The notes under the pieces are model-generated. The model made no database searches, was not told the origin of the DNA, and was given only the letters and a program-made list of their open reading frames with translations. The position numbers and the translations under genes were made by a program. 45,119 bases of DNA from Thermoflexus hugenholtzii JAD2 (lineage in GTDB: Bacteria > Chloroflexota > Anaerolineae > Thermoflexales > Thermoflexaceae): positions 1 through 45,119 of the forward strand of contig NZ_FYEK01000032.1 in NCBI RefSeq assembly GCF_900187885.1. Reading direction: 5' to 3'. Positions 1 to 45,119 of the stretch are shown piece after piece; position 1 is the first letter of the stretch, and every line of letters begins with the position of its first letter.

Positions 1-1183
1 CCGGGCCCGGAGGCGCGGGCGAAGGGGGCGCGGGGGTCGCCGCCGCGGGCGCCGGCGCGGGAGCGGGAGGAACAGGAGGGACGCTCCGGGCCGCTCGGGC
101 CTGCTGACAGGCCAGGGCCGCCTCCACGAAGGCCAGCTCCAGGGCGAGCTGCGGCGACCAGGCGCTCCGGAAGTCCGCCGCCGCGGTCATGAACAGGCGG
201 ATCAAACGAGGGAGGACCTCCGGGGGCAAGGCGCGGGCGTGCCGCTGGGCCGCGGCGCGCTGCTCCGGCAGGAGATCCGCCCCGCTGGCATCCCCCCATT
301 GCAGCCACATGACCGCACGCAGGTGTTCCACCAGCTGTCGGGCCAGCTGCGGCGGATGGGCGCCCTCCTCCACGGCGCGGGCGAGGAGGGTCAGCCCGCG
401 GGCCGTCTCCCCTTCGCTCAGGGCCTCCACGATCTCCCCCACCAGATCCCAGCGCCCGGCCCCCAGGGTCCGCTGCACGCGTTCCACCGTGATGGGCTCT
501 TCATCGGCGGCGAGTTGATCCAGCAGGGTCACCGCGTCCCGCAGGCTGCCGGCCGCCTGGCGCCCGATCCAGGCCAGGGCTTCCGGCTCGGCGGAGAGCC
601 CCTCGGCGGCCACGATCTCCTCCAGCCGCCGGACGATCTCGGCCGTCGTCAGGCGGCGGAAATCGAAGCGTTGACAACGGGAGAGGATCGTGGCGGGGAT
701 CCGATGGGGCTCGGTGGTGGCCAGGACGAAGATCACGTGCGGCGGAGGCTCCTCCAGGGTTTTGAGGAGAGCGTTGAAGGCCTCGGTGGTCAGCATATGG
801 GCCTCATCGATGACGTAGACCTTATACCGGGCCTCACTGGGGGAGAAGCGAACACGCTCCCGCAGATCCCGGATCTCATCGATGCCCCGGTTGGAGGCGG
901 CGTCGATCTCGATCAGGTCGATGAGGCGCCCTTCGTGGACCGCCTGGCAGATCCGGCAGCGATCGCACGGTCGCTCCTCCACCGCTTCGGCCAGGCAGTT
1001 GACCGCCTTGGCCAGCAGGCGGGCTGTGGTGGTCTTGCCGGTCCCCCGCGGCCCGGCGAACAGATACGCGTGCGCGATACGACCCAGGCGCAGGGCGTTG
1101 CGCAGGGTGCGGGTCACATGCTCCTGGCCGACCACTTCCTCGAACCGTCGGGGGCGCCACTTGCGGTAGAGGGCCAACGGCAT
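1..1183 (-). CDS. dnaX: DNA polymerase III subunit gamma/tau (partial, C-terminus outside window)
   Basis: Clamp-loader ATPase of the replicative polymerase. Read on the minus strand from ATG at 1183 the protein begins MPLALYRKWRPRRFEEVVGQ, the standard DnaX opening. Walker A GPRGTGKT lies at residues 44-51, a zinc-binding Cys set at about 63, 73, 76 and 79, Walker B DEAH near residue 125, and the SRC sensor motif (LSRCQRFDF) follows. After about residue 350 the protein becomes Pro/Ala-rich, as in the linker of tau-type proteins, and runs off the window start, so the length is unknown. A promoter lies 38 nt upstream of the start codon. No programmed-frameshift signal was seen in the visible part. 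Confidence 0.96.
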   Translation of the reverse strand, partial: MPLALYRKWRPRRFEEVVGQEHVTRTLRNALRLGRIAHAYLFAGPRGTGKTTTARLLAKAVNCLAEAVEERPCDRCRICQAVHEGRLIDLIEIDAASNRGIDEIRDLRERVRFSPSEARYKVYVIDEAHMLTTEAFNALLKTLEEPPPHVIFVLATTEPHRIPATILSRCQRFDFRRLTTAEIVRRLEEIVAAEGLSAEPEALAWIGRQAAGSLRDAVTLLDQLAADEEPITVERVQRTLGAGRWDLVGEIVEALSEGETARGLTLLARAVEEGAHPPQLARQLVEHLRAVMWLQWGDASGADLLPEQRAAAQRHARALPPEVLPRLIRLFMTAAADFRSAWSPQLALELAFVEAALACQQARAARSVPPVPPAPAPAPAAATPAPPSPAPPGP

Positions 1184-1220
1184 CGGCGGCACGCTCCGGA
1201 GTCCTGCTGATCTGGCCGCC

Positions 1221-1249
1221 ATTATAACCGACGGGCGGGAAACCAGCAA
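1221..1249 (-). promoter_or_regulatory. Sigma-70 promoter of dnaX
   Basis: On the minus strand, -35 TTGCTG (1244-1249) and -10 TATAAT (1221-1226) are separated by 17 nt. Transcription would begin near 1214, about 30 nt before the dnaX start codon. Confidence 0.7.
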
Positions 1250-1280
1250 CGCAGCGCCCTGCCCCCGCCCCGCAGGACAT

Positions 1281-1308
1281 GTAGGGCAACTGCGAGCAGT
1301 TGCCCTAC
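1281..1308. repeat. Palindromic repeat, family B
   Basis: Perfect inverted repeat: arm GTAGGGCAACTGC, two-base centre GA, then the reverse-complement arm. A near-identical palindrome sits at 30410-30437 and a half copy at 34430-34440. It lies between the divergent dnaX and cold-shock promoters. Confidence 0.8.
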
Positions 1309-1322
1309 GCTCCCGGCGAAAC

Positions 1323-1350
1323 TTGACAAAATCCCCGATCCGATTATGAT
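1323..1350 (+). promoter_or_regulatory. Sigma-70 promoter of the cold-shock gene
   Basis: TTGACA at 1323-1328 and TATGAT at 1345-1350, spacer 16 nt. Predicted start near 1357 gives a leader of about 230 nt before the cold-shock start codon. Confidence 0.75.
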
Positions 1351-1404
1351 AGAAGCAAATCGGAACGCAGAACCGGAGCGCGAGGGGGATGTTCTGAGGG
1401 TTTG

Positions 1405-1446
1405 GCCGTCGGGTCAACGCAGGACTCGCCCGACGGCTTTTTGTTT
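1405..1446 (+). terminator. Intrinsic-terminator-like hairpin in the cold-shock leader
   Basis: Perfect 9-bp stem GCCGTCGGG (1405-1413) with CCCGACGGC (1429-1437), 15-nt loop, followed by TTTTTGTTT. It lies about 50 nt after the predicted start and 140 nt before the coding region, so it would either attenuate the gene or end a short separate RNA. Confidence 0.65.
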
Positions 1447-1586
1447 GGAAGCCCAGGCGCCTGCTCACCCCCGAGGCCGCGCCTCCCTCCCTCGGATCCC
1501 CTTCTTCCGGTCGGATCGTTCCGCAACCTGAAGCAGGGAGTCCGCCCCCCGCGGGCTTCAAAAATCTTTCTGAAGGAGTTGCAGAG

Positions 1587-1808
1587 ATGGCTGGTCAGCG
1601 TGTCAAGGGCACCGTCCGCTGGTTCAACCGGACCAAGGGGTACGGCTTCATCCGGCCGGACGAAGGGGACCGCGACGTCTTCGTCCACTACACGGCTATC
1701 GTCGGCCAGGGGTTCCGCAACCTCGAGGAGGGCGAGCGGGTGGAGTTCACCATCCGCGAGACCCCCAAGGGCCTCCAGGCCGAGCAGGTCGTGCGCCTGT
1801 CCGAGTGA
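1587..1808 (+). CDS. csp: Cold-shock domain protein
   Basis: A 73-residue protein, one complete OB-fold cold-shock domain and the usual CspA-family length. RNP1-like KGYGFIRP (about residues 17-24) and RNP2-like DVFVHYTAI (about 30-38) are both present, so it should bind single-stranded RNA or DNA as an RNA chaperone in the cytoplasm. AAGGAG lies 9 nt before the ATG. The gene is monocistronic: its own promoter at 1323 and a strong terminator at 1838. The long leader with an internal terminator-like hairpin suggests control at the RNA level; cold-shock genes of this family are often controlled through their 5' UTR. The growth condition in this thermophile-like genome is unknown. Confidence 0.95.
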
Positions 1809-1837
1809 ACGCGGTGCCGGCTCCACCCGACCCGGGG

Positions 1838-1875
1838 CAGCGGGAGCCTCCGAACGGAGGCTCCCGCTGTTTTTT
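1838..1875 (+). terminator. Rho-independent terminator of the cold-shock gene
   Basis: Perfect 15-bp stem (1838-1852 with 1855-1869) around a minimal loop, followed by six T residues. Confidence 0.92.
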
Positions 1876-2011
1876 ACGAGGCGCCGTCAAGAGACCTCCT
1901 TAGAGCGCGCCAATGTCAGGGGCGAGTTGCGTCTCTCGACGATGAGAAGCAGAATACCTTCGTCGGAATACGCAGCGGACGCTCGGCCTGGATCATGCGT
2001 GGAGCGCGGGT

Positions 2012-3697
2012 ATGCCCATTCGGGTGCTGGACCCGGAGCTGGTGGCTCAGATCGCGGCCGGGGAGGTGATCGAGCGCCCGGCCTCGGTGGTCAAGGAGCT
2101 GGTGGAGAACGCCCTGGACGCCGGCGCCTCGCGGATCGAGGTGGAGACGGAGGGGGGCGGCCGTTCGCGCATCCGGGTCGCCGATGACGGGTGCGGCATC
2201 CCGGCCGCGGAAGTGGCCCTCGCCTTCGCCCGCCACGCCACCAGCAAGATCTCCGCGCCCGAGGACCTCTTCCGCATCGCCACCCTGGGGTTCCGGGGCG
2301 AAGCCCTGGCGGCCATCGCCGCCGTCGCCCGGGTCACCTGCCGGACCCGGGCTGTCGGCGAAGAGCTGGGCACCTATGTTCGCATCGAAGGAGGGGAGAT
2401 CCGGGAGCAGCGGCCCCTGGCGCGTCCCCCGGGCACGGAGATGATCGTGGAGGACCTGTTCTTCAACACCCCGGCCCGCCGGAAGTTCCTGAAGGGGGAA
2501 GGGGCGGAGCGGCGGGCCATCGACCTCTGGATCAGCCGCTACGCCCTGGCTTACCCGAGGGTCGCGTTCTTCCTCCGGCATGACCGGCGGGAGGCCCTGA
2601 CGCTCCCTGCCGCTCGCGAGCCCCGCCATCGCCTCGCCGCCCTCTACGGGGCAGAGGTGGCGGAAGCCCTCCTGGAGGTGCACGAAGCGGACGAAGAGAT
2701 GCGGATCTCGGGATGGATCAGCCCGCCGGGGATGGATCGCCCGGACCGCCAGGAGATGGTCTTCTTCGTGAACGGACGCTGGGTGCAGGACCGCATGCTC
2801 CCGGCGGCGGTGCTGCAGGCCTATCACACCCTGCTTCCCGCCGGCCGCTTCCCCTGGAGCTTTCTCTGGATCGATCTCCCCCCCGATGCGGTGGATGTGA
2901 ACGTTCACCCGGCCAAGATCGAGGTCCGTTTCCGGGATCCGGATCGGGTGTTCCGGCTGGTCCAGCGGGCCGCCCACCGAGCCCTCCGCCAGACGGCCCC
3001 TCGCGTCTTTCAGCCCGTCGCCTCCCCAATGGCACCCGCTTCGATGCCTGCCCGTCCCCTCCCGCCCGGGAAGCCCGCGGATGTCCTTCCGAAGCCATTC
3101 GGGGAGGAGGCCACCGGCCTTCCCCCGCTCCGGGTGATCGGGCAGCTCCAGGCGACCTACATCGTCGCCGAGGGGCCGGATGGCCTTTACCTGCTGGACC
3201 AGCACGCGGCGCACGAGCGGGTGCTGTATGAGGAGCTCATGGCCCGGCGTCAGGAGGGGCCGCTCCCGGCCCAGCCGCTGCTGCAGCCGGTGCTGCTGGA
3301 GGTCTCACCGGAGGAGGGGAGCCTGCTGGAGGAACACCAGGAGGCGCTGCAGGAACTGGGGTTCTGGATCGAGCCCTTCGGCCCCCGCGCCGTCCGCGTG
3401 CGGGCCATCCCGGCCGTCCTCTCCGCCGAAGCGATTCGGGCGGTGATCCAGGACCTCCTGTTCGATCTGCACGAGGCGCGACGGCCGATGGAGGTGGCTT
3501 TAGAAGCCCGCTGGATCCGGAGCATCTGCAAGCGCGCCGCCGTGAAGGCCGGGCAGGTCCTCAGCATGGAGCAGATGCAGCATCTGGTGCGGGCGCTGGA
3601 GCGATGCGCCATGCCCTGGACCTGCCCGCACGGCCGGCCGACGGTGTTGCGGTTCCCGCTGGGCCAGCTGGCCCATCAGTTCGGACGGGAGCCATGA
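2012..3697 (+). CDS. mutL: DNA mismatch repair protein MutL (endonuclease type)
   Basis: The 561-residue protein couples mismatch recognition to strand incision. The N-terminal GHKL ATPase has ELVENALDAGA (about residues 30-40), DDGCGIP and GFRGEAL. The C-terminal dimerisation domain carries the metal-binding endonuclease motif DQHAAHE with a second Glu (residues 396-407), the CKRAAVKAG element near 505-515 and CPHGRP near 540. These motifs mark MutL proteins that nick DNA themselves, as in bacteria lacking MutH. A Pro-rich linker (about 330-365) joins the halves. The start follows GGAG with about 7 nt spacing. No mutS lies in this window; the next gene is convergent. Confidence 0.97.
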   Translation: MPIRVLDPELVAQIAAGEVIERPASVVKELVENALDAGASRIEVETEGGGRSRIRVADDGCGIPAAEVALAFARHATSKISAPEDLFRIATLGFRGEALAAIAAVARVTCRTRAVGEELGTYVRIEGGEIREQRPLARPPGTEMIVEDLFFNTPARRKFLKGEGAERRAIDLWISRYALAYPRVAFFLRHDRREALTLPAAREPRHRLAALYGAEVAEALLEVHEADEEMRISGWISPPGMDRPDRQEMVFFVNGRWVQDRMLPAAVLQAYHTLLPAGRFPWSFLWIDLPPDAVDVNVHPAKIEVRFRDPDRVFRLVQRAAHRALRQTAPRVFQPVASPMAPASMPARPLPPGKPADVLPKPFGEEATGLPPLRVIGQLQATYIVAEGPDGLYLLDQHAAHERVLYEELMARRQEGPLPAQPLLQPVLLEVSPEEGSLLEEHQEALQELGFWIEPFGPRAVRVRAIPAVLSAEAIRAVIQDLLFDLHEARRPMEVALEARWIRSICKRAAVKAGQVLSMEQMQHLVRALERCAMPWTCPHGRPTVLRFPLGQLAHQFGREP

Positions 3698-3729
3698 GGG
3701 GACAGGCCCGCCCATGGCCTCGGAGGGGC

Positions 3730-4308
3730 TCACCGGCCCCGGCCTTTGGGCATCTTGCCGCTCGGGTTCGGCTTCTTCGAAGAGGTGGAGCCCGGACCCG
3801 CCGCCGGGGTGGGGGACGGCGCGGGCGTGGCGAAGGCCCTGGACCGGGCGGAGCGCATGATGGCGCCCAGGCCCCGGCCGCCCGGATGCAGGCCGTAGGC
3901 GCGGTAGGCCTGGCCCCAGCCGACCTGGCGCCCCAGCTGGAGCGCCTGCTCCAGGGAGAGATCGTTCGTGGGATCGGCGTCGCTCTGAGAGGCCAGGACC
4001 AGCTGAAGCGCTCGGGCGATCTCGCCATAGCCGAAGCCCTGGGCGTGGAGGCCCATCAGATCCGTGACGGAGATCGTCGGCGTGAGCCCGAAGGTCGGAA
4101 ACGTCTGGCTGATCCAGCGGGCCAGGGCCAGGGCCACCGGATGGATCCGGGTCACCGGCACCGTCGGGGTGAGCGTGGGCGTCGGTGTAAGCGTGGACTC
4201 CTCCGCCGGCGCCGCCGCGCCGGCCCCCCAAGCCATCGCCAGCCCCAGGCCCAGGGCCAACCCGATGCCCAACAGATTGCCAACCATCCTGATCGCGATT
4301 TGTCGCAT
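3730..4308 (-). CDS. Secreted protein of unknown function
   Basis: Not assigned to a named family. The 192-residue product starts MRQIAIRMVGNLLGIG, with a hydrophobic signal segment to about residue 30. A Thr/Pro-rich linker (TPTPTLTPTVPVT) follows, then a helical domain containing GFGYGEIARALQL and VGWGQAYRAYG, which resemble short 'GWGEI' helical units. The C-terminus is Pro/Lys/Arg-rich. GGAGG 9 nt before the ATG at 4308 supports this start over an in-frame upstream one at 4458 that would disrupt the signal peptide. It is divergent from the ECF sigma factor gene at 4536, so it may belong to that regulon; this is inference from position. Confidence 0.7.
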   Translation of the reverse strand: MRQIAIRMVGNLLGIGLALGLGLAMAWGAGAAAPAEESTLTPTPTLTPTVPVTRIHPVALALARWISQTFPTFGLTPTISVTDLMGLHAQGFGYGEIARALQLVLASQSDADPTNDLSLEQALQLGRQVGWGQAYRAYGLHPGGRGLGAIMRSARSRAFATPAPSPTPAAGPGSTSSKKPNPSGKMPKGRGR

Positions 4309-4535
4309 CGCAGATCCCTCCGGTTTGGGAGTGGGAGAACGAGCGCCGCTCCAGCCCCGGGTGCCTCCGGGTCGACAGGAGGCCCGGGACCGGATGAAGG
4401 CAATTTCCGATCCACAAGCGGAGATGGTCAGAGCGGTCTGACTGCAGATCTTCTTCATCAGAAACCGCTTCAGGGTTCGGAGAAGATACGCGTGACGTTT
4501 GTCTCATTCCAGACGGTTTCATAGGAGGATGAGGG

Positions 4536-5090
4536 ATGGGCCTGCTCACCCCTCATCCCGAAGAGCGACGCTGGATCGCCCGGGCGCGGAAGGGAGATCC
4601 GGAGGCTATCGCGGCCCTGTATCAGCATTACGCCGATGGCGTCTACCGCTATCTGCTCTACCGGGTGGGCGACGCCGAGCTGGCAGAGGATCTCACCGCG
4701 GATGTGTTCCTCAAGATGATCGAGGACCTGCCGCGGTATGAGGAGCGAGGTCTTCCTTTCGGCGCCTGGCTGTTCCGCATCGCCCGGGCCCGCCTGATCG
4801 ATCACTGGCGGCGGCAGGGGCGGCGCCCCCTCGTGGCGCTGGAGGACACGGAGACGGGGCCGCAGCTCAGCCAGGACATCCCGGAGGACGAGATCGCGGT
4901 CTCGGAGATGATCCAGCGGGCGTTGCGGGTGCTCACCGAGGAGCAGCGGGAAGTGGTGGTCCTGCGCTTCCTGGTCGGGATGAGCCTGGAGGAAGTGGCC
5001 CGGGCGATGGGGAAATCCGTGGGCGCTGTCAAGGCCCTCCAGCATCGCGCCCTGAGCGCTTTAGCCCGTTATCTGGAGAAGGTCCGGTGA
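4536..5090 (+). CDS. RNA polymerase sigma factor, ECF (sigma-70) family
   Basis: 184 residues, typical ECF length. Region 2 spans about residues 20-90 (ALYQHYADGVYRYLLYRVGD, then LTADVFLKM and AWLFRIARARLIDHWRR). Region 4 spans about 128-180 and ends in a helix-turn-helix (SLEEVARAMGKSVGAVKALQ). It directs RNA polymerase to alternative promoters. AGGAGG precedes the ATG. Its stop overlaps the next start as TGATG, so it is translationally coupled to the DUF5667-like membrane protein, a plausible regulator. No classical zinc anti-sigma domain is seen in the pair. Confidence 0.92.
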   Translation: MGLLTPHPEERRWIARARKGDPEAIAALYQHYADGVYRYLLYRVGDAELAEDLTADVFLKMIEDLPRYEERGLPFGAWLFRIARARLIDHWRRQGRRPLVALEDTETGPQLSQDIPEDEIAVSEMIQRALRVLTEEQREVVVLRFLVGMSLEEVARAMGKSVGAVKALQHRALSALARYLEKVR

Positions 5091-6094
5091 TGGATCCGAA
5101 GCGAGACGCGCATGAGATCGAGCTCCTGGAGCGATGCCTGTGCCGGCTGGAGCAGGGCGCGGACCTGGAGACGTGCCTGCGGGAAGTCCCCGAGGCGATC
5201 CCGTTGCGCCCGCTTCTGGAGACCGCCCTCTGGCTCCAGCGCGGCCAGGAGGTGGCCCTCTCTCCCGCAGCGCGCCGACGGCTGATCCGTCAGGGGCAGC
5301 TCCGCGCAGCCCGGCGAGCGGCTGCCCCGCAAGCGTCCCGGCCGGCCCTCCGCTGGGGGTGGGCGCTGGTGGCCGCCCTGGGCTTGATCCTGGTCCTTTT
5401 GAGCGCGGTGGGGGCGGCGGAGGCCAGCCTGCCCGGCGAGCCCTTGTATCCGGTCAAACGGGCCGTGGAGGGTCTGGTCACCCTGGGGATGTCGCCGGAG
5501 GAGCGGGCCCTCTACCTGGCGGAGCGACGCTGGTCGGAGTTCGAGGCGAGCGCCGCCCGGGGACGCTGGCTCCCCGACCTCGCCGAGGAGAGCTTGGCCC
5601 GTCTGGAAGAGGCCGCCCGTCTGGGGGCGGAAGGCCCTGCAGGGCCCGCGGCGCGGCTGCGCGCCCTCTACGAGCGTCAGGGCGTCCTCCTGGAGGAGGC
5701 CGCAGCGGTCGCCCCGCCGGATGTCCGTTCCGCCCTGACCCGCGCGCGCCAGCGCTGGGCCGGGCTGGCCCCGGTCCTCGGCCGGCCCGAAGGGGGGATC
5801 CCCGAACCGACCCGGGCGGTGGAGACGCCGGTCCTGCCGGAGCCGACGGCGGAGATCCTGCGGGAGCGGACCCATACCCCGCCGGGCCTGGAGAAACGGG
5901 AGACGCCTTCTGCGCCGCGCACCCCACCGGGTCAGGAGAAGACGCCACCGGGCCAGGAGAAGAAAGAAACGCCTCGCCCGGTCCGCACCCCTCCGGGCCA
6001 GGAGAAAAAGGACACGCCGGGCCCTCCCCGAGGCCAGGATTCCGCTCCGCCGGGGGATCAAGGCCCAAAGGGCCCTCCGGGAAGGCGGAGGTAA
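5090..6094 (+). CDS. Membrane-anchored DUF5667-like protein with PPGQEK repeats (putative anti-sigma partner)
   Basis: 334 residues from ATG 5090, which overlaps the sigma factor stop (TGATG); GTG at 5087 would add one residue. A cytoplasmic N-terminal part (1-85) contains helical segments, one transmembrane helix spans about 89-108, and an outside domain begins SLPGEPLYPVKRAVEGL, the signature of DUF5667-type proteins that follow sigma factors in Chloroflexota and Actinobacteria. The tail (about 265-334) is low complexity with five imperfect repeats of the type TPPGQEK. The topology and coupling suggest it senses an envelope signal and controls the sigma factor; that role is inferred. It is followed by a GC-rich hairpin. 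Confidence 0.8.
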   Translation: MDPKRDAHEIELLERCLCRLEQGADLETCLREVPEAIPLRPLLETALWLQRGQEVALSPAARRRLIRQGQLRAARRAAAPQASRPALRWGWALVAALGLILVLLSAVGAAEASLPGEPLYPVKRAVEGLVTLGMSPEERALYLAERRWSEFEASAARGRWLPDLAEESLARLEEAARLGAEGPAGPAARLRALYERQGVLLEEAAAVAPPDVRSALTRARQRWAGLAPVLGRPEGGIPEPTRAVETPVLPEPTAEILRERTHTPPGLEKRETPSAPRTPPGQEKTPPGQEKKETPRPVRTPPGQEKKDTPGPPRGQDSAPPGDQGPKGPPGRRR

Positions 6095-6125
6095 GGCTCT
6101 CCCCGGCTGCATATCCTGATCACAA

Positions 6126-6154
6126 GGCCCGGCCCTGGACGGCCGGGCCGCTTT
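6126..6154 (+). terminator. Probable terminator after the sigma/DUF5667 operon
   Basis: Perfect 9-bp stem GGCCCGGCC (6126-6134) with GGCCGGGCC (6141-6149), 6-nt loop, followed only by GCTTTGT, so the U tract is weak. Confidence 0.5.
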
Positions 6155-6181
6155 GTCGATCCCCGACAAAACGGATAAAAT
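6153..6181 (+). promoter_or_regulatory. Sigma-70 promoter of the HIT gene
   Basis: TTGTCG (6153-6158), 17-nt spacer, TAAAAT (6176-6181), directly after the preceding hairpin and about 30 nt before the HIT start codon. Confidence 0.55.
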
Positions 6182-6212
6182 GGGGGGGAACCTGCCCTCA
6201 GGCGGAGCAACG

Positions 6213-6731
6213 ATGGAACGGCTCTGGACCCCCTGGCGGATGGCTTACCTGAAAGGGGAGGGCGAGGCGCCTCAGGGTTGCATCTTTTGCCGGAAGATCA
6301 ACGGTTCCGACGAGGTGGAACACATCCTCTTTCGCGGGCGCACCGTATACGTGACCCTCAACCGATACCCCTACAACAACGGCCACCTGATGGTCATCCC
6401 CTACGCCCACGTGCCCAGCCTAGAGGACCTGGACCCTCCGACGATGCTGGAGGTGATGCAGCTTGTCGCCTTATCCTTGAAGGCCCTCCGTCAGGCCTAC
6501 CGGCCGGAGGGGTTCAATGTCGGGGCCAACATCGGCCGGCCCGCCGGCGCCGGGGTGGCCGATCACGTCCATATCCACGTCGTCCCCCGCTGGACGGGGG
6601 ACACGAATTTCATGCCGGTCATCGGCAACACCCGCGTGCTCCCCGAATGGCTGGACGACACCTATCGCCGTCTCCGGCCGCTGTTCGAAGAGCTGGCTTC
6701 CTCCCTTCAGCGGCCATCCGGGGATCCCTGA
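6213..6731 (+). CDS. HIT family nucleotide hydrolase/phosphorylase (Ap4A-type)
   Basis: 172 residues starting MERLWTPWRMAYL, a typical opening of bacterial Ap4A phosphorylase-like HIT proteins. CIFC near residue 25 is the zinc-binding pair of this subgroup, NRYPYNNGHLMVIPYAH is the HIT substrate region, and DHVHIHVVPRW near residue 113 is the histidine triad with its catalytic His. It should cleave dinucleoside polyphosphates or nucleoside phosphoramidates in the cytoplasm. GGAG precedes the ATG at 6213; an in-frame upstream ATG at 6153 lies inside the promoter and is rejected. Exact substrate is not predictable. Confidence 0.92.
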   Translation: MERLWTPWRMAYLKGEGEAPQGCIFCRKINGSDEVEHILFRGRTVYVTLNRYPYNNGHLMVIPYAHVPSLEDLDPPTMLEVMQLVALSLKALRQAYRPEGFNVGANIGRPAGAGVADHVHIHVVPRWTGDTNFMPVIGNTRVLPEWLDDTYRRLRPLFEELASSLQRPSGDP

Positions 6732-6851
6732 TCCGAACGGAGCGGATGGGGAGGCCCATCCCGGCGGAGGGGAACGATCGTTCGTTGGCCCGGAAGGGGG
6801 ATCCCCGGCAAGGCGGGATGGATGGGATGCCTTGTTCACGGAGGGATCGCC

Positions 6852-8057
6852 ATGCGCAAAGACGGTCGGGATCCGGTGATTGTGGGGGCGGCGCGTACGC
6901 CCATCGGAAAGCTGCTGGGGGCGCTCTCGCCCCTCCCGGCGCCCCAACTGGGCGCCGTGGCCATCCGCGAGGCCATCCGTCGGGCGGGCGTCGATCCTGC
7001 CCATATCGACGAGGTCATCATGGGAGAGGTGGTCCAGGCCGGCAGCGGCATGGCCCCGGCCCGGCAGGCCGCGGTCGCCGCCGGGATCCCTGTCGAGGTG
7101 GGGGCAGTCACGGTCAACAAGGTCTGCGGCTCAGGGCTGAAGGCGGTGATGCTGGCGGCCCAGGCGGTGAAGGCGGGGGATGCAGACGTGGTGGTGGCCG
7201 GGGGGATGGAGAGCATGAGCAACGCCCCGCACCTGATCCGATTGCGGGCGGGGATGCGTTACGGCCACCTCCAGGCAGAGGACAGCCTGATCGCCGACGG
7301 CCTGCGCTGCCCCTTCCACCAGGTGCTGATGGGGGAGCTGGCCGAGTTCATCGCCGACCAGTTCGAAGTGACCCGCGAGGAGATGGACGCCTTCGCCCTG
7401 GAGAGCCATCGCAAAGCCGTGGCCGCCATCGACGCCGGTCGATTCCGGGCGGAGATCGTCCCGGTGGAGGTCCCCGACGGCAAGGGAGGCACCCGGGTGG
7501 TGGACACGGATGAAGGCCCCCGGCGGGATACCTCCATGGAGGCCCTGGCCCGTCTCAAGCCGGCCTTCCGGCCCAACGGGCGGGTGACGGCGGGGAACTC
7601 CCCCGGGCTCAACGATGGGGCGGCGGCGGTGGTGGTGATGAGCCGAGCGAAGGCGGAGGCCCTGGGGATCCCACCCCTGGCTCGGATCGTGGGCTACGCC
7701 CAGGCGGCAGTGGATCCGCAGTGGTTGTTCTACGCGCCGGCGAAGGCGATCCCTCGCCTCCTGGAGCGGGTGGGCTGGCGCTGGGAGGAAGTCGATCTCA
7801 TCGAGATCAACGAGGCCTTCGCCGCCCAGGTCCTGGCCGACGCGAAGGCCATGGAACAACAGGGATACCGGTGGGACTGGAGCCGGGTGAACGTGAACGG
7901 CGGGGCCGTCGCCCTCGGGCACCCCGTGGGGGCGAGCGGCGCCCGCATCTTGGTCACCCTGATCTACGCTCTGCGAGATCGCGGGCTGCGTCGGGGCATC
8001 GCCACCCTGTGCCTGGGCGGGGGCGAGGCGGTCGCCATGGCCGTGGAGATCGAATAG
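6852..8057 (+). CDS. Acetyl-CoA acetyltransferase (thiolase)
   Basis: 401-residue degradative/biosynthetic thiolase that makes or cleaves acetoacetyl-CoA-type 3-ketoacyl-CoA. The acylation Cys lies in NKVCGSGLKAVMLA (about residue 90), NEAFAAQ near 325, the His motif in ALGHPVGASG near 355, and the second catalytic Cys in TLCLGGG near 385. GGAGGG lies 6 nt before the ATG. It begins a co-directional run with 3-hydroxyacyl-CoA dehydrogenase, acyl-CoA dehydrogenase and an MDR reductase, so a role in short-chain acyl-CoA degradation or synthesis is likely. A palindromic repeat region separates it from the next gene. A second thiolase is at 31525. Confidence 0.94.
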   Translation: MRKDGRDPVIVGAARTPIGKLLGALSPLPAPQLGAVAIREAIRRAGVDPAHIDEVIMGEVVQAGSGMAPARQAAVAAGIPVEVGAVTVNKVCGSGLKAVMLAAQAVKAGDADVVVAGGMESMSNAPHLIRLRAGMRYGHLQAEDSLIADGLRCPFHQVLMGELAEFIADQFEVTREEMDAFALESHRKAVAAIDAGRFRAEIVPVEVPDGKGGTRVVDTDEGPRRDTSMEALARLKPAFRPNGRVTAGNSPGLNDGAAAVVVMSRAKAEALGIPPLARIVGYAQAAVDPQWLFYAPAKAIPRLLERVGWRWEEVDLIEINEAFAAQVLADAKAMEQQGYRWDWSRVNVNGGAVALGHPVGASGARILVTLIYALRDRGLRRGIATLCLGGGEAVAMAVEIE

Positions 8058-8130
8058 GGGCAGCTTTCGCCGCGACCTTGCCGTCTCGAAGACGGAGGTT
8101 CGGGGCTGAATTCCCCTGCGTAATCCTGCT

Positions 8131-8231
8131 GTAGGAGCGGCTTCAGCCGCGACCGATCTTGGATCTCCTCATGTCGGGCGAGACCGATGGTGTCATGGAG
8201 GGCAAAAATTCGGGGCTGAAGCCCCTCCTAC
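8131..8231. repeat. Palindromic repeat pair, family A
   Basis: Two facing hairpins: GTAGGAGCGGCTTCAGCCGC begins at 8131 and CGGGGCTGAAGCCCCTCCTA ends at 8230. The outer ends are the inverted pair GTAGGAG/CTCCTAC. A degenerate further copy (GCCGCGACC, then GACGGAGGTTCGGGGCTGAA) covers about 8063-8113. The repeat fills the gap between thiolase and hydroxyacyl-CoA dehydrogenase. Confidence 0.8.
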
Positions 8232-8272
8232 AGGAAAACCGATCACGCACCCCATCAATGGGGAGGATCGCC

Positions 8273-9136
8273 ATGGCGCTGCAGAATGTTCGAACGGTGG
8301 GCGTGGTGGGTTGCGGCCTGATGGGCTCGGGGATCGCCGAGGTATGCGCCCGGGCCGGCTTTCAGGTCATCGTCCGTGAGGTGAACGAGGAGCTCCTCCG
8401 CAAGGGGCTGGACCGCATCCGGGCCTCGATGGCGAAGGCGGTGGAGCGGGGCAAGCTGTCCGCCGCCGAGATGGAGGCGGCCTGGGGACACATCCGGGGC
8501 ACCCTGCGGATGGAGGACTTCGCCGCTTGCGACCTGGTCATCGAAGCGGTGGTGGAGGACATGCCGACCAAGAAGCAGGTCTTCGCGGAGCTGGATCGCA
8601 TCTGCCCGCCCCATGCCGTCCTGGCCAGCAACACCTCCTCCCTCTCCATCACTGAGCTGGGGAGCGTCACCCGGCGACCGGAGAAAGTCATCGGATTCCA
8701 TTTCTTTAACCCGGTCCCGGTGATGCCGCTTCTGGAGATCGTCATCGGGTTGCAGACGGCGGAGGAGACGGTGGCCCTGGGCCGGGCCCTGGCCGAGCGC
8801 CTGAACAAGACGGTGGTGATCTCCAAGGACCGCCCGGGGTTCATCGTCAACCGCCTGCTGATCCCCTACCTCCTGGACGCCATCCGGCTCCTGGAGGAGG
8901 GGGTGGCGACCATGGAGGACATCGACACGGCGATCCGGCTGGGCCTGAACCATCCCATGGGGCCGTTCACCCTGATGGACTTCGTGGGATTGGACACGTT
9001 GCTCTTCATCGCCGACGCGATGTTTGAGGAGTTCAAGGACCCACGCTATGCGGCCCCGCCTCTGCTGCGCCGCATGGTGGCCGCTGGCTGGCTGGGCCGC
9101 AAGAGCGGGAAGGGGTTCTACACGTACGCGGCATGA
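8273..9136 (+). CDS. hbd: 3-hydroxyacyl-CoA (3-hydroxybutyryl-CoA) dehydrogenase
   Basis: 287 residues, the length of stand-alone 3-hydroxybutyryl-CoA dehydrogenases. The N-terminal Rossmann fold begins VGVVGCGLMGSGIAEVCARAG, binding NAD(P). The catalytic His and Ser/Asn lie in NTSSLSITELG and GFHFFNPVPVMPLLEIV (about residues 115-155). The C-terminal dimer domain contains KDRPGFIVNRLLIPYLLDA and LGLNHPMGPFTLMDFVGLD. GGAGG precedes the ATG at 8273; the in-frame extension to 8159 is made of the palindromic repeat and is rejected. It interconverts 3-hydroxyacyl-CoA and 3-ketoacyl-CoA, the step next to the upstream thiolase. Confidence 0.95.
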   Translation: MALQNVRTVGVVGCGLMGSGIAEVCARAGFQVIVREVNEELLRKGLDRIRASMAKAVERGKLSAAEMEAAWGHIRGTLRMEDFAACDLVIEAVVEDMPTKKQVFAELDRICPPHAVLASNTSSLSITELGSVTRRPEKVIGFHFFNPVPVMPLLEIVIGLQTAEETVALGRALAERLNKTVVISKDRPGFIVNRLLIPYLLDAIRLLEEGVATMEDIDTAIRLGLNHPMGPFTLMDFVGLDTLLFIADAMFEEFKDPRYAAPPLLRRMVAAGWLGRKSGKGFYTYAA

Positions 9137-9190
9137 GGGAGGCGGGCTTCTTGGCCCTAGACTCAAGGTTTCTTCGGGAGGATACTTCGA

Positions 9191-9445
9191 ATGCGTGAGG
9201 AAAAAGATCTTCTCGTCATTTGGCGGAGGATTCCAGAGCGCTGGCGGGATCTTGCCTGGTCTTTTCTGGAGTTCCTCGCCGAACATTCAGCCGGAGCGTC
9301 CGCGCCTGGATCTCCATCTTTGTCTACAGCCATCCGACAGGAGAAGTGGCGCGCGCTCCAGAAGGCTGTGGAACCTGTGATCCCGTCCCTGGAGGAGTAT
9401 CTTCAAGAGAAGCAGACAGAGATCGCTCGTGAGGAGTCCCCATAA
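9191..9445 (+). CDS. Small protein preceding a PIN toxin (candidate antitoxin)
   Basis: 84 residues; no named antitoxin family recognised. It reads as a short helical protein (RIPERWRDLAWSFLEFLAEH, then EKWRALQKAVEPVIPSLEEY) rich in Glu and Trp, without a clear DNA-binding motif. GGGAGG lies 9 nt before the ATG. Its stop overlaps the next start as TAATG, so it is coupled to the PIN-domain gene, the usual order of antitoxin then toxin. The antitoxin role rests on this arrangement only. Confidence 0.6.
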   Translation: MREEKDLLVIWRRIPERWRDLAWSFLEFLAEHSAGASAPGSPSLSTAIRQEKWRALQKAVEPVIPSLEEYLQEKQTEIAREESP

Positions 9446-9840
9446 TGCTTGTTATCGACACAAGCATACTAATTGCTTATCTCAAAAAAGAGAAAGGATG
9501 GGAGGGAATCGAAGAATACCTCCTTGGAACAGATGGTGTGATCATGCATGTTGTCAATGTGTGCGAATTATATTATTTCCTTCTCCGCCGCAGTGAAAGT
9601 GTTGCAGAGACGGTGCTGTCTCAGCTTCCTCTTCTGGTGACGATCCGTTTTGATTGCGATTGGGAATTTTGGAAGGCAGTAGGAAGGCTGAAAGCGGCTG
9701 CTTCAATCTCGTTAGCCGACGCCGCAGGCTCTACGCTGGCTCGACGTCTGGATCTGCCCTTCTGGACGAAAGATGAGCAGCTGCTGCAAGCCCTTCAGCA
9801 GACCCGGTGGTGTTCGATCTGGACATCGGGCCCATCCTGA
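9445..9840 (+). CDS. PIN domain ribonuclease toxin (VapC-like)
   Basis: 131 residues, standard VapC length. The acidic PIN residues are visible: Asp5 (MLVIDTSIL), Glu41 (NVCELYYFL), Asp92 (SLADAAGSTLA) and Asp110 (FWTKDEQL). Such proteins are Mg-dependent endoribonucleases, often cutting tRNA or rRNA. Base composition is clearly more AT-rich than the flanking metabolic genes (runs such as AAAAAAGAGAAAGG), suggesting recent acquisition. The pair is inserted between two acyl-CoA metabolism genes. The C-terminus RWCSIWTSGPS is unremarkable. Confidence 0.85.
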   Translation: MLVIDTSILIAYLKKEKGWEGIEEYLLGTDGVIMHVVNVCELYYFLLRRSESVAETVLSQLPLLVTIRFDCDWEFWKAVGRLKAAASISLADAAGSTLARRLDLPFWTKDEQLLQALQQTRWCSIWTSGPS

Positions 9841-9858
9841 GCTTTAAGGAGGTTTCCG

Positions 9859-11055
<1,197 letters not shown>

Positions 11056-11089
11056 GCGCCACATCCTCCAGGGAGCGGAAGATCCACCC

Positions 11090-12142
11090 ATGAAGGCCGT
11101 CGTCTTCTATCAGCACGGGGGTCCGGAGGTGTTGCAGGCGGCGGAGCTGCCCACGCCCCACCCGGGGCCGGGGGAGGTGCAGGTCCGCGTCCACGCCTGC
11201 GCGATGAACCATCTCGATCTCTGGGTGCGGCGCGGGATCCCCTCCCTGCGGCTGGAGATGCCCCACATCCCGGGCTCGGATGTGGCGGGGGTGGTGACCG
11301 AGGTGGGCCCGGAGGTCTCGGGGGTTCAGGTAGGGGATCGGGTGGTGGTGAACGCCACCCTGAGCTGCGGGGAGTGCGAGTTCTGCCTACGAGGGGAGGA
11401 CAACCGCTGCCGCCGGGGGGCCATCCTGGGCGAGCACGTGCGAGGGGGCTACGCGGAATACGTGGTGGTGCCGGCCCGCAACGTCTTGAAGCTGCCGGAG
11501 GGCTTCCCTTATGAGGAAGCGGCGGCGGCCTCCCTGGTGTTCCTCACCGCCTGGCACATGCTGATCACCCGGGGCGGGCTGCGGCCGGGGGAGGATGTGC
11601 TCATCGTGGGGGCCGGGGGCGGGGTGAACACCGCGGCCCTTCAGATCGCGAAGCTGGCAGGCGCTCGGGTGGTGGTGGTGGCCTCGAACCCCGAGAAGGC
11701 GGAGCGGGTTCGCGCCCTGGGCGCCGATCACATCATCGATCGCTCCCAGGAGCCGGACTGGTCCCGCGCGGTCTGGCAGTGGACGGGAAAGCGGGGGGTG
11801 GATGTGGTGGTGGACAACGTGGGGCAGGCCACGTGGATGAAGAGCATTCGCTGTCTGCGGCCGGGCGGGCGCCTGCTGGTGGTGGGGGCCACCTCCGGCC
11901 CGAACCCGGAGGATTTCGACATCCGATATGTGTTCTCCCGGCAGATCAGCATCCTGGGCTCCACGATGGGGACCCGGGATGATTTCCGGACGGTGATGGG
12001 GCTGGTCTTCGCCGGCCGGTTGCGGCCGGTGATCGACCGGGTGTTGCCCTTCACCGAGGAGGGAGTGCGGGAGGGCCATCGCCTGCTGGAGGGCGGGGCG
12101 GTCTTCGGGAAGATCGTTTTCCGGATGGATGAGGGGCGGTGA
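11090..12142 (+). CDS. Zinc-containing medium-chain reductase (quinone oxidoreductase/acryloyl-CoA reductase-like)
   Basis: 350-residue MDR-superfamily oxidoreductase. The N-terminal GroES-like domain has a structural zinc site CGECEFC plus Cys in EDNRC (C-x2-C-x2-C-x7-C, about residues 93-107). The catalytic-zinc Cys of true alcohol dehydrogenases is replaced by Asn (CAMNHLDLW), so hydride transfer without catalytic zinc is expected. The Rossmann domain has VLIVGAGGGVNTAALQ (about 170-185), suited to NADPH. Members of this group include quinone reductases and archaeal acryloyl-CoA reductase; the neighbouring acyl-CoA genes make an enoyl-CoA substrate possible. Its start follows the preceding stop by 34 nt, and it shares a GTGA overlap with the next gene. 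Confidence 0.88.
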   Translation: MKAVVFYQHGGPEVLQAAELPTPHPGPGEVQVRVHACAMNHLDLWVRRGIPSLRLEMPHIPGSDVAGVVTEVGPEVSGVQVGDRVVVNATLSCGECEFCLRGEDNRCRRGAILGEHVRGGYAEYVVVPARNVLKLPEGFPYEEAAAASLVFLTAWHMLITRGGLRPGEDVLIVGAGGGVNTAALQIAKLAGARVVVVASNPEKAERVRALGADHIIDRSQEPDWSRAVWQWTGKRGVDVVVDNVGQATWMKSIRCLRPGGRLLVVGATSGPNPEDFDIRYVFSRQISILGSTMGTRDDFRTVMGLVFAGRLRPVIDRVLPFTEEGVREGHRLLEGGAVFGKIVFRMDEGR

Positions 12143-12561
12143 GCCCGCGGCGGCACGCCCTGGGGGCGCTGTGGTTGGCCTACTTCGCCCTGCTCAACGC
12201 CCTGCGGGCCCTGTATTACGGGCTGGCGATCCCGCCGGCGTGGGCCGAGGAAGGGATCCACGGCCCGTGGGGCTATCTGGCGGGGGCGGCCGGGTTGTGG
12301 GCCGTGATCTTCGGGGGGCTGGCCGTTCTCTGGTGGTGCCGGGGGCGCCGGGCTTTGAGGTGGGCCCTGGGGGCGATGGCCCTGTATCAGGCGCACATCT
12401 GGGTCCACCGCCTGCTGCTGATGCGAAGCCCCTTCACGGCTGGTAGCCACGGCTTCGCCCTGGTGATCAGCCTGCTCACCCTCCTTCTCACCGTCGGGAT
12501 CCTCGGGGGCATCCGATGGGCCTGGGATGGGGCAGAAGTGAAGAAGAAGGGGATGTCCTGA
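12139..12561 (+). CDS. Small four-helix membrane protein, unknown function
   Basis: 140 residues from GTG at 12139, overlapping the previous stop as GTGA. Four hydrophobic segments at about 8-30, 44-66, 72-92 and 104-124. No conserved family recognised. Translational coupling to the MDR reductase suggests co-expression. A hairpin overlaps its last codons. Confidence 0.7.
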   Translation: MSPRRHALGALWLAYFALLNALRALYYGLAIPPAWAEEGIHGPWGYLAGAAGLWAVIFGGLAVLWWCRGRRALRWALGAMALYQAHIWVHRLLLMRSPFTAGSHGFALVISLLTLLLTVGILGGIRWAWDGAEVKKKGMS

Positions 12562-12578
12562 TCGGAACATCCCCTTCT
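12545..12578. terminator. Hairpin between convergent genes
   Basis: Perfect 12-bp stem AGAAGGGGATGT (12545-12556) with ACATCCCCTTCT (12567-12578), loop 10 nt, no T run. It spans the stop of the membrane protein and faces the end of rocD, so it may serve both directions. Confidence 0.45.
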
Positions 12579-12609
12579 GCTCATTGATGAACGGATCGGC
12601 GTCTGGCCC

Positions 12610-13827
12610 TCAGCCTTCCATCACCGCCTGGATCTGATCCAGGGCCCAGTCTAGGTCCTCCGGGGAGATCACCAGGGGCGGGGCGAAGCGGAGGATGTGC
12701 TCGTGGGTGTCCTTGACCAGCACGCCCCGCTCCTTCAGGGCTTCGGCGAAGCGCCGGGCCCCACCGGCTTCAGGATGGAGCTCGATCCCGATCAGCAGGC
12801 CGCGGCCGCGCACCTCCTTGATATATGGGCTCCGGATCGCCCGCAGCCGCCGCATGGCGTGCTCCCCCAGGGCCGCCGCCCGTTCCGGCAGACCCTCCTC
12901 CACGATCACCCGCAGGGCCTCCCGGGCCACGGCCGCGGCCAGGGGGTTGCCGCCGAAGGTGCTCCCGTGATCCCCCGGCCGGAAGACGCCCAGGATGTCC
13001 CGACGGGAGACCACGGCCGAGACGGGCACCACCCCGCCTCCCAGGGCCTTGCCCAGGATCACCATATCCGGCTGCACATCCTCCCACCACGAGGCCAGAA
13101 GCTTCCCGGTCCGTCCGAGTCCGGTCTGGATCTCATCGGCGATGAAGAGGACATTGTGGCGCCGGCAGATCTCGGCGGCGCGGGCGAGATAGCCGGGCGG
13201 CGGCACCCGCACCCCGCCCTCCCCCTGGATGGGCTCCACCAGGAAGGCCACCGTGTTCGGGGTGATGGCCCGCTCCAGGGCCTCCGCGTCCCCATACGGG
13301 ATGATCACAAAGCCCGGCGTGTAAGGGCCGAAGTCCTCCCGATACTGCGGCACCGTGGAGAAGCTGATGATGGTGGTGGTCCGACCGTGGAAGTTCCCCT
13401 CGCAGACGATGATCTCCGCCTGATCCCGAGGGACTCCCTTCGCCCGGTATCCCCACTTGCGGGCGGTCTTGATGGCGGTCTCCACCGCCTCGGCCCCGGT
13501 GTTCATCGGCAGGGCCATCTCATAGCCGAGCCGCTCGCAGAGCTCCTTCAGGAAGGGCCCCAGCTGGTCGTTCCGGAAGGCCCGGGAGGTCAGCGTCACC
13601 CGCTGGGCCTGCTCGATCAGGGCGCGGATGATGCGGGGATGTCGGTGCCCCTGGTTGAGGGCCGAGTAGCCGCTCAGGGCGTCCAGATAGCGGCGCCCCT
13701 CCACATCATACACCCAGACCCCTTCCGCCCATGCGATGACCACGTCGATGGGCTGATAGTTCGGGGCGCTGTAGGTGTTCTCCATCTCAATGTAATCGAT
13801 CGAGCGAAGCAGCGTCTGAGCGGACAT
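12610..13827 (-). CDS. rocD: Ornithine aminotransferase
   Basis: 405-residue class III PLP aminotransferase that converts ornithine and 2-oxoglutarate to glutamate semialdehyde and glutamate. The opening ([21 protein letters not shown]) and [19 protein letters not shown] are characteristic of RocD. Also seen: [19 protein letters not shown] near residue 110, [12 protein letters not shown] near 230, and the PLP lysine in ILGKALGGG near 260. AGGAGG precedes ATG at 13827. It starts 36 nt after thiI, so the two are probably co-transcribed, though functionally unrelated. Confidence 0.95.
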
Positions 13828-13863
13828 GGATGCCTCCTGGATGGATCAGGATGGGACTCACCT

Positions 13864-15072
13864 TTATGGGGCCAGGCCCTTCGGGTCTGGGACCGGGGCC
13901 GGAGCGGCGCGGGAGGCCGGGACCCGCATCGCTTGCTCCAGGGCCTGCGCGACCAGCTCCTCCATCCGCACCCGCGCTTCGATCTCCCGCACGGTCTCCA
14001 GGGCAGGTCGGGTGATCACCCGGGGCGGCATCAGGAACTGGCAGCAATCCTCCCCGGGCATGATCGAGAGCTCATAGGTCCCAATGGCCCGCGCCCGCTC
14101 GATGATCTCAACCTTGTCCATCCCGATGAGCGGGCGCAGGATGGGCATGGTCGCCGCGTCCTCGATGACGGACAGGCTCTCCAGGGTCTGGGAGGCCACC
14201 TGCCCGAGGGAATCGCCGGTCACCAGGGCCCGCCCGCCCTCCCGGCGGGTGAGGGCCTCCGCCACCCGGACCATCAGGCGGCGGTAAAGGATGAGGCGAT
14301 AGGGGGCGGGGGCGGCCAGGACGATGGCGCGCTGGGGCTCCCCGATGGGCACGATGTAGAGCCAGGGGTTCATCCCGTAGGGCTGGAGCTGGCGCACCAG
14401 GGCCGCGGCCTTGGCCTCCGAGGCGACCCAATCTCCGAAGGGCCCGCTGTGGAAGTGGATGGGGATCACCTCGCAACCCCGCTTGAGCATCAGATAGCCG
14501 GCCACGGGGGAGTCGATGCCGCCGGAGAGCAGCAGCCCCACCTTCCCGCTGACCCCGACCGGCAGTCCGCCGGGACCCCGATGGCGGGCGAAGTAGACCA
14601 GGGCGGTGTTGGTGGCGATCTCGATGTAGGCGACCCAGGCGGGCTCCTCCAGGTTCACCCGCCAGCCGGTGCGGCGCTGGACCTCCGCGCCGATGTGGCG
14701 CTCGATCTCCTGGGAGGTGAAGGGGAAGGATTTATCCGCCCGGGAGGCCCGAATGCAAAAGGAGGGGACGGGCTCGGAGGGGAGGTGGCGCAGGACGATC
14801 TCCGTGAGGACGTGGAGATCCTTCGCAGCGGGGATGGCCGGCGCGAAGTAGGCGATGCCGAAGACCGTGCGCAGGCGCTCGGCCCAGAGGGCCTCCGGGA
14901 TCGGGCGCGGAAGCCGGACCAGGAAGCGGCCGGGGAGGCGCTCCACGAGGGCCGGCCCGACGTCCCGGAGCCGCTCCTCGATCCGCCGGGCCAGGGTCTG
15001 CTCAAAGAAGCCCCGGTTGCGGCCTTTCAGGCCGATCTCCGCATAATGCACCACGGCATACCGGCTTTCCAT
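13864..15072 (-). CDS. thiI: tRNA 4-thiouridine synthase ThiI (no rhodanese domain)
   Basis: 402 residues. It adenylates and thiolates U8 of tRNA and may supply sulfur for thiamine. N-terminal ferredoxin-like/THUMP region (HYAEIGLKGRNRGFFEQTL at about 8-26), PP-loop SGGIDSPVAGY near residue 185, and the conserved Cys pair in GEDCCQFLMPP near 355. The C-terminal rhodanese domain of E. coli ThiI is absent, as in Bacillus ThiI, so a separate cysteine desulfurase must donate sulfur. The start at 15072 has a GAGG/GGGG-type ribosome site; 14 in-frame residues upstream lack family support. Confidence 0.94.
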   Translation of the reverse strand: MESRYAVVHYAEIGLKGRNRGFFEQTLARRIEERLRDVGPALVERLPGRFLVRLPRPIPEALWAERLRTVFGIAYFAPAIPAAKDLHVLTEIVLRHLPSEPVPSFCIRASRADKSFPFTSQEIERHIGAEVQRRTGWRVNLEEPAWVAYIEIATNTALVYFARHRGPGGLPVGVSGKVGLLLSGGIDSPVAGYLMLKRGCEVIPIHFHSGPFGDWVASEAKAAALVRQLQPYGMNPWLYIVPIGEPQRAIVLAAPAPYRLILYRRLMVRVAEALTRREGGRALVTGDSLGQVASQTLESLSVIEDAATMPILRPLIGMDKVEIIERARAIGTYELSIMPGEDCCQFLMPPRVITRPALETVREIEARVRMEELVAQALEQAMRVPASRAAPAPVPDPKGLAP

Positions 15073-15219
15073 CGCCCCTTCCTCGTCCTGGGTCCGGATC
15101 TGGGTCCGCTCCACCGCGCCGGACGTCGGCCTTGACGCCGATTGAAATCGGCCTCTCCGGGCGCTGTGCGCCGGGCGTCGGCCTTCGCCGACGCAAAGAA
15201 GGATTCTTCGGTCGGCGCA

Positions 15220-15315
15220 GGCCGACCGCCGGCCGAAGGCCTTCCAAAGGTCGAATTCATTCGACCCGTGGGCCGACCGTCGGCCGAAGGCCTCCCCAGG
15301 TCGAATTCATTCGAC
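15220..15315. repeat. Tandem 45-bp hairpin-rich repeat, two copies
   Basis: Two direct copies (15220-15265 and 15271-15315) differing by a few bases, each with GGCCGACCG, CGGCCGAAGGCCT and the hairpin GTCGAATTCATTCGAC. Degenerate related sequence flanks it (15130-15200 and 15320-15350). The 314-nt gap 15073-15386 otherwise holds only the tRNA terminator; no clear thiI promoter was found. Confidence 0.75.
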
Positions 15316-15350
15316 GCGCAAGCCTCCCTGGGCCCAATTCCTTCGGCGTG

Positions 15351-15378
15351 CAAAAGGGGCGCGGCCTTCGCGCCCCTT
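15351..15378 (-). terminator. Rho-independent terminator after tRNA-Val
   Basis: On the minus strand, AAGGGGCGCG pairs with CGCGCCCCTT around a 5-nt loop, followed by TTTTG. It lies 8 nt after the tRNA 3' end. Confidence 0.85.
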
Positions 15379-15386
15379 CTCCACCA

Positions 15387-15459
15387 TGGGCGAGGCAGGA
15401 CTCGAACCTGCGACCCTCCGCTTGTAAGGCGGATGCTCTCACCCCTGAGCTACTCGCCC
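15387..15459 (-). tRNA. tRNA-Val, anticodon TAC
   Basis: A 73-nt cloverleaf on the minus strand: acceptor arms GGGCGAG and CTCGCCC, D-stem GCTC/GAGC, anticodon stem TCCGC/GCGGA with loop CTTACAA (anticodon TAC), T-arm GCAGG TTCGAGT CCTGC, discriminator A. CCA is not encoded. Its first 10 nt are also the last codons and TAG stop of pth, so the tRNA must be cut from a pth-tRNA transcript or initiated within pth. Confidence 0.97.
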
Positions 15460-16157
15460 GTTTTCCCCGCCGGCCGGGTCGCCGGCTGGGTGTTGAAGCG
15501 GTTCATCGCGGCCTCCAGCCCCTCCTCAATGAACGTTCGCATCGCCTGAACCGCTCGGTGTAACACCCCCTCCAGGATCTCCTCCTCATCCGGCCGGAAG
15601 TCCTGGAGGACGTAATCCGCTGGGTCCATCTGCCCCGGAGGGCGCCCGATGCCGATGCGCAGGCGCGGGAACTCGGTGGTCCCCAGGGCCTGGACGATGG
15701 ATTTCATCCCGTTATGGCCGCCCGGGCTGCCCCGGGGCCGCAGCCGGATCGCCCCCAGCGGGAGGTCCATGTCATCGTAGACCACGAGCAGCCGGTTCAG
15801 CGGCACACGGTAGGATGAAACCAGGGGACGCACGGAGCGGCCGCTCAGGTTCATGAACGTCTGCGGCTTGGCCAGGATCACCCGCTGGCCGGCCAGGCGC
15901 CCTTCGGCGAGGAGGGCCTGATGCTGGATACGTCGGAAGGCCATTTGATGGGCCTGGGCGAAGAGGTCCACCGCTCGGAAGCCGACGTTGTGGCGGTTGT
16001 GGGCATACTCCGGCCCCGGATTCCCCAGGCCCACGATCAACACCGGAGGCCCCTCCAGGATGTCCTCCTCCGCTGCCTCTCCCCCAGCGGGCTCCGGCCG
16101 CAGCGCCCGGAGGATCCGATCCAGCCGCTCCAGGGCGTCTTCGTAGTGCAGAGTCAC
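15450..16157 (-). CDS. pth: Peptidyl-tRNA hydrolase
   Basis: It releases peptides from peptidyl-tRNA. LIVGLGNPGPEYAHNRHNVG holds the active-site Asn and His, and KPQTFMNLSG, VVYDDMDLPLGAIRLRPRGS and GGHNGMKSI are typical. From GTG 16157 the protein has 235 residues with a 38-residue N-terminal extension outside the family. An alternative GTG at 16043, six nt after GGAGGGG, gives 197 residues, close to the usual length of about 190; either may be used. The C-terminal codons and TAG stop lie in the tRNA-Val gene. Likely co-transcribed after rsfS (37-nt gap). Confidence 0.93.
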   Translation of the reverse strand: MTLHYEDALERLDRILRALRPEPAGGEAAEEDILEGPPVLIVGLGNPGPEYAHNRHNVGFRAVDLFAQAHQMAFRRIQHQALLAEGRLAGQRVILAKPQTFMNLSGRSVRPLVSSYRVPLNRLLVVYDDMDLPLGAIRLRPRGSPGGHNGMKSIVQALGTTEFPRLRIGIGRPPGQMDPADYVLQDFRPDEEEILEGVLHRAVQAMRTFIEEGLEAAMNRFNTQPATRPAGKTGE

Positions 16158-16194
16158 CGGTTCGTTTCTCCCATGGGGATTCCGACGCGGCGGC

Positions 16195-16593
16195 TCACTG
16201 GGCCCGCACCAGGATCGGCGCCCCGCGCCACAGGGATTCCAGGTCGTAGTAGCGACGCTGCGGGGGCGCGAACACGTGGACGATGATGTCCCCGTAATCC
16301 ATCAGCACCCACCCGGAGGCGGGATCTCCCTCCACCCGCGCCGGGTCCACCTGATATCCCCGGGCCGTGGCCTCCGCGATCCCCTCCACAATCGCTTTCA
16401 GCTGCCGCTCCGAGGTCCCGGTACAGATGATAAAGTAATCGGCGAAAGTCGCCCGGGACCGGATGTCCATCAACACCACGTCCATCCCTTTTTTGTCCAG
16501 GATGGCGTCCACAATCCGATGCGCCAGATCCAGCGTGTTCAGGGATCCACCTCCCGGGTCGAGGATCGATGAGCCCTCCGGGTCGGTTCCCAA
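16195..16593 (-). CDS. rsfS: Ribosome silencing factor RsfS
   Basis: 132 residues as drawn. It binds ribosomal protein L14 and blocks subunit joining in starvation. Family features: LDLAHRIVDAILDKKGMDVVLMDIR, ATFADYFIICTGTSERQLKAI and GWVLMDYGDIIVHVF. The start is uncertain: TTG at 16593 lies only about 3 nt after the predicted transcription start, while a good GGGAGGTG site sits 5-6 nt before an in-frame CTG at 16542, which would give a 115-residue product closer to the conserved family start. Confidence 0.92.
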   Translation of the reverse strand: MGTDPEGSSILDPGGGSLNTLDLAHRIVDAILDKKGMDVVLMDIRSRATFADYFIICTGTSERQLKAIVEGIAEATARGYQVDPARVEGDPASGWVLMDYGDIIVHVFAPPQRRYYDLESLWRGAPILVRAQ

Positions 16594-16602
16594 CCCTTTC
16601 TC

Positions 16603-16631
16603 ATTCTATCACACCGGGCTCGATCTTCCCA
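16603..16631 (-). promoter_or_regulatory. Extended -10 promoter for rsfS-pth-tRNA-Val
   Basis: Minus strand TGATAGAAT: extended -10 TG element plus TAGAAT (16603-16608). The -35 at 17 nt (TGGGAA, 16626-16631) is weak. Confidence 0.5.
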
Positions 16632-16821
16632 TCGCGATCTTCTCCGTCTTCAGGCATCCCTTCAGCCGGGATCGATCCGCAAGGGGGAGGGCGCCGGAGC
16701 CACCGGGCCCTGGCGCGGTTCCCGGGTTTGCGAAAACGGTGATAAGGTAAATCGAGCTCGAAGGATGCGGGCGGACGTCCCCCTATTCCGATCCGGAATC
16801 CTTTGCAGACGGGAGGTGAGC

Positions 16822-18177
16822 ATGGCGGAGGCGTTCCTCGAGGCGGGGATGACGGCGGAGGAGATCGTGGCCCTCTGCCGGCAGTATACGATCTATGAGT
16901 GGTCCGCCCAGGGGATGGTGGATCCCATCCCGGTGGTGCGGGCGAAAGGGGTTTACTTCTGGGACGCCAGAGGGCGGCGCTATCTGGATTTCAACTCTCA
17001 GCTGATGAACGTGAACATCGGCCATGGCGACGAGCGGGTCATCCGGGCTATCCAGGAGCAGGCCGCCCGGCTTCCCTATGTGAACCCCTTCATGGCCACG
17101 GAGCCCCGTGCCCGGCTGGGCCGCATGCTGGCGGAGATCGCCCCCGGGGATCTGAAGAAGGTCTTCTTCACCCTGGGCGGGGCGGACGCCAATGAGAACG
17201 CTATCAAGATCGCCCGCCTCTACACCGGGCGTCACAAGATCATCGCTCGCTATCGCTCCTATCACGGGGCCACGGCGGGGGCCATCACCCTCACCGGCGA
17301 CCCGCGGCGCTGGCCCGCCGAGCCCGGCATCCCCGGCGTCATCCACGTGATGGATCCCTACCGCTATCGATGCCGCTGGTGCATGCGCGAGGAGCGCTGC
17401 ACTCTGGATTGTCTGAATCATGTGGAGGACGTCATTCAGTTCGAAGGCCCGCACACCATCGCCGCCGTCTTCATCGAGACGGTCACGGGGACCAATGGGA
17501 TCATCATCCCGCCCGATGGGTATCTGGAGGGCTTGCGGATGCTCTGCGATCGCTACGGCATCCTGCTGATCTGCGACGAGGTGATGAGCGGCTTCGGGCG
17601 GACCGGAGAATGGTTCGCCGTGAACCACTGGAAGGTGGTTCCGGATTTGATGACGGTGGCCAAGGGCCTGACCTCGGGCTATCTGCCCCTGGGCGCGGTG
17701 CTGATCTCAGAGCGCATCGCTGAGTTCTTCCGGGATCGGCCTTTCCCGGGCGGGCTCACGTATAACTCTCACCCCCTCTGTCTGGCCGCGGCCATCGCCA
17801 CCCTGCAGGTTTATCAGGAGGATCGCCTCATTGAGAACGCCCGGCGCATGGGGGAGATCCTGGCCCGGGAGCTTGCCCGGCTGAAGGAGCGCCATCCCAG
17901 CGTGGGGGACGTGCGCAGCATCGGCCTGTTCGGGGTGGTGGAGCTGGTCAAAAACCGCGAGACCCGCGAGCCCCTGGTCCCCTTCAACGCCCAGCCCCGT
18001 GAGATGGGGATCATGAACCGTTTGAAAGAGTTCTTCCTCCAGAACGGGCTCTACACCTTCATCCGCTGGAACACCTTCTTCACCAACCCTCCCCTCTGCA
18101 TCCGGGAGGAGGAGCTGATGGAGGGGCTGGAGATCATCGATCGGGGGCTGGAGATCACGGACGACGCGGTCGCATAG
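16822..18177 (+). CDS. Class III PLP-dependent aminotransferase
   Basis: 451 residues. PLP-fold type I, omega-aminotransferase group. Motifs: LDFNSQLMNVNIGHGDERV, FFTLGGADANENAIKIARLYTGRHKI, YRSYHGATAGAITLTGD, CDEVMSGFGRTGEWFAV and the PLP lysine in TVAKGLTSGYLPLGA (about residue 280). A Cys cluster (CRWCMREERCTLDC, about 190-203) is unusual and could bind metal. Relatives act on taurine, beta-alanine, 4-aminobutyrate or similar amines; the substrate cannot be read. The ATG at 16822 follows GGGAGGTGAG; panE lies 48 nt downstream on the same strand, so beta-alanine/pantothenate chemistry is one possibility. Confidence 0.88.
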   Translation: MAEAFLEAGMTAEEIVALCRQYTIYEWSAQGMVDPIPVVRAKGVYFWDARGRRYLDFNSQLMNVNIGHGDERVIRAIQEQAARLPYVNPFMATEPRARLGRMLAEIAPGDLKKVFFTLGGADANENAIKIARLYTGRHKIIARYRSYHGATAGAITLTGDPRRWPAEPGIPGVIHVMDPYRYRCRWCMREERCTLDCLNHVEDVIQFEGPHTIAAVFIETVTGTNGIIIPPDGYLEGLRMLCDRYGILLICDEVMSGFGRTGEWFAVNHWKVVPDLMTVAKGLTSGYLPLGAVLISERIAEFFRDRPFPGGLTYNSHPLCLAAAIATLQVYQEDRLIENARRMGEILARELARLKERHPSVGDVRSIGLFGVVELVKNRETREPLVPFNAQPREMGIMNRLKEFFLQNGLYTFIRWNTFFTNPPLCIREEELMEGLEIIDRGLEITDDAVA

Positions 18178-18225
18178 GCCGCGGATGCCCCGGCCTGTTC
18201 CGACATCCGGCAAGGAGGCGAGACC

Positions 18226-19179
18226 ATGCGCATCACCGTCTTCGGCAGCGGCGGCGTGGGAGGCTACTTCGGGGCCTTGCTCGCCCGGGCCGGCCACGAG
18301 GTGACGTTCATCGCTCGGGGTGCCCACCTGGAGGCGATGCGCGCCCGCGGCCTGCAGATCAAAAGCGTCCACGGGGATTTCCACCTGCGCCCCGTCCATG
18401 CCACGGACCGCCCGGAGGAGGCCCCGCCGGCGGATCTCGTCCTCTACGCGGTGAAGACCTATCACATCCCGGAGACGGTGGGGGTTCTGCCTCGACTGCT
18501 CGCCCCGGAGGGGGTGGTGCTGACCACCCAGAACGGCGTGGAGGCCCCGGATCAGGTGGCCGCGGTGGTGGGGACGGAGCGGACCCTGGCGGGCGCTGTC
18601 TGGGTGGTTTCGCAGATCGAGGCGCCCGGCGTCATCCGGCAGGAGAGCGCCTTCCGACGGGTCGTCGTGGGGGAGCTGGACGGACGGCTGACCCCCCGCG
18701 CTCAAGCGATCGCCGGCGCCTTCGCAGCGGCGGGGGCGGAGGCGGAGGCCACCGCGGAGATCCGCAAGGTGCTTTGGACCAAGTTCCTCTTCATCGCGGC
18801 CATCGGCGGGGTGGGCAGCCTGGTGCGGTTGCCGGTAGGGGCGTGGCGGGAGGTCCCGGAGACCCGGGCGCTGCTGGAGCAAGCGATGCGGGAGATTGAA
18901 GCGGTGGCCCGGGCGGCGGGCGTGCCCCTGGACCCTGATGTGGTGCCGCAGACGATGGCCTTCATCGACCGCCTGGCGCCGACGGCCACCTCCTCCATGC
19001 AGCGGGATGTGGAAGCGGGCCGCCCGCTGGAGATCGAAGCCATGAGCGGCGCGGTGGTCCGCATCGGAGCGCGTTACGGGGTTCCCACCCCTGCCCACGC
19101 GTTCATCTATGCGGTCCTGAAGCCCATCCACGCACAGGCGCAGCGGAAGGCTGGGGTATTCGCGGAGGCTTCCCGCTAA
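18226..19179 (+). CDS. panE: 2-dehydropantoate 2-reductase (ketopantoate reductase)
   Basis: 317 residues. NADPH reduction of ketopantoate to pantoate in coenzyme A synthesis. N-terminal MRITVFGSGGVGGYFGALLA nucleotide-binding loop, DLVLYAVKTYH with the conserved Lys, TTQNGVEAP (about residue 100), catalytic Lys region RKVLWTKFLFIAAIGGVGSL (about 180) and TSSMQRDVEAGRPLEIEAMSG (about 265). AGGAGG precedes the ATG. Paralogues in this family can reduce other 2-oxo acids, but all PanE hallmarks are present. Confidence 0.92.
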   Translation: MRITVFGSGGVGGYFGALLARAGHEVTFIARGAHLEAMRARGLQIKSVHGDFHLRPVHATDRPEEAPPADLVLYAVKTYHIPETVGVLPRLLAPEGVVLTTQNGVEAPDQVAAVVGTERTLAGAVWVVSQIEAPGVIRQESAFRRVVVGELDGRLTPRAQAIAGAFAAAGAEAEATAEIRKVLWTKFLFIAAIGGVGSLVRLPVGAWREVPETRALLEQAMREIEAVARAAGVPLDPDVVPQTMAFIDRLAPTATSSMQRDVEAGRPLEIEAMSGAVVRIGARYGVPTPAHAFIYAVLKPIHAQAQRKAGVFAEASR

Positions 19180-19217
19180 AAGCCTGTCCGAAAACCAAGG
19201 GCAAAGGAGATCCTCCC

Positions 19218-19376
19218 GTAGGAGCGGCTTTCGCCGCGACCCGTTGCCTCTGTAGGCCGAGATTCATTTCGGTCACAAACTACAGGAAGCCGCGACCTCC
19301 CATCATCAAAGACGGAGGTTCGGGGCTAAAGCCCCTCCTACAAAACGAACGTCGTGGGACCGGCTTTCGCCGCGAT
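19218..19376. repeat. Palindromic repeat cluster, family A
   Basis: GTAGGAGCGGCTTTCGCCGC begins at 19218. A facing hairpin around CGGGGCTAAAGCCCCTCCTA ends near 19341, and a further unit with GGCTTTCGCCGCGAT lies at 19360-19375. Between them a TGTAG...CTACA inverted pair occurs at about 19250-19285. It separates the convergent panE and btuC-like genes. Confidence 0.8.
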
Positions 19377-19407
19377 TGAGGGACCTGTTTTGCCGCCTGA
19401 ACGGGCC

Positions 19408-20472
19408 TTAAAAGAACGCCCCCCGTCGGGTGGAGCTGAGCAGATATAGGAAGAAAGGCCCGCCCAGGAGGGCGGTGAGCAGGGTCAGGGGGATCTCCTG
19501 CGGAGGTATCAGGGTGCGGCTAAGCAGGTCGGCGAGGGCCAGCAGGGTTGCCCCCAGGAGGATCGAGGCGGGGATCACCCGGGCATAACGTGGGCCGATC
19601 AGCAGGCGGGCCAGATGCGGGGCGATCAGCCCGATGAAGCCGATGATCCCGGTGAAGGCCACGGCGCCGGCGGTGGCCAGGGTGGCAGCGGCGATGGCCA
19701 GCCGTTTCACCCGCTCCACCGGCAGGCCCAGCTGCAGCGCCTGCTCCTCCCCGAACTGCAGCACATCCAGGGGGTAGCCCAGGGCGACCAGCGCCCCCAG
19801 GCCCAGGGCCACGTAGGGGAGCGCCCCCCACAGGGCTGGCCATCCGCCCAGGGCATAGCCCCCCAGCATCCAGATCCAGGCTCGATAAGGGGCGATGCGG
19901 CCGACCATCAGCATCAGCAGCCCGAGGCTCAGGGCGTTCAGCATCGCTCCCACCGCCACCCCGGACAGCAGCAGCGTTGTGAGGGGGAGGGTCTTCCCGA
20001 CCCGGGCCAGCCGGTAGACCAGCCCTACGGTCAGGATCCCCCCCAGGAAGGCAGCCAGAGGGAGGGCCAGCAGGCCGGCGAAGGCGCTGGGGAGGTTCAG
20101 GGCCACAGCCGCGAGGGCGCCCAGGTTGGCCCCCGCCGCCACGCCGATCAAATAAGGATCCGCCAGGGGGTTGCGGAACAACCCCTGATAGGCCGCGCCC
20201 GCTCCGGCCAGCGCGGCCCCGGCCAGGGCCATCAGCAACACCCGGGGGATGCGCACCTCCCACACGATGGTCATCAGAGTGGGATCCACCCCTTCCCCAG
20301 GCCGGATCCGCGCCATCAAAACCCGGCCGAGCTCCGGCAAAGGGATGCTCACCGGCCCCAGGGCCATCCCCATCCCCAGGCTCATCCCCAGCGCCAGCGC
20401 CAGGCCGGCCCACAGGCCGATCCGCATCGGGCGAGCGCGGTGTCGAAGCAGGCGAAGGGTCTCACCGGCCAT
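19408..20472 (-). CDS. btuC: FecCD/BtuC-type ABC transporter permease (probable cobalamin)
   Basis: 354 residues with about ten hydrophobic segments. It belongs to the iron-siderophore/cobalamin permease family: signature VRIPRVLLMALAGAALAGAGAAYQGLFRNPLADPYLIGVAAGA-type region (about 75-120) and FTGIIGFIGLIAPHLARLLIGP (about 270-290), with the ATPase-contact loop. It starts 36 nt after the binding protein and is controlled by the upstream cobalamin riboswitch, which supports B12 or cobinamide as substrate. No ATPase gene follows; the next gene is convergent panE. A shared ATPase elsewhere is needed. Confidence 0.9.
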   Translation of the reverse strand: MAGETLRLLRHRARPMRIGLWAGLALALGMSLGMGMALGPVSIPLPELGRVLMARIRPGEGVDPTLMTIVWEVRIPRVLLMALAGAALAGAGAAYQGLFRNPLADPYLIGVAAGANLGALAAVALNLPSAFAGLLALPLAAFLGGILTVGLVYRLARVGKTLPLTTLLLSGVAVGAMLNALSLGLLMLMVGRIAPYRAWIWMLGGYALGGWPALWGALPYVALGLGALVALGYPLDVLQFGEEQALQLGLPVERVKRLAIAAATLATAGAVAFTGIIGFIGLIAPHLARLLIGPRYARVIPASILLGATLLALADLLSRTLIPPQEIPLTLLTALLGGPFFLYLLSSTRRGAFF

Positions 20473-20508
20473 TGGATGCTCCCCGGCGGGATTCCCACTC
20501 TCCCCCGC

Positions 20509-21555
20509 TCACGGCCGGATCGGCAGCGGGACAACCTGGGAGAGACCAAGGGGCCGGCGCGGCGACCGGACCTGCTGCGGGAACAGCTCCGGGTGGATGA
20601 TCCGGGCCATCGCCTCCAGGCCCTCCACGATGCGCGGGCCGGGCCGGGAGATCAGATCCGCGTCGATGGGGTAGATCCGCCCCTCCCGCACCGCCCGCAG
20701 GCGGTTCCAGCCCGGCCGCTGTCGGACCTTCTCCGGCGTCTCGCCGTAGTTCGCCGTCCCCAGGATGATGAGATCGGGATCCTGGCGGAGCAGCTCCTCC
20801 AGGCTGAGCTGGCCCCACTCGCTGGGGAGGACAGCCCCCACGTTCTGGCCACCGGCCATGATGATCAGCCGGTCGATGAAGGAGCCCGGCCCCGCCGTCC
20901 AGGGCTTGCCCGGATCCGTGGCGTCCAGCTCATAGAACACCTTGGGTCGGCTGGAGGCGGAGCGGACCTTCTCCTCCAGGGCGGCGACCCGGGCGCGCAG
21001 ATCGGCCACCACCTTCTCCGCCTGAGCCGTGTTCCCGGTGAGCCTTCCCACGGTCAGGATCTGCTGGAAGATCCCCTCCAGATCCTTCGGGGTGCTTTGA
21101 TGGAACACTATCAGACCCAGGTCCTCCAGAGCCTTCACCTGCTCCGGGCTGATCACCCCGGGCGCCAGGATGAGATCCGGCCGCAGGGCAACGATGGCCT
21201 CGGTGTTCAGGGTCGGATAGGTGTGGCCGATGCTGGGGACCTGCTTGGCCTCCGGCGGATAATCCGACAGCTCGTCCCGTCCGACCAGGCGATCGCCGGC
21301 CCCGACGGCGAAGATCATCTCCGTCGCCGAGGGAGCGAGGGTCACGATGCGCTGGGGACGGTCCTTCAGCACCACGGTCCGCCCGTGGTCGTCGACGATG
21401 TTCAGAAAGGGCGCCGGCGTGGGAGTGACGGTGGGCGTGGCCGTGGGTGCGGGGGTGAACGTGGGAGCAGGGGTCGCGGTGGGCGTGGGGGAAGGTGCCC
21501 CCGCGCAGCCGGCCAGGAGCATCAGGATAAAGAAGAGGATCACAGCGCGTCGCAT
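20509..21555 (-). CDS. btuF: Periplasmic/lipoprotein ABC binding protein (BtuF-like)
   Basis: 348 residues. Lipoprotein signal ending LLAGC (lipidated Cys17), then a Thr/Pro-rich tether (about 20-48), then the two-lobed helical-backbone binding fold: RIVTLAPSATEMIFAVGAGD, VPSIGHTYPTLNTEAIVALRPDLIL, and a long central helix around residues 175-205. It captures corrinoid or chelated metal outside the membrane for the permease encoded next. GGGAGG lies 6 nt before the ATG and can be enclosed in a small hairpin of the riboswitch region, so translation may be controlled. Cobalamin specificity is inferred from the riboswitch. Confidence 0.9.
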   Translation of the reverse strand: MRRAVILFFILMLLAGCAGAPSPTPTATPAPTFTPAPTATPTVTPTPAPFLNIVDDHGRTVVLKDRPQRIVTLAPSATEMIFAVGAGDRLVGRDELSDYPPEAKQVPSIGHTYPTLNTEAIVALRPDLILAPGVISPEQVKALEDLGLIVFHQSTPKDLEGIFQQILTVGRLTGNTAQAEKVVADLRARVAALEEKVRSASSRPKVFYELDATDPGKPWTAGPGSFIDRLIIMAGGQNVGAVLPSEWGQLSLEELLRQDPDLIILGTANYGETPEKVRQRPGWNRLRAVREGRIYPIDADLISRPGPRIVEGLEAMARIIHPELFPQQVRSPRRPLGLSQVVPLPIRP

Positions 21556-21862
21556 CGGGAACCTCCCGGTTCAGGATGGGCGCCTCGCCGGAAGGGGCGA
21601 GGCGTGCCCATCCCGAACGGGGGCCGGAAACGAGCGGCCTCCCTGCCGGAACGGACAGGGAGGCCGCGTGAGGCCCGAGGGAAAGTCGGGACGGTGCAGG
21701 CGGCGCTCCTACCCCTTCCGCGAGGCTCGGAGGAGGCCGAGGCGGGCGACCGGGCTTCCATGGTCCGCGGTGGCGGCCATGGTTACCGTTGCGGGACAGC
21801 GCCGGACTTTCACCGGACTTCGCCTTTCAGCCCTGCCATCCGGGGCGTCGGGCACCTCGGCC
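21556..21862 (-). promoter_or_regulatory. Cobalamin (B12) riboswitch with expression platform
   Basis: Minus-strand aptamer closed by GGCCGAGG (21855-21862) with CCTCGGCC (21735-21742). It contains the conserved core GTCCGGTGAAAGTCCGGCGC (21799-21818), CTGTCCCGCAACGGTAA just after it, and the B12-box GAAGCCCGGTCGCCCGCC (21741-21758). Downstream are two large hairpins, 21634-21667 (12-bp stem) and 21574-21613 (long stem with a small bulge). The ribosome site of btuF lies in a short GAACC/GGTTC hairpin. Such elements normally shut expression when adenosylcobalamin is bound. Confidence 0.93.
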
Positions 21863-21887
21863 GTATTCAGTTGTCCGACACAGGCCA

Positions 21888-21916
21888 ATGATAGTGCGAA
21901 GGGAAAGGGTTGTCAA
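21888..21916 (-). promoter_or_regulatory. Sigma-70 promoter of the B12 riboswitch operon
   Basis: Minus strand TTGACA (21911-21916), 17-nt spacer, TATCAT (21888-21893). Predicted start near 21881, about 20 nt before the riboswitch closing stem. Confidence 0.85.
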
Positions 21917-21941
21917 GCCCGGGCACCGCCCATGCTACAAT
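21910..21941 (+). promoter_or_regulatory. Divergent extended -10 promoter
   Basis: Plus strand TGCTACAAT (extended -10; TACAAT 21936-21941). A TTGTCA at 21910-21915 is 20 nt upstream and overlaps the -35 of the opposing riboswitch promoter. Confidence 0.5.
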
Positions 21942-21975
21942 CAGGCCGCGTCCGATCGAGAGCGGGAGGGATGCG

Positions 21976-23538
21976 GTGGATCAGGTGCTTCTCGCATGGA
22001 TCGCGCTGATCCTGGGGATCCCGGCGGTGGCGGCGGCGCGGCGGTTGCTGGGCCCGCGCGGGCCCAGCCTGGCGATGGCCATGGCGCTGACGGGCGCCCT
22101 GGGGCTCTGGCTGGCGGCAGCCGGACAGCCGCCTCAAGAGGCTGCGTTGCGCATCGAGCGACCCTTTTCGGTTCTCCAGACCGCCTGGGTGTTCCGCCTG
22201 ACTCCGTTTCTCTGGAGCCAGGGGCTGGGAGCTCTCCTGGCCGGGTTCCTGGTCGGATGGATGTGGACGGCTTGCCCAGGACAGGGCCGGCGGTGGCCTC
22301 GGGTCCTGACGCTGGGGATGCTCGTGGCCGCTACCGGGGCGGTCCTGGCGGCGGATCTTTTCACCCTTCTGATGACCTGGGCCGCCCTGGACGCCATGTT
22401 CCTGGCCCTGTTGCTGGTCCGCCGGGGGCAGGCCGTTGTCGACCGCGCGGCGCTGGCCGGGCTGGTGAATGGGGCGGCGCTCCTGGCCCTGTGGGCGGCG
22501 GCCTGGCAGCTCTGGCGCGCCGGCGACAGCCTCTTCTGGAGCCGGATGGGAGGGGAAGCGGCGCTGCCCCTCTTCGTCCTGGCCACCCTCATCCGCCTGG
22601 ACATCTATCCCTTCCACGTGGGGCGTCCCCCTGAACTGGCGGATGAAGTGGACCGCGCGGCGCTGCTTTACATCCTTCCCACCGCTGTGGGCTTGACCTT
22701 CTGGGCCCATCGGGTTCCGATGCTGCAGGGGTGGCCGGGGACCCCCTGGGTGGCCGGAGCGTTGGGGCTCACCGCGGTGCTCGGAGGGCTATGGGCGTGG
22801 GCGGAGCCGGATCCAAGGGCCGGGCTGGTGGAGGCGGCCTGGGGGAGCGCGGCGTGGTGGGCGCTGGTCGCGCTGATGGAGCCGGCTCTCGCCCCGCTGG
22901 CGGCGGCCCTCTGGCCGGTTTGTTTCGCCCTGCTGTTCACCGCGCCCTCCTTTCACCCGGCTTCTCCGTGGGGGTTGCCCGCCCTGGCGGCGATCTTGAC
23001 CCTGGCGGGCGTTCCCCTGATGCCCGGCGCCGCTCTCTTCGCCGGACTGTTCCGCGCTGCGCCGGCATGGGCATGGCCGATTCTGCTGCTCCCACACGGC
23101 CTGCTGCTTAGCGCCCTGGTGCGGGGATGGCTTCGCCCGATGGAGGAGGTGCTCCCCTCGGAGCGAGTCTGGCGGGTTCTCTACGGTCTGGGGCTTACCC
23201 TGGGGGTGGCCGGGTTGATCGGCCTGGGCCTCGCTCTAAGAGCCTGGCGGGAGGAGCTGTCTCCACCCCTTCGGGTGGTCCTGGTCGTCGGGCTGGGGCT
23301 TGCGGTCGGGATCCAGATGCAGGCCCACCGGGTGCATGAGGCGGCCCGGCGGTGGGCGCGGGTGCGTCCGTTCCTGACCCTGGACTGGCTGTATGCGGGC
23401 CTGACGCACCGGATCTCCCGTCCGGCCGCGGCGCTGCAACAGGCGCTGGAGTTCCTGGGCCATCCCGCGGCCATGTGGCTGTGGGCCCTGGTCGTGGGGG
23501 GGATCCTGCTCCTCCTCTGGCAGGGAAGCGCCCGATAG
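21976..23538 (+). CDS. Polytopic membrane protein, degenerate NuoM/NuoN/Mrp antiporter-like
   Basis: 520 residues from GTG 21976 (GGGAGGG 5 nt upstream). About 14 hydrophobic segments, as in proton-pumping subunits of complex I and Mrp antiporters. RLDIYPFHVGRPPELADEV (about residues 214-232) resembles the LPFHxWLPxAH segment of that family. The TM5 Glu of the family (FWEL) appears replaced by Ala in LLMTWAALDAMFLALLL (about 136-152), so proton pumping by the canonical route is doubtful. It stands alone without other complex I genes. Divergent from the B12 transporter operon. Function unknown; family assignment moderate. Confidence 0.7.
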   Translation: MDQVLLAWIALILGIPAVAAARRLLGPRGPSLAMAMALTGALGLWLAAAGQPPQEAALRIERPFSVLQTAWVFRLTPFLWSQGLGALLAGFLVGWMWTACPGQGRRWPRVLTLGMLVAATGAVLAADLFTLLMTWAALDAMFLALLLVRRGQAVVDRAALAGLVNGAALLALWAAAWQLWRAGDSLFWSRMGGEAALPLFVLATLIRLDIYPFHVGRPPELADEVDRAALLYILPTAVGLTFWAHRVPMLQGWPGTPWVAGALGLTAVLGGLWAWAEPDPRAGLVEAAWGSAAWWALVALMEPALAPLAAALWPVCFALLFTAPSFHPASPWGLPALAAILTLAGVPLMPGAALFAGLFRAAPAWAWPILLLPHGLLLSALVRGWLRPMEEVLPSERVWRVLYGLGLTLGVAGLIGLGLALRAWREELSPPLRVVLVVGLGLAVGIQMQAHRVHEAARRWARVRPFLTLDWLYAGLTHRISRPAAALQQALEFLGHPAAMWLWALVVGGILLLLWQGSAR

Positions 23539-23593
23539 CCACACGGAAGGCGCGGAGGCGGGCATCCCGGCTTTGCTGCGGGGCAGATCTTCG

Positions 23594-23623
23594 TTGCTCA
23601 ATCCAATGATTTGCCTTTATAAT
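23594..23623 (+). promoter_or_regulatory. Sigma-70 promoter of the coiled-coil gene
   Basis: TTGCTC (23594-23599), 18-nt spacer, consensus TATAAT (23618-23623). The predicted start leaves a leader of only about 13 nt holding GGGAGG. Confidence 0.7.
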
Positions 23624-23642
23624 GCCCGCGGGGAGGTATGCG

Positions 23643-25148
23643 ATGGCGTGGACGGTGGAGGATCTGCGGGATCTGGCGGAATTGTTGCGGGCGCATCCCG
23701 AGTGGCGGGAGCCCCTGTGGGCCTTGCTGGCCTCCGAGGAAGTGCGCCGGATGCCCGAGCGGATGGAGCAGGGCTTCCGGCGGGCCGCCCGTCTGATCCT
23801 CGCCCTCTACCGCGCCCAGCGGCGGCAGGCTCGGGAGACCGACGCCCGCTTGGCGGAGATGGCCGAGGCCATCCACCGGCTGGGCGAGACCGTGCGCCAC
23901 TTGGCCGAGACCGTGCACGACCTGGCCGAAGCCCAGCACCGCACCGAGGAAAACCTCCAGCGCCTGGCTGAGGCCTTTGTGAACCACCGTCAGGAGTTCC
24001 TGGCCCACCAGGCCCAGGTCAACGCCCGCCTCGAAGAGCTCAGCACGGCGGTCCGTAACCTGACTGAGACGGTTCATCACCTCACTGAAACTGTTCATCA
24101 CCTAAGCGAGATCGTGGGCAATCTGGCCCAGACCCAGCTCGGTCTGGCCGAGGCCCAGCGCCGCGCCGAGGAGAACCTCCAACGCCTGGCCGAGGCCTTC
24201 GTCGCCCATCGCCAGGAGTTCCTGGCCCACCAGGCCCAGGTCAATGCCCACCTCGCTGAGCTCAGGATGGAGGTCCACGCCCTGGTCGAGGCCCAGCGCC
24301 GCACCGAGGAATCCCTCCAGCGCCTGGCCGAGGCCTTCGCCGCTCACCGCCAGGAGTTCCTGGAATTCCGCGCCGAAACCGATCGTCGCTTCGCCGAGCT
24401 GGCCGAAGCCCAGCGCCGCCATTACGAAGAGTTCGCCGCCTACCGGGCCGAGACCGACCGCCGCTTCGCCGAGCTGGCCGAAGCCCAACGCCGTCACTAC
24501 GAGGAGTTCGCCGCCTACCGGGTCGAGACCGATCGTCGGTTTGCCGAGCTGGCCGAGGCCCTCCGGATCCTGACCGAGCGGGTGGACCGGGTGGAGGCCC
24601 GCCTGGATCAGGTGGAAGCCCGCCTGGATCGGGTGGAAGCCCGCCTGGACCGGGTGGAGCGTCGCCAGGAGGACCACAGCCGGGACCTGGGGGAGCTCAA
24701 GTCGATGCGCCTGGAGGCCCTCTACCGGGAGAATCCGGGCCTCTTCCGCCCTCTGCTGCGGCGGGCCGCTGTCGTCCCCGGCGCGCGCAAGATGGAGATC
24801 CTGGAGGAGGCGGAGGCGGCCGGGCGCATCACGGAGGAGGAAGCGAGCCGGGCTGCCCCTCTGGACGCGCTGGTGGAGGGCTTTCACCGGCGGGAGGACC
24901 GCCGGGTGGTTCTGGCGGTGGAGATTTCCTGGCAGGGGACCACGAAGGACGTGGCCCGGGCGGCGGAGCGGGCGGCCATCTTCGCCCGGGCGCTGGGGGT
25001 GGAGGTGATCCCGGTGGTGGCGGCGAAGGAATTGACGGCGCCGGCGCGGCGGATGGCCCGGACGCGGGGGGTGTGGTGGCTGCAGGACGGGAGGGCCTTC
25101 GCCCCTCCAGAGATCCCCGAGGAAGGATCGGAATCGGAAGAGGCCTGA
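23643..25148 (+). CDS. Repeat-built coiled-coil protein with C-terminal nuclease-like domain
   Basis: 501 residues. The N-terminal helical part (1-60) leads into a long coiled coil (about 65-370) assembled from internal repeats: three copies of a 30-40-residue unit (EENLQRLAEAFVAHRQEF core), then 25-residue units (ETDRRFAELAEAQRRHYEEF), then heptads RVEARLD. The repeats are also obvious in DNA. The C-terminal domain (about 385-485) has RRVVLAVEISWQGTTKDVAR, AAERAAIFARALGVEVIPVV and VWWLQDG, resembling DUF3782/PD-(D/E)XK-like domains in which E-x-S replaces E-x-K. ATG 23643 follows GGGAGG. Partner and role are unknown. Confidence 0.75.
   Translation: MAWTVEDLRDLAELLRAHPEWREPLWALLASEEVRRMPERMEQGFRRAARLILALYRAQRRQARETDARLAEMAEAIHRLGETVRHLAETVHDLAEAQHRTEENLQRLAEAFVNHRQEFLAHQAQVNARLEELSTAVRNLTETVHHLTETVHHLSEIVGNLAQTQLGLAEAQRRAEENLQRLAEAFVAHRQEFLAHQAQVNAHLAELRMEVHALVEAQRRTEESLQRLAEAFAAHRQEFLEFRAETDRRFAELAEAQRRHYEEFAAYRAETDRRFAELAEAQRRHYEEFAAYRVETDRRFAELAEALRILTERVDRVEARLDQVEARLDRVEARLDRVERRQEDHSRDLGELKSMRLEALYRENPGLFRPLLRRAAVVPGARKMEILEEAEAAGRITEEEASRAAPLDALVEGFHRREDRRVVLAVEISWQGTTKDVARAAERAAIFARALGVEVIPVVAAKELTAPARRMARTRGVWWLQDGRAFAPPEIPEEGSESEEA
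24369..24566 (+). repeat. Tandem 75-bp repeat inside the coiled-coil gene
   Basis: Copies at 24369-24443 and 24444-24518 and a partial third from 24519, about 90% alike, each coding 25 residues. It is followed by 21-bp heptad units at 24588-24650. Likely to vary in copy number between strains. Confidence 0.85.
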
Positions 25149-25274
25149 TCCCCTTTGTCCGGGCTGGCTGATCCGAGCGGGCTGAACGGCTGGATCTACC
25201 CGGATCCCATGGCGACGACCTTTCCCCTGAGGCGTGGAGATGGCTCCCCCACATATCCGGATCGGAGGCGGCGG

Positions 25275-25703
25275 ATGCCGATCTATCGCGGCCCGATCCC
25301 CGAGCCTGTGCGGGCCCAGCTGCGGGAGCTGGCGGGGGCCTGGCTGCCCGAGCCCGATCTCGAGCGGGCCTATCTGCATGTGGGGACCCCCCTGGCCCGT
25401 CTGATCCTGCGCGCGATGCCCGACCCGCTCCCGGGCGTGGATCCGGCGGCGGTGACCCTGGGCCGGCACATCTTCATGGACCCTGCTTACTGGCCCCCCG
25501 ATCGCCTCTCGAGGTTCCGCCTGCTGGTCCACGAGCTGATCCATGTGCGTCAATGGCGGGAGCGCGGGGTTCTGGGATTCCTGTGGGCGTATCTGCGCGA
25601 TTACCTCGCCCGCCGCTACGCGGGGGTGCGCCTGGAGCAGGAGGCCGAGGCGATCGCCGCGGCGGCGGCGGAACAATGGCAGGCCCGCGGTCTTCCCGTG
25701 TAA
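25275..25703 (+). CDS. Small HExxH metallopeptidase-like protein
   Basis: 142 residues from ATG 25275 (GGAGG upstream). LLVHELIHVRQW (His86, Glu87, His90) is a zinc-peptidase motif like that of DUF4157-type proteins. A Glu-rich helix RLEQEAEAIAAAAAEQW near 125 may supply the third ligand. No signal peptide is evident. DUF4157 domains are often found with toxins or secreted effectors, but this one is single-domain. Substrate unknown. The gene is followed 47 nt later by the flavoprotein gene. Confidence 0.75.
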   Translation: MPIYRGPIPEPVRAQLRELAGAWLPEPDLERAYLHVGTPLARLILRAMPDPLPGVDPAAVTLGRHIFMDPAYWPPDRLSRFRLLVHELIHVRQWRERGVLGFLWAYLRDYLARRYAGVRLEQEAEAIAAAAAEQWQARGLPV

Positions 25704-25750
25704 ACTTTTCCCCACAGGCTCTGGAGAACACCCCGGTATGGAGGAAGACG

Positions 25751-26899
25751 ATGCGACGGGTGCTGATCCTGGGAGGCGGGTTCGGGGGAGTGGCTACGGC
25801 CCATGCCCTGCGGCGGCGGCTCCCCCCGGAGGACGAGATCGTGGTGGTGGAGCGGCGTCCCTACTTCATGCTGGGCTTGCGCAAGACGTGGGCCCTGATC
25901 GGCCGGGGCACCCTGGAGGAAGGACGACGTCCCCTCCAGGCCCTCGAGCGCTTCGGCATCCGCGTCCTCCCCGGCACCATCACCGCCATCGACCCGGCGA
26001 ACCGGGCGGTGGAGGTGAACGGCCGGCGCTGGGAGGGGGATGCCATGGTGGTGGCCCTGGGGGCCGAGCTGGCCCCGGAGGCGATCCCGGGCTTCCGGGA
26101 GCACGCCCTCAACGTCTACGATCCCCAGGAGATCCCCCGGGCGATGGAGGCGGTGCGCGCCTTCCGCGGCGGCCAGGTGATGATCGGCATCTTCGGGGCG
26201 CCTTACAAGTGCCCGCCGGCCCCTTACGAAATGGCCTTCCTCCTTCAGGACTTCTTCGAGGCCCGCGGCGTCCGGGCGCGTATCTCCGTCTTCACCCCGC
26301 AACCGATGTCCCTCCCCGTCCTGGGGGCGGCCGGCTGCTCGGTGCTGGAGGGGCGCCTGGCCGAGCGCGGGATCGATTTCCTCCCGAACCACAAGGCCAC
26401 GGCGGTGGAGGCGGGGGCGGTGATCTTCGGCGATCGGCGGCGGCCCTTCGATCTGCTCCTCGGCGTCCCTCCCCACCGCTGCCCGGAGGTGGTGGTCCGC
26501 AGCGGCCTGACCGACGGCGGCGCGTGGGTGCGGGTGCACCCCCGCACACTGGAGACCCGCTTCGCCGGGGTTTACGCCATCGGGGACATCACTGAGATCC
26601 TCCTCCCCAACGGCATGCCGCTGCCCAAGGCGGGCGTCTTCGCCGAGGCCGAAGGGGAGGTGGTGGCGGAGCGGATCGCGGCCGTTTTCGCGGGACGGGA
26701 GCCCGAGGCTTCCTTCTCCGGCGAGGGCTTTTGCTACCTGGAGCTGGGCCGGGGCGAGGCGATGCTGGTGCGCGGCCGTTTCCTCGTCGAGCCGGCGCCG
26801 GAGATCGAGCTCACGGAGCCTTCGCCGAACTATCTGGAAGAGAAGAAGCGCTTCGAGGCCGAACGCCTGCGGACCTGGTTCGGGGACGCAGCGGCCTGA
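25751..26899 (+). CDS. FAD-dependent pyridine nucleotide-disulfide oxidoreductase, sulfide:quinone reductase-like
   Basis: 382 residues. FAD-binding GGGFGG at about 8-13, second dinucleotide region around 135-150, YAIGDITEI near 275 for flavin. The stretch GAPYKCPPAPYE (Cys154) is the hallmark of the SQR/flavocytochrome c group, and a second Cys is in GFCYLELG (Cys328), matching the redox-active pair. It could oxidise sulfide or another thiol and pass electrons to quinone at the membrane surface. GGAGG before ATG 25751. No other sulfur genes are adjacent, so the substrate remains open. Confidence 0.85.
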   Translation: MRRVLILGGGFGGVATAHALRRRLPPEDEIVVVERRPYFMLGLRKTWALIGRGTLEEGRRPLQALERFGIRVLPGTITAIDPANRAVEVNGRRWEGDAMVVALGAELAPEAIPGFREHALNVYDPQEIPRAMEAVRAFRGGQVMIGIFGAPYKCPPAPYEMAFLLQDFFEARGVRARISVFTPQPMSLPVLGAAGCSVLEGRLAERGIDFLPNHKATAVEAGAVIFGDRRRPFDLLLGVPPHRCPEVVVRSGLTDGGAWVRVHPRTLETRFAGVYAIGDITEILLPNGMPLPKAGVFAEAEGEVVAERIAAVFAGREPEASFSGEGFCYLELGRGEAMLVRGRFLVEPAPEIELTEPSPNYLEEKKRFEAERLRTWFGDAAA

Positions 26900-26925
26900 C
26901 CTGCGCCATCCGTTGGGGGGAGGGG

Positions 26926-27612
26926 ATGGAGCGACCCCGGGCGGCGCTGCGCCGGAAAGCGGAACGGATCGATCGGGCCCTGGAGGCGTATTACGGGATC
27001 CCGGCCCGCTGGCATCTGGATCCCCTTTCCGAGCTGGTCCTGACCGTCCTCTCCCAGAACACCAGTGATGTGAACAGCTGGCGGGCCTTCGAGCGGCTGC
27101 GGGAGCGCTTCCCCACCTGGGAGGCGGTGCGGGACGCGCCGGTGGAGGCGGTGGAGGAAGCCATCCGTCCGGCGGGCCTGGCCGCTCAGAAAGCTCCGCG
27201 GATCCAGGCGATCCTGCGCCGGATCACCGAGGAGCGCGGGGAGCTGTCGCTCGATTTCCTCGCCGACTGGCCAGTGGAGGAGGCGAAGGCTTACCTGCGG
27301 CGCCTGAACGGCGTGGGTCCGAAGACGGCGGCCATCGTGCTTCTTTTTTCGCTGGGCAAGCCGGCCTTCCCGGTCGATACGCATGTGCACCGCGTGGGGA
27401 CACGGCTCGGGCTGATCCCGGAGGGGATGTCGGCGGAGCGAGCCCACGAATGGATGGAGGCCCTGGTTCCTCCGGATCGTTATCTCCCTTTTCATTTGTT
27501 GTTGATCCGCCACGGCCGGGAGATCTGCAAGGCCCAGCGGCCCCGCTGTGACCTCTGTCCGGTGCGCCGCGACTGCGATTTCTACCGACGGCGGCGCGCG
27601 GCGGGGCGATGA
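26926..27612 (+). CDS. nth: Endonuclease III (DNA glycosylase/AP lyase)
   Basis: 228 residues. HhH-GPD fold: VLTVLSQNTSDVNSWRAFERL (about 36-56), the helix-hairpin-helix LNGVGPKTAAIVLLF with the catalytic Lys (about 125-139), and VDTHVHRVGTRLGL with the catalytic Asp. The C-terminal 4Fe-4S loop is C-x6-C-x2-C-x5-C (CKAQRPRCDLCPVRRDC). It removes oxidised pyrimidines in base excision repair. ATG 26926 follows GGGGAGGGG. The family includes close relatives acting on other lesions. It is convergent with pcrA. Confidence 0.93.
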   Translation: MERPRAALRRKAERIDRALEAYYGIPARWHLDPLSELVLTVLSQNTSDVNSWRAFERLRERFPTWEAVRDAPVEAVEEAIRPAGLAAQKAPRIQAILRRITEERGELSLDFLADWPVEEAKAYLRRLNGVGPKTAAIVLLFSLGKPAFPVDTHVHRVGTRLGLIPEGMSAERAHEWMEALVPPDRYLPFHLLLIRHGREICKAQRPRCDLCPVRRDCDFYRRRRAAGR

Positions 27613-27630
27613 TCCCGGCTTCCGCTGTTT

Positions 27631-29823
27631 TTAAGAGAGGACCTCCAGCCCGGCGAAGGAGGCCAGCAGCCGCTTGAGGCCCGCCTCTTCGAACATCACC
27701 ACTACCTCCTCATCCGCGCCGATGGGCCGGCACTCCACCACCAGCCCCTCGCCGAAGCGCGGATGCCGGACCCGCAGGCCGGGGCGAAAGCGGGGGCTGG
27801 GGGGTGTGAAGGCAGGCGCTTCCTCCCTTTCGACCTTCCGGCGGCTACGGCCGGCGGCGCTCGGGGAACGGGCAGTGGTTCGGGCGACGGCGGGAGTGAG
27901 CAGCTCCCGGGGGATCTCCCGGAGGAACCGGGAGGGGGTGCGGAGCTCATCGTAGCGGCGGAAGGCGTAGGTGAGAAAGAGCTGGTCCTTGGCCCGGGTC
28001 ATCCCCACATAGAACAGGCGGCGCTCCTCCTCCAGCGCCCCCGGCTCGTCCAGGGAGCGGCTATGGGGGAGGAGTCCCTCCTCCAGGCCGGCGATGAACA
28101 CCGTGTGGAACTCCAGGCCCTTGGCGGCGTGCAACGTGAGCAAGATGGGGGCCTCCTCATCGCTTTCCAGCGTGTCCACATCGGTCAGCAGAGCGACGTC
28201 GGCCAGGAAGGCCGCCAGGGGATCCTCGAAGGCGCCGGGGCGGTAAGGCCCGGCGACCTTCAACAGCTCCAGGACGTTGTCCCAGCGGCGGCCGCCAACC
28301 TCGCGCCCTCCCTCCTCCAGAGACTCCACGTATTCCGCGTATCCGATCTCGTCGATGATCCGTCGCAGGAGCTCCGCCACGCCGAGATGCGCGCGGTCCG
28401 CCCGCCAGGCCCGGACGCGCTCGACGAAATCCGCCAGGGCGCGGCGGATCTTCGGGCCCAGGGAGATCCCCGGGGCGCCGGCGACGGCCTGCTCCACGGC
28501 AGCGAAGAGGGAGGTCTTCTCCTGGAGGGCCAGGGCGCTGAGCCGGGCCATGGTCGCCGGTCCGATCCCCCGCGGCGGGACGTTGAGGACGCGGACCAGG
28601 CTGAGGTCGTCGTGGGGGTTGAGGACGAGCCGGAGGTAGGCGATGAGATCCTTCACCTCCCGGCGCTGATAGAACCGGACGCCGCCCACCAGCCGATAAG
28701 GGATTCCCGCCTGTAGGAAGGCCTCCTCCAGGGCGCGGGACTGCGCGTTGGTCCGATACATCACCGCGATCTCCCCTGGTTGGATGCGGCCGGCCTCGAT
28801 GAGCTCCTGGACCCGCCGGGCGATGAAGGCTGCCTCGTCCTCTTCGTCGAAGGCCTCGTAGAGGGTGATGGGGGCACCGGGGCCCCGGGCGGCGACCAGG
28901 CGCTTCTCGTTATAGCGCTCGGTGTTGCGGCGGATGACCGCCTGGGCGGCCTGCAGGATGGTCTCAGTGGAACGGTAGTTCTCCTCCAGGACGATGATGC
29001 GGGCGTCGGGGAAGTGCTCCCGGAAGCGGATCACGTTGCGGAAGTCGGCGCCGCGCCAGCCGTAGATGCTCTGGTCCTCATCCCCCACGCAGAACAGATT
29101 GCGGTGTCGAGAGGCCAGCAAGCGCAACAGCAGATACTGCACCGTGTTGGTGTCCTGGAACTCGTCCACCAGGATGTGGCGATATCGCTCCTGATAGCGA
29201 GCGAGGACGTCGGGGTGCTCCTCGAAGAGCTCCACCGCCCGCAGGAGGAGATCGTCGAAGTCCAGGGCGTCGGCGGCCCGCAGGCGCTCCTCATAGCGGG
29301 CGTAAACCCGAGCCACGATCTCGTCGAAGTAGGTCCGGATGGGATAGGCCTCGGGGCGGATGAACTCGTTCTTGGCCCGGGAGATGGCCGCCCGTAAGGC
29401 GCCCGGTCGGTAGCGCTTCTCATCCAGGTTGAGGTCCCGCAGGGCCTGGCGGATGGCCTCGAGGGTGTCCTCCTCGTCGTAGATTACGAACTGAGGGTGG
29501 AGCCCGAGGAGGGAGGCTTCCCGCCGGAGGAACCGAGCGCAGGTGGCGTGAAAGGTCCCCAGGGTGAGCTCCCCGACCCGGTCGCCGAAGAGAGCCTCCA
29601 GCCGGGAGCGCATCTCCTCCGCCGCCTTGTTGGTGAAGGTCACCGCCAGGATATGGAAGGGAGAGACCCGGCGGGCGGTGAGCAGATAGGCGATGCGGTA
29701 GGTGAGCACCCGGGTTTTCCCGCTGCCCGGGCCCGCCAGCACCAGGATCGGCCCGTCGGGGGCGGTGACCGCCTCCCGCTGGCTTGGGTTGAGCTCCTCC
29801 AGGAAGGAGAGATCCCTGCCCAT
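27631..29823 (-). CDS. pcrA: ATP-dependent DNA helicase PcrA/UvrD
   Basis: 730 residues, SF1A 3'-5' helicase for nucleotide-excision repair and clearing of transcription and replication blocks. Motifs in order: LNPSQREAV (Q motif), LAGPGSGKT (Walker A, about 24-32), VTFTNKAAEEMRSRL (Ia), VDEFQDTN (II), GDEDQSIYGWRGAD (III), VLEENYRS (IV), LTLHAAKGLEF (V) and YVGMTRAKDQL (VI). The C-terminal tail with GLRVRHPRFGEG is the Tudor-like RNA polymerase-binding end of PcrA. Start 29823 has GGAGG; it lies 16 nt after an upstream small gene. Confidence 0.96.
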   Translation of the reverse strand: MGRDLSFLEELNPSQREAVTAPDGPILVLAGPGSGKTRVLTYRIAYLLTARRVSPFHILAVTFTNKAAEEMRSRLEALFGDRVGELTLGTFHATCARFLRREASLLGLHPQFVIYDEEDTLEAIRQALRDLNLDEKRYRPGALRAAISRAKNEFIRPEAYPIRTYFDEIVARVYARYEERLRAADALDFDDLLLRAVELFEEHPDVLARYQERYRHILVDEFQDTNTVQYLLLRLLASRHRNLFCVGDEDQSIYGWRGADFRNVIRFREHFPDARIIVLEENYRSTETILQAAQAVIRRNTERYNEKRLVAARGPGAPITLYEAFDEEDEAAFIARRVQELIEAGRIQPGEIAVMYRTNAQSRALEEAFLQAGIPYRLVGGVRFYQRREVKDLIAYLRLVLNPHDDLSLVRVLNVPPRGIGPATMARLSALALQEKTSLFAAVEQAVAGAPGISLGPKIRRALADFVERVRAWRADRAHLGVAELLRRIIDEIGYAEYVESLEEGGREVGGRRWDNVLELLKVAGPYRPGAFEDPLAAFLADVALLTDVDTLESDEEAPILLTLHAAKGLEFHTVFIAGLEEGLLPHSRSLDEPGALEEERRLFYVGMTRAKDQLFLTYAFRRYDELRTPSRFLREIPRELLTPAVARTTARSPSAAGRSRRKVEREEAPAFTPPSPRFRPGLRVRHPRFGEGLVVECRPIGADEEVVVMFEEAGLKRLLASFAGLEVLS

Positions 29824-29839
29824 GGTCCTCCGATCCGCA

Positions 29840-30304
29840 TCAGGTCTTGGAAGCGTCCTGCCGTCGGCCACCAGTGCGCCGGGGCGGATCCCCCAGGAGG
29901 GGCTCCAGGGTCTGGATCCACCGCGCCAGGCGTTGAGCGAAGCGCTCCAGGCTGTCCTCATCCAGAGAGGTCAGCGGATGGGTCTCGAAGACCTTGGCCC
30001 ATCCTCGATCCCAGGGCTCGGCCTCCACGTAGGGGCCCAGTTGCGCGCGGATCTCCCAGATGTGCGCGCAGACGGTCATCAGCATCGCCCGGTTCCGCAC
30101 CGGATCCCGGCTCTCGAAGTGCAGGCCCACCTCGATCCGCCCCCGTCGCTCCCCCAGATGCCAGACCTCATAGTGGAAGGCCGGATCCCGGTAGTAGACC
30201 TGGACCAGCCAGGGCCGGGCGGACCAGCGGAACCCCTGCAGGTCCGGCGGCAGCAGCGGCTTCAGCCGTTGAGGAAGGGCCTCCATCCAGTCCCGCAGCC
30301 GCAT
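29840..30304 (-). CDS. Conserved-looking small protein, unknown
   Basis: 154 residues from ATG 30304; in-frame upstream starts (30418) would translate palindromic repeat and are rejected. No family recognised. Trp-rich alternating pattern: FRWSARPWLVQVYYRDPAFHY, EVWHLGERRGRIEVGLHFES, WEIRAQLGPYVEAEPWDRGW. Predicted to be a soluble alpha/beta protein. It precedes pcrA by 16 nt, so co-expression with the helicase is probable. Confidence 0.7.
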   Translation of the reverse strand: MRLRDWMEALPQRLKPLLPPDLQGFRWSARPWLVQVYYRDPAFHYEVWHLGERRGRIEVGLHFESRDPVRNRAMLMTVCAHIWEIRAQLGPYVEAEPWDRGWAKVFETHPLTSLDEDSLERFAQRLARWIQTLEPLLGDPPRRTGGRRQDASKT

Positions 30305-30374
30305 GGCCTCGCTCCGGGCGCTCCACCCCATTTTACCCGGAGGCGAGGCTTCTTGGCTTTGAAACGGGAAGATC

Positions 30375-30454
30375 GGGTGTGTCCCGATTTTGTCGGGCCT
30401 GGCCGCCTTGTAGGACAACTGCGAGCAGTTGTCCTACGATTTTGGGACACACCC
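30375..30454. repeat. Nested palindromic repeat, family B (complete copy)
   Basis: Inner palindrome 30410-30437: GTAGGACAACTGC, GA, reverse-complement arm. Outer inverted repeat GGGTGTGTCCC (30375-30385) and GGGACACACCC (30444-30454). It sits in the 351-nt divergent gap between the small gene and rpmF, which holds nothing else recognised. Confidence 0.85.
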
Positions 30455-30655
30455 GGAAGATCTCTTTCGGCCCGGATCGGCTCGACGATGGAGGTGAAGG
30501 CCCCAGGCCTGGATGTCTCCGGTTGCGGTAGATCCGGTTTCCGGTTAGCATGAAGCGCCGGCCGATCCCCCTGCTTCCGTGAGGATCTATGTCGCTTCCA
30601 TCGGGGATGCGGGGGAACGCCGTGGGAAACAGTCTTCGATGAGGAGGTGGTTCCG

Positions 30656-30844
30656 ATGGGTGCGTTGCCCAAGCGCCGGGTGACCCGCACGCGGCGGGGG
30701 ATGCGTCGGGCGCATGATGCGCTCCGGCGTCCGAACCTGGTGCCGTGTCCCCGGTGCAAGAACCGGATCCTTCCCCACCACGTCTGCCCCCATTGCGGGA
30801 CGTATCGGGGCGTGCAGGTGATCGAGGTGGAAGGGCGCGCCTAA
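30656..30844 (+). CDS. rpmF: 50S ribosomal protein L32
   Basis: 62 residues. MGALPKRRVTRTRRGMRRAH is the basic N-terminus of L32, followed by a four-Cys zinc ribbon (CPRCKNR...CPHCGTY). GAGGAGG lies 8 nt upstream of the ATG. In many bacteria rpmF precedes fatty-acid genes (plsX, fabH), but here a Rieske-like membrane protein and a thiolase follow. Confidence 0.96.
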   Translation: MGALPKRRVTRTRRGMRRAHDALRRPNLVPCPRCKNRILPHHVCPHCGTYRGVQVIEVEGRA

Positions 30845-30966
30845 TCCTCGTTCTCCATAATGGGCAGGACCTCGGGATCCCAGGGCTGGAGGGGTGAGCG
30901 GCTCATCCCTCCGGCCTCTGTTCTCCCGGGGCGGCGCGCCGGAGCGCGAAAGGGAGGTGAGGACGG

Positions 30967-31467
30967 ATGGCCTGGCCGGGGGATGGGCAGGGGGAGGGAT
31001 GGCCCTTCCCGGTGGAGGGAGAGGAAGGCATCCCGTCTGCTGCGGGGCGGAAGGGACGAGTGTTCCTTGTGCTGTTCGGGGGGGTGTTGGTGGTGGGCCT
31101 CTGTGCGCTCTTCGCCCTGGCGGTCTTCGGCGCCCCCTGGACGCCGCGCTGGTTAGACACGGGGGTGCCGCCGGATCGCTTGAGCGAGGGGGTGCCGTTC
31201 CCCCTGACCCTTTCCGACCGGAGCGGACGGCTTTATCCGATGATTCTGGTGCGGGCTGGCGATCGGATGCGGGCGTTTCCGATGCAGCCTCCTGGCATCC
31301 CGTGCCTGCTGAAGATCGAGGGGACGGAGCTGTGGGCGGAATGCGCCGGGTGTCGCTTTGGGGCCGACGGCCGCCCGATCGCCGGGCCATGCGCGGCTCC
31401 GCTGCCGTCCTATCCGGCCCGCGTGATGAGCGGCTCCATCTGGGTGGACGTCAACCGGCTGCAGTAG
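30967..31467 (+). CDS. Membrane-anchored Rieske-like protein lacking cluster ligands
   Basis: 166 residues. N-terminal cytoplasmic Gly/Glu-rich stretch, one transmembrane helix at about 31-54, then an outside domain. Residues 121-162 (ELWAECAGCRFGADGRPIAG, then GPCAAPLPSYPARV and SGSIWVDV) follow the pattern of the second half of a Rieske domain (CPCHGSRFD..G...GPa..PLP.y). The two His ligands are missing, while Cys113, 126, 129 and 142 are present. It may hold no [2Fe-2S] cluster, or a different cofactor or disulfides. ATG 30967 has GGGAGG upstream. Assignment is by eye and moderate. Confidence 0.65.
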   Translation: MAWPGDGQGEGWPFPVEGEEGIPSAAGRKGRVFLVLFGGVLVVGLCALFALAVFGAPWTPRWLDTGVPPDRLSEGVPFPLTLSDRSGRLYPMILVRAGDRMRAFPMQPPGIPCLLKIEGTELWAECAGCRFGADGRPIAGPCAAPLPSYPARVMSGSIWVDVNRLQ

Positions 31468-31524
31468 TGGGCGGGAAGTGAGATCTCCGGTCTTCACGGA
31501 TCCGGAAGCGCAGGGAGGAGGGGC

Positions 31525-32763
31525 ATGATGCGGGAGGTGGTCATCGTCGCTGCGGTGCGGACGCCGATGGGCAAATACGGGGGGGCCTTAAAGGATGTGC
31601 GCCCGGACGACTTGGCCGCCCTGGTGATTCGGGAAGTGGTCCGGCGGGCCGGGATCGATCCGGGGATGGTGGACGAGGTCTACATGGGCTGCGCCAACCA
31701 GGCGGGGGAGGATAACCGCAACGTCGCCCGCATGGCGGCGATCCTGGCGGGCTTCCCCTACCACGTGGCGGCGGTCACGGTGAACCGGCTGTGCGCCTCG
31801 GGGCTCACCGCCGTCAACCTGGCGGCCCGGACCATCCGCTGCGGCGAGGCGGATGTGGTGGTGGCGGGCGGCGTGGAGAGCATGACGCGGGCGCCCTGGG
31901 TGATGCCCAAGGCCCCTGTCCCCTTCCCGCGGGGGAACGTCACCGTCTACGACACCGCCCTGGGGTGGCGGTTCCCCAACCCGAAGATGGAGGCCATGTT
32001 CCCCCTCGAGTCCATGGGCGAGACGGCGGAGAACATCGCCGAGGAGCATCCGGAGATCACGCGGGAGGAGCAGGACCGCTTCGCCCTGCTCTCCCATCAG
32101 CGGGCGGTGGAGGCTATCCGCTCCGGGAAGTTCCGCGAGGAGATCGTGCCGGTGGTGATCGAGCGACCGGGGCAGTCCCCTCTGGTCATCGATGTCGATG
32201 AGGGGCCGCGCTATCGCCTCGAGAACGGAGAGATCGTCCTGGACACGGATCTCGAGCGCCTCTCCCGGCTGCCCCCGGTCTTCCGGAAAGGGGGGACGGT
32301 GACGGCGGGGAACGCCTCGGGGTTGAGCGACGGCGCCGCGGCGCTGCTGCTGATGAGCGCGGAGAAGGCGCGGGCCCTGGGCCTGCGGCCGATGGCCCGC
32401 TGGATCGCCTCGGCCGCAGTCGGGGTGAACCCCCGGGTGATGGGCTACGGCCCGGTCCCCGCCATCCGCAAGCTGCTGGAGCGGACGGGTCTCACCCTGG
32501 ATCAGATCGATCTGGTGGAGATCAACGAGGCCTTTGCCGTCCAGACCCTGGCCTGTATTAAGCTGCTGGGGCTGGACCTCAACAAGGTGAACGTCAACGG
32601 CGGGGCCATCGCCTTGGGGCATCCCCTGGGATGCAGCGGGGCCCGCATCCTCACCACGCTGTTGTATGAGATGCGCCGGCGCCGGGCCCGTTATGGGATA
32701 GCCGCCCTGTGCGTGGGCGTGGGCCAGGGGGAAGCGGCTCTGGTGGAGGGAATCCACTCATAG
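31525..32763 (+). CDS. Thiolase (3-ketoacyl-CoA/3-oxoadipyl-CoA thiolase-like)
   Basis: 412 residues; ATG codons at 31525 and 31528 are equally possible. [19 protein letters not shown] (about 51-69) is typical of the PcaF/3-oxoadipyl-CoA thiolase branch. Active Cys in [15 protein letters not shown] (about 90), NEAFAVQT near 335, His motif [13 protein letters not shown] near 365, second Cys in [12 protein letters not shown] near 395. It splits 3-ketoacyl-CoA or 3-oxoadipyl-CoA with CoA. It differs clearly from the thiolase at 6852, so the two probably serve different chain lengths or pathways. A strong terminator follows. Confidence 0.93.
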
Positions 32764-32783
32764 CGGCGCTCGGCGACAGCCAG

Positions 32784-32820
32784 CGAAAGGGGGCGACCTG
32801 TAGGGCCGCCCCCTTTTCGT
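32784..32820. terminator. Bidirectional terminator between thiolase and rho
   Basis: AAAGGGGGCG (32786-32795) pairs with CGCCCCCTTT (32807-32816). On the plus strand TTTTCGTTT follows; on the minus strand CTTTCGCTGG follows. Confidence 0.8.
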
Positions 32821-32847
32821 TTCTCCTGAGAAGGCCTGGCCGCGCCC

Positions 32848-34188
32848 TCAGCTCCAGTCGCCCTTCTTGATGCGGGCCAGGAACTCGGCGTTGCTGCGGG
32901 TCTTGCCCAGGGCTCCCAGAAGGGATTCCATCACCTGGGTGAGGTCGTAACCACCGCCGTCAGGAGGCGGGGCCATCATCCGGGCGATCATCCGCTGCAG
33001 CAGCCACACCTTCTCCAGGGTGTCCGGGTCCAGCAGCAGCTCCTCCCGGCGCGTCCCGGAGCGCTCAATATCGATGGCCGGGAAGAGGCGGCGCTCCGCC
33101 AGCTTGCGGGAGAGGTGCAGCTCCCAGTTGCCGGTCCCCTTGAACTCCTCATAGATCACATCGTCCATCCGGCTCCCCGTGTCGATCAGACAGGTGGCCA
33201 GGATGGTGAGCGAGCCCCCGTTCTCGATGTTTCGAGCGGCGCCGAAGAACCGCTTGGGCGGATACAGGGCGGCCGGGTCCAGCCCGCCCGTCCAGGTGCG
33301 GCCGCTGGGCTCCACCACCAGGTTGTAAGCTCGGGTGAGCCGGGTGATGGAGTCCAGGAGGATCACCACATGCTTGCCCCCCTCCACCATGCGCTTGGCC
33401 CGCTCCAGGGCCAGCTCGGCCACCTTGATGTGGTTCTCCGGCGGCTCGTCGAAGGTGCTGTGGACCACCTCGGCCTCCACCGAGCGGTCCATGTCGGTGA
33501 CTTCCTCCGGCCGCTCGCCGACCAGCACGACCATCAGGTGGACGTCGCGGTAGCGGGTGGAGATGGCGTTGGCGATGTTCTTGAGGACAGTGGTCTTGCC
33601 GGCCTTGGGGGGCGAGACGATAAGCCCGCGCTGCCCGCGCCCGATGGGAGCCACCAGATTGATCAGCCGCGTGGTGAGGTTCTTGGGGTCCGTCTCCAGA
33701 TCGAACATCTGGTTCGGGAAGATGGGGGTGAGCTCCTCGAACCGCGGCCGCTGGCGGGCCTGCTCCGGGTCCAGCCCGTTGACGGCCTCCACCCGCAGGA
33801 GGCTGTAGTATTTCTCCGTCTCCTTGGGCGGGCGGATCTGGCCGACGACGAAGTCTCCCCGCCGGAGCCCGAAGCGACGGATCTGGGACTGGCTGACGTA
33901 GATGTCGTTGGGGCTGGGGAGGAAGTTGGGGTTCACCCGGAGGAAGCCGATCATCCCCAGGGAGTCGTCCTCCACGATCTCCAGCGTCCCGCCGCCGAAG
34001 GCGTAACCCTGCTGCTCCGCCTTCGCCTGGAGCAGCCGCATGATGAGGTCCTGCTTCTTCAGGCGGCTGTAGCTCGGGATCTTGAGGGAGCGGGCCAGAT
34101 CACGGAGCTCATCCAGGGTCTTGGATTCCAGATGGATGTAATCGAAATCCAGGATGGGAACCTGAACCTGCGCCTGTTCCATGTCCAT
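32848..34188 (-). CDS. rho: Transcription termination factor Rho
   Basis: 446 residues. Hexameric RNA-dependent ATPase. Rho-N helical domain ([20 protein letters not shown], about 23-42), cold-shock RNA-binding domain ([20 protein letters not shown], about 80-99), Walker [13 protein letters not shown] near 190, [12 protein letters not shown] near 220, Walker [17 protein letters not shown] near 270 and the Q/R-loop region [18 protein letters not shown] at 34182 has better spacing to GGAAGG (9 nt) than ATG at 34188 (3 nt), so the protein may start MEQAQVQ. Leader of about 140 nt from the promoter at 34334; many rho genes autoregulate there. Confidence 0.97.
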
Positions 34189-34333
34189 GGTCCTTCCACT
34201 CAGGATGAGGATAGATGACCGCTGTGCATCGCGCCCGCCGGGGGCCGGACCGGGAGACGGCAGTGCGCCCGCTGGATCCTTGCCTTACAGGGTTAGCTTC
34301 GGGGACGATGCCTCAGGCGGCTGAAGCATTTTC

Positions 34334-34362
34334 ATTATATCGGGCTCTCGGGCCAGCGTCAA
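34334..34362 (-). promoter_or_regulatory. Sigma-70 promoter of rho
   Basis: Minus strand TTGACG (34357-34362), 17-nt spacer, TATAAT (34334-34339). Predicted start near 34327. Confidence 0.85.
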
Positions 34363-34410
34363 ACCCGGGCTTCCCCACGGGGTTTCCCCCAGGGTCCCAA
34401 CCGGCCCCCG

Positions 34411-34632
34411 GGGTGTGTCCCCAAATCGTAGGACAACTGCGAGTCGTTCGAAAAGCGGTTTTTGTAGGAGGGGCTTCAGCCCCGACATCCCGTCTTCGAT
34501 GGCGCAAGGATCGCGGCGGAAGCTGCTCCGTTAACTCCCAACCTCCGGTTCTCGATGACGCAGAGGGTCGCGGCGAAAGCCGCTCCTACCAAACATCGAT
34601 CCCTCTGTAGGAGGGGCTTTCGCCCCGAACCT
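34411..34632. repeat. Composite repeat island: family B half copy plus three family A hairpins
   Basis: 34411-34440 matches the right part of the 30375-30454 element (reverse complement) at 29 of 30 positions, then breaks off. Three family A hairpins follow: 34464-34486 (GTAGGAGGGGCTTCAGCCCC), 34566-34589 (CGGCGAAAGCCGCTCCTAC) and 34607-34632 (GTAGGAGGGGCTTTCGCCCC). The linkers share CCGTCTTCGA and ATGACGCAGAGG/ATGGCGCAAGG motifs. Confidence 0.85.
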
Positions 34633-35078
34633 CCGTCTTCGAGACCGCATGATCGCTCCGGTGCCTCTATCCCCTTCTCCTAATCCGGGGAGGAAAAGTC
34701 CTTTGCCCACATCGCTCCGGATCACCCCCAGCAAGGTCCGCGCTGATTGTTCTGGATGGCCATGAAGAGCCCATGACTCGCCGCAGGCGCATCGCCCCTC
34801 GACCCATCCTCTCCCTCCCCTGGGCCGCCACCGTCATCTCCGGCCGCTGTTCCCCGGCATGGCCCTTCCGCTCCTGAACCCGCTTTTCCGACGGATGCGC
34901 CTTCGCCCATTCAAGCGGCTCCTCCTGCATCTATCAAGCCAAGCGCCTCGGCCACCATCTTCTCCGGCGCAATCTGACCAGGGGCACACCCGCCTACGGA
35001 TCGCTCTGGAACAACAGCGCTCCGCGGGCCGCAAGGCAGGGGATGTGTCCTCATTTCGTCGGGAGCAGTTAGGTTGAG
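34633..35078. other. Non-coding stretch without supported gene
   Basis: No reading frame here has a family match or convincing start. Short minus-strand frames (34667-34930, 34911-35342) show bacterial-like phrases such as EWAKAHPSEKRVQERKG and APEKMVAEALGLIDAGG in different frames, which could be the remains of a decayed gene. A GTGTCCTCATTTCGTCGG at 35045-35062 recalls the head of repeat family B. Confidence 0.4.
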
Positions 35079-35107
35079 TTGACAAGAATCGGAGTTTGTA
35101 GTAGCAT
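35079..35107 (+). promoter_or_regulatory. Sigma-70 promoter upstream of the 8-TM sensor gene
   Basis: TTGACA (35079-35084), 17-nt spacer, TAGCAT (35102-35107). The next coding start is about 280 nt downstream; the leader includes a GGGGC/GCCCC hairpin at 35297-35318. Confidence 0.7.
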
Positions 35108-35390
35108 CCATGCTCGCGTTTTCTGATACGTGCTGGGGCGAATCGGGAGCCCACTGATCCGGCGCGTGCTCAACAGCCCGGCCTGCGGGCGGGAGACAGA
35201 TTGGGATCTCCACACGACCATCTACCTTCGCCATTACGGGCCGGCCAACCCTGAGAGTCCCACCGGGAGGGGCGACGGTGGGGGAGAAAGACGACCGGGG
35301 CAAAAAATCTTTCGCCCCTACCGGTTTATATTTTTCATCCAACTGACTACTACTGTTCCCTTGCGGTTGTCATAGGCCGGGAGGCTTAGG

Positions 35391-36938
35391 ATGGAGAGAG
35401 AAGTAAGCATCCGCTCCCTCATCCTCCGCATGCTTGTCTTCGACGCTGTGGTTCTCCTGAGCGCGGCGTCAGCCTTTGTTCTTTTCCCTGATCGCATCGC
35501 TAGATGGATCGCCGAGTTCTATCCTGTGATCCTGAGCGCTCTATGCGTATGGTTTTCTTGTCAGATTTATCTTTCTCAGAATTCTCTGAAGAGGAAACAT
35601 CTGGCGAGCCGGATATGGGGGTTGCTAGCCGCTGGATTAGGATTCTGGGCGATCGGTGAAATCGTATGGGCCGTATATGGACTTTTTGCCACCCCGCCCG
35701 ACTTTGGTTGGATGGATCTGTTCTGGTTGATCGGCAACGGCTTTCTGATCGCTTTCTACGCGCTTCTGCTCCGCTTCCTGTCCCCGGCTATCCAGGGGTG
35801 GAATCGATTTCTGGCAGTCGGATTGATTCTGTTGTTCATTGTTGTGGCGGGCGCTGCTATCTACGCGCCGATGCTTGTCGAGCCGCCCACGGACTGGCTG
35901 GAATTCGCTGTAAGCCTTCTGTATGAAACTCAGTATCTTCTCCTCCTGGTCGGCGCGACCCTCCTTACCCTCGCGGTCTATAAGGGGATCCTGGGGATCA
36001 GCTGGAGTATCCTGGCTGTGGGGATGTGGTGGATCGCCTTCACGGATCTGCTTTTCATCTATTTGGGTTTGAACGACCTCTACTACCCCGGCGGCAAGGT
36101 TACGCCGCTCAGCGTGCTCCATAACCTCCTTTACATAGCCGCTTATGTGATCATCCTGAACGGGCTCTATCTGCGGTGGGCGTTGCCATTCCCGGCTGTC
36201 AGGGCCGAAGAGGTGCTGATGGTCGCTTCGAAATTTCGTCCGCAGGAGACGTGGGTCCTGATCTCCGACGAGAGCGGTCGGGCTTTGTTTGTGGATCCGC
36301 GCCTTCCCCGGGCCCTGGGAGCCGCCGACATTGGGGAAATGACCGGAGAGTTTATCGGAGCCATCCTGGGTTTACAGCCAAACACGGAGTTCGAGATCCT
36401 GAGGGAAGCGCTAACTCATGGAAGCAGTCGGCCGCGCCCGGTTCTGATCGCTGGCCGATCGCATGTCCTGCAGGCTGTGGCTGAAGAGGAGACGTCCTTC
36501 CGTGAGGTCTACTGGTTGCTGACCCCCGGAGATGCCCGCCTGGAGATCCGGCCCGGGGGGAAGGTTTCTCTGGAAGCGCTTTTGGCTCAGGCGATGCGCG
36601 GGGCTGCCCGATCGCCAGGAGAGTTGAGGAAAGTATACGTCCAGGCCGTCTTTCAACTCCTCGCTATAATGTGTGTCCGTTTCGGCGGCGAGGCGGTCGG
36701 GCAGCAGTTCGTCCGCCGGTTCGGCTCAATTGTCTGCTCGGAGGAATCCCTCTCGGATCTCCTCGAAGATGCCAAAGCATGCCGTGGCCTGCTAGAGCGC
36801 GCGCTGGAATGCGCTCTGATAATGGTCCCGGTGGACCAGATGAGGAGCGCGCTGAAGCGATTGGAGGAAAGCCTGGGAGAGGAGGTCCTTCGAGCAGCCG
36901 ATGCCGTCGGCTTGCGCTTGTCCTTTCCCGACGGATGA
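35391..36938 (+). CDS. Eight-helix membrane sensor-like protein with cytoplasmic PAS-like region
   Basis: 515 residues; no output domain recognised. Eight hydrophobic helices at about 10-32, 43-61, 74-99, 106-128, 138-160, 171-199, 203-227 and 240-262. A soluble part follows: TWVLISDESGRALFVDPRLP (about 283-302) looks like a PAS-type strand-helix start, and the last 125 residues are helical (YVQAVFQLLAIMCVRFGGEA, then RSALKRLEESLGEEV). No histidine kinase, GGDEF or methyl-accepting motif is seen. Codon use is more AT-rich than in neighbours. The start follows GGGAGG. It is monocistronic and may signal through a partner elsewhere. Confidence 0.75.
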   Translation: MEREVSIRSLILRMLVFDAVVLLSAASAFVLFPDRIARWIAEFYPVILSALCVWFSCQIYLSQNSLKRKHLASRIWGLLAAGLGFWAIGEIVWAVYGLFATPPDFGWMDLFWLIGNGFLIAFYALLLRFLSPAIQGWNRFLAVGLILLFIVVAGAAIYAPMLVEPPTDWLEFAVSLLYETQYLLLLVGATLLTLAVYKGILGISWSILAVGMWWIAFTDLLFIYLGLNDLYYPGGKVTPLSVLHNLLYIAAYVIILNGLYLRWALPFPAVRAEEVLMVASKFRPQETWVLISDESGRALFVDPRLPRALGAADIGEMTGEFIGAILGLQPNTEFEILREALTHGSSRPRPVLIAGRSHVLQAVAEEETSFREVYWLLTPGDARLEIRPGGKVSLEALLAQAMRGAARSPGELRKVYVQAVFQLLAIMCVRFGGEAVGQQFVRRFGSIVCSEESLSDLLEDAKACRGLLERALECALIMVPVDQMRSALKRLEESLGEEVLRAADAVGLRLSFPDG

Positions 36939-36951
36939 GCCTCCTCTCCGG

Positions 36952-36980
36952 TTGACTCAAGGCCGCCCATTTGTTATAAT
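36952..36980 (+). promoter_or_regulatory. Sigma-70 promoter of the trp operon
   Basis: TTGACT (36952-36957), 17-nt spacer, consensus TATAAT (36975-36980). It begins 14 nt after the end of the upstream gene. Confidence 0.9.
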
Positions 36981-36986
36981 TGCGCC

Positions 36987-37384
36987 AAGCACGCAATGGA
37001 CGATGTGCAGGGAGCGCGGCCGGAGGTCGCGCCGAAATCTTATAGTGCCAAAGACGAAGAACGGGAGGAGTAGGCCCTGGGCCGGCGCCCAGAGAGGCGG
37101 GGGAAGGTGGAAGCCCGCTGCGCACGCCAGGGCTGAATGGGCCCGGGAGTCGCCGGACGAACGGGGCGGGAACCGCCCTCAGTAGTCCCGGCCGGAGTCG
37201 CCACCGTTATCCGGGCGGAGGGGATCGGAAGTCCACGCTTCCTGTCCCCGCGAAAGAGTGGGGCTGGCCGACGAACCCCTCGTCCCACCGGCGAGGGGTT
37301 TTTGTTTTCGGCGGCCGGCCTCAGGAGGGTGGCACCACGGGCCATCCGGCGCCCGTCCCTCAGCGAGGGGCGGGCGCTTTTTTT
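36987..37384 (+). promoter_or_regulatory. T-box leader of the trp operon
   Basis: An uncharged-tRNA-sensing leader of about 400 nt. The T-box itself, AGGGTGGCACCACGG, is at 37326-37340. The upstream hairpin CAGAGAGGCGGGGGAAGGTG and AAGCCCGC (37090-37118), GGGAGTCGCC (37145-37154) and AGTAGTCCCGGCC with CCACCGTTAT (about 37182-37210) match conserved T-box leader elements. A stem III-like hairpin with its own T run lies at 37274-37307. A TGG triplet in the loop of GCAC...GTGC (36989-37008) is a candidate Trp specifier, but this is not proven. Uncharged tRNA-Trp would favour antitermination. Confidence 0.85.
37349..37384 (+). terminator. T-box regulated terminator
   Basis: GCGCCCGTCCCT (37349-37360) pairs with AGGGGCGGGCGC (37366-37377) with one G-T pair, followed by seven T residues. 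Its 5' arm lies just after the T-box, consistent with mutually exclusive antiterminator and terminator folds. Confidence 0.9.
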
Positions 37385-37436
37385 ATCCACACCTCCGTCG
37401 ATCCAAAGGGGGCTTTCACCTCGAAAGGAGCGGAGA

Positions 37437-38882
37437 ATGCGACGCCTGATCCGGCGGACGATGCCGGCGGACCTCTGGACGCCCATCGGGCTCTACCAGG
37501 CCCTGAGCCCGGAGGGGCCCTCGTTCCTCTTCGAGAGCGTGGAGGGCGGGGCCTATCTGGCCCGCTATTCGTTCATCGGCCTGATGCCCCGCCGCGTCTA
37601 CCGCGTGGACGGATGGCGGATGGAGGAGCGCGGGCCGGAGGGATGCCGCCTCTATGATCTGCGTCAGGTCCACCCCTTTGCGGTGTGGCGGGAGGCCCTG
37701 GAGGCACTGGCCCCGGAGGCCGCTCTGGAGCCCCTGCCCCGCTTCATCGGGGGGCTGGCAGGCTACCTGGGCTATGAGATGGCCGCTTTCTTCGATCGCG
37801 TGCCCCGCGCCCCCGGGGATGCCCTCGCCTTCCCGGATGCGATCTTGATGCAGGTGGAGACCTTGCTGGTCTTCGACCACGTGACCCAGACCCTCACGCT
37901 GTTCGCCTTAGCCGAACCCGGCGCCGAGGGCGAGGCGGAGGCGCGGCTAACAGCCCTGGAGCGCCGCCTCCGGGATCCGGTGCCGGCCCCGTCCATCCCA
38001 ACGTCCACCCCCGCCGCCGGGGCTTCTTGGAAGACCCGGGTGGATGCCGGGCGGTTTCGGGAGATGGTGCGGGCGGCCCAGGCCTACATCGCCGCCGGCG
38101 ACGCCTTCCAAATCGTCCTCGCCCGCCGCTGGAGCCGTCCCATCGCCGCCCCACCCTTTGCCATCTACCGGACGCTGCGGCGCCTGAACCCTTCCCCCTA
38201 TCTCTTCTTCCTGAACCTGCCGGGCCTGGGGCGGAACGGGGAGGATCTGGCGCTGATCGGCGCCTCCCCGGAGATGCTGGTGCGGGTGGAAGGCGGGGAG
38301 GTCACCCTCCGCCCCATCGCCGGGACGCGCCCCCGCGGCCGCTCCCCGGAAGAGGATCAGGCTCTGGAGCAGGAGCTGCGGGCCGATCCCAAGGAGCAGG
38401 CGGAGCACGTGATGCTGGTGGATCTGGGCCGCAATGACCTAGGGCGGGTGTGCGACTACGGGACGGTGCGGGTGGAGGAGTTCATGGTGGTGGAACGCTA
38501 TTCCCACGTGATGCATCTGGTCTCCACGGTGCGAGGGCGGCTGCGGCCGGGCTGTGACGCCCTGGACGCCCTGGCGGCCGCCTTCCCGGCGGGAACGGTC
38601 TCCGGGGCCCCCAAGGTGCGGGCGATGGAGATCATCGCCGAGCTGGAGGGGGAGGCGCGAGGGCCCTACGCCGGGGGCGTGGGCTATTTCGACCCGCGGG
38701 GGAACGCCGACTGGTGCATCACCATCCGCACGGTGATGGTGCAGGGCGACATCGCGATGGTGCAGGCCGGCGCCGGGGTGGTGGCGGATTCCATCCCCGA
38801 GCGGGAGGAGGAGGAAACCCGCAACAAGGCCCGGGCGATGCAGCTGGCGGTCGATCTGAGCCATGGGGCGGATGGGCGCTGA
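37437..38882 (+). CDS. trpE: Anthranilate synthase component I
   Basis: 481 residues. It converts chorismate with ammonia from TrpG to anthranilate. N-terminal regulatory motif SFLFESVEGG...RYSFIG (about 31-48) corresponds to the LLES Trp-feedback site. The chorismate-binding domain has GDAFQIVLARRW (about 220), ASPEMLVRVEGGEVTLRPIA, GTRPRGRSPEED, DLGRNDLGRVC, VSTVRGRL, FPAGTVSGAPKVRAMEII and AGAGVVADS. Start ATG follows AAAGGAG. First gene of a seven-gene operon behind a T-box leader. PabB is an alternative name, but the operon context supports TrpE. Confidence 0.97.
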   Translation: MRRLIRRTMPADLWTPIGLYQALSPEGPSFLFESVEGGAYLARYSFIGLMPRRVYRVDGWRMEERGPEGCRLYDLRQVHPFAVWREALEALAPEAALEPLPRFIGGLAGYLGYEMAAFFDRVPRAPGDALAFPDAILMQVETLLVFDHVTQTLTLFALAEPGAEGEAEARLTALERRLRDPVPAPSIPTSTPAAGASWKTRVDAGRFREMVRAAQAYIAAGDAFQIVLARRWSRPIAAPPFAIYRTLRRLNPSPYLFFLNLPGLGRNGEDLALIGASPEMLVRVEGGEVTLRPIAGTRPRGRSPEEDQALEQELRADPKEQAEHVMLVDLGRNDLGRVCDYGTVRVEEFMVVERYSHVMHLVSTVRGRLRPGCDALDALAAAFPAGTVSGAPKVRAMEIIAELEGEARGPYAGGVGYFDPRGNADWCITIRTVMVQGDIAMVQAGAGVVADSIPEREEEETRNKARAMQLAVDLSHGADGR

Positions 38883-38900
38883 GGACGAAAGGGGGTCGCG

Positions 38901-39545
38901 ATGCTGCTGGTGATCGACAACTATGATTCCTTCACTTACAACCTGGTCCAGATCCTGGGGCAGCTGCTCCGGGAGGCCGGGCGCACGGATGTGCCCCTCC
39001 GGGTGGTCCGCAACGACGCGGTGGATCTGGAGGACATCATGGCAATGGAACCCTCAGCGGTGGTGATCTCGCCGGGGCCGGGGCGGCCGGAGGAGGCCGG
39101 CATCACCATCCCGGTGATCCGGGCCCTCAGCGGGCGGACGCCGCTTTTAGGGGTCTGTCTGGGCCACCAGGCCATCGCCGCCGCCTTCGGCGGCCGCGTG
39201 GTGCGAGCGGGACGGCTGATGCACGGCAAGGCCTCGCCGGTCCTCCACCAGGGGGATGCGCTCTTCGCCGGGCTGCCCAGCCCCTTCATGGCCGGCCGCT
39301 ACCACTCCCTCCTGGTGGCCGAGCCCCTTCCGGAGCCCCTGATGGTCACCGCCCGCACCCCGGAGGGGGAGATCATGGCGCTGCGCCACCGCCACCATCC
39401 CACCTTCGGGATCCAGTTCCATCCCGAGTCGGTCCTCACCCCGGAGGGCGTGCGGTTGCTGCGGAACTTCCTGCGGATCGCCGGATACTTGGATCCGGCG
39501 CCCGCTATCTCTTCCGGATCCTTGAGGGGAGGAGGTTCGCGATGA
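38901..39545 (+). CDS. trpG: Anthranilate synthase component II (glutamine amidotransferase)
   Basis: 214 residues. Class I glutamine amidotransferase supplying ammonia to TrpE. MLLVIDNYDSFTYNLVQ start, SPGPGRPEEAG oxyanion region, nucleophile Cys in LLGVCLGHQAIAAAFGG (about residue 83), and His/Glu in FGIQFHPESVLT (about 175). It may also serve folate synthesis as PabA, since no separate pabA is seen here. Its stop overlaps trpD as ATGA. Confidence 0.97.
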   Translation: MLLVIDNYDSFTYNLVQILGQLLREAGRTDVPLRVVRNDAVDLEDIMAMEPSAVVISPGPGRPEEAGITIPVIRALSGRTPLLGVCLGHQAIAAAFGGRVVRAGRLMHGKASPVLHQGDALFAGLPSPFMAGRYHSLLVAEPLPEPLMVTARTPEGEIMALRHRHHPTFGIQFHPESVLTPEGVRLLRNFLRIAGYLDPAPAISSGSLRGGGSR

Positions 39546-40567
39546 TTCGGGAAGCGATCGCCAAGCTGGTGCGACGGGAGGATCTCACCCTGGAGGAGGC
39601 TGAGGCGGCGATGGGGGCGATCATGCAAGGGGAGGCCACGCCGGCGCAGATCGGGGCCTTCCTGATCGCCCTGCGGATGAAGGGGGAGACCATCCCCGAG
39701 ATCATCGGATGCGCCCGGGCGATGCGCCGGGCGATGCAGCGGGTGCCCTATGAGGGGGTTGCGGTGGACACCTGCGGCACGGGCGGCGATGGGGCCCGCA
39801 CCTTCAACCTCTCGACGGCGGCGGCCTTCGTCGTCGCCGGAGCGGGGGTGCCGGTGGCCAAACACGGCAACCGGGCGGTCTCCAGCCCCAGCGGCAGCGC
39901 CGATCTCCTGGCCGCCCTGGGCGCGGCCCTCACCCTGACCCCTGAGCAGGCCGCCCGCGCCCTGCGGGAGGTCCGCTTCGCCTTTCTCTTCGCCCCCGCT
40001 TTTCACCCGGCGATGAAGCATGCCATCGGCCCCCGCCGCGAGATCGGCGTCCGCACGGTCTTCAACATCCTGGGCCCCCTCTGCAACCCGGCCGAGGTCC
40101 CCTATCAGGTGATGGGCGTGTTCGACCCAACCCTGGTGGAGCCTCTCGCGGAGGTCCTGGGCGCGTTGGGCAGCCGGCGGGCCTTCGTGGTGTGCGGGGT
40201 GGGCAACGTCGACGAGGTGACCCCGGCCGGCCCCGCCCGGGTCGCCGAATACGCCGACGGCCGGGTCCGATCCTGGATCTTCGACCCGGCCGACTACGGG
40301 ATCCCGCGGGCGCCCCTGGAGGCCCTCCGGGGCGGCACGCCGGAAGAGAACGCCCAGCGGCTGCGGCGGTTGTTCCAGGGGAAGGAGAACGGCCCGCTGC
40401 GGGCGGCGGTCCTCCTCAACGCCGCCTTCGCCCTGCGCGCCGCGGAGCAGGTGGAGGACTTGCGGGAGGGACTGGCGCGGGCCGAGGAAGCCCTCGAGGG
40501 CGGAGCGGCCCTGGCTGTCCTGGAGGACTACGTGGCCTTCACCCAGCGAGGCGCTCAGGAGACTTGA
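39542..40567 (+). CDS. trpD: Anthranilate phosphoribosyltransferase
   Basis: 341 residues. It transfers phosphoribose from PRPP to anthranilate. Motifs: GEATPAQIGAFLIALRMKGE (about 30-50), DTCGTGGDGARTFNLSTAAA (about 78-98, PRPP-binding Gly loop), KHGNRAVSSPSGSADLL (about 106-122), FAPAFHPAMKH and RTVFNILGPLCNPA. Start overlaps trpG by 4 nt; trpC begins 2 nt after its stop. Confidence 0.97.
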   Translation: MIREAIAKLVRREDLTLEEAEAAMGAIMQGEATPAQIGAFLIALRMKGETIPEIIGCARAMRRAMQRVPYEGVAVDTCGTGGDGARTFNLSTAAAFVVAGAGVPVAKHGNRAVSSPSGSADLLAALGAALTLTPEQAARALREVRFAFLFAPAFHPAMKHAIGPRREIGVRTVFNILGPLCNPAEVPYQVMGVFDPTLVEPLAEVLGALGSRRAFVVCGVGNVDEVTPAGPARVAEYADGRVRSWIFDPADYGIPRAPLEALRGGTPEENAQRLRRLFQGKENGPLRAAVLLNAAFALRAAEQVEDLREGLARAEEALEGGAALAVLEDYVAFTQRGAQET

Positions 40568-40569
40568 GC

Positions 40570-41391
40570 ATGTCCGTGCTGCAAAAGATCCTGGCCTGGA
40601 AGCGCGAGGAGCAGGCCCGGCGGATGCGGGAGCGCCCGCTCCCGCTGGTGCGGGCGGAAGCGGAGGCGATGCCGCCCCCACGGGACTTCGCCGCCGCCCT
40701 CGTCCGCCGGGGCGATCGCCCCGCCCTGATCGCCGAGGTCAAACGGGCTTCCCCCTCCCGGGGTGACCTGGCCCCGACGGTGGACCCTGTGGCCCTGGCC
40801 GGGGCGTATCGGCGGGGCGGGGCGGCCGCCCTCTCGGTCCTCACCGACGCCCGCTTCTTCAACGGAGAGCTGGCCCACCTGCAGGCCATCCGCCAGGCCT
40901 TCCCGGAGGTGCCGATCCTGCGCAAGGACTTCACCCTGGACGCCTACGACATCTACGAGGCCCGGGCGGCAGGAGCCGACGCGGTGCTCCTCATCGCCGC
41001 CGCCCTGGAGCCCTCACGTCTGGCCGACCTTCTTGCCCTCGCGGCGGAGCTGAGGATGACGGCCCTGGTGGAGGTTCATCGGGAGGAGGAGCTGGAACGG
41101 GCCCTGCAGGCCGGGGCGCGGGTGATCGGGGTGAACCATCGGGACCTCCACACCCTGACGGTGGACCGAACGGTCTCGGCCCGGCTGCGGCCTCGCATCC
41201 CCGCCGGGATCCGGACGGTGGCGGAGAGCGGGCTGCGGACCCCCGCCGACGTCCGGGAGATGGGGGCGCGGGGCTACGACGCGGTGCTGGTCGGCGAGGC
41301 GCTGGTGGAGGCCGGCCGGCGCCCCGACGGCTTCGATCTGGAGGCGGTGGTTCGCGCAACCCGGGCGCTGGCCGGTGGCGAAGAAGGGTGA
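40570..41391 (+). CDS. trpC: Indole-3-glycerol phosphate synthase
   Basis: 273-residue TIM barrel closing the indole ring. LIAEVKRASPSRGDLAP (about 54-70) with catalytic Lys, LSVLTDARFFNGELAHL, PILRKDFTLDAYDIYEARAA, ALVEVHREEELERAL, IGVNHRDLHTLTVD and AESGLRTPADV are all present. Starts 2 nt after trpD. Confidence 0.97.
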   Translation: MSVLQKILAWKREEQARRMRERPLPLVRAEAEAMPPPRDFAAALVRRGDRPALIAEVKRASPSRGDLAPTVDPVALAGAYRRGGAAALSVLTDARFFNGELAHLQAIRQAFPEVPILRKDFTLDAYDIYEARAAGADAVLLIAAALEPSRLADLLALAAELRMTALVEVHREEELERALQAGARVIGVNHRDLHTLTVDRTVSARLRPRIPAGIRTVAESGLRTPADVREMGARGYDAVLVGEALVEAGRRPDGFDLEAVVRATRALAGGEEG

Positions 41392-41413
41392 GCCCGGACG
41401 AGGGGAGGCGGCG

Positions 41414-42094
41414 GTGTTCATCAAGATCTGTGGGATCACGACCCTGGAGGACGCCCGGGCGGCCGTCGCGGCGGGGGCGGACGCCCTGGGCTTCGTCCTC
41501 TATCCGAAGAGCCCCCGGTATCTGCCGCCGGAGCGGGCGGCGGCGCTGGTGGCGCAGCTGCGCCGGGAGGCGCCTGGAGTGCGCTACATAGGGGTGTTCG
41601 TGAACGAGCCAGCGGAGCGGGTGCGGACGCTGCTGGCGCGCATCGGCCTGGATTGGGCCCAGCTCCATGGCGAGGAGCCCCCGGAGGTGGTGCAGGCCCT
41701 GGCAGACCGCGCTTACCGGGTGCTCCGGCTGCGCCCCGGGAGCGCCATCGATCCCGCGCCCTACCGCGGGCGGCTGCCCGACGGGCCGACCCTGGGGGTG
41801 GACGCCTGGCATCCCACGGCCTATGGGGGGACCGGACGGGTCGCCGACTGGGAGCAGGCGGCCCGGTGGGCCCGGGCGGAGCGCCTGCTTCTGAGCGGGG
41901 GGCTGACGCCGGAGAACGTGGCCGCGGCCATCGCCCGCGTCCGGCCCTGGGGCGTCGATGTCTCCTCCGGGGTGGAGCGGGCCCCCGGGCGGAAGGACCC
42001 GGAGAAAGTGCGGGCCTTCATCGCCCGGGCGCGGGCCGCCTTCCGGGCCCTGCAGGAGGGCATCCCTGTGGAACTCCAGGAGGAGGGCGGATGA
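41414..42094 (+). CDS. trpF: Phosphoribosylanthranilate isomerase
   Basis: 226 residues from GTG 41414, preceded by AGGGGAGG; an ATG at 41375 would overlap trpC and add unrelated residues. [11 protein letters not shown] has the catalytic Cys, followed by [28 protein letters not shown], the catalytic Asp in LGVDAWHP and [10 protein letters not shown]. Here the helix after GVDVSSGVE completes the barrel. Stop overlaps trpB as ATGA. Confidence 0.96.
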
Positions 42095-43302
42095 TCGCGC
42101 TGATTCCCCCACCGGTTTCGGAGCGGCCGGGCTACTTCGGGCCTTACGGCGGGCGGTATGTGCCGGAGACCCTGATTCCCGCCCTGGAGGAGCTGGAGCA
42201 GGCGTTCGAGGAGGCGCTGCGGGATCCGGAGTTCCTCCGGGAGTTCGAGGCCCTGCTGCGCACCTATGTGGGGCGCCCCACGCCGCTGACGGAGGCCCGG
42301 CGGCTGGGGGAGGCCGTCGGCGCGCGGATCTTCCTCAAGCGGGAGGACCTAGCCCACACGGGGGCCCATAAGATCAACAACGCCCTGGGCCAGGCCCTCC
42401 TGGCGAAGCGCTTGGGCAAGCGGCGGGTGGTGGCCGAGACCGGGGCCGGCCAGCACGGGGTGGCCACGGCCACCGCCTGCGCCCTCCTCGGGCTGGAGTG
42501 CGTCATCTACATGGGCACCGCGGACATGGCCCGCCAGCGGCCCAACGTGTTCCGGATGCGCTTGCTCGGCGCCGAGGTGCGCCCGGTGGACGCCGGCTCC
42601 TGCACCCTGAAGGACGCCATCAACGAGGCCATCCGGGACTGGGTGACGAACGTGCGCACGACCCATTACCTGCTGGGCTCCGCCCTGGGGCCCCATCCGT
42701 ATCCCGCCATCGTGCGCACCTTCCAGTCGGTGATCGGCGTTGAGGCCCGCTCCCAGATGCGGGAGGCCTTCGGGCGGCTGCCGGACGTGGCGGTGGCCTG
42801 CGTGGGTGGGGGGAGCAACGCCATCGGCCTCTTCGCGGCCTTCCTGGAGGATCCGGTGGAGCTGGTGGGGGTGGAGGCGGGCGGGGAGGGGATCCCCACC
42901 GGCCGCCACGCCGCCCGCTTCGCCGACGGCGACCGGGGCCGCATCGGCGTCCTGCACGGAACCCGCACCTACGTCCTCCAGGATCCGTGGGGGCAGATCC
43001 TGGACACCCACTCGATCTCCGCCGGGCTGGATTACCCGGCCGTGGGCCCAGAGCACGCGTATCTGCGGGAGCGGGGGCGCGTCCGCTACACCGCCGTCAC
43101 CGACGCTGAGGCCCTGGCTGCTTTCCGGGCCCTGGCCCGGCTGGAAGGGATCCTCCCGGCCCTGGAGTCCGCCCACGCCGTCGCCGAGGCCATGCGGATC
43201 GCCCGGGAGCGGCCCGGCGCGTGGATCCTGGTCAACCTCTCCGGGCGGGGGGACAAAGACCTGGAGACCGTGGCGAGGGCCCTGGGGGAGGCGATCGGAT
43301 GA
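42091..43302 (+). CDS. trpB: Tryptophan synthase beta subunit
   Basis: 403 residues, TrpB1 type. [20 protein letters not shown] start, PLP lysine in [17 protein letters not shown] (about residue 92), [29 protein letters not shown] phosphate-binding loop (about 235), [17 protein letters not shown], and [16 protein letters not shown]. It joins indole and serine. Overlaps trpF and trpA by 4 nt each, consistent with equal production of the alpha and beta chains. Confidence 0.98.
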
Positions 43303-44138
43303 GGGGTGTGGAGGCGGTGCGGGAGGCCTTCCGGCGCGCCCGGGCGGAGCGGCGCGCGGCGCTCATCCTCTACTGGCCTGTCGGCTACCCGGACCTGGAG
43401 GCCTCGATCCGGATCGTGGGCCTCCTGGCCCGGGCGGGCGCCGATCTCATCGAGCTGGGGTTGCCGTTCTCCGATCCCCTGGCGGACGGCCCGGTGATCC
43501 AGCGGGCGGTCCACCGGGCCCTGCAGGCGGGGTTCCGAACGCCCCAGATCCTGGAGGTCCTCGCCCGCCTGCGGGCGGGAGGCGTGGGCATCCCCCTCTG
43601 CCTGATGAGCTACGTCAACCCGCTCCTCGCCGCGGGGCTTCCGGGGTTTCTGGAGGAGGCGGCGCGGGCGGGGGCGGACGGGCTGATCGTCCCGGATCTC
43701 CCGCTGGAGGAGGCGGAGGCCATGCGGGGAGCGGCAGGGGCGGCCGGTTTGGCCTGGATCCCCCTGGCGGCGCCCACCACGCCGGATGAGCGGCTGGCCC
43801 GCATTGCCGCCACCGCCACCGGGTTTCTCTATCTGGTTTCGGTCACGGGGATCACCGGGGTGCGGGATCGGCTGCCGGAGGAAGTAGTGCAGCATCTGCG
43901 CCGGGCGCGCCGGCAGGCCGGCGGCGTCCTGGTGGCGGTGGGGTTCGGGATCTCCCGGCCGGATCACGCGGCCGGACTGGCCCCGGAGGCCGACGGGCTG
44001 GTGGTGGGCAGCGCCCTCATCCGGCATGCCGAGGCCTGCGGGTTCGACGAGGCCGCCCTCGCCGCCTTCGTCCACGCCATGCGGACGGCCGCGGCTCTCC
44101 CCGACGAAGGCCTTCCCGCCGATCGGGGGTCGGGATGA
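43299..44138 (+). CDS. trpA: Tryptophan synthase alpha subunit
   Basis: 279-residue TIM barrel releasing indole from indole-glycerol phosphate. Catalytic Glu in [20 protein letters not shown] (about 51-70) together with the catalytic Asp, [48 protein letters not shown] and [11 protein letters not shown]. Last gene of the operon. A weak GGAAG/CTTCC hairpin around GCTCGCGAGC (44182-44205) may end transcription. Confidence 0.97.
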
Positions 44139-44276
44139 GGGGGACAACAGCGAGCCGTTCCCCCACATTGTGGTAAAACCAGGAAGCCCTGCTCGCGAGC
44201 CTTCCTTCTCTACTCGACTATAATTTTTCTCAGAGACGCCAGGCAGCGCCCGGTTGACCAACTACTCCGACACACT

Positions 44277-44335
44277 CTATAGGAGGGGCTTTCGCCCCGA
44301 ACTTTGGGTCTTCGATGGCGCAAAGGTCGCGGCTC
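44277..44335. repeat. Palindromic repeat, family A
   Basis: TAGGAGGGGCTTTCGCCCCG begins near 44280, then the linker TTCGATGGCGCAAAGGTCGCGG and a truncated facing arm. It lies just upstream of the last gene. A TATAAT at 44219-44224 could be its -10, but no good -35 is present. Confidence 0.75.
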
Positions 44336-44352
44336 CCTATCGGAGGTGCCCA

Positions 44353-45119
44353 ATGCGACTCCCTCGTTTGTTCGGTCGGAAACCTGCCCGCCCCGACCCG
44401 GAACCGCTCCGGCAGGCGATCCTTGCCTTCCTCCAGGCCCGCACCTGGTCGGAATCCCGGCGCGTGGTGGAGGAGCACCCGGAGCTGCTGAGCGACGAGG
44501 CCGACGCACTGCTCGGGCAACTCATCGCGGCCCAGGAGGATGCCAACGCCCGCCGCTACCTGGAGGAGCGCCGCGCTCTCCTGCGCCGCTGCCGGGAGGT
44601 GGGGGTGGAAAGGGCGTTCCGGGAGAAAACAGAGCCGGCCGCCCCGTCAGAGGAGGAGATGCGCCAGCACCCTCTTTATCGGCTGGCCGAGAGCGTGATG
44701 CGGGGCGAACGGAGCCTGGAGGCCGCGCTCCGGCAGGCCACCGCCCCGGATACCCTGCAGGCGCTGGATGATCGCGCCATTGAGCGGCTCGACGACTACA
44801 TCCTCGCCCTCTCCCGCGACCCCGCCCGCCCTATCCAGGCTCGCGTCCGCGCCTACGTGCTGGCCGAGCTGAACCACGCCGCCGCCCAGGCCCTTCCCGC
44901 CTCCCCGCCGATCCGCGCCTACACGGCCAACAGGCTGGGCAACCGCATAGAGGATTACCCCTTCAAGACCCCGGCCCATCTGGAGCGACGGGTGGAAGCT
45001 TATCGGGAGGCCCTAACGATCTGGCAGCAAGAGGGGGATGAAAGGCGGGCTGCCATGCTCCAGAACAACCTGGGCAACGCCTATCTGCGTCTGGCGGAAG
45101 TGCGGGATCGGGAGGCGAA
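44353..45119 (+). CDS. Tetratricopeptide/CHAT-type protein (partial, 3' end outside window)
   Basis: 255 residues visible. ATG 44353 follows GGAGG. The N-terminus (FLQARTWSESRRVVEEHPEL, then LLRRCREVGVERAF) resembles the leading helical region of bacterial TPR-CHAT proteins. From about residue 215 a TPR-like repeat begins (RVEAYREALTIWQQEGDERR and LQNNLGNAYLRLAEV). In full-length relatives a C-terminal CHAT caspase-like protease often follows, but that part is outside the window, so the function cannot be assigned. Confidence 0.75.
   Translation, partial: MRLPRLFGRKPARPDPEPLRQAILAFLQARTWSESRRVVEEHPELLSDEADALLGQLIAAQEDANARRYLEERRALLRRCREVGVERAFREKTEPAAPSEEEMRQHPLYRLAESVMRGERSLEAALRQATAPDTLQALDDRAIERLDDYILALSRDPARPIQARVRAYVLAELNHAAAQALPASPPIRAYTANRLGNRIEDYPFKTPAHLERRVEAYREALTIWQQEGDERRAAMLQNNLGNAYLRLAEVRDREA

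What the first reader, a model, noticed from the sequence alone, without database searches (positions are those of the whole stretch)
15387..16157. pth reading frame ends inside the tRNA-Val gene
The last three codons and TAG stop of peptidyl-tRNA hydrolase overlap the first ten nucleotides of tRNA-Val(TAC). RNase P cleavage at the tRNA 5' end would remove the pth stop codon from the message, so mature tRNA production and full pth mRNA are mutually exclusive on one transcript. The pairing is suggestive because Pth recycles tRNA from peptidyl-tRNA; a feedback link is possible but unproven.
Basis: partly seen in the sequence, partly recalled or inferred. Interest (0 to 1): 0.55.

Follow-up and report, generated by a model that had tools for sequence, protein, structure and literature searches.

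The report
Gene's stop codon lies inside tRNA
In the hot-spring bacterium Thermoflexus the message for the tRNA-recycling enzyme Pth ends with a stop codon that belongs to a neighbouring valine tRNA, so cutting out the tRNA should leave an enzyme message without a stop; this is a real, genus-wide member of a rare but already described kind of gene overlap, and no regulatory role has been shown.

Summary
The genome is Thermoflexus hugenholtzii JAD2. All 9 held genomes of its order (one genus) have the identical overlap. None of 141 other pth loci examined shows a same-strand tRNA downstream of pth in the DNA seen. Anatomy in 9 of 9: an extended -10 before rsfS, then rsfS, pth, tRNA-Val and a strong hairpin. 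The tRNA has no recognisable promoter of its own, whereas 26 of 37 lead tRNAs of the closed relative do; it is the only gene for this anticodon there. So pth message and tRNA most likely share one transcript, and RNase P maturation should leave a non-stop pth mRNA. tmRNA and SmpB are present in 9 of 9; ArfB and RqcH were not found in the one genome checked. Against a regulatory switch: the Pth tail is nearly unconstrained, a neutral simulation keeps the overlap 66% of the time, and 27 of 48 tRNAs carry TAG at positions 8-10. Such overlaps were surveyed in 2014. Verdict: a new member of a known kind, probably tolerated; an ArfA-like circuit remains possible but untested.

The parts
15450..16157 (-). 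pth, peptidyl-tRNA hydrolase, 235 aa, GTG start; stop TAG at 15452-15450
   Evidence: ORF; PF01195 residues 40-222; TIGR00447
15387..15459 (-). tRNA-Val(TAC), 73 nt, CCA not encoded
   Evidence: ARAGORN; Rfam RF00005 75 bits; single copy of this anticodon among 48 tRNAs of closed relative G001
15450..15459 (-). 10-nt overlap: third base of Thr233 codon, Gly234, Glu235, TAG = tRNA nucleotides 1-10; stop = U8 A9 G10
   Evidence: sequence; identical in 9 of 9 genomes
15460..15491 (-). Pth tail codons 223-232 (15491-15462) and the first two bases of the Thr233 codon (15461-15460), outside the tRNA; the RNase P 5' product would end ...AAA AC
   Evidence: tail codons 223-232 pN/pS 0.66 against 0.09 in core
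15352..15380 (-). intrinsic-terminator-like GC hairpin with T-rich 3' end, within about 10 nt of the tRNA
   Evidence: folds at -26.4 to -33.5 kcal/mol in 9 of 9 genomes; not listed by the strict consensus scan
16195..16593 (-). rsfS (ribosome silencing factor), upstream gene of the unit; start codon uncertain
   Evidence: PF02410, TIGR00090; upstream of pth in 9 of 9 loci
16603..16611 (-). extended -10 promoter-like element TGATAGAAT upstream of rsfS
   Evidence: conserved in 9 of 9; pattern chosen after seeing the alignment; no promoter called by the strict consensus scan
13864..15114 (-). thiI (tRNA U8 4-thiolation), downstream after the hairpin; a neighbour, probably not in the unit
   Evidence: PF02568, TIGR00342; seen in 7 of 9 loci; of the two misses L003 holds only 319 bases after the tRNA, but L004 holds 1434 without a match

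Best explanation
rsfS, pth and tRNA-Val(UAC) form one transcription unit: promoter before rsfS, terminator just after the tRNA. pth has no stop of its own between its core and the tRNA, so its reading frame is closed by the UAG that the tRNA carries at positions 8-10. Ribosomes that reach this stop before the tRNA folds and is cut make complete Pth. Once RNase P cuts at G1 the tRNA is freed and the remaining pth mRNA ends in AAA-AC (AAG-AC in some relatives) without a stop; ribosomes on it stall and are released by tmRNA-SmpB, which tags the product. I read this as a tolerated consequence of hitching a low-demand tRNA to an mRNA unit, with a modest lowering of Pth yield, not as an evolved sensor. 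Shown by sequence: the overlap, its presence in all nine genomes of the genus, the missing tRNA promoter signal, the conserved -10 and terminator-like hairpin, and genes for tmRNA and SmpB. Inferred: co-transcription, RNase P cleavage of this transcript, non-stop translation, tagging, and lack of a selected function.
For: Overlap identical in 9 of 9 genomes. No promoter upstream of the tRNA in 9 of 9 (best score 6-7; random windows average 6.55), while 26 of 37 lead tRNAs of G001 score 9 or more against 2.5% of 3000 random windows. Conserved TGnTA[GA]AATGA before rsfS in 9 of 9. Terminator-like hairpin after the tRNA in 9 of 9. Single tRNA-Val(TAC) among 48 tRNAs in G001; GTA is 3 of 181 valine codons in seven window genes, so demand looks low. 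tmRNA 9 of 9, SmpB 9 of 9, RNase P RNA over its cut-off in 6 of 9. Tolerated, not selected: tail pN/pS 0.66 against 0.09 in the core; neutral simulation leaves all nine without an upstream stop in 66% of 2000 runs.
Against: No transcript data. The promoter test uses a sigma-70 consensus; five of 37 lead tRNAs of G001, Val(TAC) included, have neither a -10-like hexamer in the last 35 bases nor a score of 9, so another promoter type could be missed. The strict scan of 15000-17000 lists no promoter and one terminator-like site elsewhere (16453-16441), about what shuffles give. RNase P RNA was not found in 3 of 9 drafts (completeness 94, 87 and 76%; in the first two only 65 of 113 and of 95 candidates were scored). 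The simulation uses one tree from 96 sites, an estimated transition bias of 18.5, and no insertions or deletions.
Confidence: 0.68

Rival explanations
1. ArfA-like control: tRNA excision makes most pth mRNA non-stop, so Pth is normally tagged and destroyed; when trans-translation is saturated, Pth lacking only its last three residues, with an intact catalytic domain, accumulates and clears peptidyl-tRNAs.
For: The RNase P product would encode residues 1-232, and the PF01195 match ends at 222. tmRNA and SmpB 9 of 9; only two RF-1-domain genes (read as RF1 and RF2, so no ArfB) and no NFACT_N (RqcH) gene in G001, so tmRNA is the only rescue route found there. The arfA case is described in passages of PMC3985003 and PMC8012679.
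Against: No sign of selection on the overlap; not seen outside one genus; no measurement of cleavage or tagging. Without ArfA or ArfB it is unclear how untagged truncated Pth would be released except by drop-off.
Confidence: 0.14
2. Two separate RNA populations: an unrecognised promoter inside pth makes most of the tRNA, pth mRNA is long and mostly uncut, and the overlap has little effect.
For: Alternative promoter types are not covered by the scan; four other lead tRNAs in G001 also lack a clear promoter.
Against: No -10-like hexamer in the pth gene is conserved across the nine genomes (only TATGAT at -320, in 3 of 9), and synonymous sites near the pth 3' end vary (codons 211-220: 8 of 10 invariant residues; codons 221-230: 2 of 5).
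Confidence: 0.13
3. Feedback: levels of Pth or of free tRNA-Val steer the choice between tRNA and full pth mRNA.
For: Only the functional link between a tRNA-recycling enzyme and a tRNA gene.
Against: I have no candidate sensor (none was searched for beyond folding the leader); the tRNA reads a codon that is rare in the seven genes counted; the pairing was not seen in 141 other loci.
Confidence: 0.03

Closest known systems
[quoted passage not shown] section 17 and passages read)
   Same: Protein gene upstream, same strand, runs into a tRNA so that tRNA maturation should remove the stop; 250 such cases among 115,660 valid t(m)RNA genes; its top families are mostly one tRNA gene in a group of close relatives, as here.
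   Different: The table names only the commonest family (FtsW-type genes with tRNA-Ile in Helicobacter, 44 cases). The 250 cases are not listed in what I read, so a pth case could be among them; the word 'Pth' does not occur in the main text.
selB-selC overlap (PMC8124441; parts 1-2 of 3 of the text read)
   Same: Translation-factor gene overlapping a tRNA; model of non-stop mRNA and alternative expression after tRNA processing.
   Different: There the whole tRNA is nested, or the stop lies at nucleotides 46-48, the tRNA is the factor's own partner, and the trait is found in several groups and lost in some. Here 10 nt, general Pth, one genus.
smpB-ssrA overlap in Carsonella (PMC4131195, passages read)
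   Same: A translation quality-control gene whose mRNA should become non-stop on maturation of the downstream RNA; possible feedback noted by the authors.
arfA non-stop regulation in E. coli (PMC3985003, PMC8012679, passages read)
   Same: Message loses its stop by a specific nuclease; product expected to go to trans-translation; truncated protein could be active.
   Different: RNase III or early termination at a stem-loop, reported with experiments; here RNase P at a tRNA, inferred only.

Membership tests
Protein gene-tRNA overlap expected to give non-stop mRNA | valid tRNA and a functional (domain-positive) upstream gene on the same strand overlapping it | tested here: met
Protein gene-tRNA overlap expected to give non-stop mRNA | the stop codon lies 3' of the RNase P site | tested here: met
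   TAG at tRNA positions 8-10
Protein gene-tRNA overlap expected to give non-stop mRNA | one transcript carries both | tested here: inconclusive
   no tRNA promoter, terminator-like hairpin only after the tRNA and upstream -10 by sequence; no RNA data
Protein gene-tRNA overlap expected to give non-stop mRNA | non-stop mRNA is actually formed and tagged | not testable with these tools
   needs RNA ends and tag trapping
arfA-type non-stop regulation | truncated product keeps its active domain | tested here: met
   PF01195 match ends at residue 222, the cut lies two bases after the Lys232 codon; activity itself untested
arfA-type non-stop regulation | trans-translation present | tested here: met
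   tmRNA and SmpB 9 of 9
arfA-type non-stop regulation | arrangement kept by selection | tested here: inconclusive
   searches are compatible with neutrality
arfA-type non-stop regulation | protein level rises when trans-translation fails | not testable with these tools
   needs experiment

The most novel reading that the evidence does not exclude
tRNA maturation itself sets the level of Pth: RNase P turns nearly every pth message non-stop, so Pth reports on spare tmRNA capacity and rises, as an active three-residue-shorter enzyme, exactly when ribosome rescue is overloaded and dropped-off peptidyl-tRNAs must be cleared, in a bacterium in which no other rescue factor was found.
Probability: 0.1. 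Interest if true: 0.72.

Novelty: new member of a known kind. Interest (0 to 1): 0.37.

Why it matters
It is a clean natural case in which a tRNA and an mRNA for an enzyme essential in E. coli appear to share one transcript with no separate tRNA promoter, so the competition between translation termination and RNase P, and the load that tRNA maturation puts on trans-translation, could be measured directly. It also shows that a common tRNA motif can serve as a gene's only stop codon.

Tried and rejected
Rejected: artefact of one assembly (same junction in nine assemblies). Rejected: a special CCA signal; 6 of 48 G001 tRNAs were flagged by my loose search for CCA near the 3' end, and this tRNA is among the 42 without. 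Not found: other recognised genes overlapping tRNAs in G001; nine other long frames into tRNAs, chosen by eye, have no Pfam match. Rejected as evidence of function: genus-wide conservation. A predicted GC hairpin in the pth tail just before the tRNA is changed or broken in some genomes, L009 most, so I did not build on it. Led nowhere: a DNA search with the junction in 11 genomes of the phylum, own included, matched the others essentially through the tRNA part (query 102-174; one match began at 88); papers with 'pth gene', 'tRNA-Val' and 'peptidyl-tRNA hydrolase', none held; the listings showed me no further bacterial case, though I opened none of their other papers.

Full report
What is there. 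On the minus strand, rsfS (16593-16195), pth (16157-15450) and tRNA-Val(TAC) (15459-15387) follow each other. The last ten nucleotides of pth are the first ten of the tRNA: the third base of the Thr233 codon, GGC, GAG and TAG. The stop is therefore U8-A9-G10 of the tRNA. thiI follows at 15114-13864.

Whose genome. The genome behind the window has 3,216,964 bases in 78 contigs. That is exactly the size and scaffold number printed for Thermoflexus hugenholtzii JAD2, with 48 tRNA genes, in passages of PMC8129789.

Conservation. Nine genomes of the order are held, all in one genus; pth is found in 9 of 9, and in 9 of 9 the tRNA sequence and the ten-base junction are identical. Outside the genus I examined three sets. 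First, the 21 other class loci that one search returned. Second, 40 further class loci, chosen from the listed places (a cut list; 271 of 298 class genomes had a match, the nine of the genus included) to spread over families. Third, 80 named loci, the best that one capped scan of the genome collection returned. ARAGORN shows no same-strand tRNA downstream of pth in any of the 141. Downstream DNA seen, counted from the end of the match: 265 (L015) to 1,522 bases in the 21, 761 to 890 in the 40, 938 to 3,000 in the 80. One named locus (L165) has an opposite-strand tRNA 61 bases downstream. A record labelled Thermoflexales by its depositor (L124, 60% identical) also shows none. In 18 of the 21 class loci Pth ends within ten residues of the conserved MNRFN-like end of the core; the other three have 11, 13 and about 30 residues. 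The Thermoflexus protein has a 13-residue tail.

Transcription unit. In the closed relative G001 I scored the 100 bases upstream of all 48 tRNAs for a sigma-70 promoter. Of 37 tRNAs that are first in their cluster, 26 score 9 or more, against 2.5% of 3000 random windows from the same loci. tRNA-Val(TAC) scores 7, and 6 to 7 in the nine genomes, which is the random level (mean 6.55). It is one of five of the 37 with neither such a score nor a -10-like hexamer in the last 35 bases. Upstream of rsfS the element TGnTA[GA]AATGA is present in 9 of 9 genomes although the surrounding DNA has diverged. I chose that pattern after seeing the alignment, and a strict consensus scan finds no promoter in 15000-17000. 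Just after the tRNA a GC hairpin with a T-rich end folds at -26.4 to -33.5 kcal/mol in 9 of 9; the same strict scan does not list it. I conclude, by inference, that promoter-rsfS-pth-tRNA-terminator is one unit and that this tRNA has no main promoter of its own. G001 has one gene for this anticodon. Its codon GTA is 3 of 181 valine codons in seven window genes, so a weak supply may be enough. thiI is seen after the tRNA in 7 of 9 loci; L003 is cut 319 bases after the tRNA, and L004 holds 1,434 bases without a thiI match. In the 141 other loci neither rsfS nor thiI was found beside pth at E 1e-4 (flanks of unequal length).

Consequence. RNase P cutting at G1 would leave pth mRNA ending AAA-AC, without a stop. 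tmRNA and SmpB are present in 9 of 9; the tag reads ANRDYAALPLAA in three of the four loci examined and ANRNYAALPLAA in the fourth. RNase P RNA passes its cut-off in 6 of 9; the three misses are drafts of 94, 87 and 76% completeness, and in two of them not all candidates were scored. In G001 only two RF-1-domain genes were found, which I read as RF1 and RF2, so no ArfB, and no NFACT_N gene, so no RqcH. The truncated Pth would keep its whole catalytic domain. None of these steps has been seen in RNA or protein.

Is it selected? The tail codons 223-232 have pN/pS 0.66 against 0.09 for the core. Evolving the tail neutrally on a tree from 96 four-fold sites leaves all nine lineages without an upstream stop in 66% of 2000 runs. 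So fixation in the genus does not argue for function. The stop itself is no coincidence to explain: 27 of 48 tRNAs of G001 have TAG at positions 8-10, so a frame that enters such a tRNA in the right phase ends there.

Compared with what is known. PMC4131195 (section 17 and passages read) asked this very question of 2031 bacterial genome projects. It found 250 upstream same-strand overlaps among 115,660 valid t(m)RNA genes, and calls its top families few evolutionary events, mostly one tRNA gene in closely related genomes. PMC8124441 (parts 1 and 2 of 3 read) proposes the same non-stop logic for selB and tRNA-Sec. The arfA precedent is in passages of PMC3985003 and PMC8012679. A link between tmRNA and Pth in E. 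coli is known to me only as a title in a reference list (Singh and Varshney 2004; the paper is not held). I saw no report of pth in such an overlap in the listings. The 250 cases of PMC4131195 are not listed in the parts I saw, so this one could be a relative of a case counted there.

Verdict. The overlap is real, present in all nine genomes of the genus, and structurally well defined. It belongs to a known kind and is most likely tolerated. The ArfA-like reading is open and easily tested.

Noticed in passing
15216-15353: Between the tRNA hairpin and thiI lies a short array (period about 50, 2.2 copies) with two exact copies of the near-palindrome GTCGAATTCATTCGAC (mean 0.01 matches in shuffles with up to 2 mismatches).
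   Followed up: partly
21724-21874: Cobalamin riboswitch on the minus strand, 49 bits.
   Followed up: no
16044-16157: Pth has an N-terminal extension of about 38 residues before the Pfam domain; it evolves with pN/pS 0.30, so it is partly constrained.
   Followed up: partly
13864-15114 and 15452: The downstream gene thiI is the enzyme family that thiolates U8 of tRNAs (one search names it tRNA uracil 4-sulfurtransferase; the position U8 is recalled); U8 is the first base of the pth stop codon. Probably coincidence.
   Followed up: no
G001:C1:1149580-1149673: ARAGORN calls a tRNA-SeC (tca) in the closed relative, suggesting selenocysteine use.
   Followed up: no
G001 tRNAs at 1792866, 2285021, 2733470, 3042728: Four other lead tRNAs (two Met, Arg tct, Trp) also lack a clear promoter.
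   Followed up: no
L007, upstream of pth: The rsfS-pth spacer varies from about 20-40 bases in several genomes to roughly 350 bases in this one.
   Followed up: no

Follow-up and report, generated by a model that had tools for sequence, protein, structure and literature searches.

An intact open reading frame of Thermoflexus hugenholtzii JAD2 encodes a 501-aa protein composed of an N-terminal head, a long coiled-coil rod and a C-terminal tip with a predicted PD-(D/E)XK fold. Thermoflexus is a hot-spring bacterium, and the gene is one member of a family whose rods, and sometimes heads, differ between close relatives. We hold this head-rod-tip anatomy and its turnover with high confidence. Our overall proposal is that the family is chromosomal and recombines, its coiled-coil proteins with their nuclease-like tips perhaps serving as conflict or defence effectors in the manner of Rpn; this proposal is tentative and falls a little short of an even chance.

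The gene lies in the window, the whole 45,119-nt stretch of contig NZ_FYEK01000032.1 that was analysed. Its product is divided into a head of 41 aa, a rod of 306 aa and a C-terminal domain of 154 aa, with the following features:

23594-23623, + strand: putative promoter with a weak -35 TTGCTC (23594-23599), an 18-nt spacer and a perfect -10 TATAAT (23618-23623); sequence reading
23630-23636, + strand: ribosome-binding site GGGGAGG; sequence reading
23643-25148, + strand: whole gene, head, coiled-coil rod and predicted PD-(D/E)XK-fold domain; ORF call, AlphaFold
23643-23765, + strand: N-terminal head, 41 aa, MAWTVEDLRDLAELLRAHPEWREPLWALLASEEVRRMPERM, predicted to form two short helices; family alignment, AlphaFold
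23766-24683, + strand: coiled-coil rod, 306 aa, period 3.54, proline-free; periodicity, AlphaFold
23860-23929, + strand: 21-bp (7-aa) tandem repeats; Tandem Repeats Finder
23970-24225, + strand: 256-bp tract, 97.7% identical to the C20 paralogue; sequence comparison
24058-24103, + strand: 21-bp tandem repeats; Tandem Repeats Finder
24144-24400, + strand: 138-bp (46-aa) tandem repeat, 1.9 copies, score 332; Tandem Repeats Finder
24368-24561, + strand: 75-bp (25-aa) tandem repeat, 2.6 copies, score 304; Tandem Repeats Finder
24583-24658, + strand: 21-bp (7-aa) tandem repeat, 3.6 copies, score 124; Tandem Repeats Finder
24684-25145, + strand: C-terminal domain, 154 aa, type A, predicted PD-(D/E)XK fold; AF2 model, fold search
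24864-24971, + strand: signature residues D408 (24864-24866), E427 (24921-24923), S429 (24927-24929), D436 (24948-24950), R439 (24957-24959) and R443 (24969-24971); 61-sequence alignment

The rod (residues 42-347) lacks proline and consists of repeats of 46, 25 and 7 residues, in agreement with the first-pass annotation of this DNA, which had described a repeat-built coiled coil of about 300 residues. Its hydrophobic periodicity peaked at 3.54 residues with a power of 29.1, compared to a maximum of 12.5 among 300 shuffles, and this period is compatible with units of 25 (7+7+11) and 46 residues. Tandem Repeats Finder gave units of 138, 75 and 21 bp, each a multiple of three; the 75- and 21-bp sizes named earlier were recovered, but a unit of about 120 bp was not, the largest being 138 bp. 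The full-length AlphaFold model had a low pTM and was used for secondary structure only, placing helices at residues 5-17 and 19-35 in the head and at 39-178 and 183-363, followed by a mixed alpha/beta domain. Matches of the coil to DUF16, SMC, DndD, JetC and similar proteins in profile searches were all below cut-offs, and kinship with them was dismissed as generic coiled-coil similarity.

An AF2 model of the isolated C-terminal domain, built with nine relatives, gave a pLDDT of 90.3 and a pTM of 0.85. The closest solved structures in a VIA-align search were those of EndoMS/NucS (5gke, Z 12.2; 2vld, Z 12.0; 5gkj, Z 10.8), aligned over 105-109 residues at 14-16% identity. Next came 1y88 (Z 8.7) and PaqCI, Can2, NucC, BsmI and FokI (Z about 5.5-7.5), with AF1548 likewise ranked after EndoMS/NucS. 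Structure prediction and a fold search had been called for earlier, and by this model the domain is a PD-(D/E)XK fold with an alpha-beta-beta-beta-alpha-beta core. The domain had no match among Pfam, NCBIfam and PADLOC models, and its profile found nothing among PDB sequences.

D408, E427, S429, D436, R439 and R443 (D61, E80, S82, D89, R92 and R96 in domain numbering) were each retained in 58-60 of 61 homologues, which belong to Thermoflexus and to other families of Chloroflexota; a few of these come from overlapping loci, so that not all are independent. The catalytic D...(D/E)-x-K pattern is not complete, as the acidic residues are kept and the lysine position is occupied by serine in 59 of the 61 sequences and by lysine in none. 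The serine noticed in the first reading is thus a conserved feature of the whole family. Given its near-invariance, it is ancestral to the clade; recent decay of the catalytic lysine was ruled out, as serine is family-wide. Nuclease activity may have been lost, since the canonical lysine is missing. A profile alignment with the nuclease part of DUF3782 set D61, E80 and S82 opposite D, E and K or R (E 0.0013 in a one-against-one comparison, low probability).

The gene appears, from its leader, to be transcribed alone. The TATAAT box lies about 20 nt 5' of the ATG, consistent with the very short leader first reported, but the description of a consensus promoter holds for the -10 element only, because the -35 is weak and a sigma-70 scan called no promoter at this leader. 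A second in-frame ATG, upstream at 23622, shares bases with the TATAAT box; the start at 23643, with GGGGAGG before it, is the better choice. Most family leaders contain a GGAGG-like site, and a -10 hexamer matching at least five of six positions within 45 nt 5' of the start was found in 30 of 33 family leaders, compared to 2.9 in shuffles. This holds even though the upstream sequences are unrelated.

A search for paralogues, suggested by the first-pass annotation, detected further family matches in at least ten places in the JAD2 genome, several of them incomplete at contig ends because the repeats break the assembly. Contig ends fall inside family members on C8, C22, C27, C35, C36, C37, C54 and C77, so copy number and rods are under-counted in this draft. 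The complete sister genome (G004, a single contig) contains ten members. Paralogues share the head and rod motifs and differ in their nuclease-fold tips, which are of E-x-S types A, B and C or of type D, with ELDG or EVDG...S-x-K. Residues T4, D7, L11, W21, L25, E33 and P38 were invariant among ten diverse heads. One member of the sister genome (943k) has a G-E-A-K tip and a different N-terminus, and locus L179 of genome G005 joins the family head to a canonical E-L-K DUF3782 nuclease. Other Thermoflexus DUF3782 nucleases (L145, L177 and L181-L184) mostly have E-x-R rather than E-x-K at the catalytic lysine position.

Forty-four collected open reading frames join the head to an E-x-S tip, and their rods range from 43 to 476 aa. 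All 12 rods examined were in frame and proline-free, and 10 kept a periodicity of 3.54-3.56. Among 301 Chloroflexota genomes the head was found in 26, of which 22 also matched the C-domain profile; this profile includes some coil and counts some coil-only matches, and the head search is the cleaner of the two.

Comparison with the sister genome revealed turnover at loci whose flanks are closely alike (about 95-96% identical at the window locus). Rod lengths in JAD2 and the sister genome, respectively, were 306 and 165 aa at the window locus, 175 and 302 aa at C20, 186 and 122 aa at C75, and 228 and 168 aa at C27, so that repeat numbers, which the first reading had proposed to compare, differed in each of the four same-locus pairs that could be followed over their full length. 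The two conditions set against the first reading, a C-terminal fold unrelated to nucleases and an invariant repeat number, were thus both answered in its favour. JAD2 rods could be mis-assembled in the draft; the sister genome, however, consists of one contig, and it differs wherever a locus could be compared. The expectation that rod length would vary while both ends were kept was borne out for the rods and usually for the ends, but not for the head at C27. At this locus (compared to G004:499k) the head was 43.9% identical, the C-domain 96.1% and the outer flanks 96-97%, and the C27 head was 95.1% identical to that of the window gene. By these identities, the head is read as replaced, with the C-domain and both outer flanks orthologous.

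Shorter tracts are shared between copies as well. The 256-bp tract shared with the C20 paralogue was not found whole in any of the sister-genome family loci fetched. In the sister genome, two loci whose heads are only 71% identical have C-domains that differ by 3 mismatches in 459 nt and are preceded by 228 identical nt. The distant sister-genome loci L132 and L133 (C1:2675k and 2923k) are nearly identical over a stretch of about 690 bases, at the end of which both have one and the same type D tip; this is read as a fresh conversion or duplication. Unequal exchange and gene conversion among the paralogues best account for the rod, head and tract patterns, a reading drawn from two genomes that leaves the direction of events unfixed. 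In a separate JAD2 copy at C27:86k (L041, G000:C27:84000-88500), about 570 bp comprising the rod and part of the tip and kept in the sister genome are absent, and this copy, at about 86.4 kb, looks like a decayed one.

The ends of the proteins evolve under constraint. In same-locus comparisons dN/dS was 0.11-0.28 for C-domains and up to 0.11 for retained heads (0.06 for the window head), values which indicate that heads and C-domains are under purifying selection. The C-domain dS at the window locus was 0.20, compared to 0.04-0.11 in neighboring genes, as expected if sequence had been imported from paralogues.

The surroundings of the gene show no visible mobile element. The window domain had no match in phage records, plasmids or viral contigs, and phage or plasmid cargo was ruled out on this ground; a distant family member matches one megaplasmid (Thermomicrobium roseum NC_011961). 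Genes near the window gene are housekeeping-like or uncharacterised, with no obvious defence genes among them. The next gene (25155-25703, + strand) matches eCIS_core (PF13699, E 5e-7) and has an HExxH-type motif, HELIH. With regard to polymorphic toxins, the head has no visible signal sequence and the adjoining genes are unrelated at the loci inspected. When window positions 21910-25700 were compared with the more distant Thermoflexus genomes G001, G002, G003, G005 and G008, the genes to the left and right of the locus were on different contigs, with no family gene next to them. The locus may therefore sit at a rearrangement point, with insertion and rearrangement indistinguishable where the flanks are split over contigs.

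Several known systems resemble parts of this protein. DUF3782 proteins (PF12644) of archaea and bacteria likewise have a coiled coil followed by a PD-(D/E)XK-fold domain, and such proteins were already known from a paper that covers coiled-coil structure, not function (PMC4786415). The resemblance to DUF3782 noted earlier stands for architecture and fold but not as a Pfam match, as neither the gene nor its C-domain matches the model, which has own-genome matches at C3 and C37. The window clade differs from DUF3782 in having E-x-S rather than E-x-K/R, an additional conserved DxxRxxxR and shuffled rods, and some Thermoflexus DUF3782 proteins carry the family head, as at L179. In Rpn, a defence nuclease of the PD-(D/E)XK type, the helical part that mediates oligomerisation differs through in-frame repeats (PMC10327210). 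Rpn (PF04754) and the window family have in common the PD-(D/E)XK superfamily, in-frame repeat variation and duplicated genes, but here the variable part precedes the nuclease fold, the repeats are of 7, 25 and 46 aa compared to 4 aa in Rpn, and the window gene has no Pfam match to Rpn/YhgA-like (PF04754). An Rpn-like internal start (for a small inhibitor) was considered at M355, the Met of LKSM, and rejected since the candidate Shine-Dalgarno sequence before it was not conserved in homologues. The type D paralogue tip C27:7-765 had a weak match, below the cut-off (E 0.00093), to NA-iREase1 (PF22722), the NACHT-associated inactive restriction endonuclease; there is no NACHT ATPase here, and the C-domain of the window gene has no such match. 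No paper on the head-rod-tip family was found in the part of the literature covered. The E-x-S clade is new, as are the use of one head across tip types and the shuffling of rods, heads and tracts shown directly between close relatives.

Stand-alone chromosomal genes, ten or more per Thermoflexus genome, encode these head-rod-tip proteins. We propose, from the comparison of two genomes, that shared repeats would allow unequal exchange and conversion among the copies. Recombination would lengthen or shorten rods, spread tracts among copies and sometimes exchange heads or tips, with selection keeping head and tip intact. The rods would oligomerise and bring at least two tips together, the clustered tips could bind and perhaps cut nucleic acid, and the head may sense or anchor the protein to a target. 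The likeliest role, with Rpn nucleases as the nearest functional model, is that of an intracellular conflict or anti-phage effector acting as they do, although we hold even this role somewhat doubtful. The missing lysine, the negative searches of phage, plasmid and viral-contig sequences and of PADLOC, the ordinary neighbours and the lack of a conserved internal start all weigh against it. A stronger form, in which a defence repertoire diversifies by ectopic recombination, with sensor heads and nuclease-fold tips that can be interchanged, rods that can be adjusted, and among the tips a catalytic E-x-S site where a helix arginine replaces the lysine, seems improbable.

The same signature could instead mark a dead nuclease, the tip serving to bind DNA or RNA at the end of a coiled-coil tether and the proteins being architectural or sensory rather than cutting. 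The serine in place of the catalytic lysine in nearly every sequence, with lysine in none, points that way, as do the strongly conserved arginines, which could bind phosphates. Residues equivalent to Asp408 and Glu427 usually bind metal in PD-(D/E)XK domains, however, and their near-invariance in 61 sequences would be unusual for a binding-only domain; we consider this explanation unlikely. A further reading, in which the tip is an active nuclease working in DNA repair much as EndoMS/NucS does and the rod dimerises it, is very unlikely. EndoMS/NucS shares its catalytic-domain fold (5gke, 2vld) with the window C-domain and is the closest solved one, with Z clearly above the others, and a thermophilic host and stable chromosomal genes would suit a repair enzyme, yet the family is patchy in the phylum (head in 26 of 301 genomes) and has many shuffling copies per genome. 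The window protein also differs from EndoMS/NucS in its long rod and in having serine for the missing lysine, and the N-terminal DNA-binding domain of NucS is absent, the residues before the C-domain forming a long helix without a Pfam NucS match.

We give equally little credence to the explanation that rod repeats slip or recombine without functional gain, their variation being mutational noise that the rod tolerates. High-identity repeats recombine unaided, and rods of 43-476 aa among open reading frames with head and E-x-S tip are consistent with it. Against this are the reading frame and lack of proline in 12 of 12 rods and the 3.54-3.56 period in 10 of them, the purifying selection indicated for heads and tips, and the exchange of heads besides rods; moreover, it is silent on what the protein does.

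The turnover described here is rapid and modular, and affects nuclease-fold proteins of close thermophilic relatives outside any visible mobile element. The diversity of the family is easily overlooked, since the family breaks draft assemblies. In its conserved E-x-S signature the family offers a clear variation on a famous active site, and Pfam, NCBIfam and PADLOC have no model that covers the domain. A defensive role, if these proteins have one, would place them next to Rpn as another example of a nuclease diversified by repeat length.
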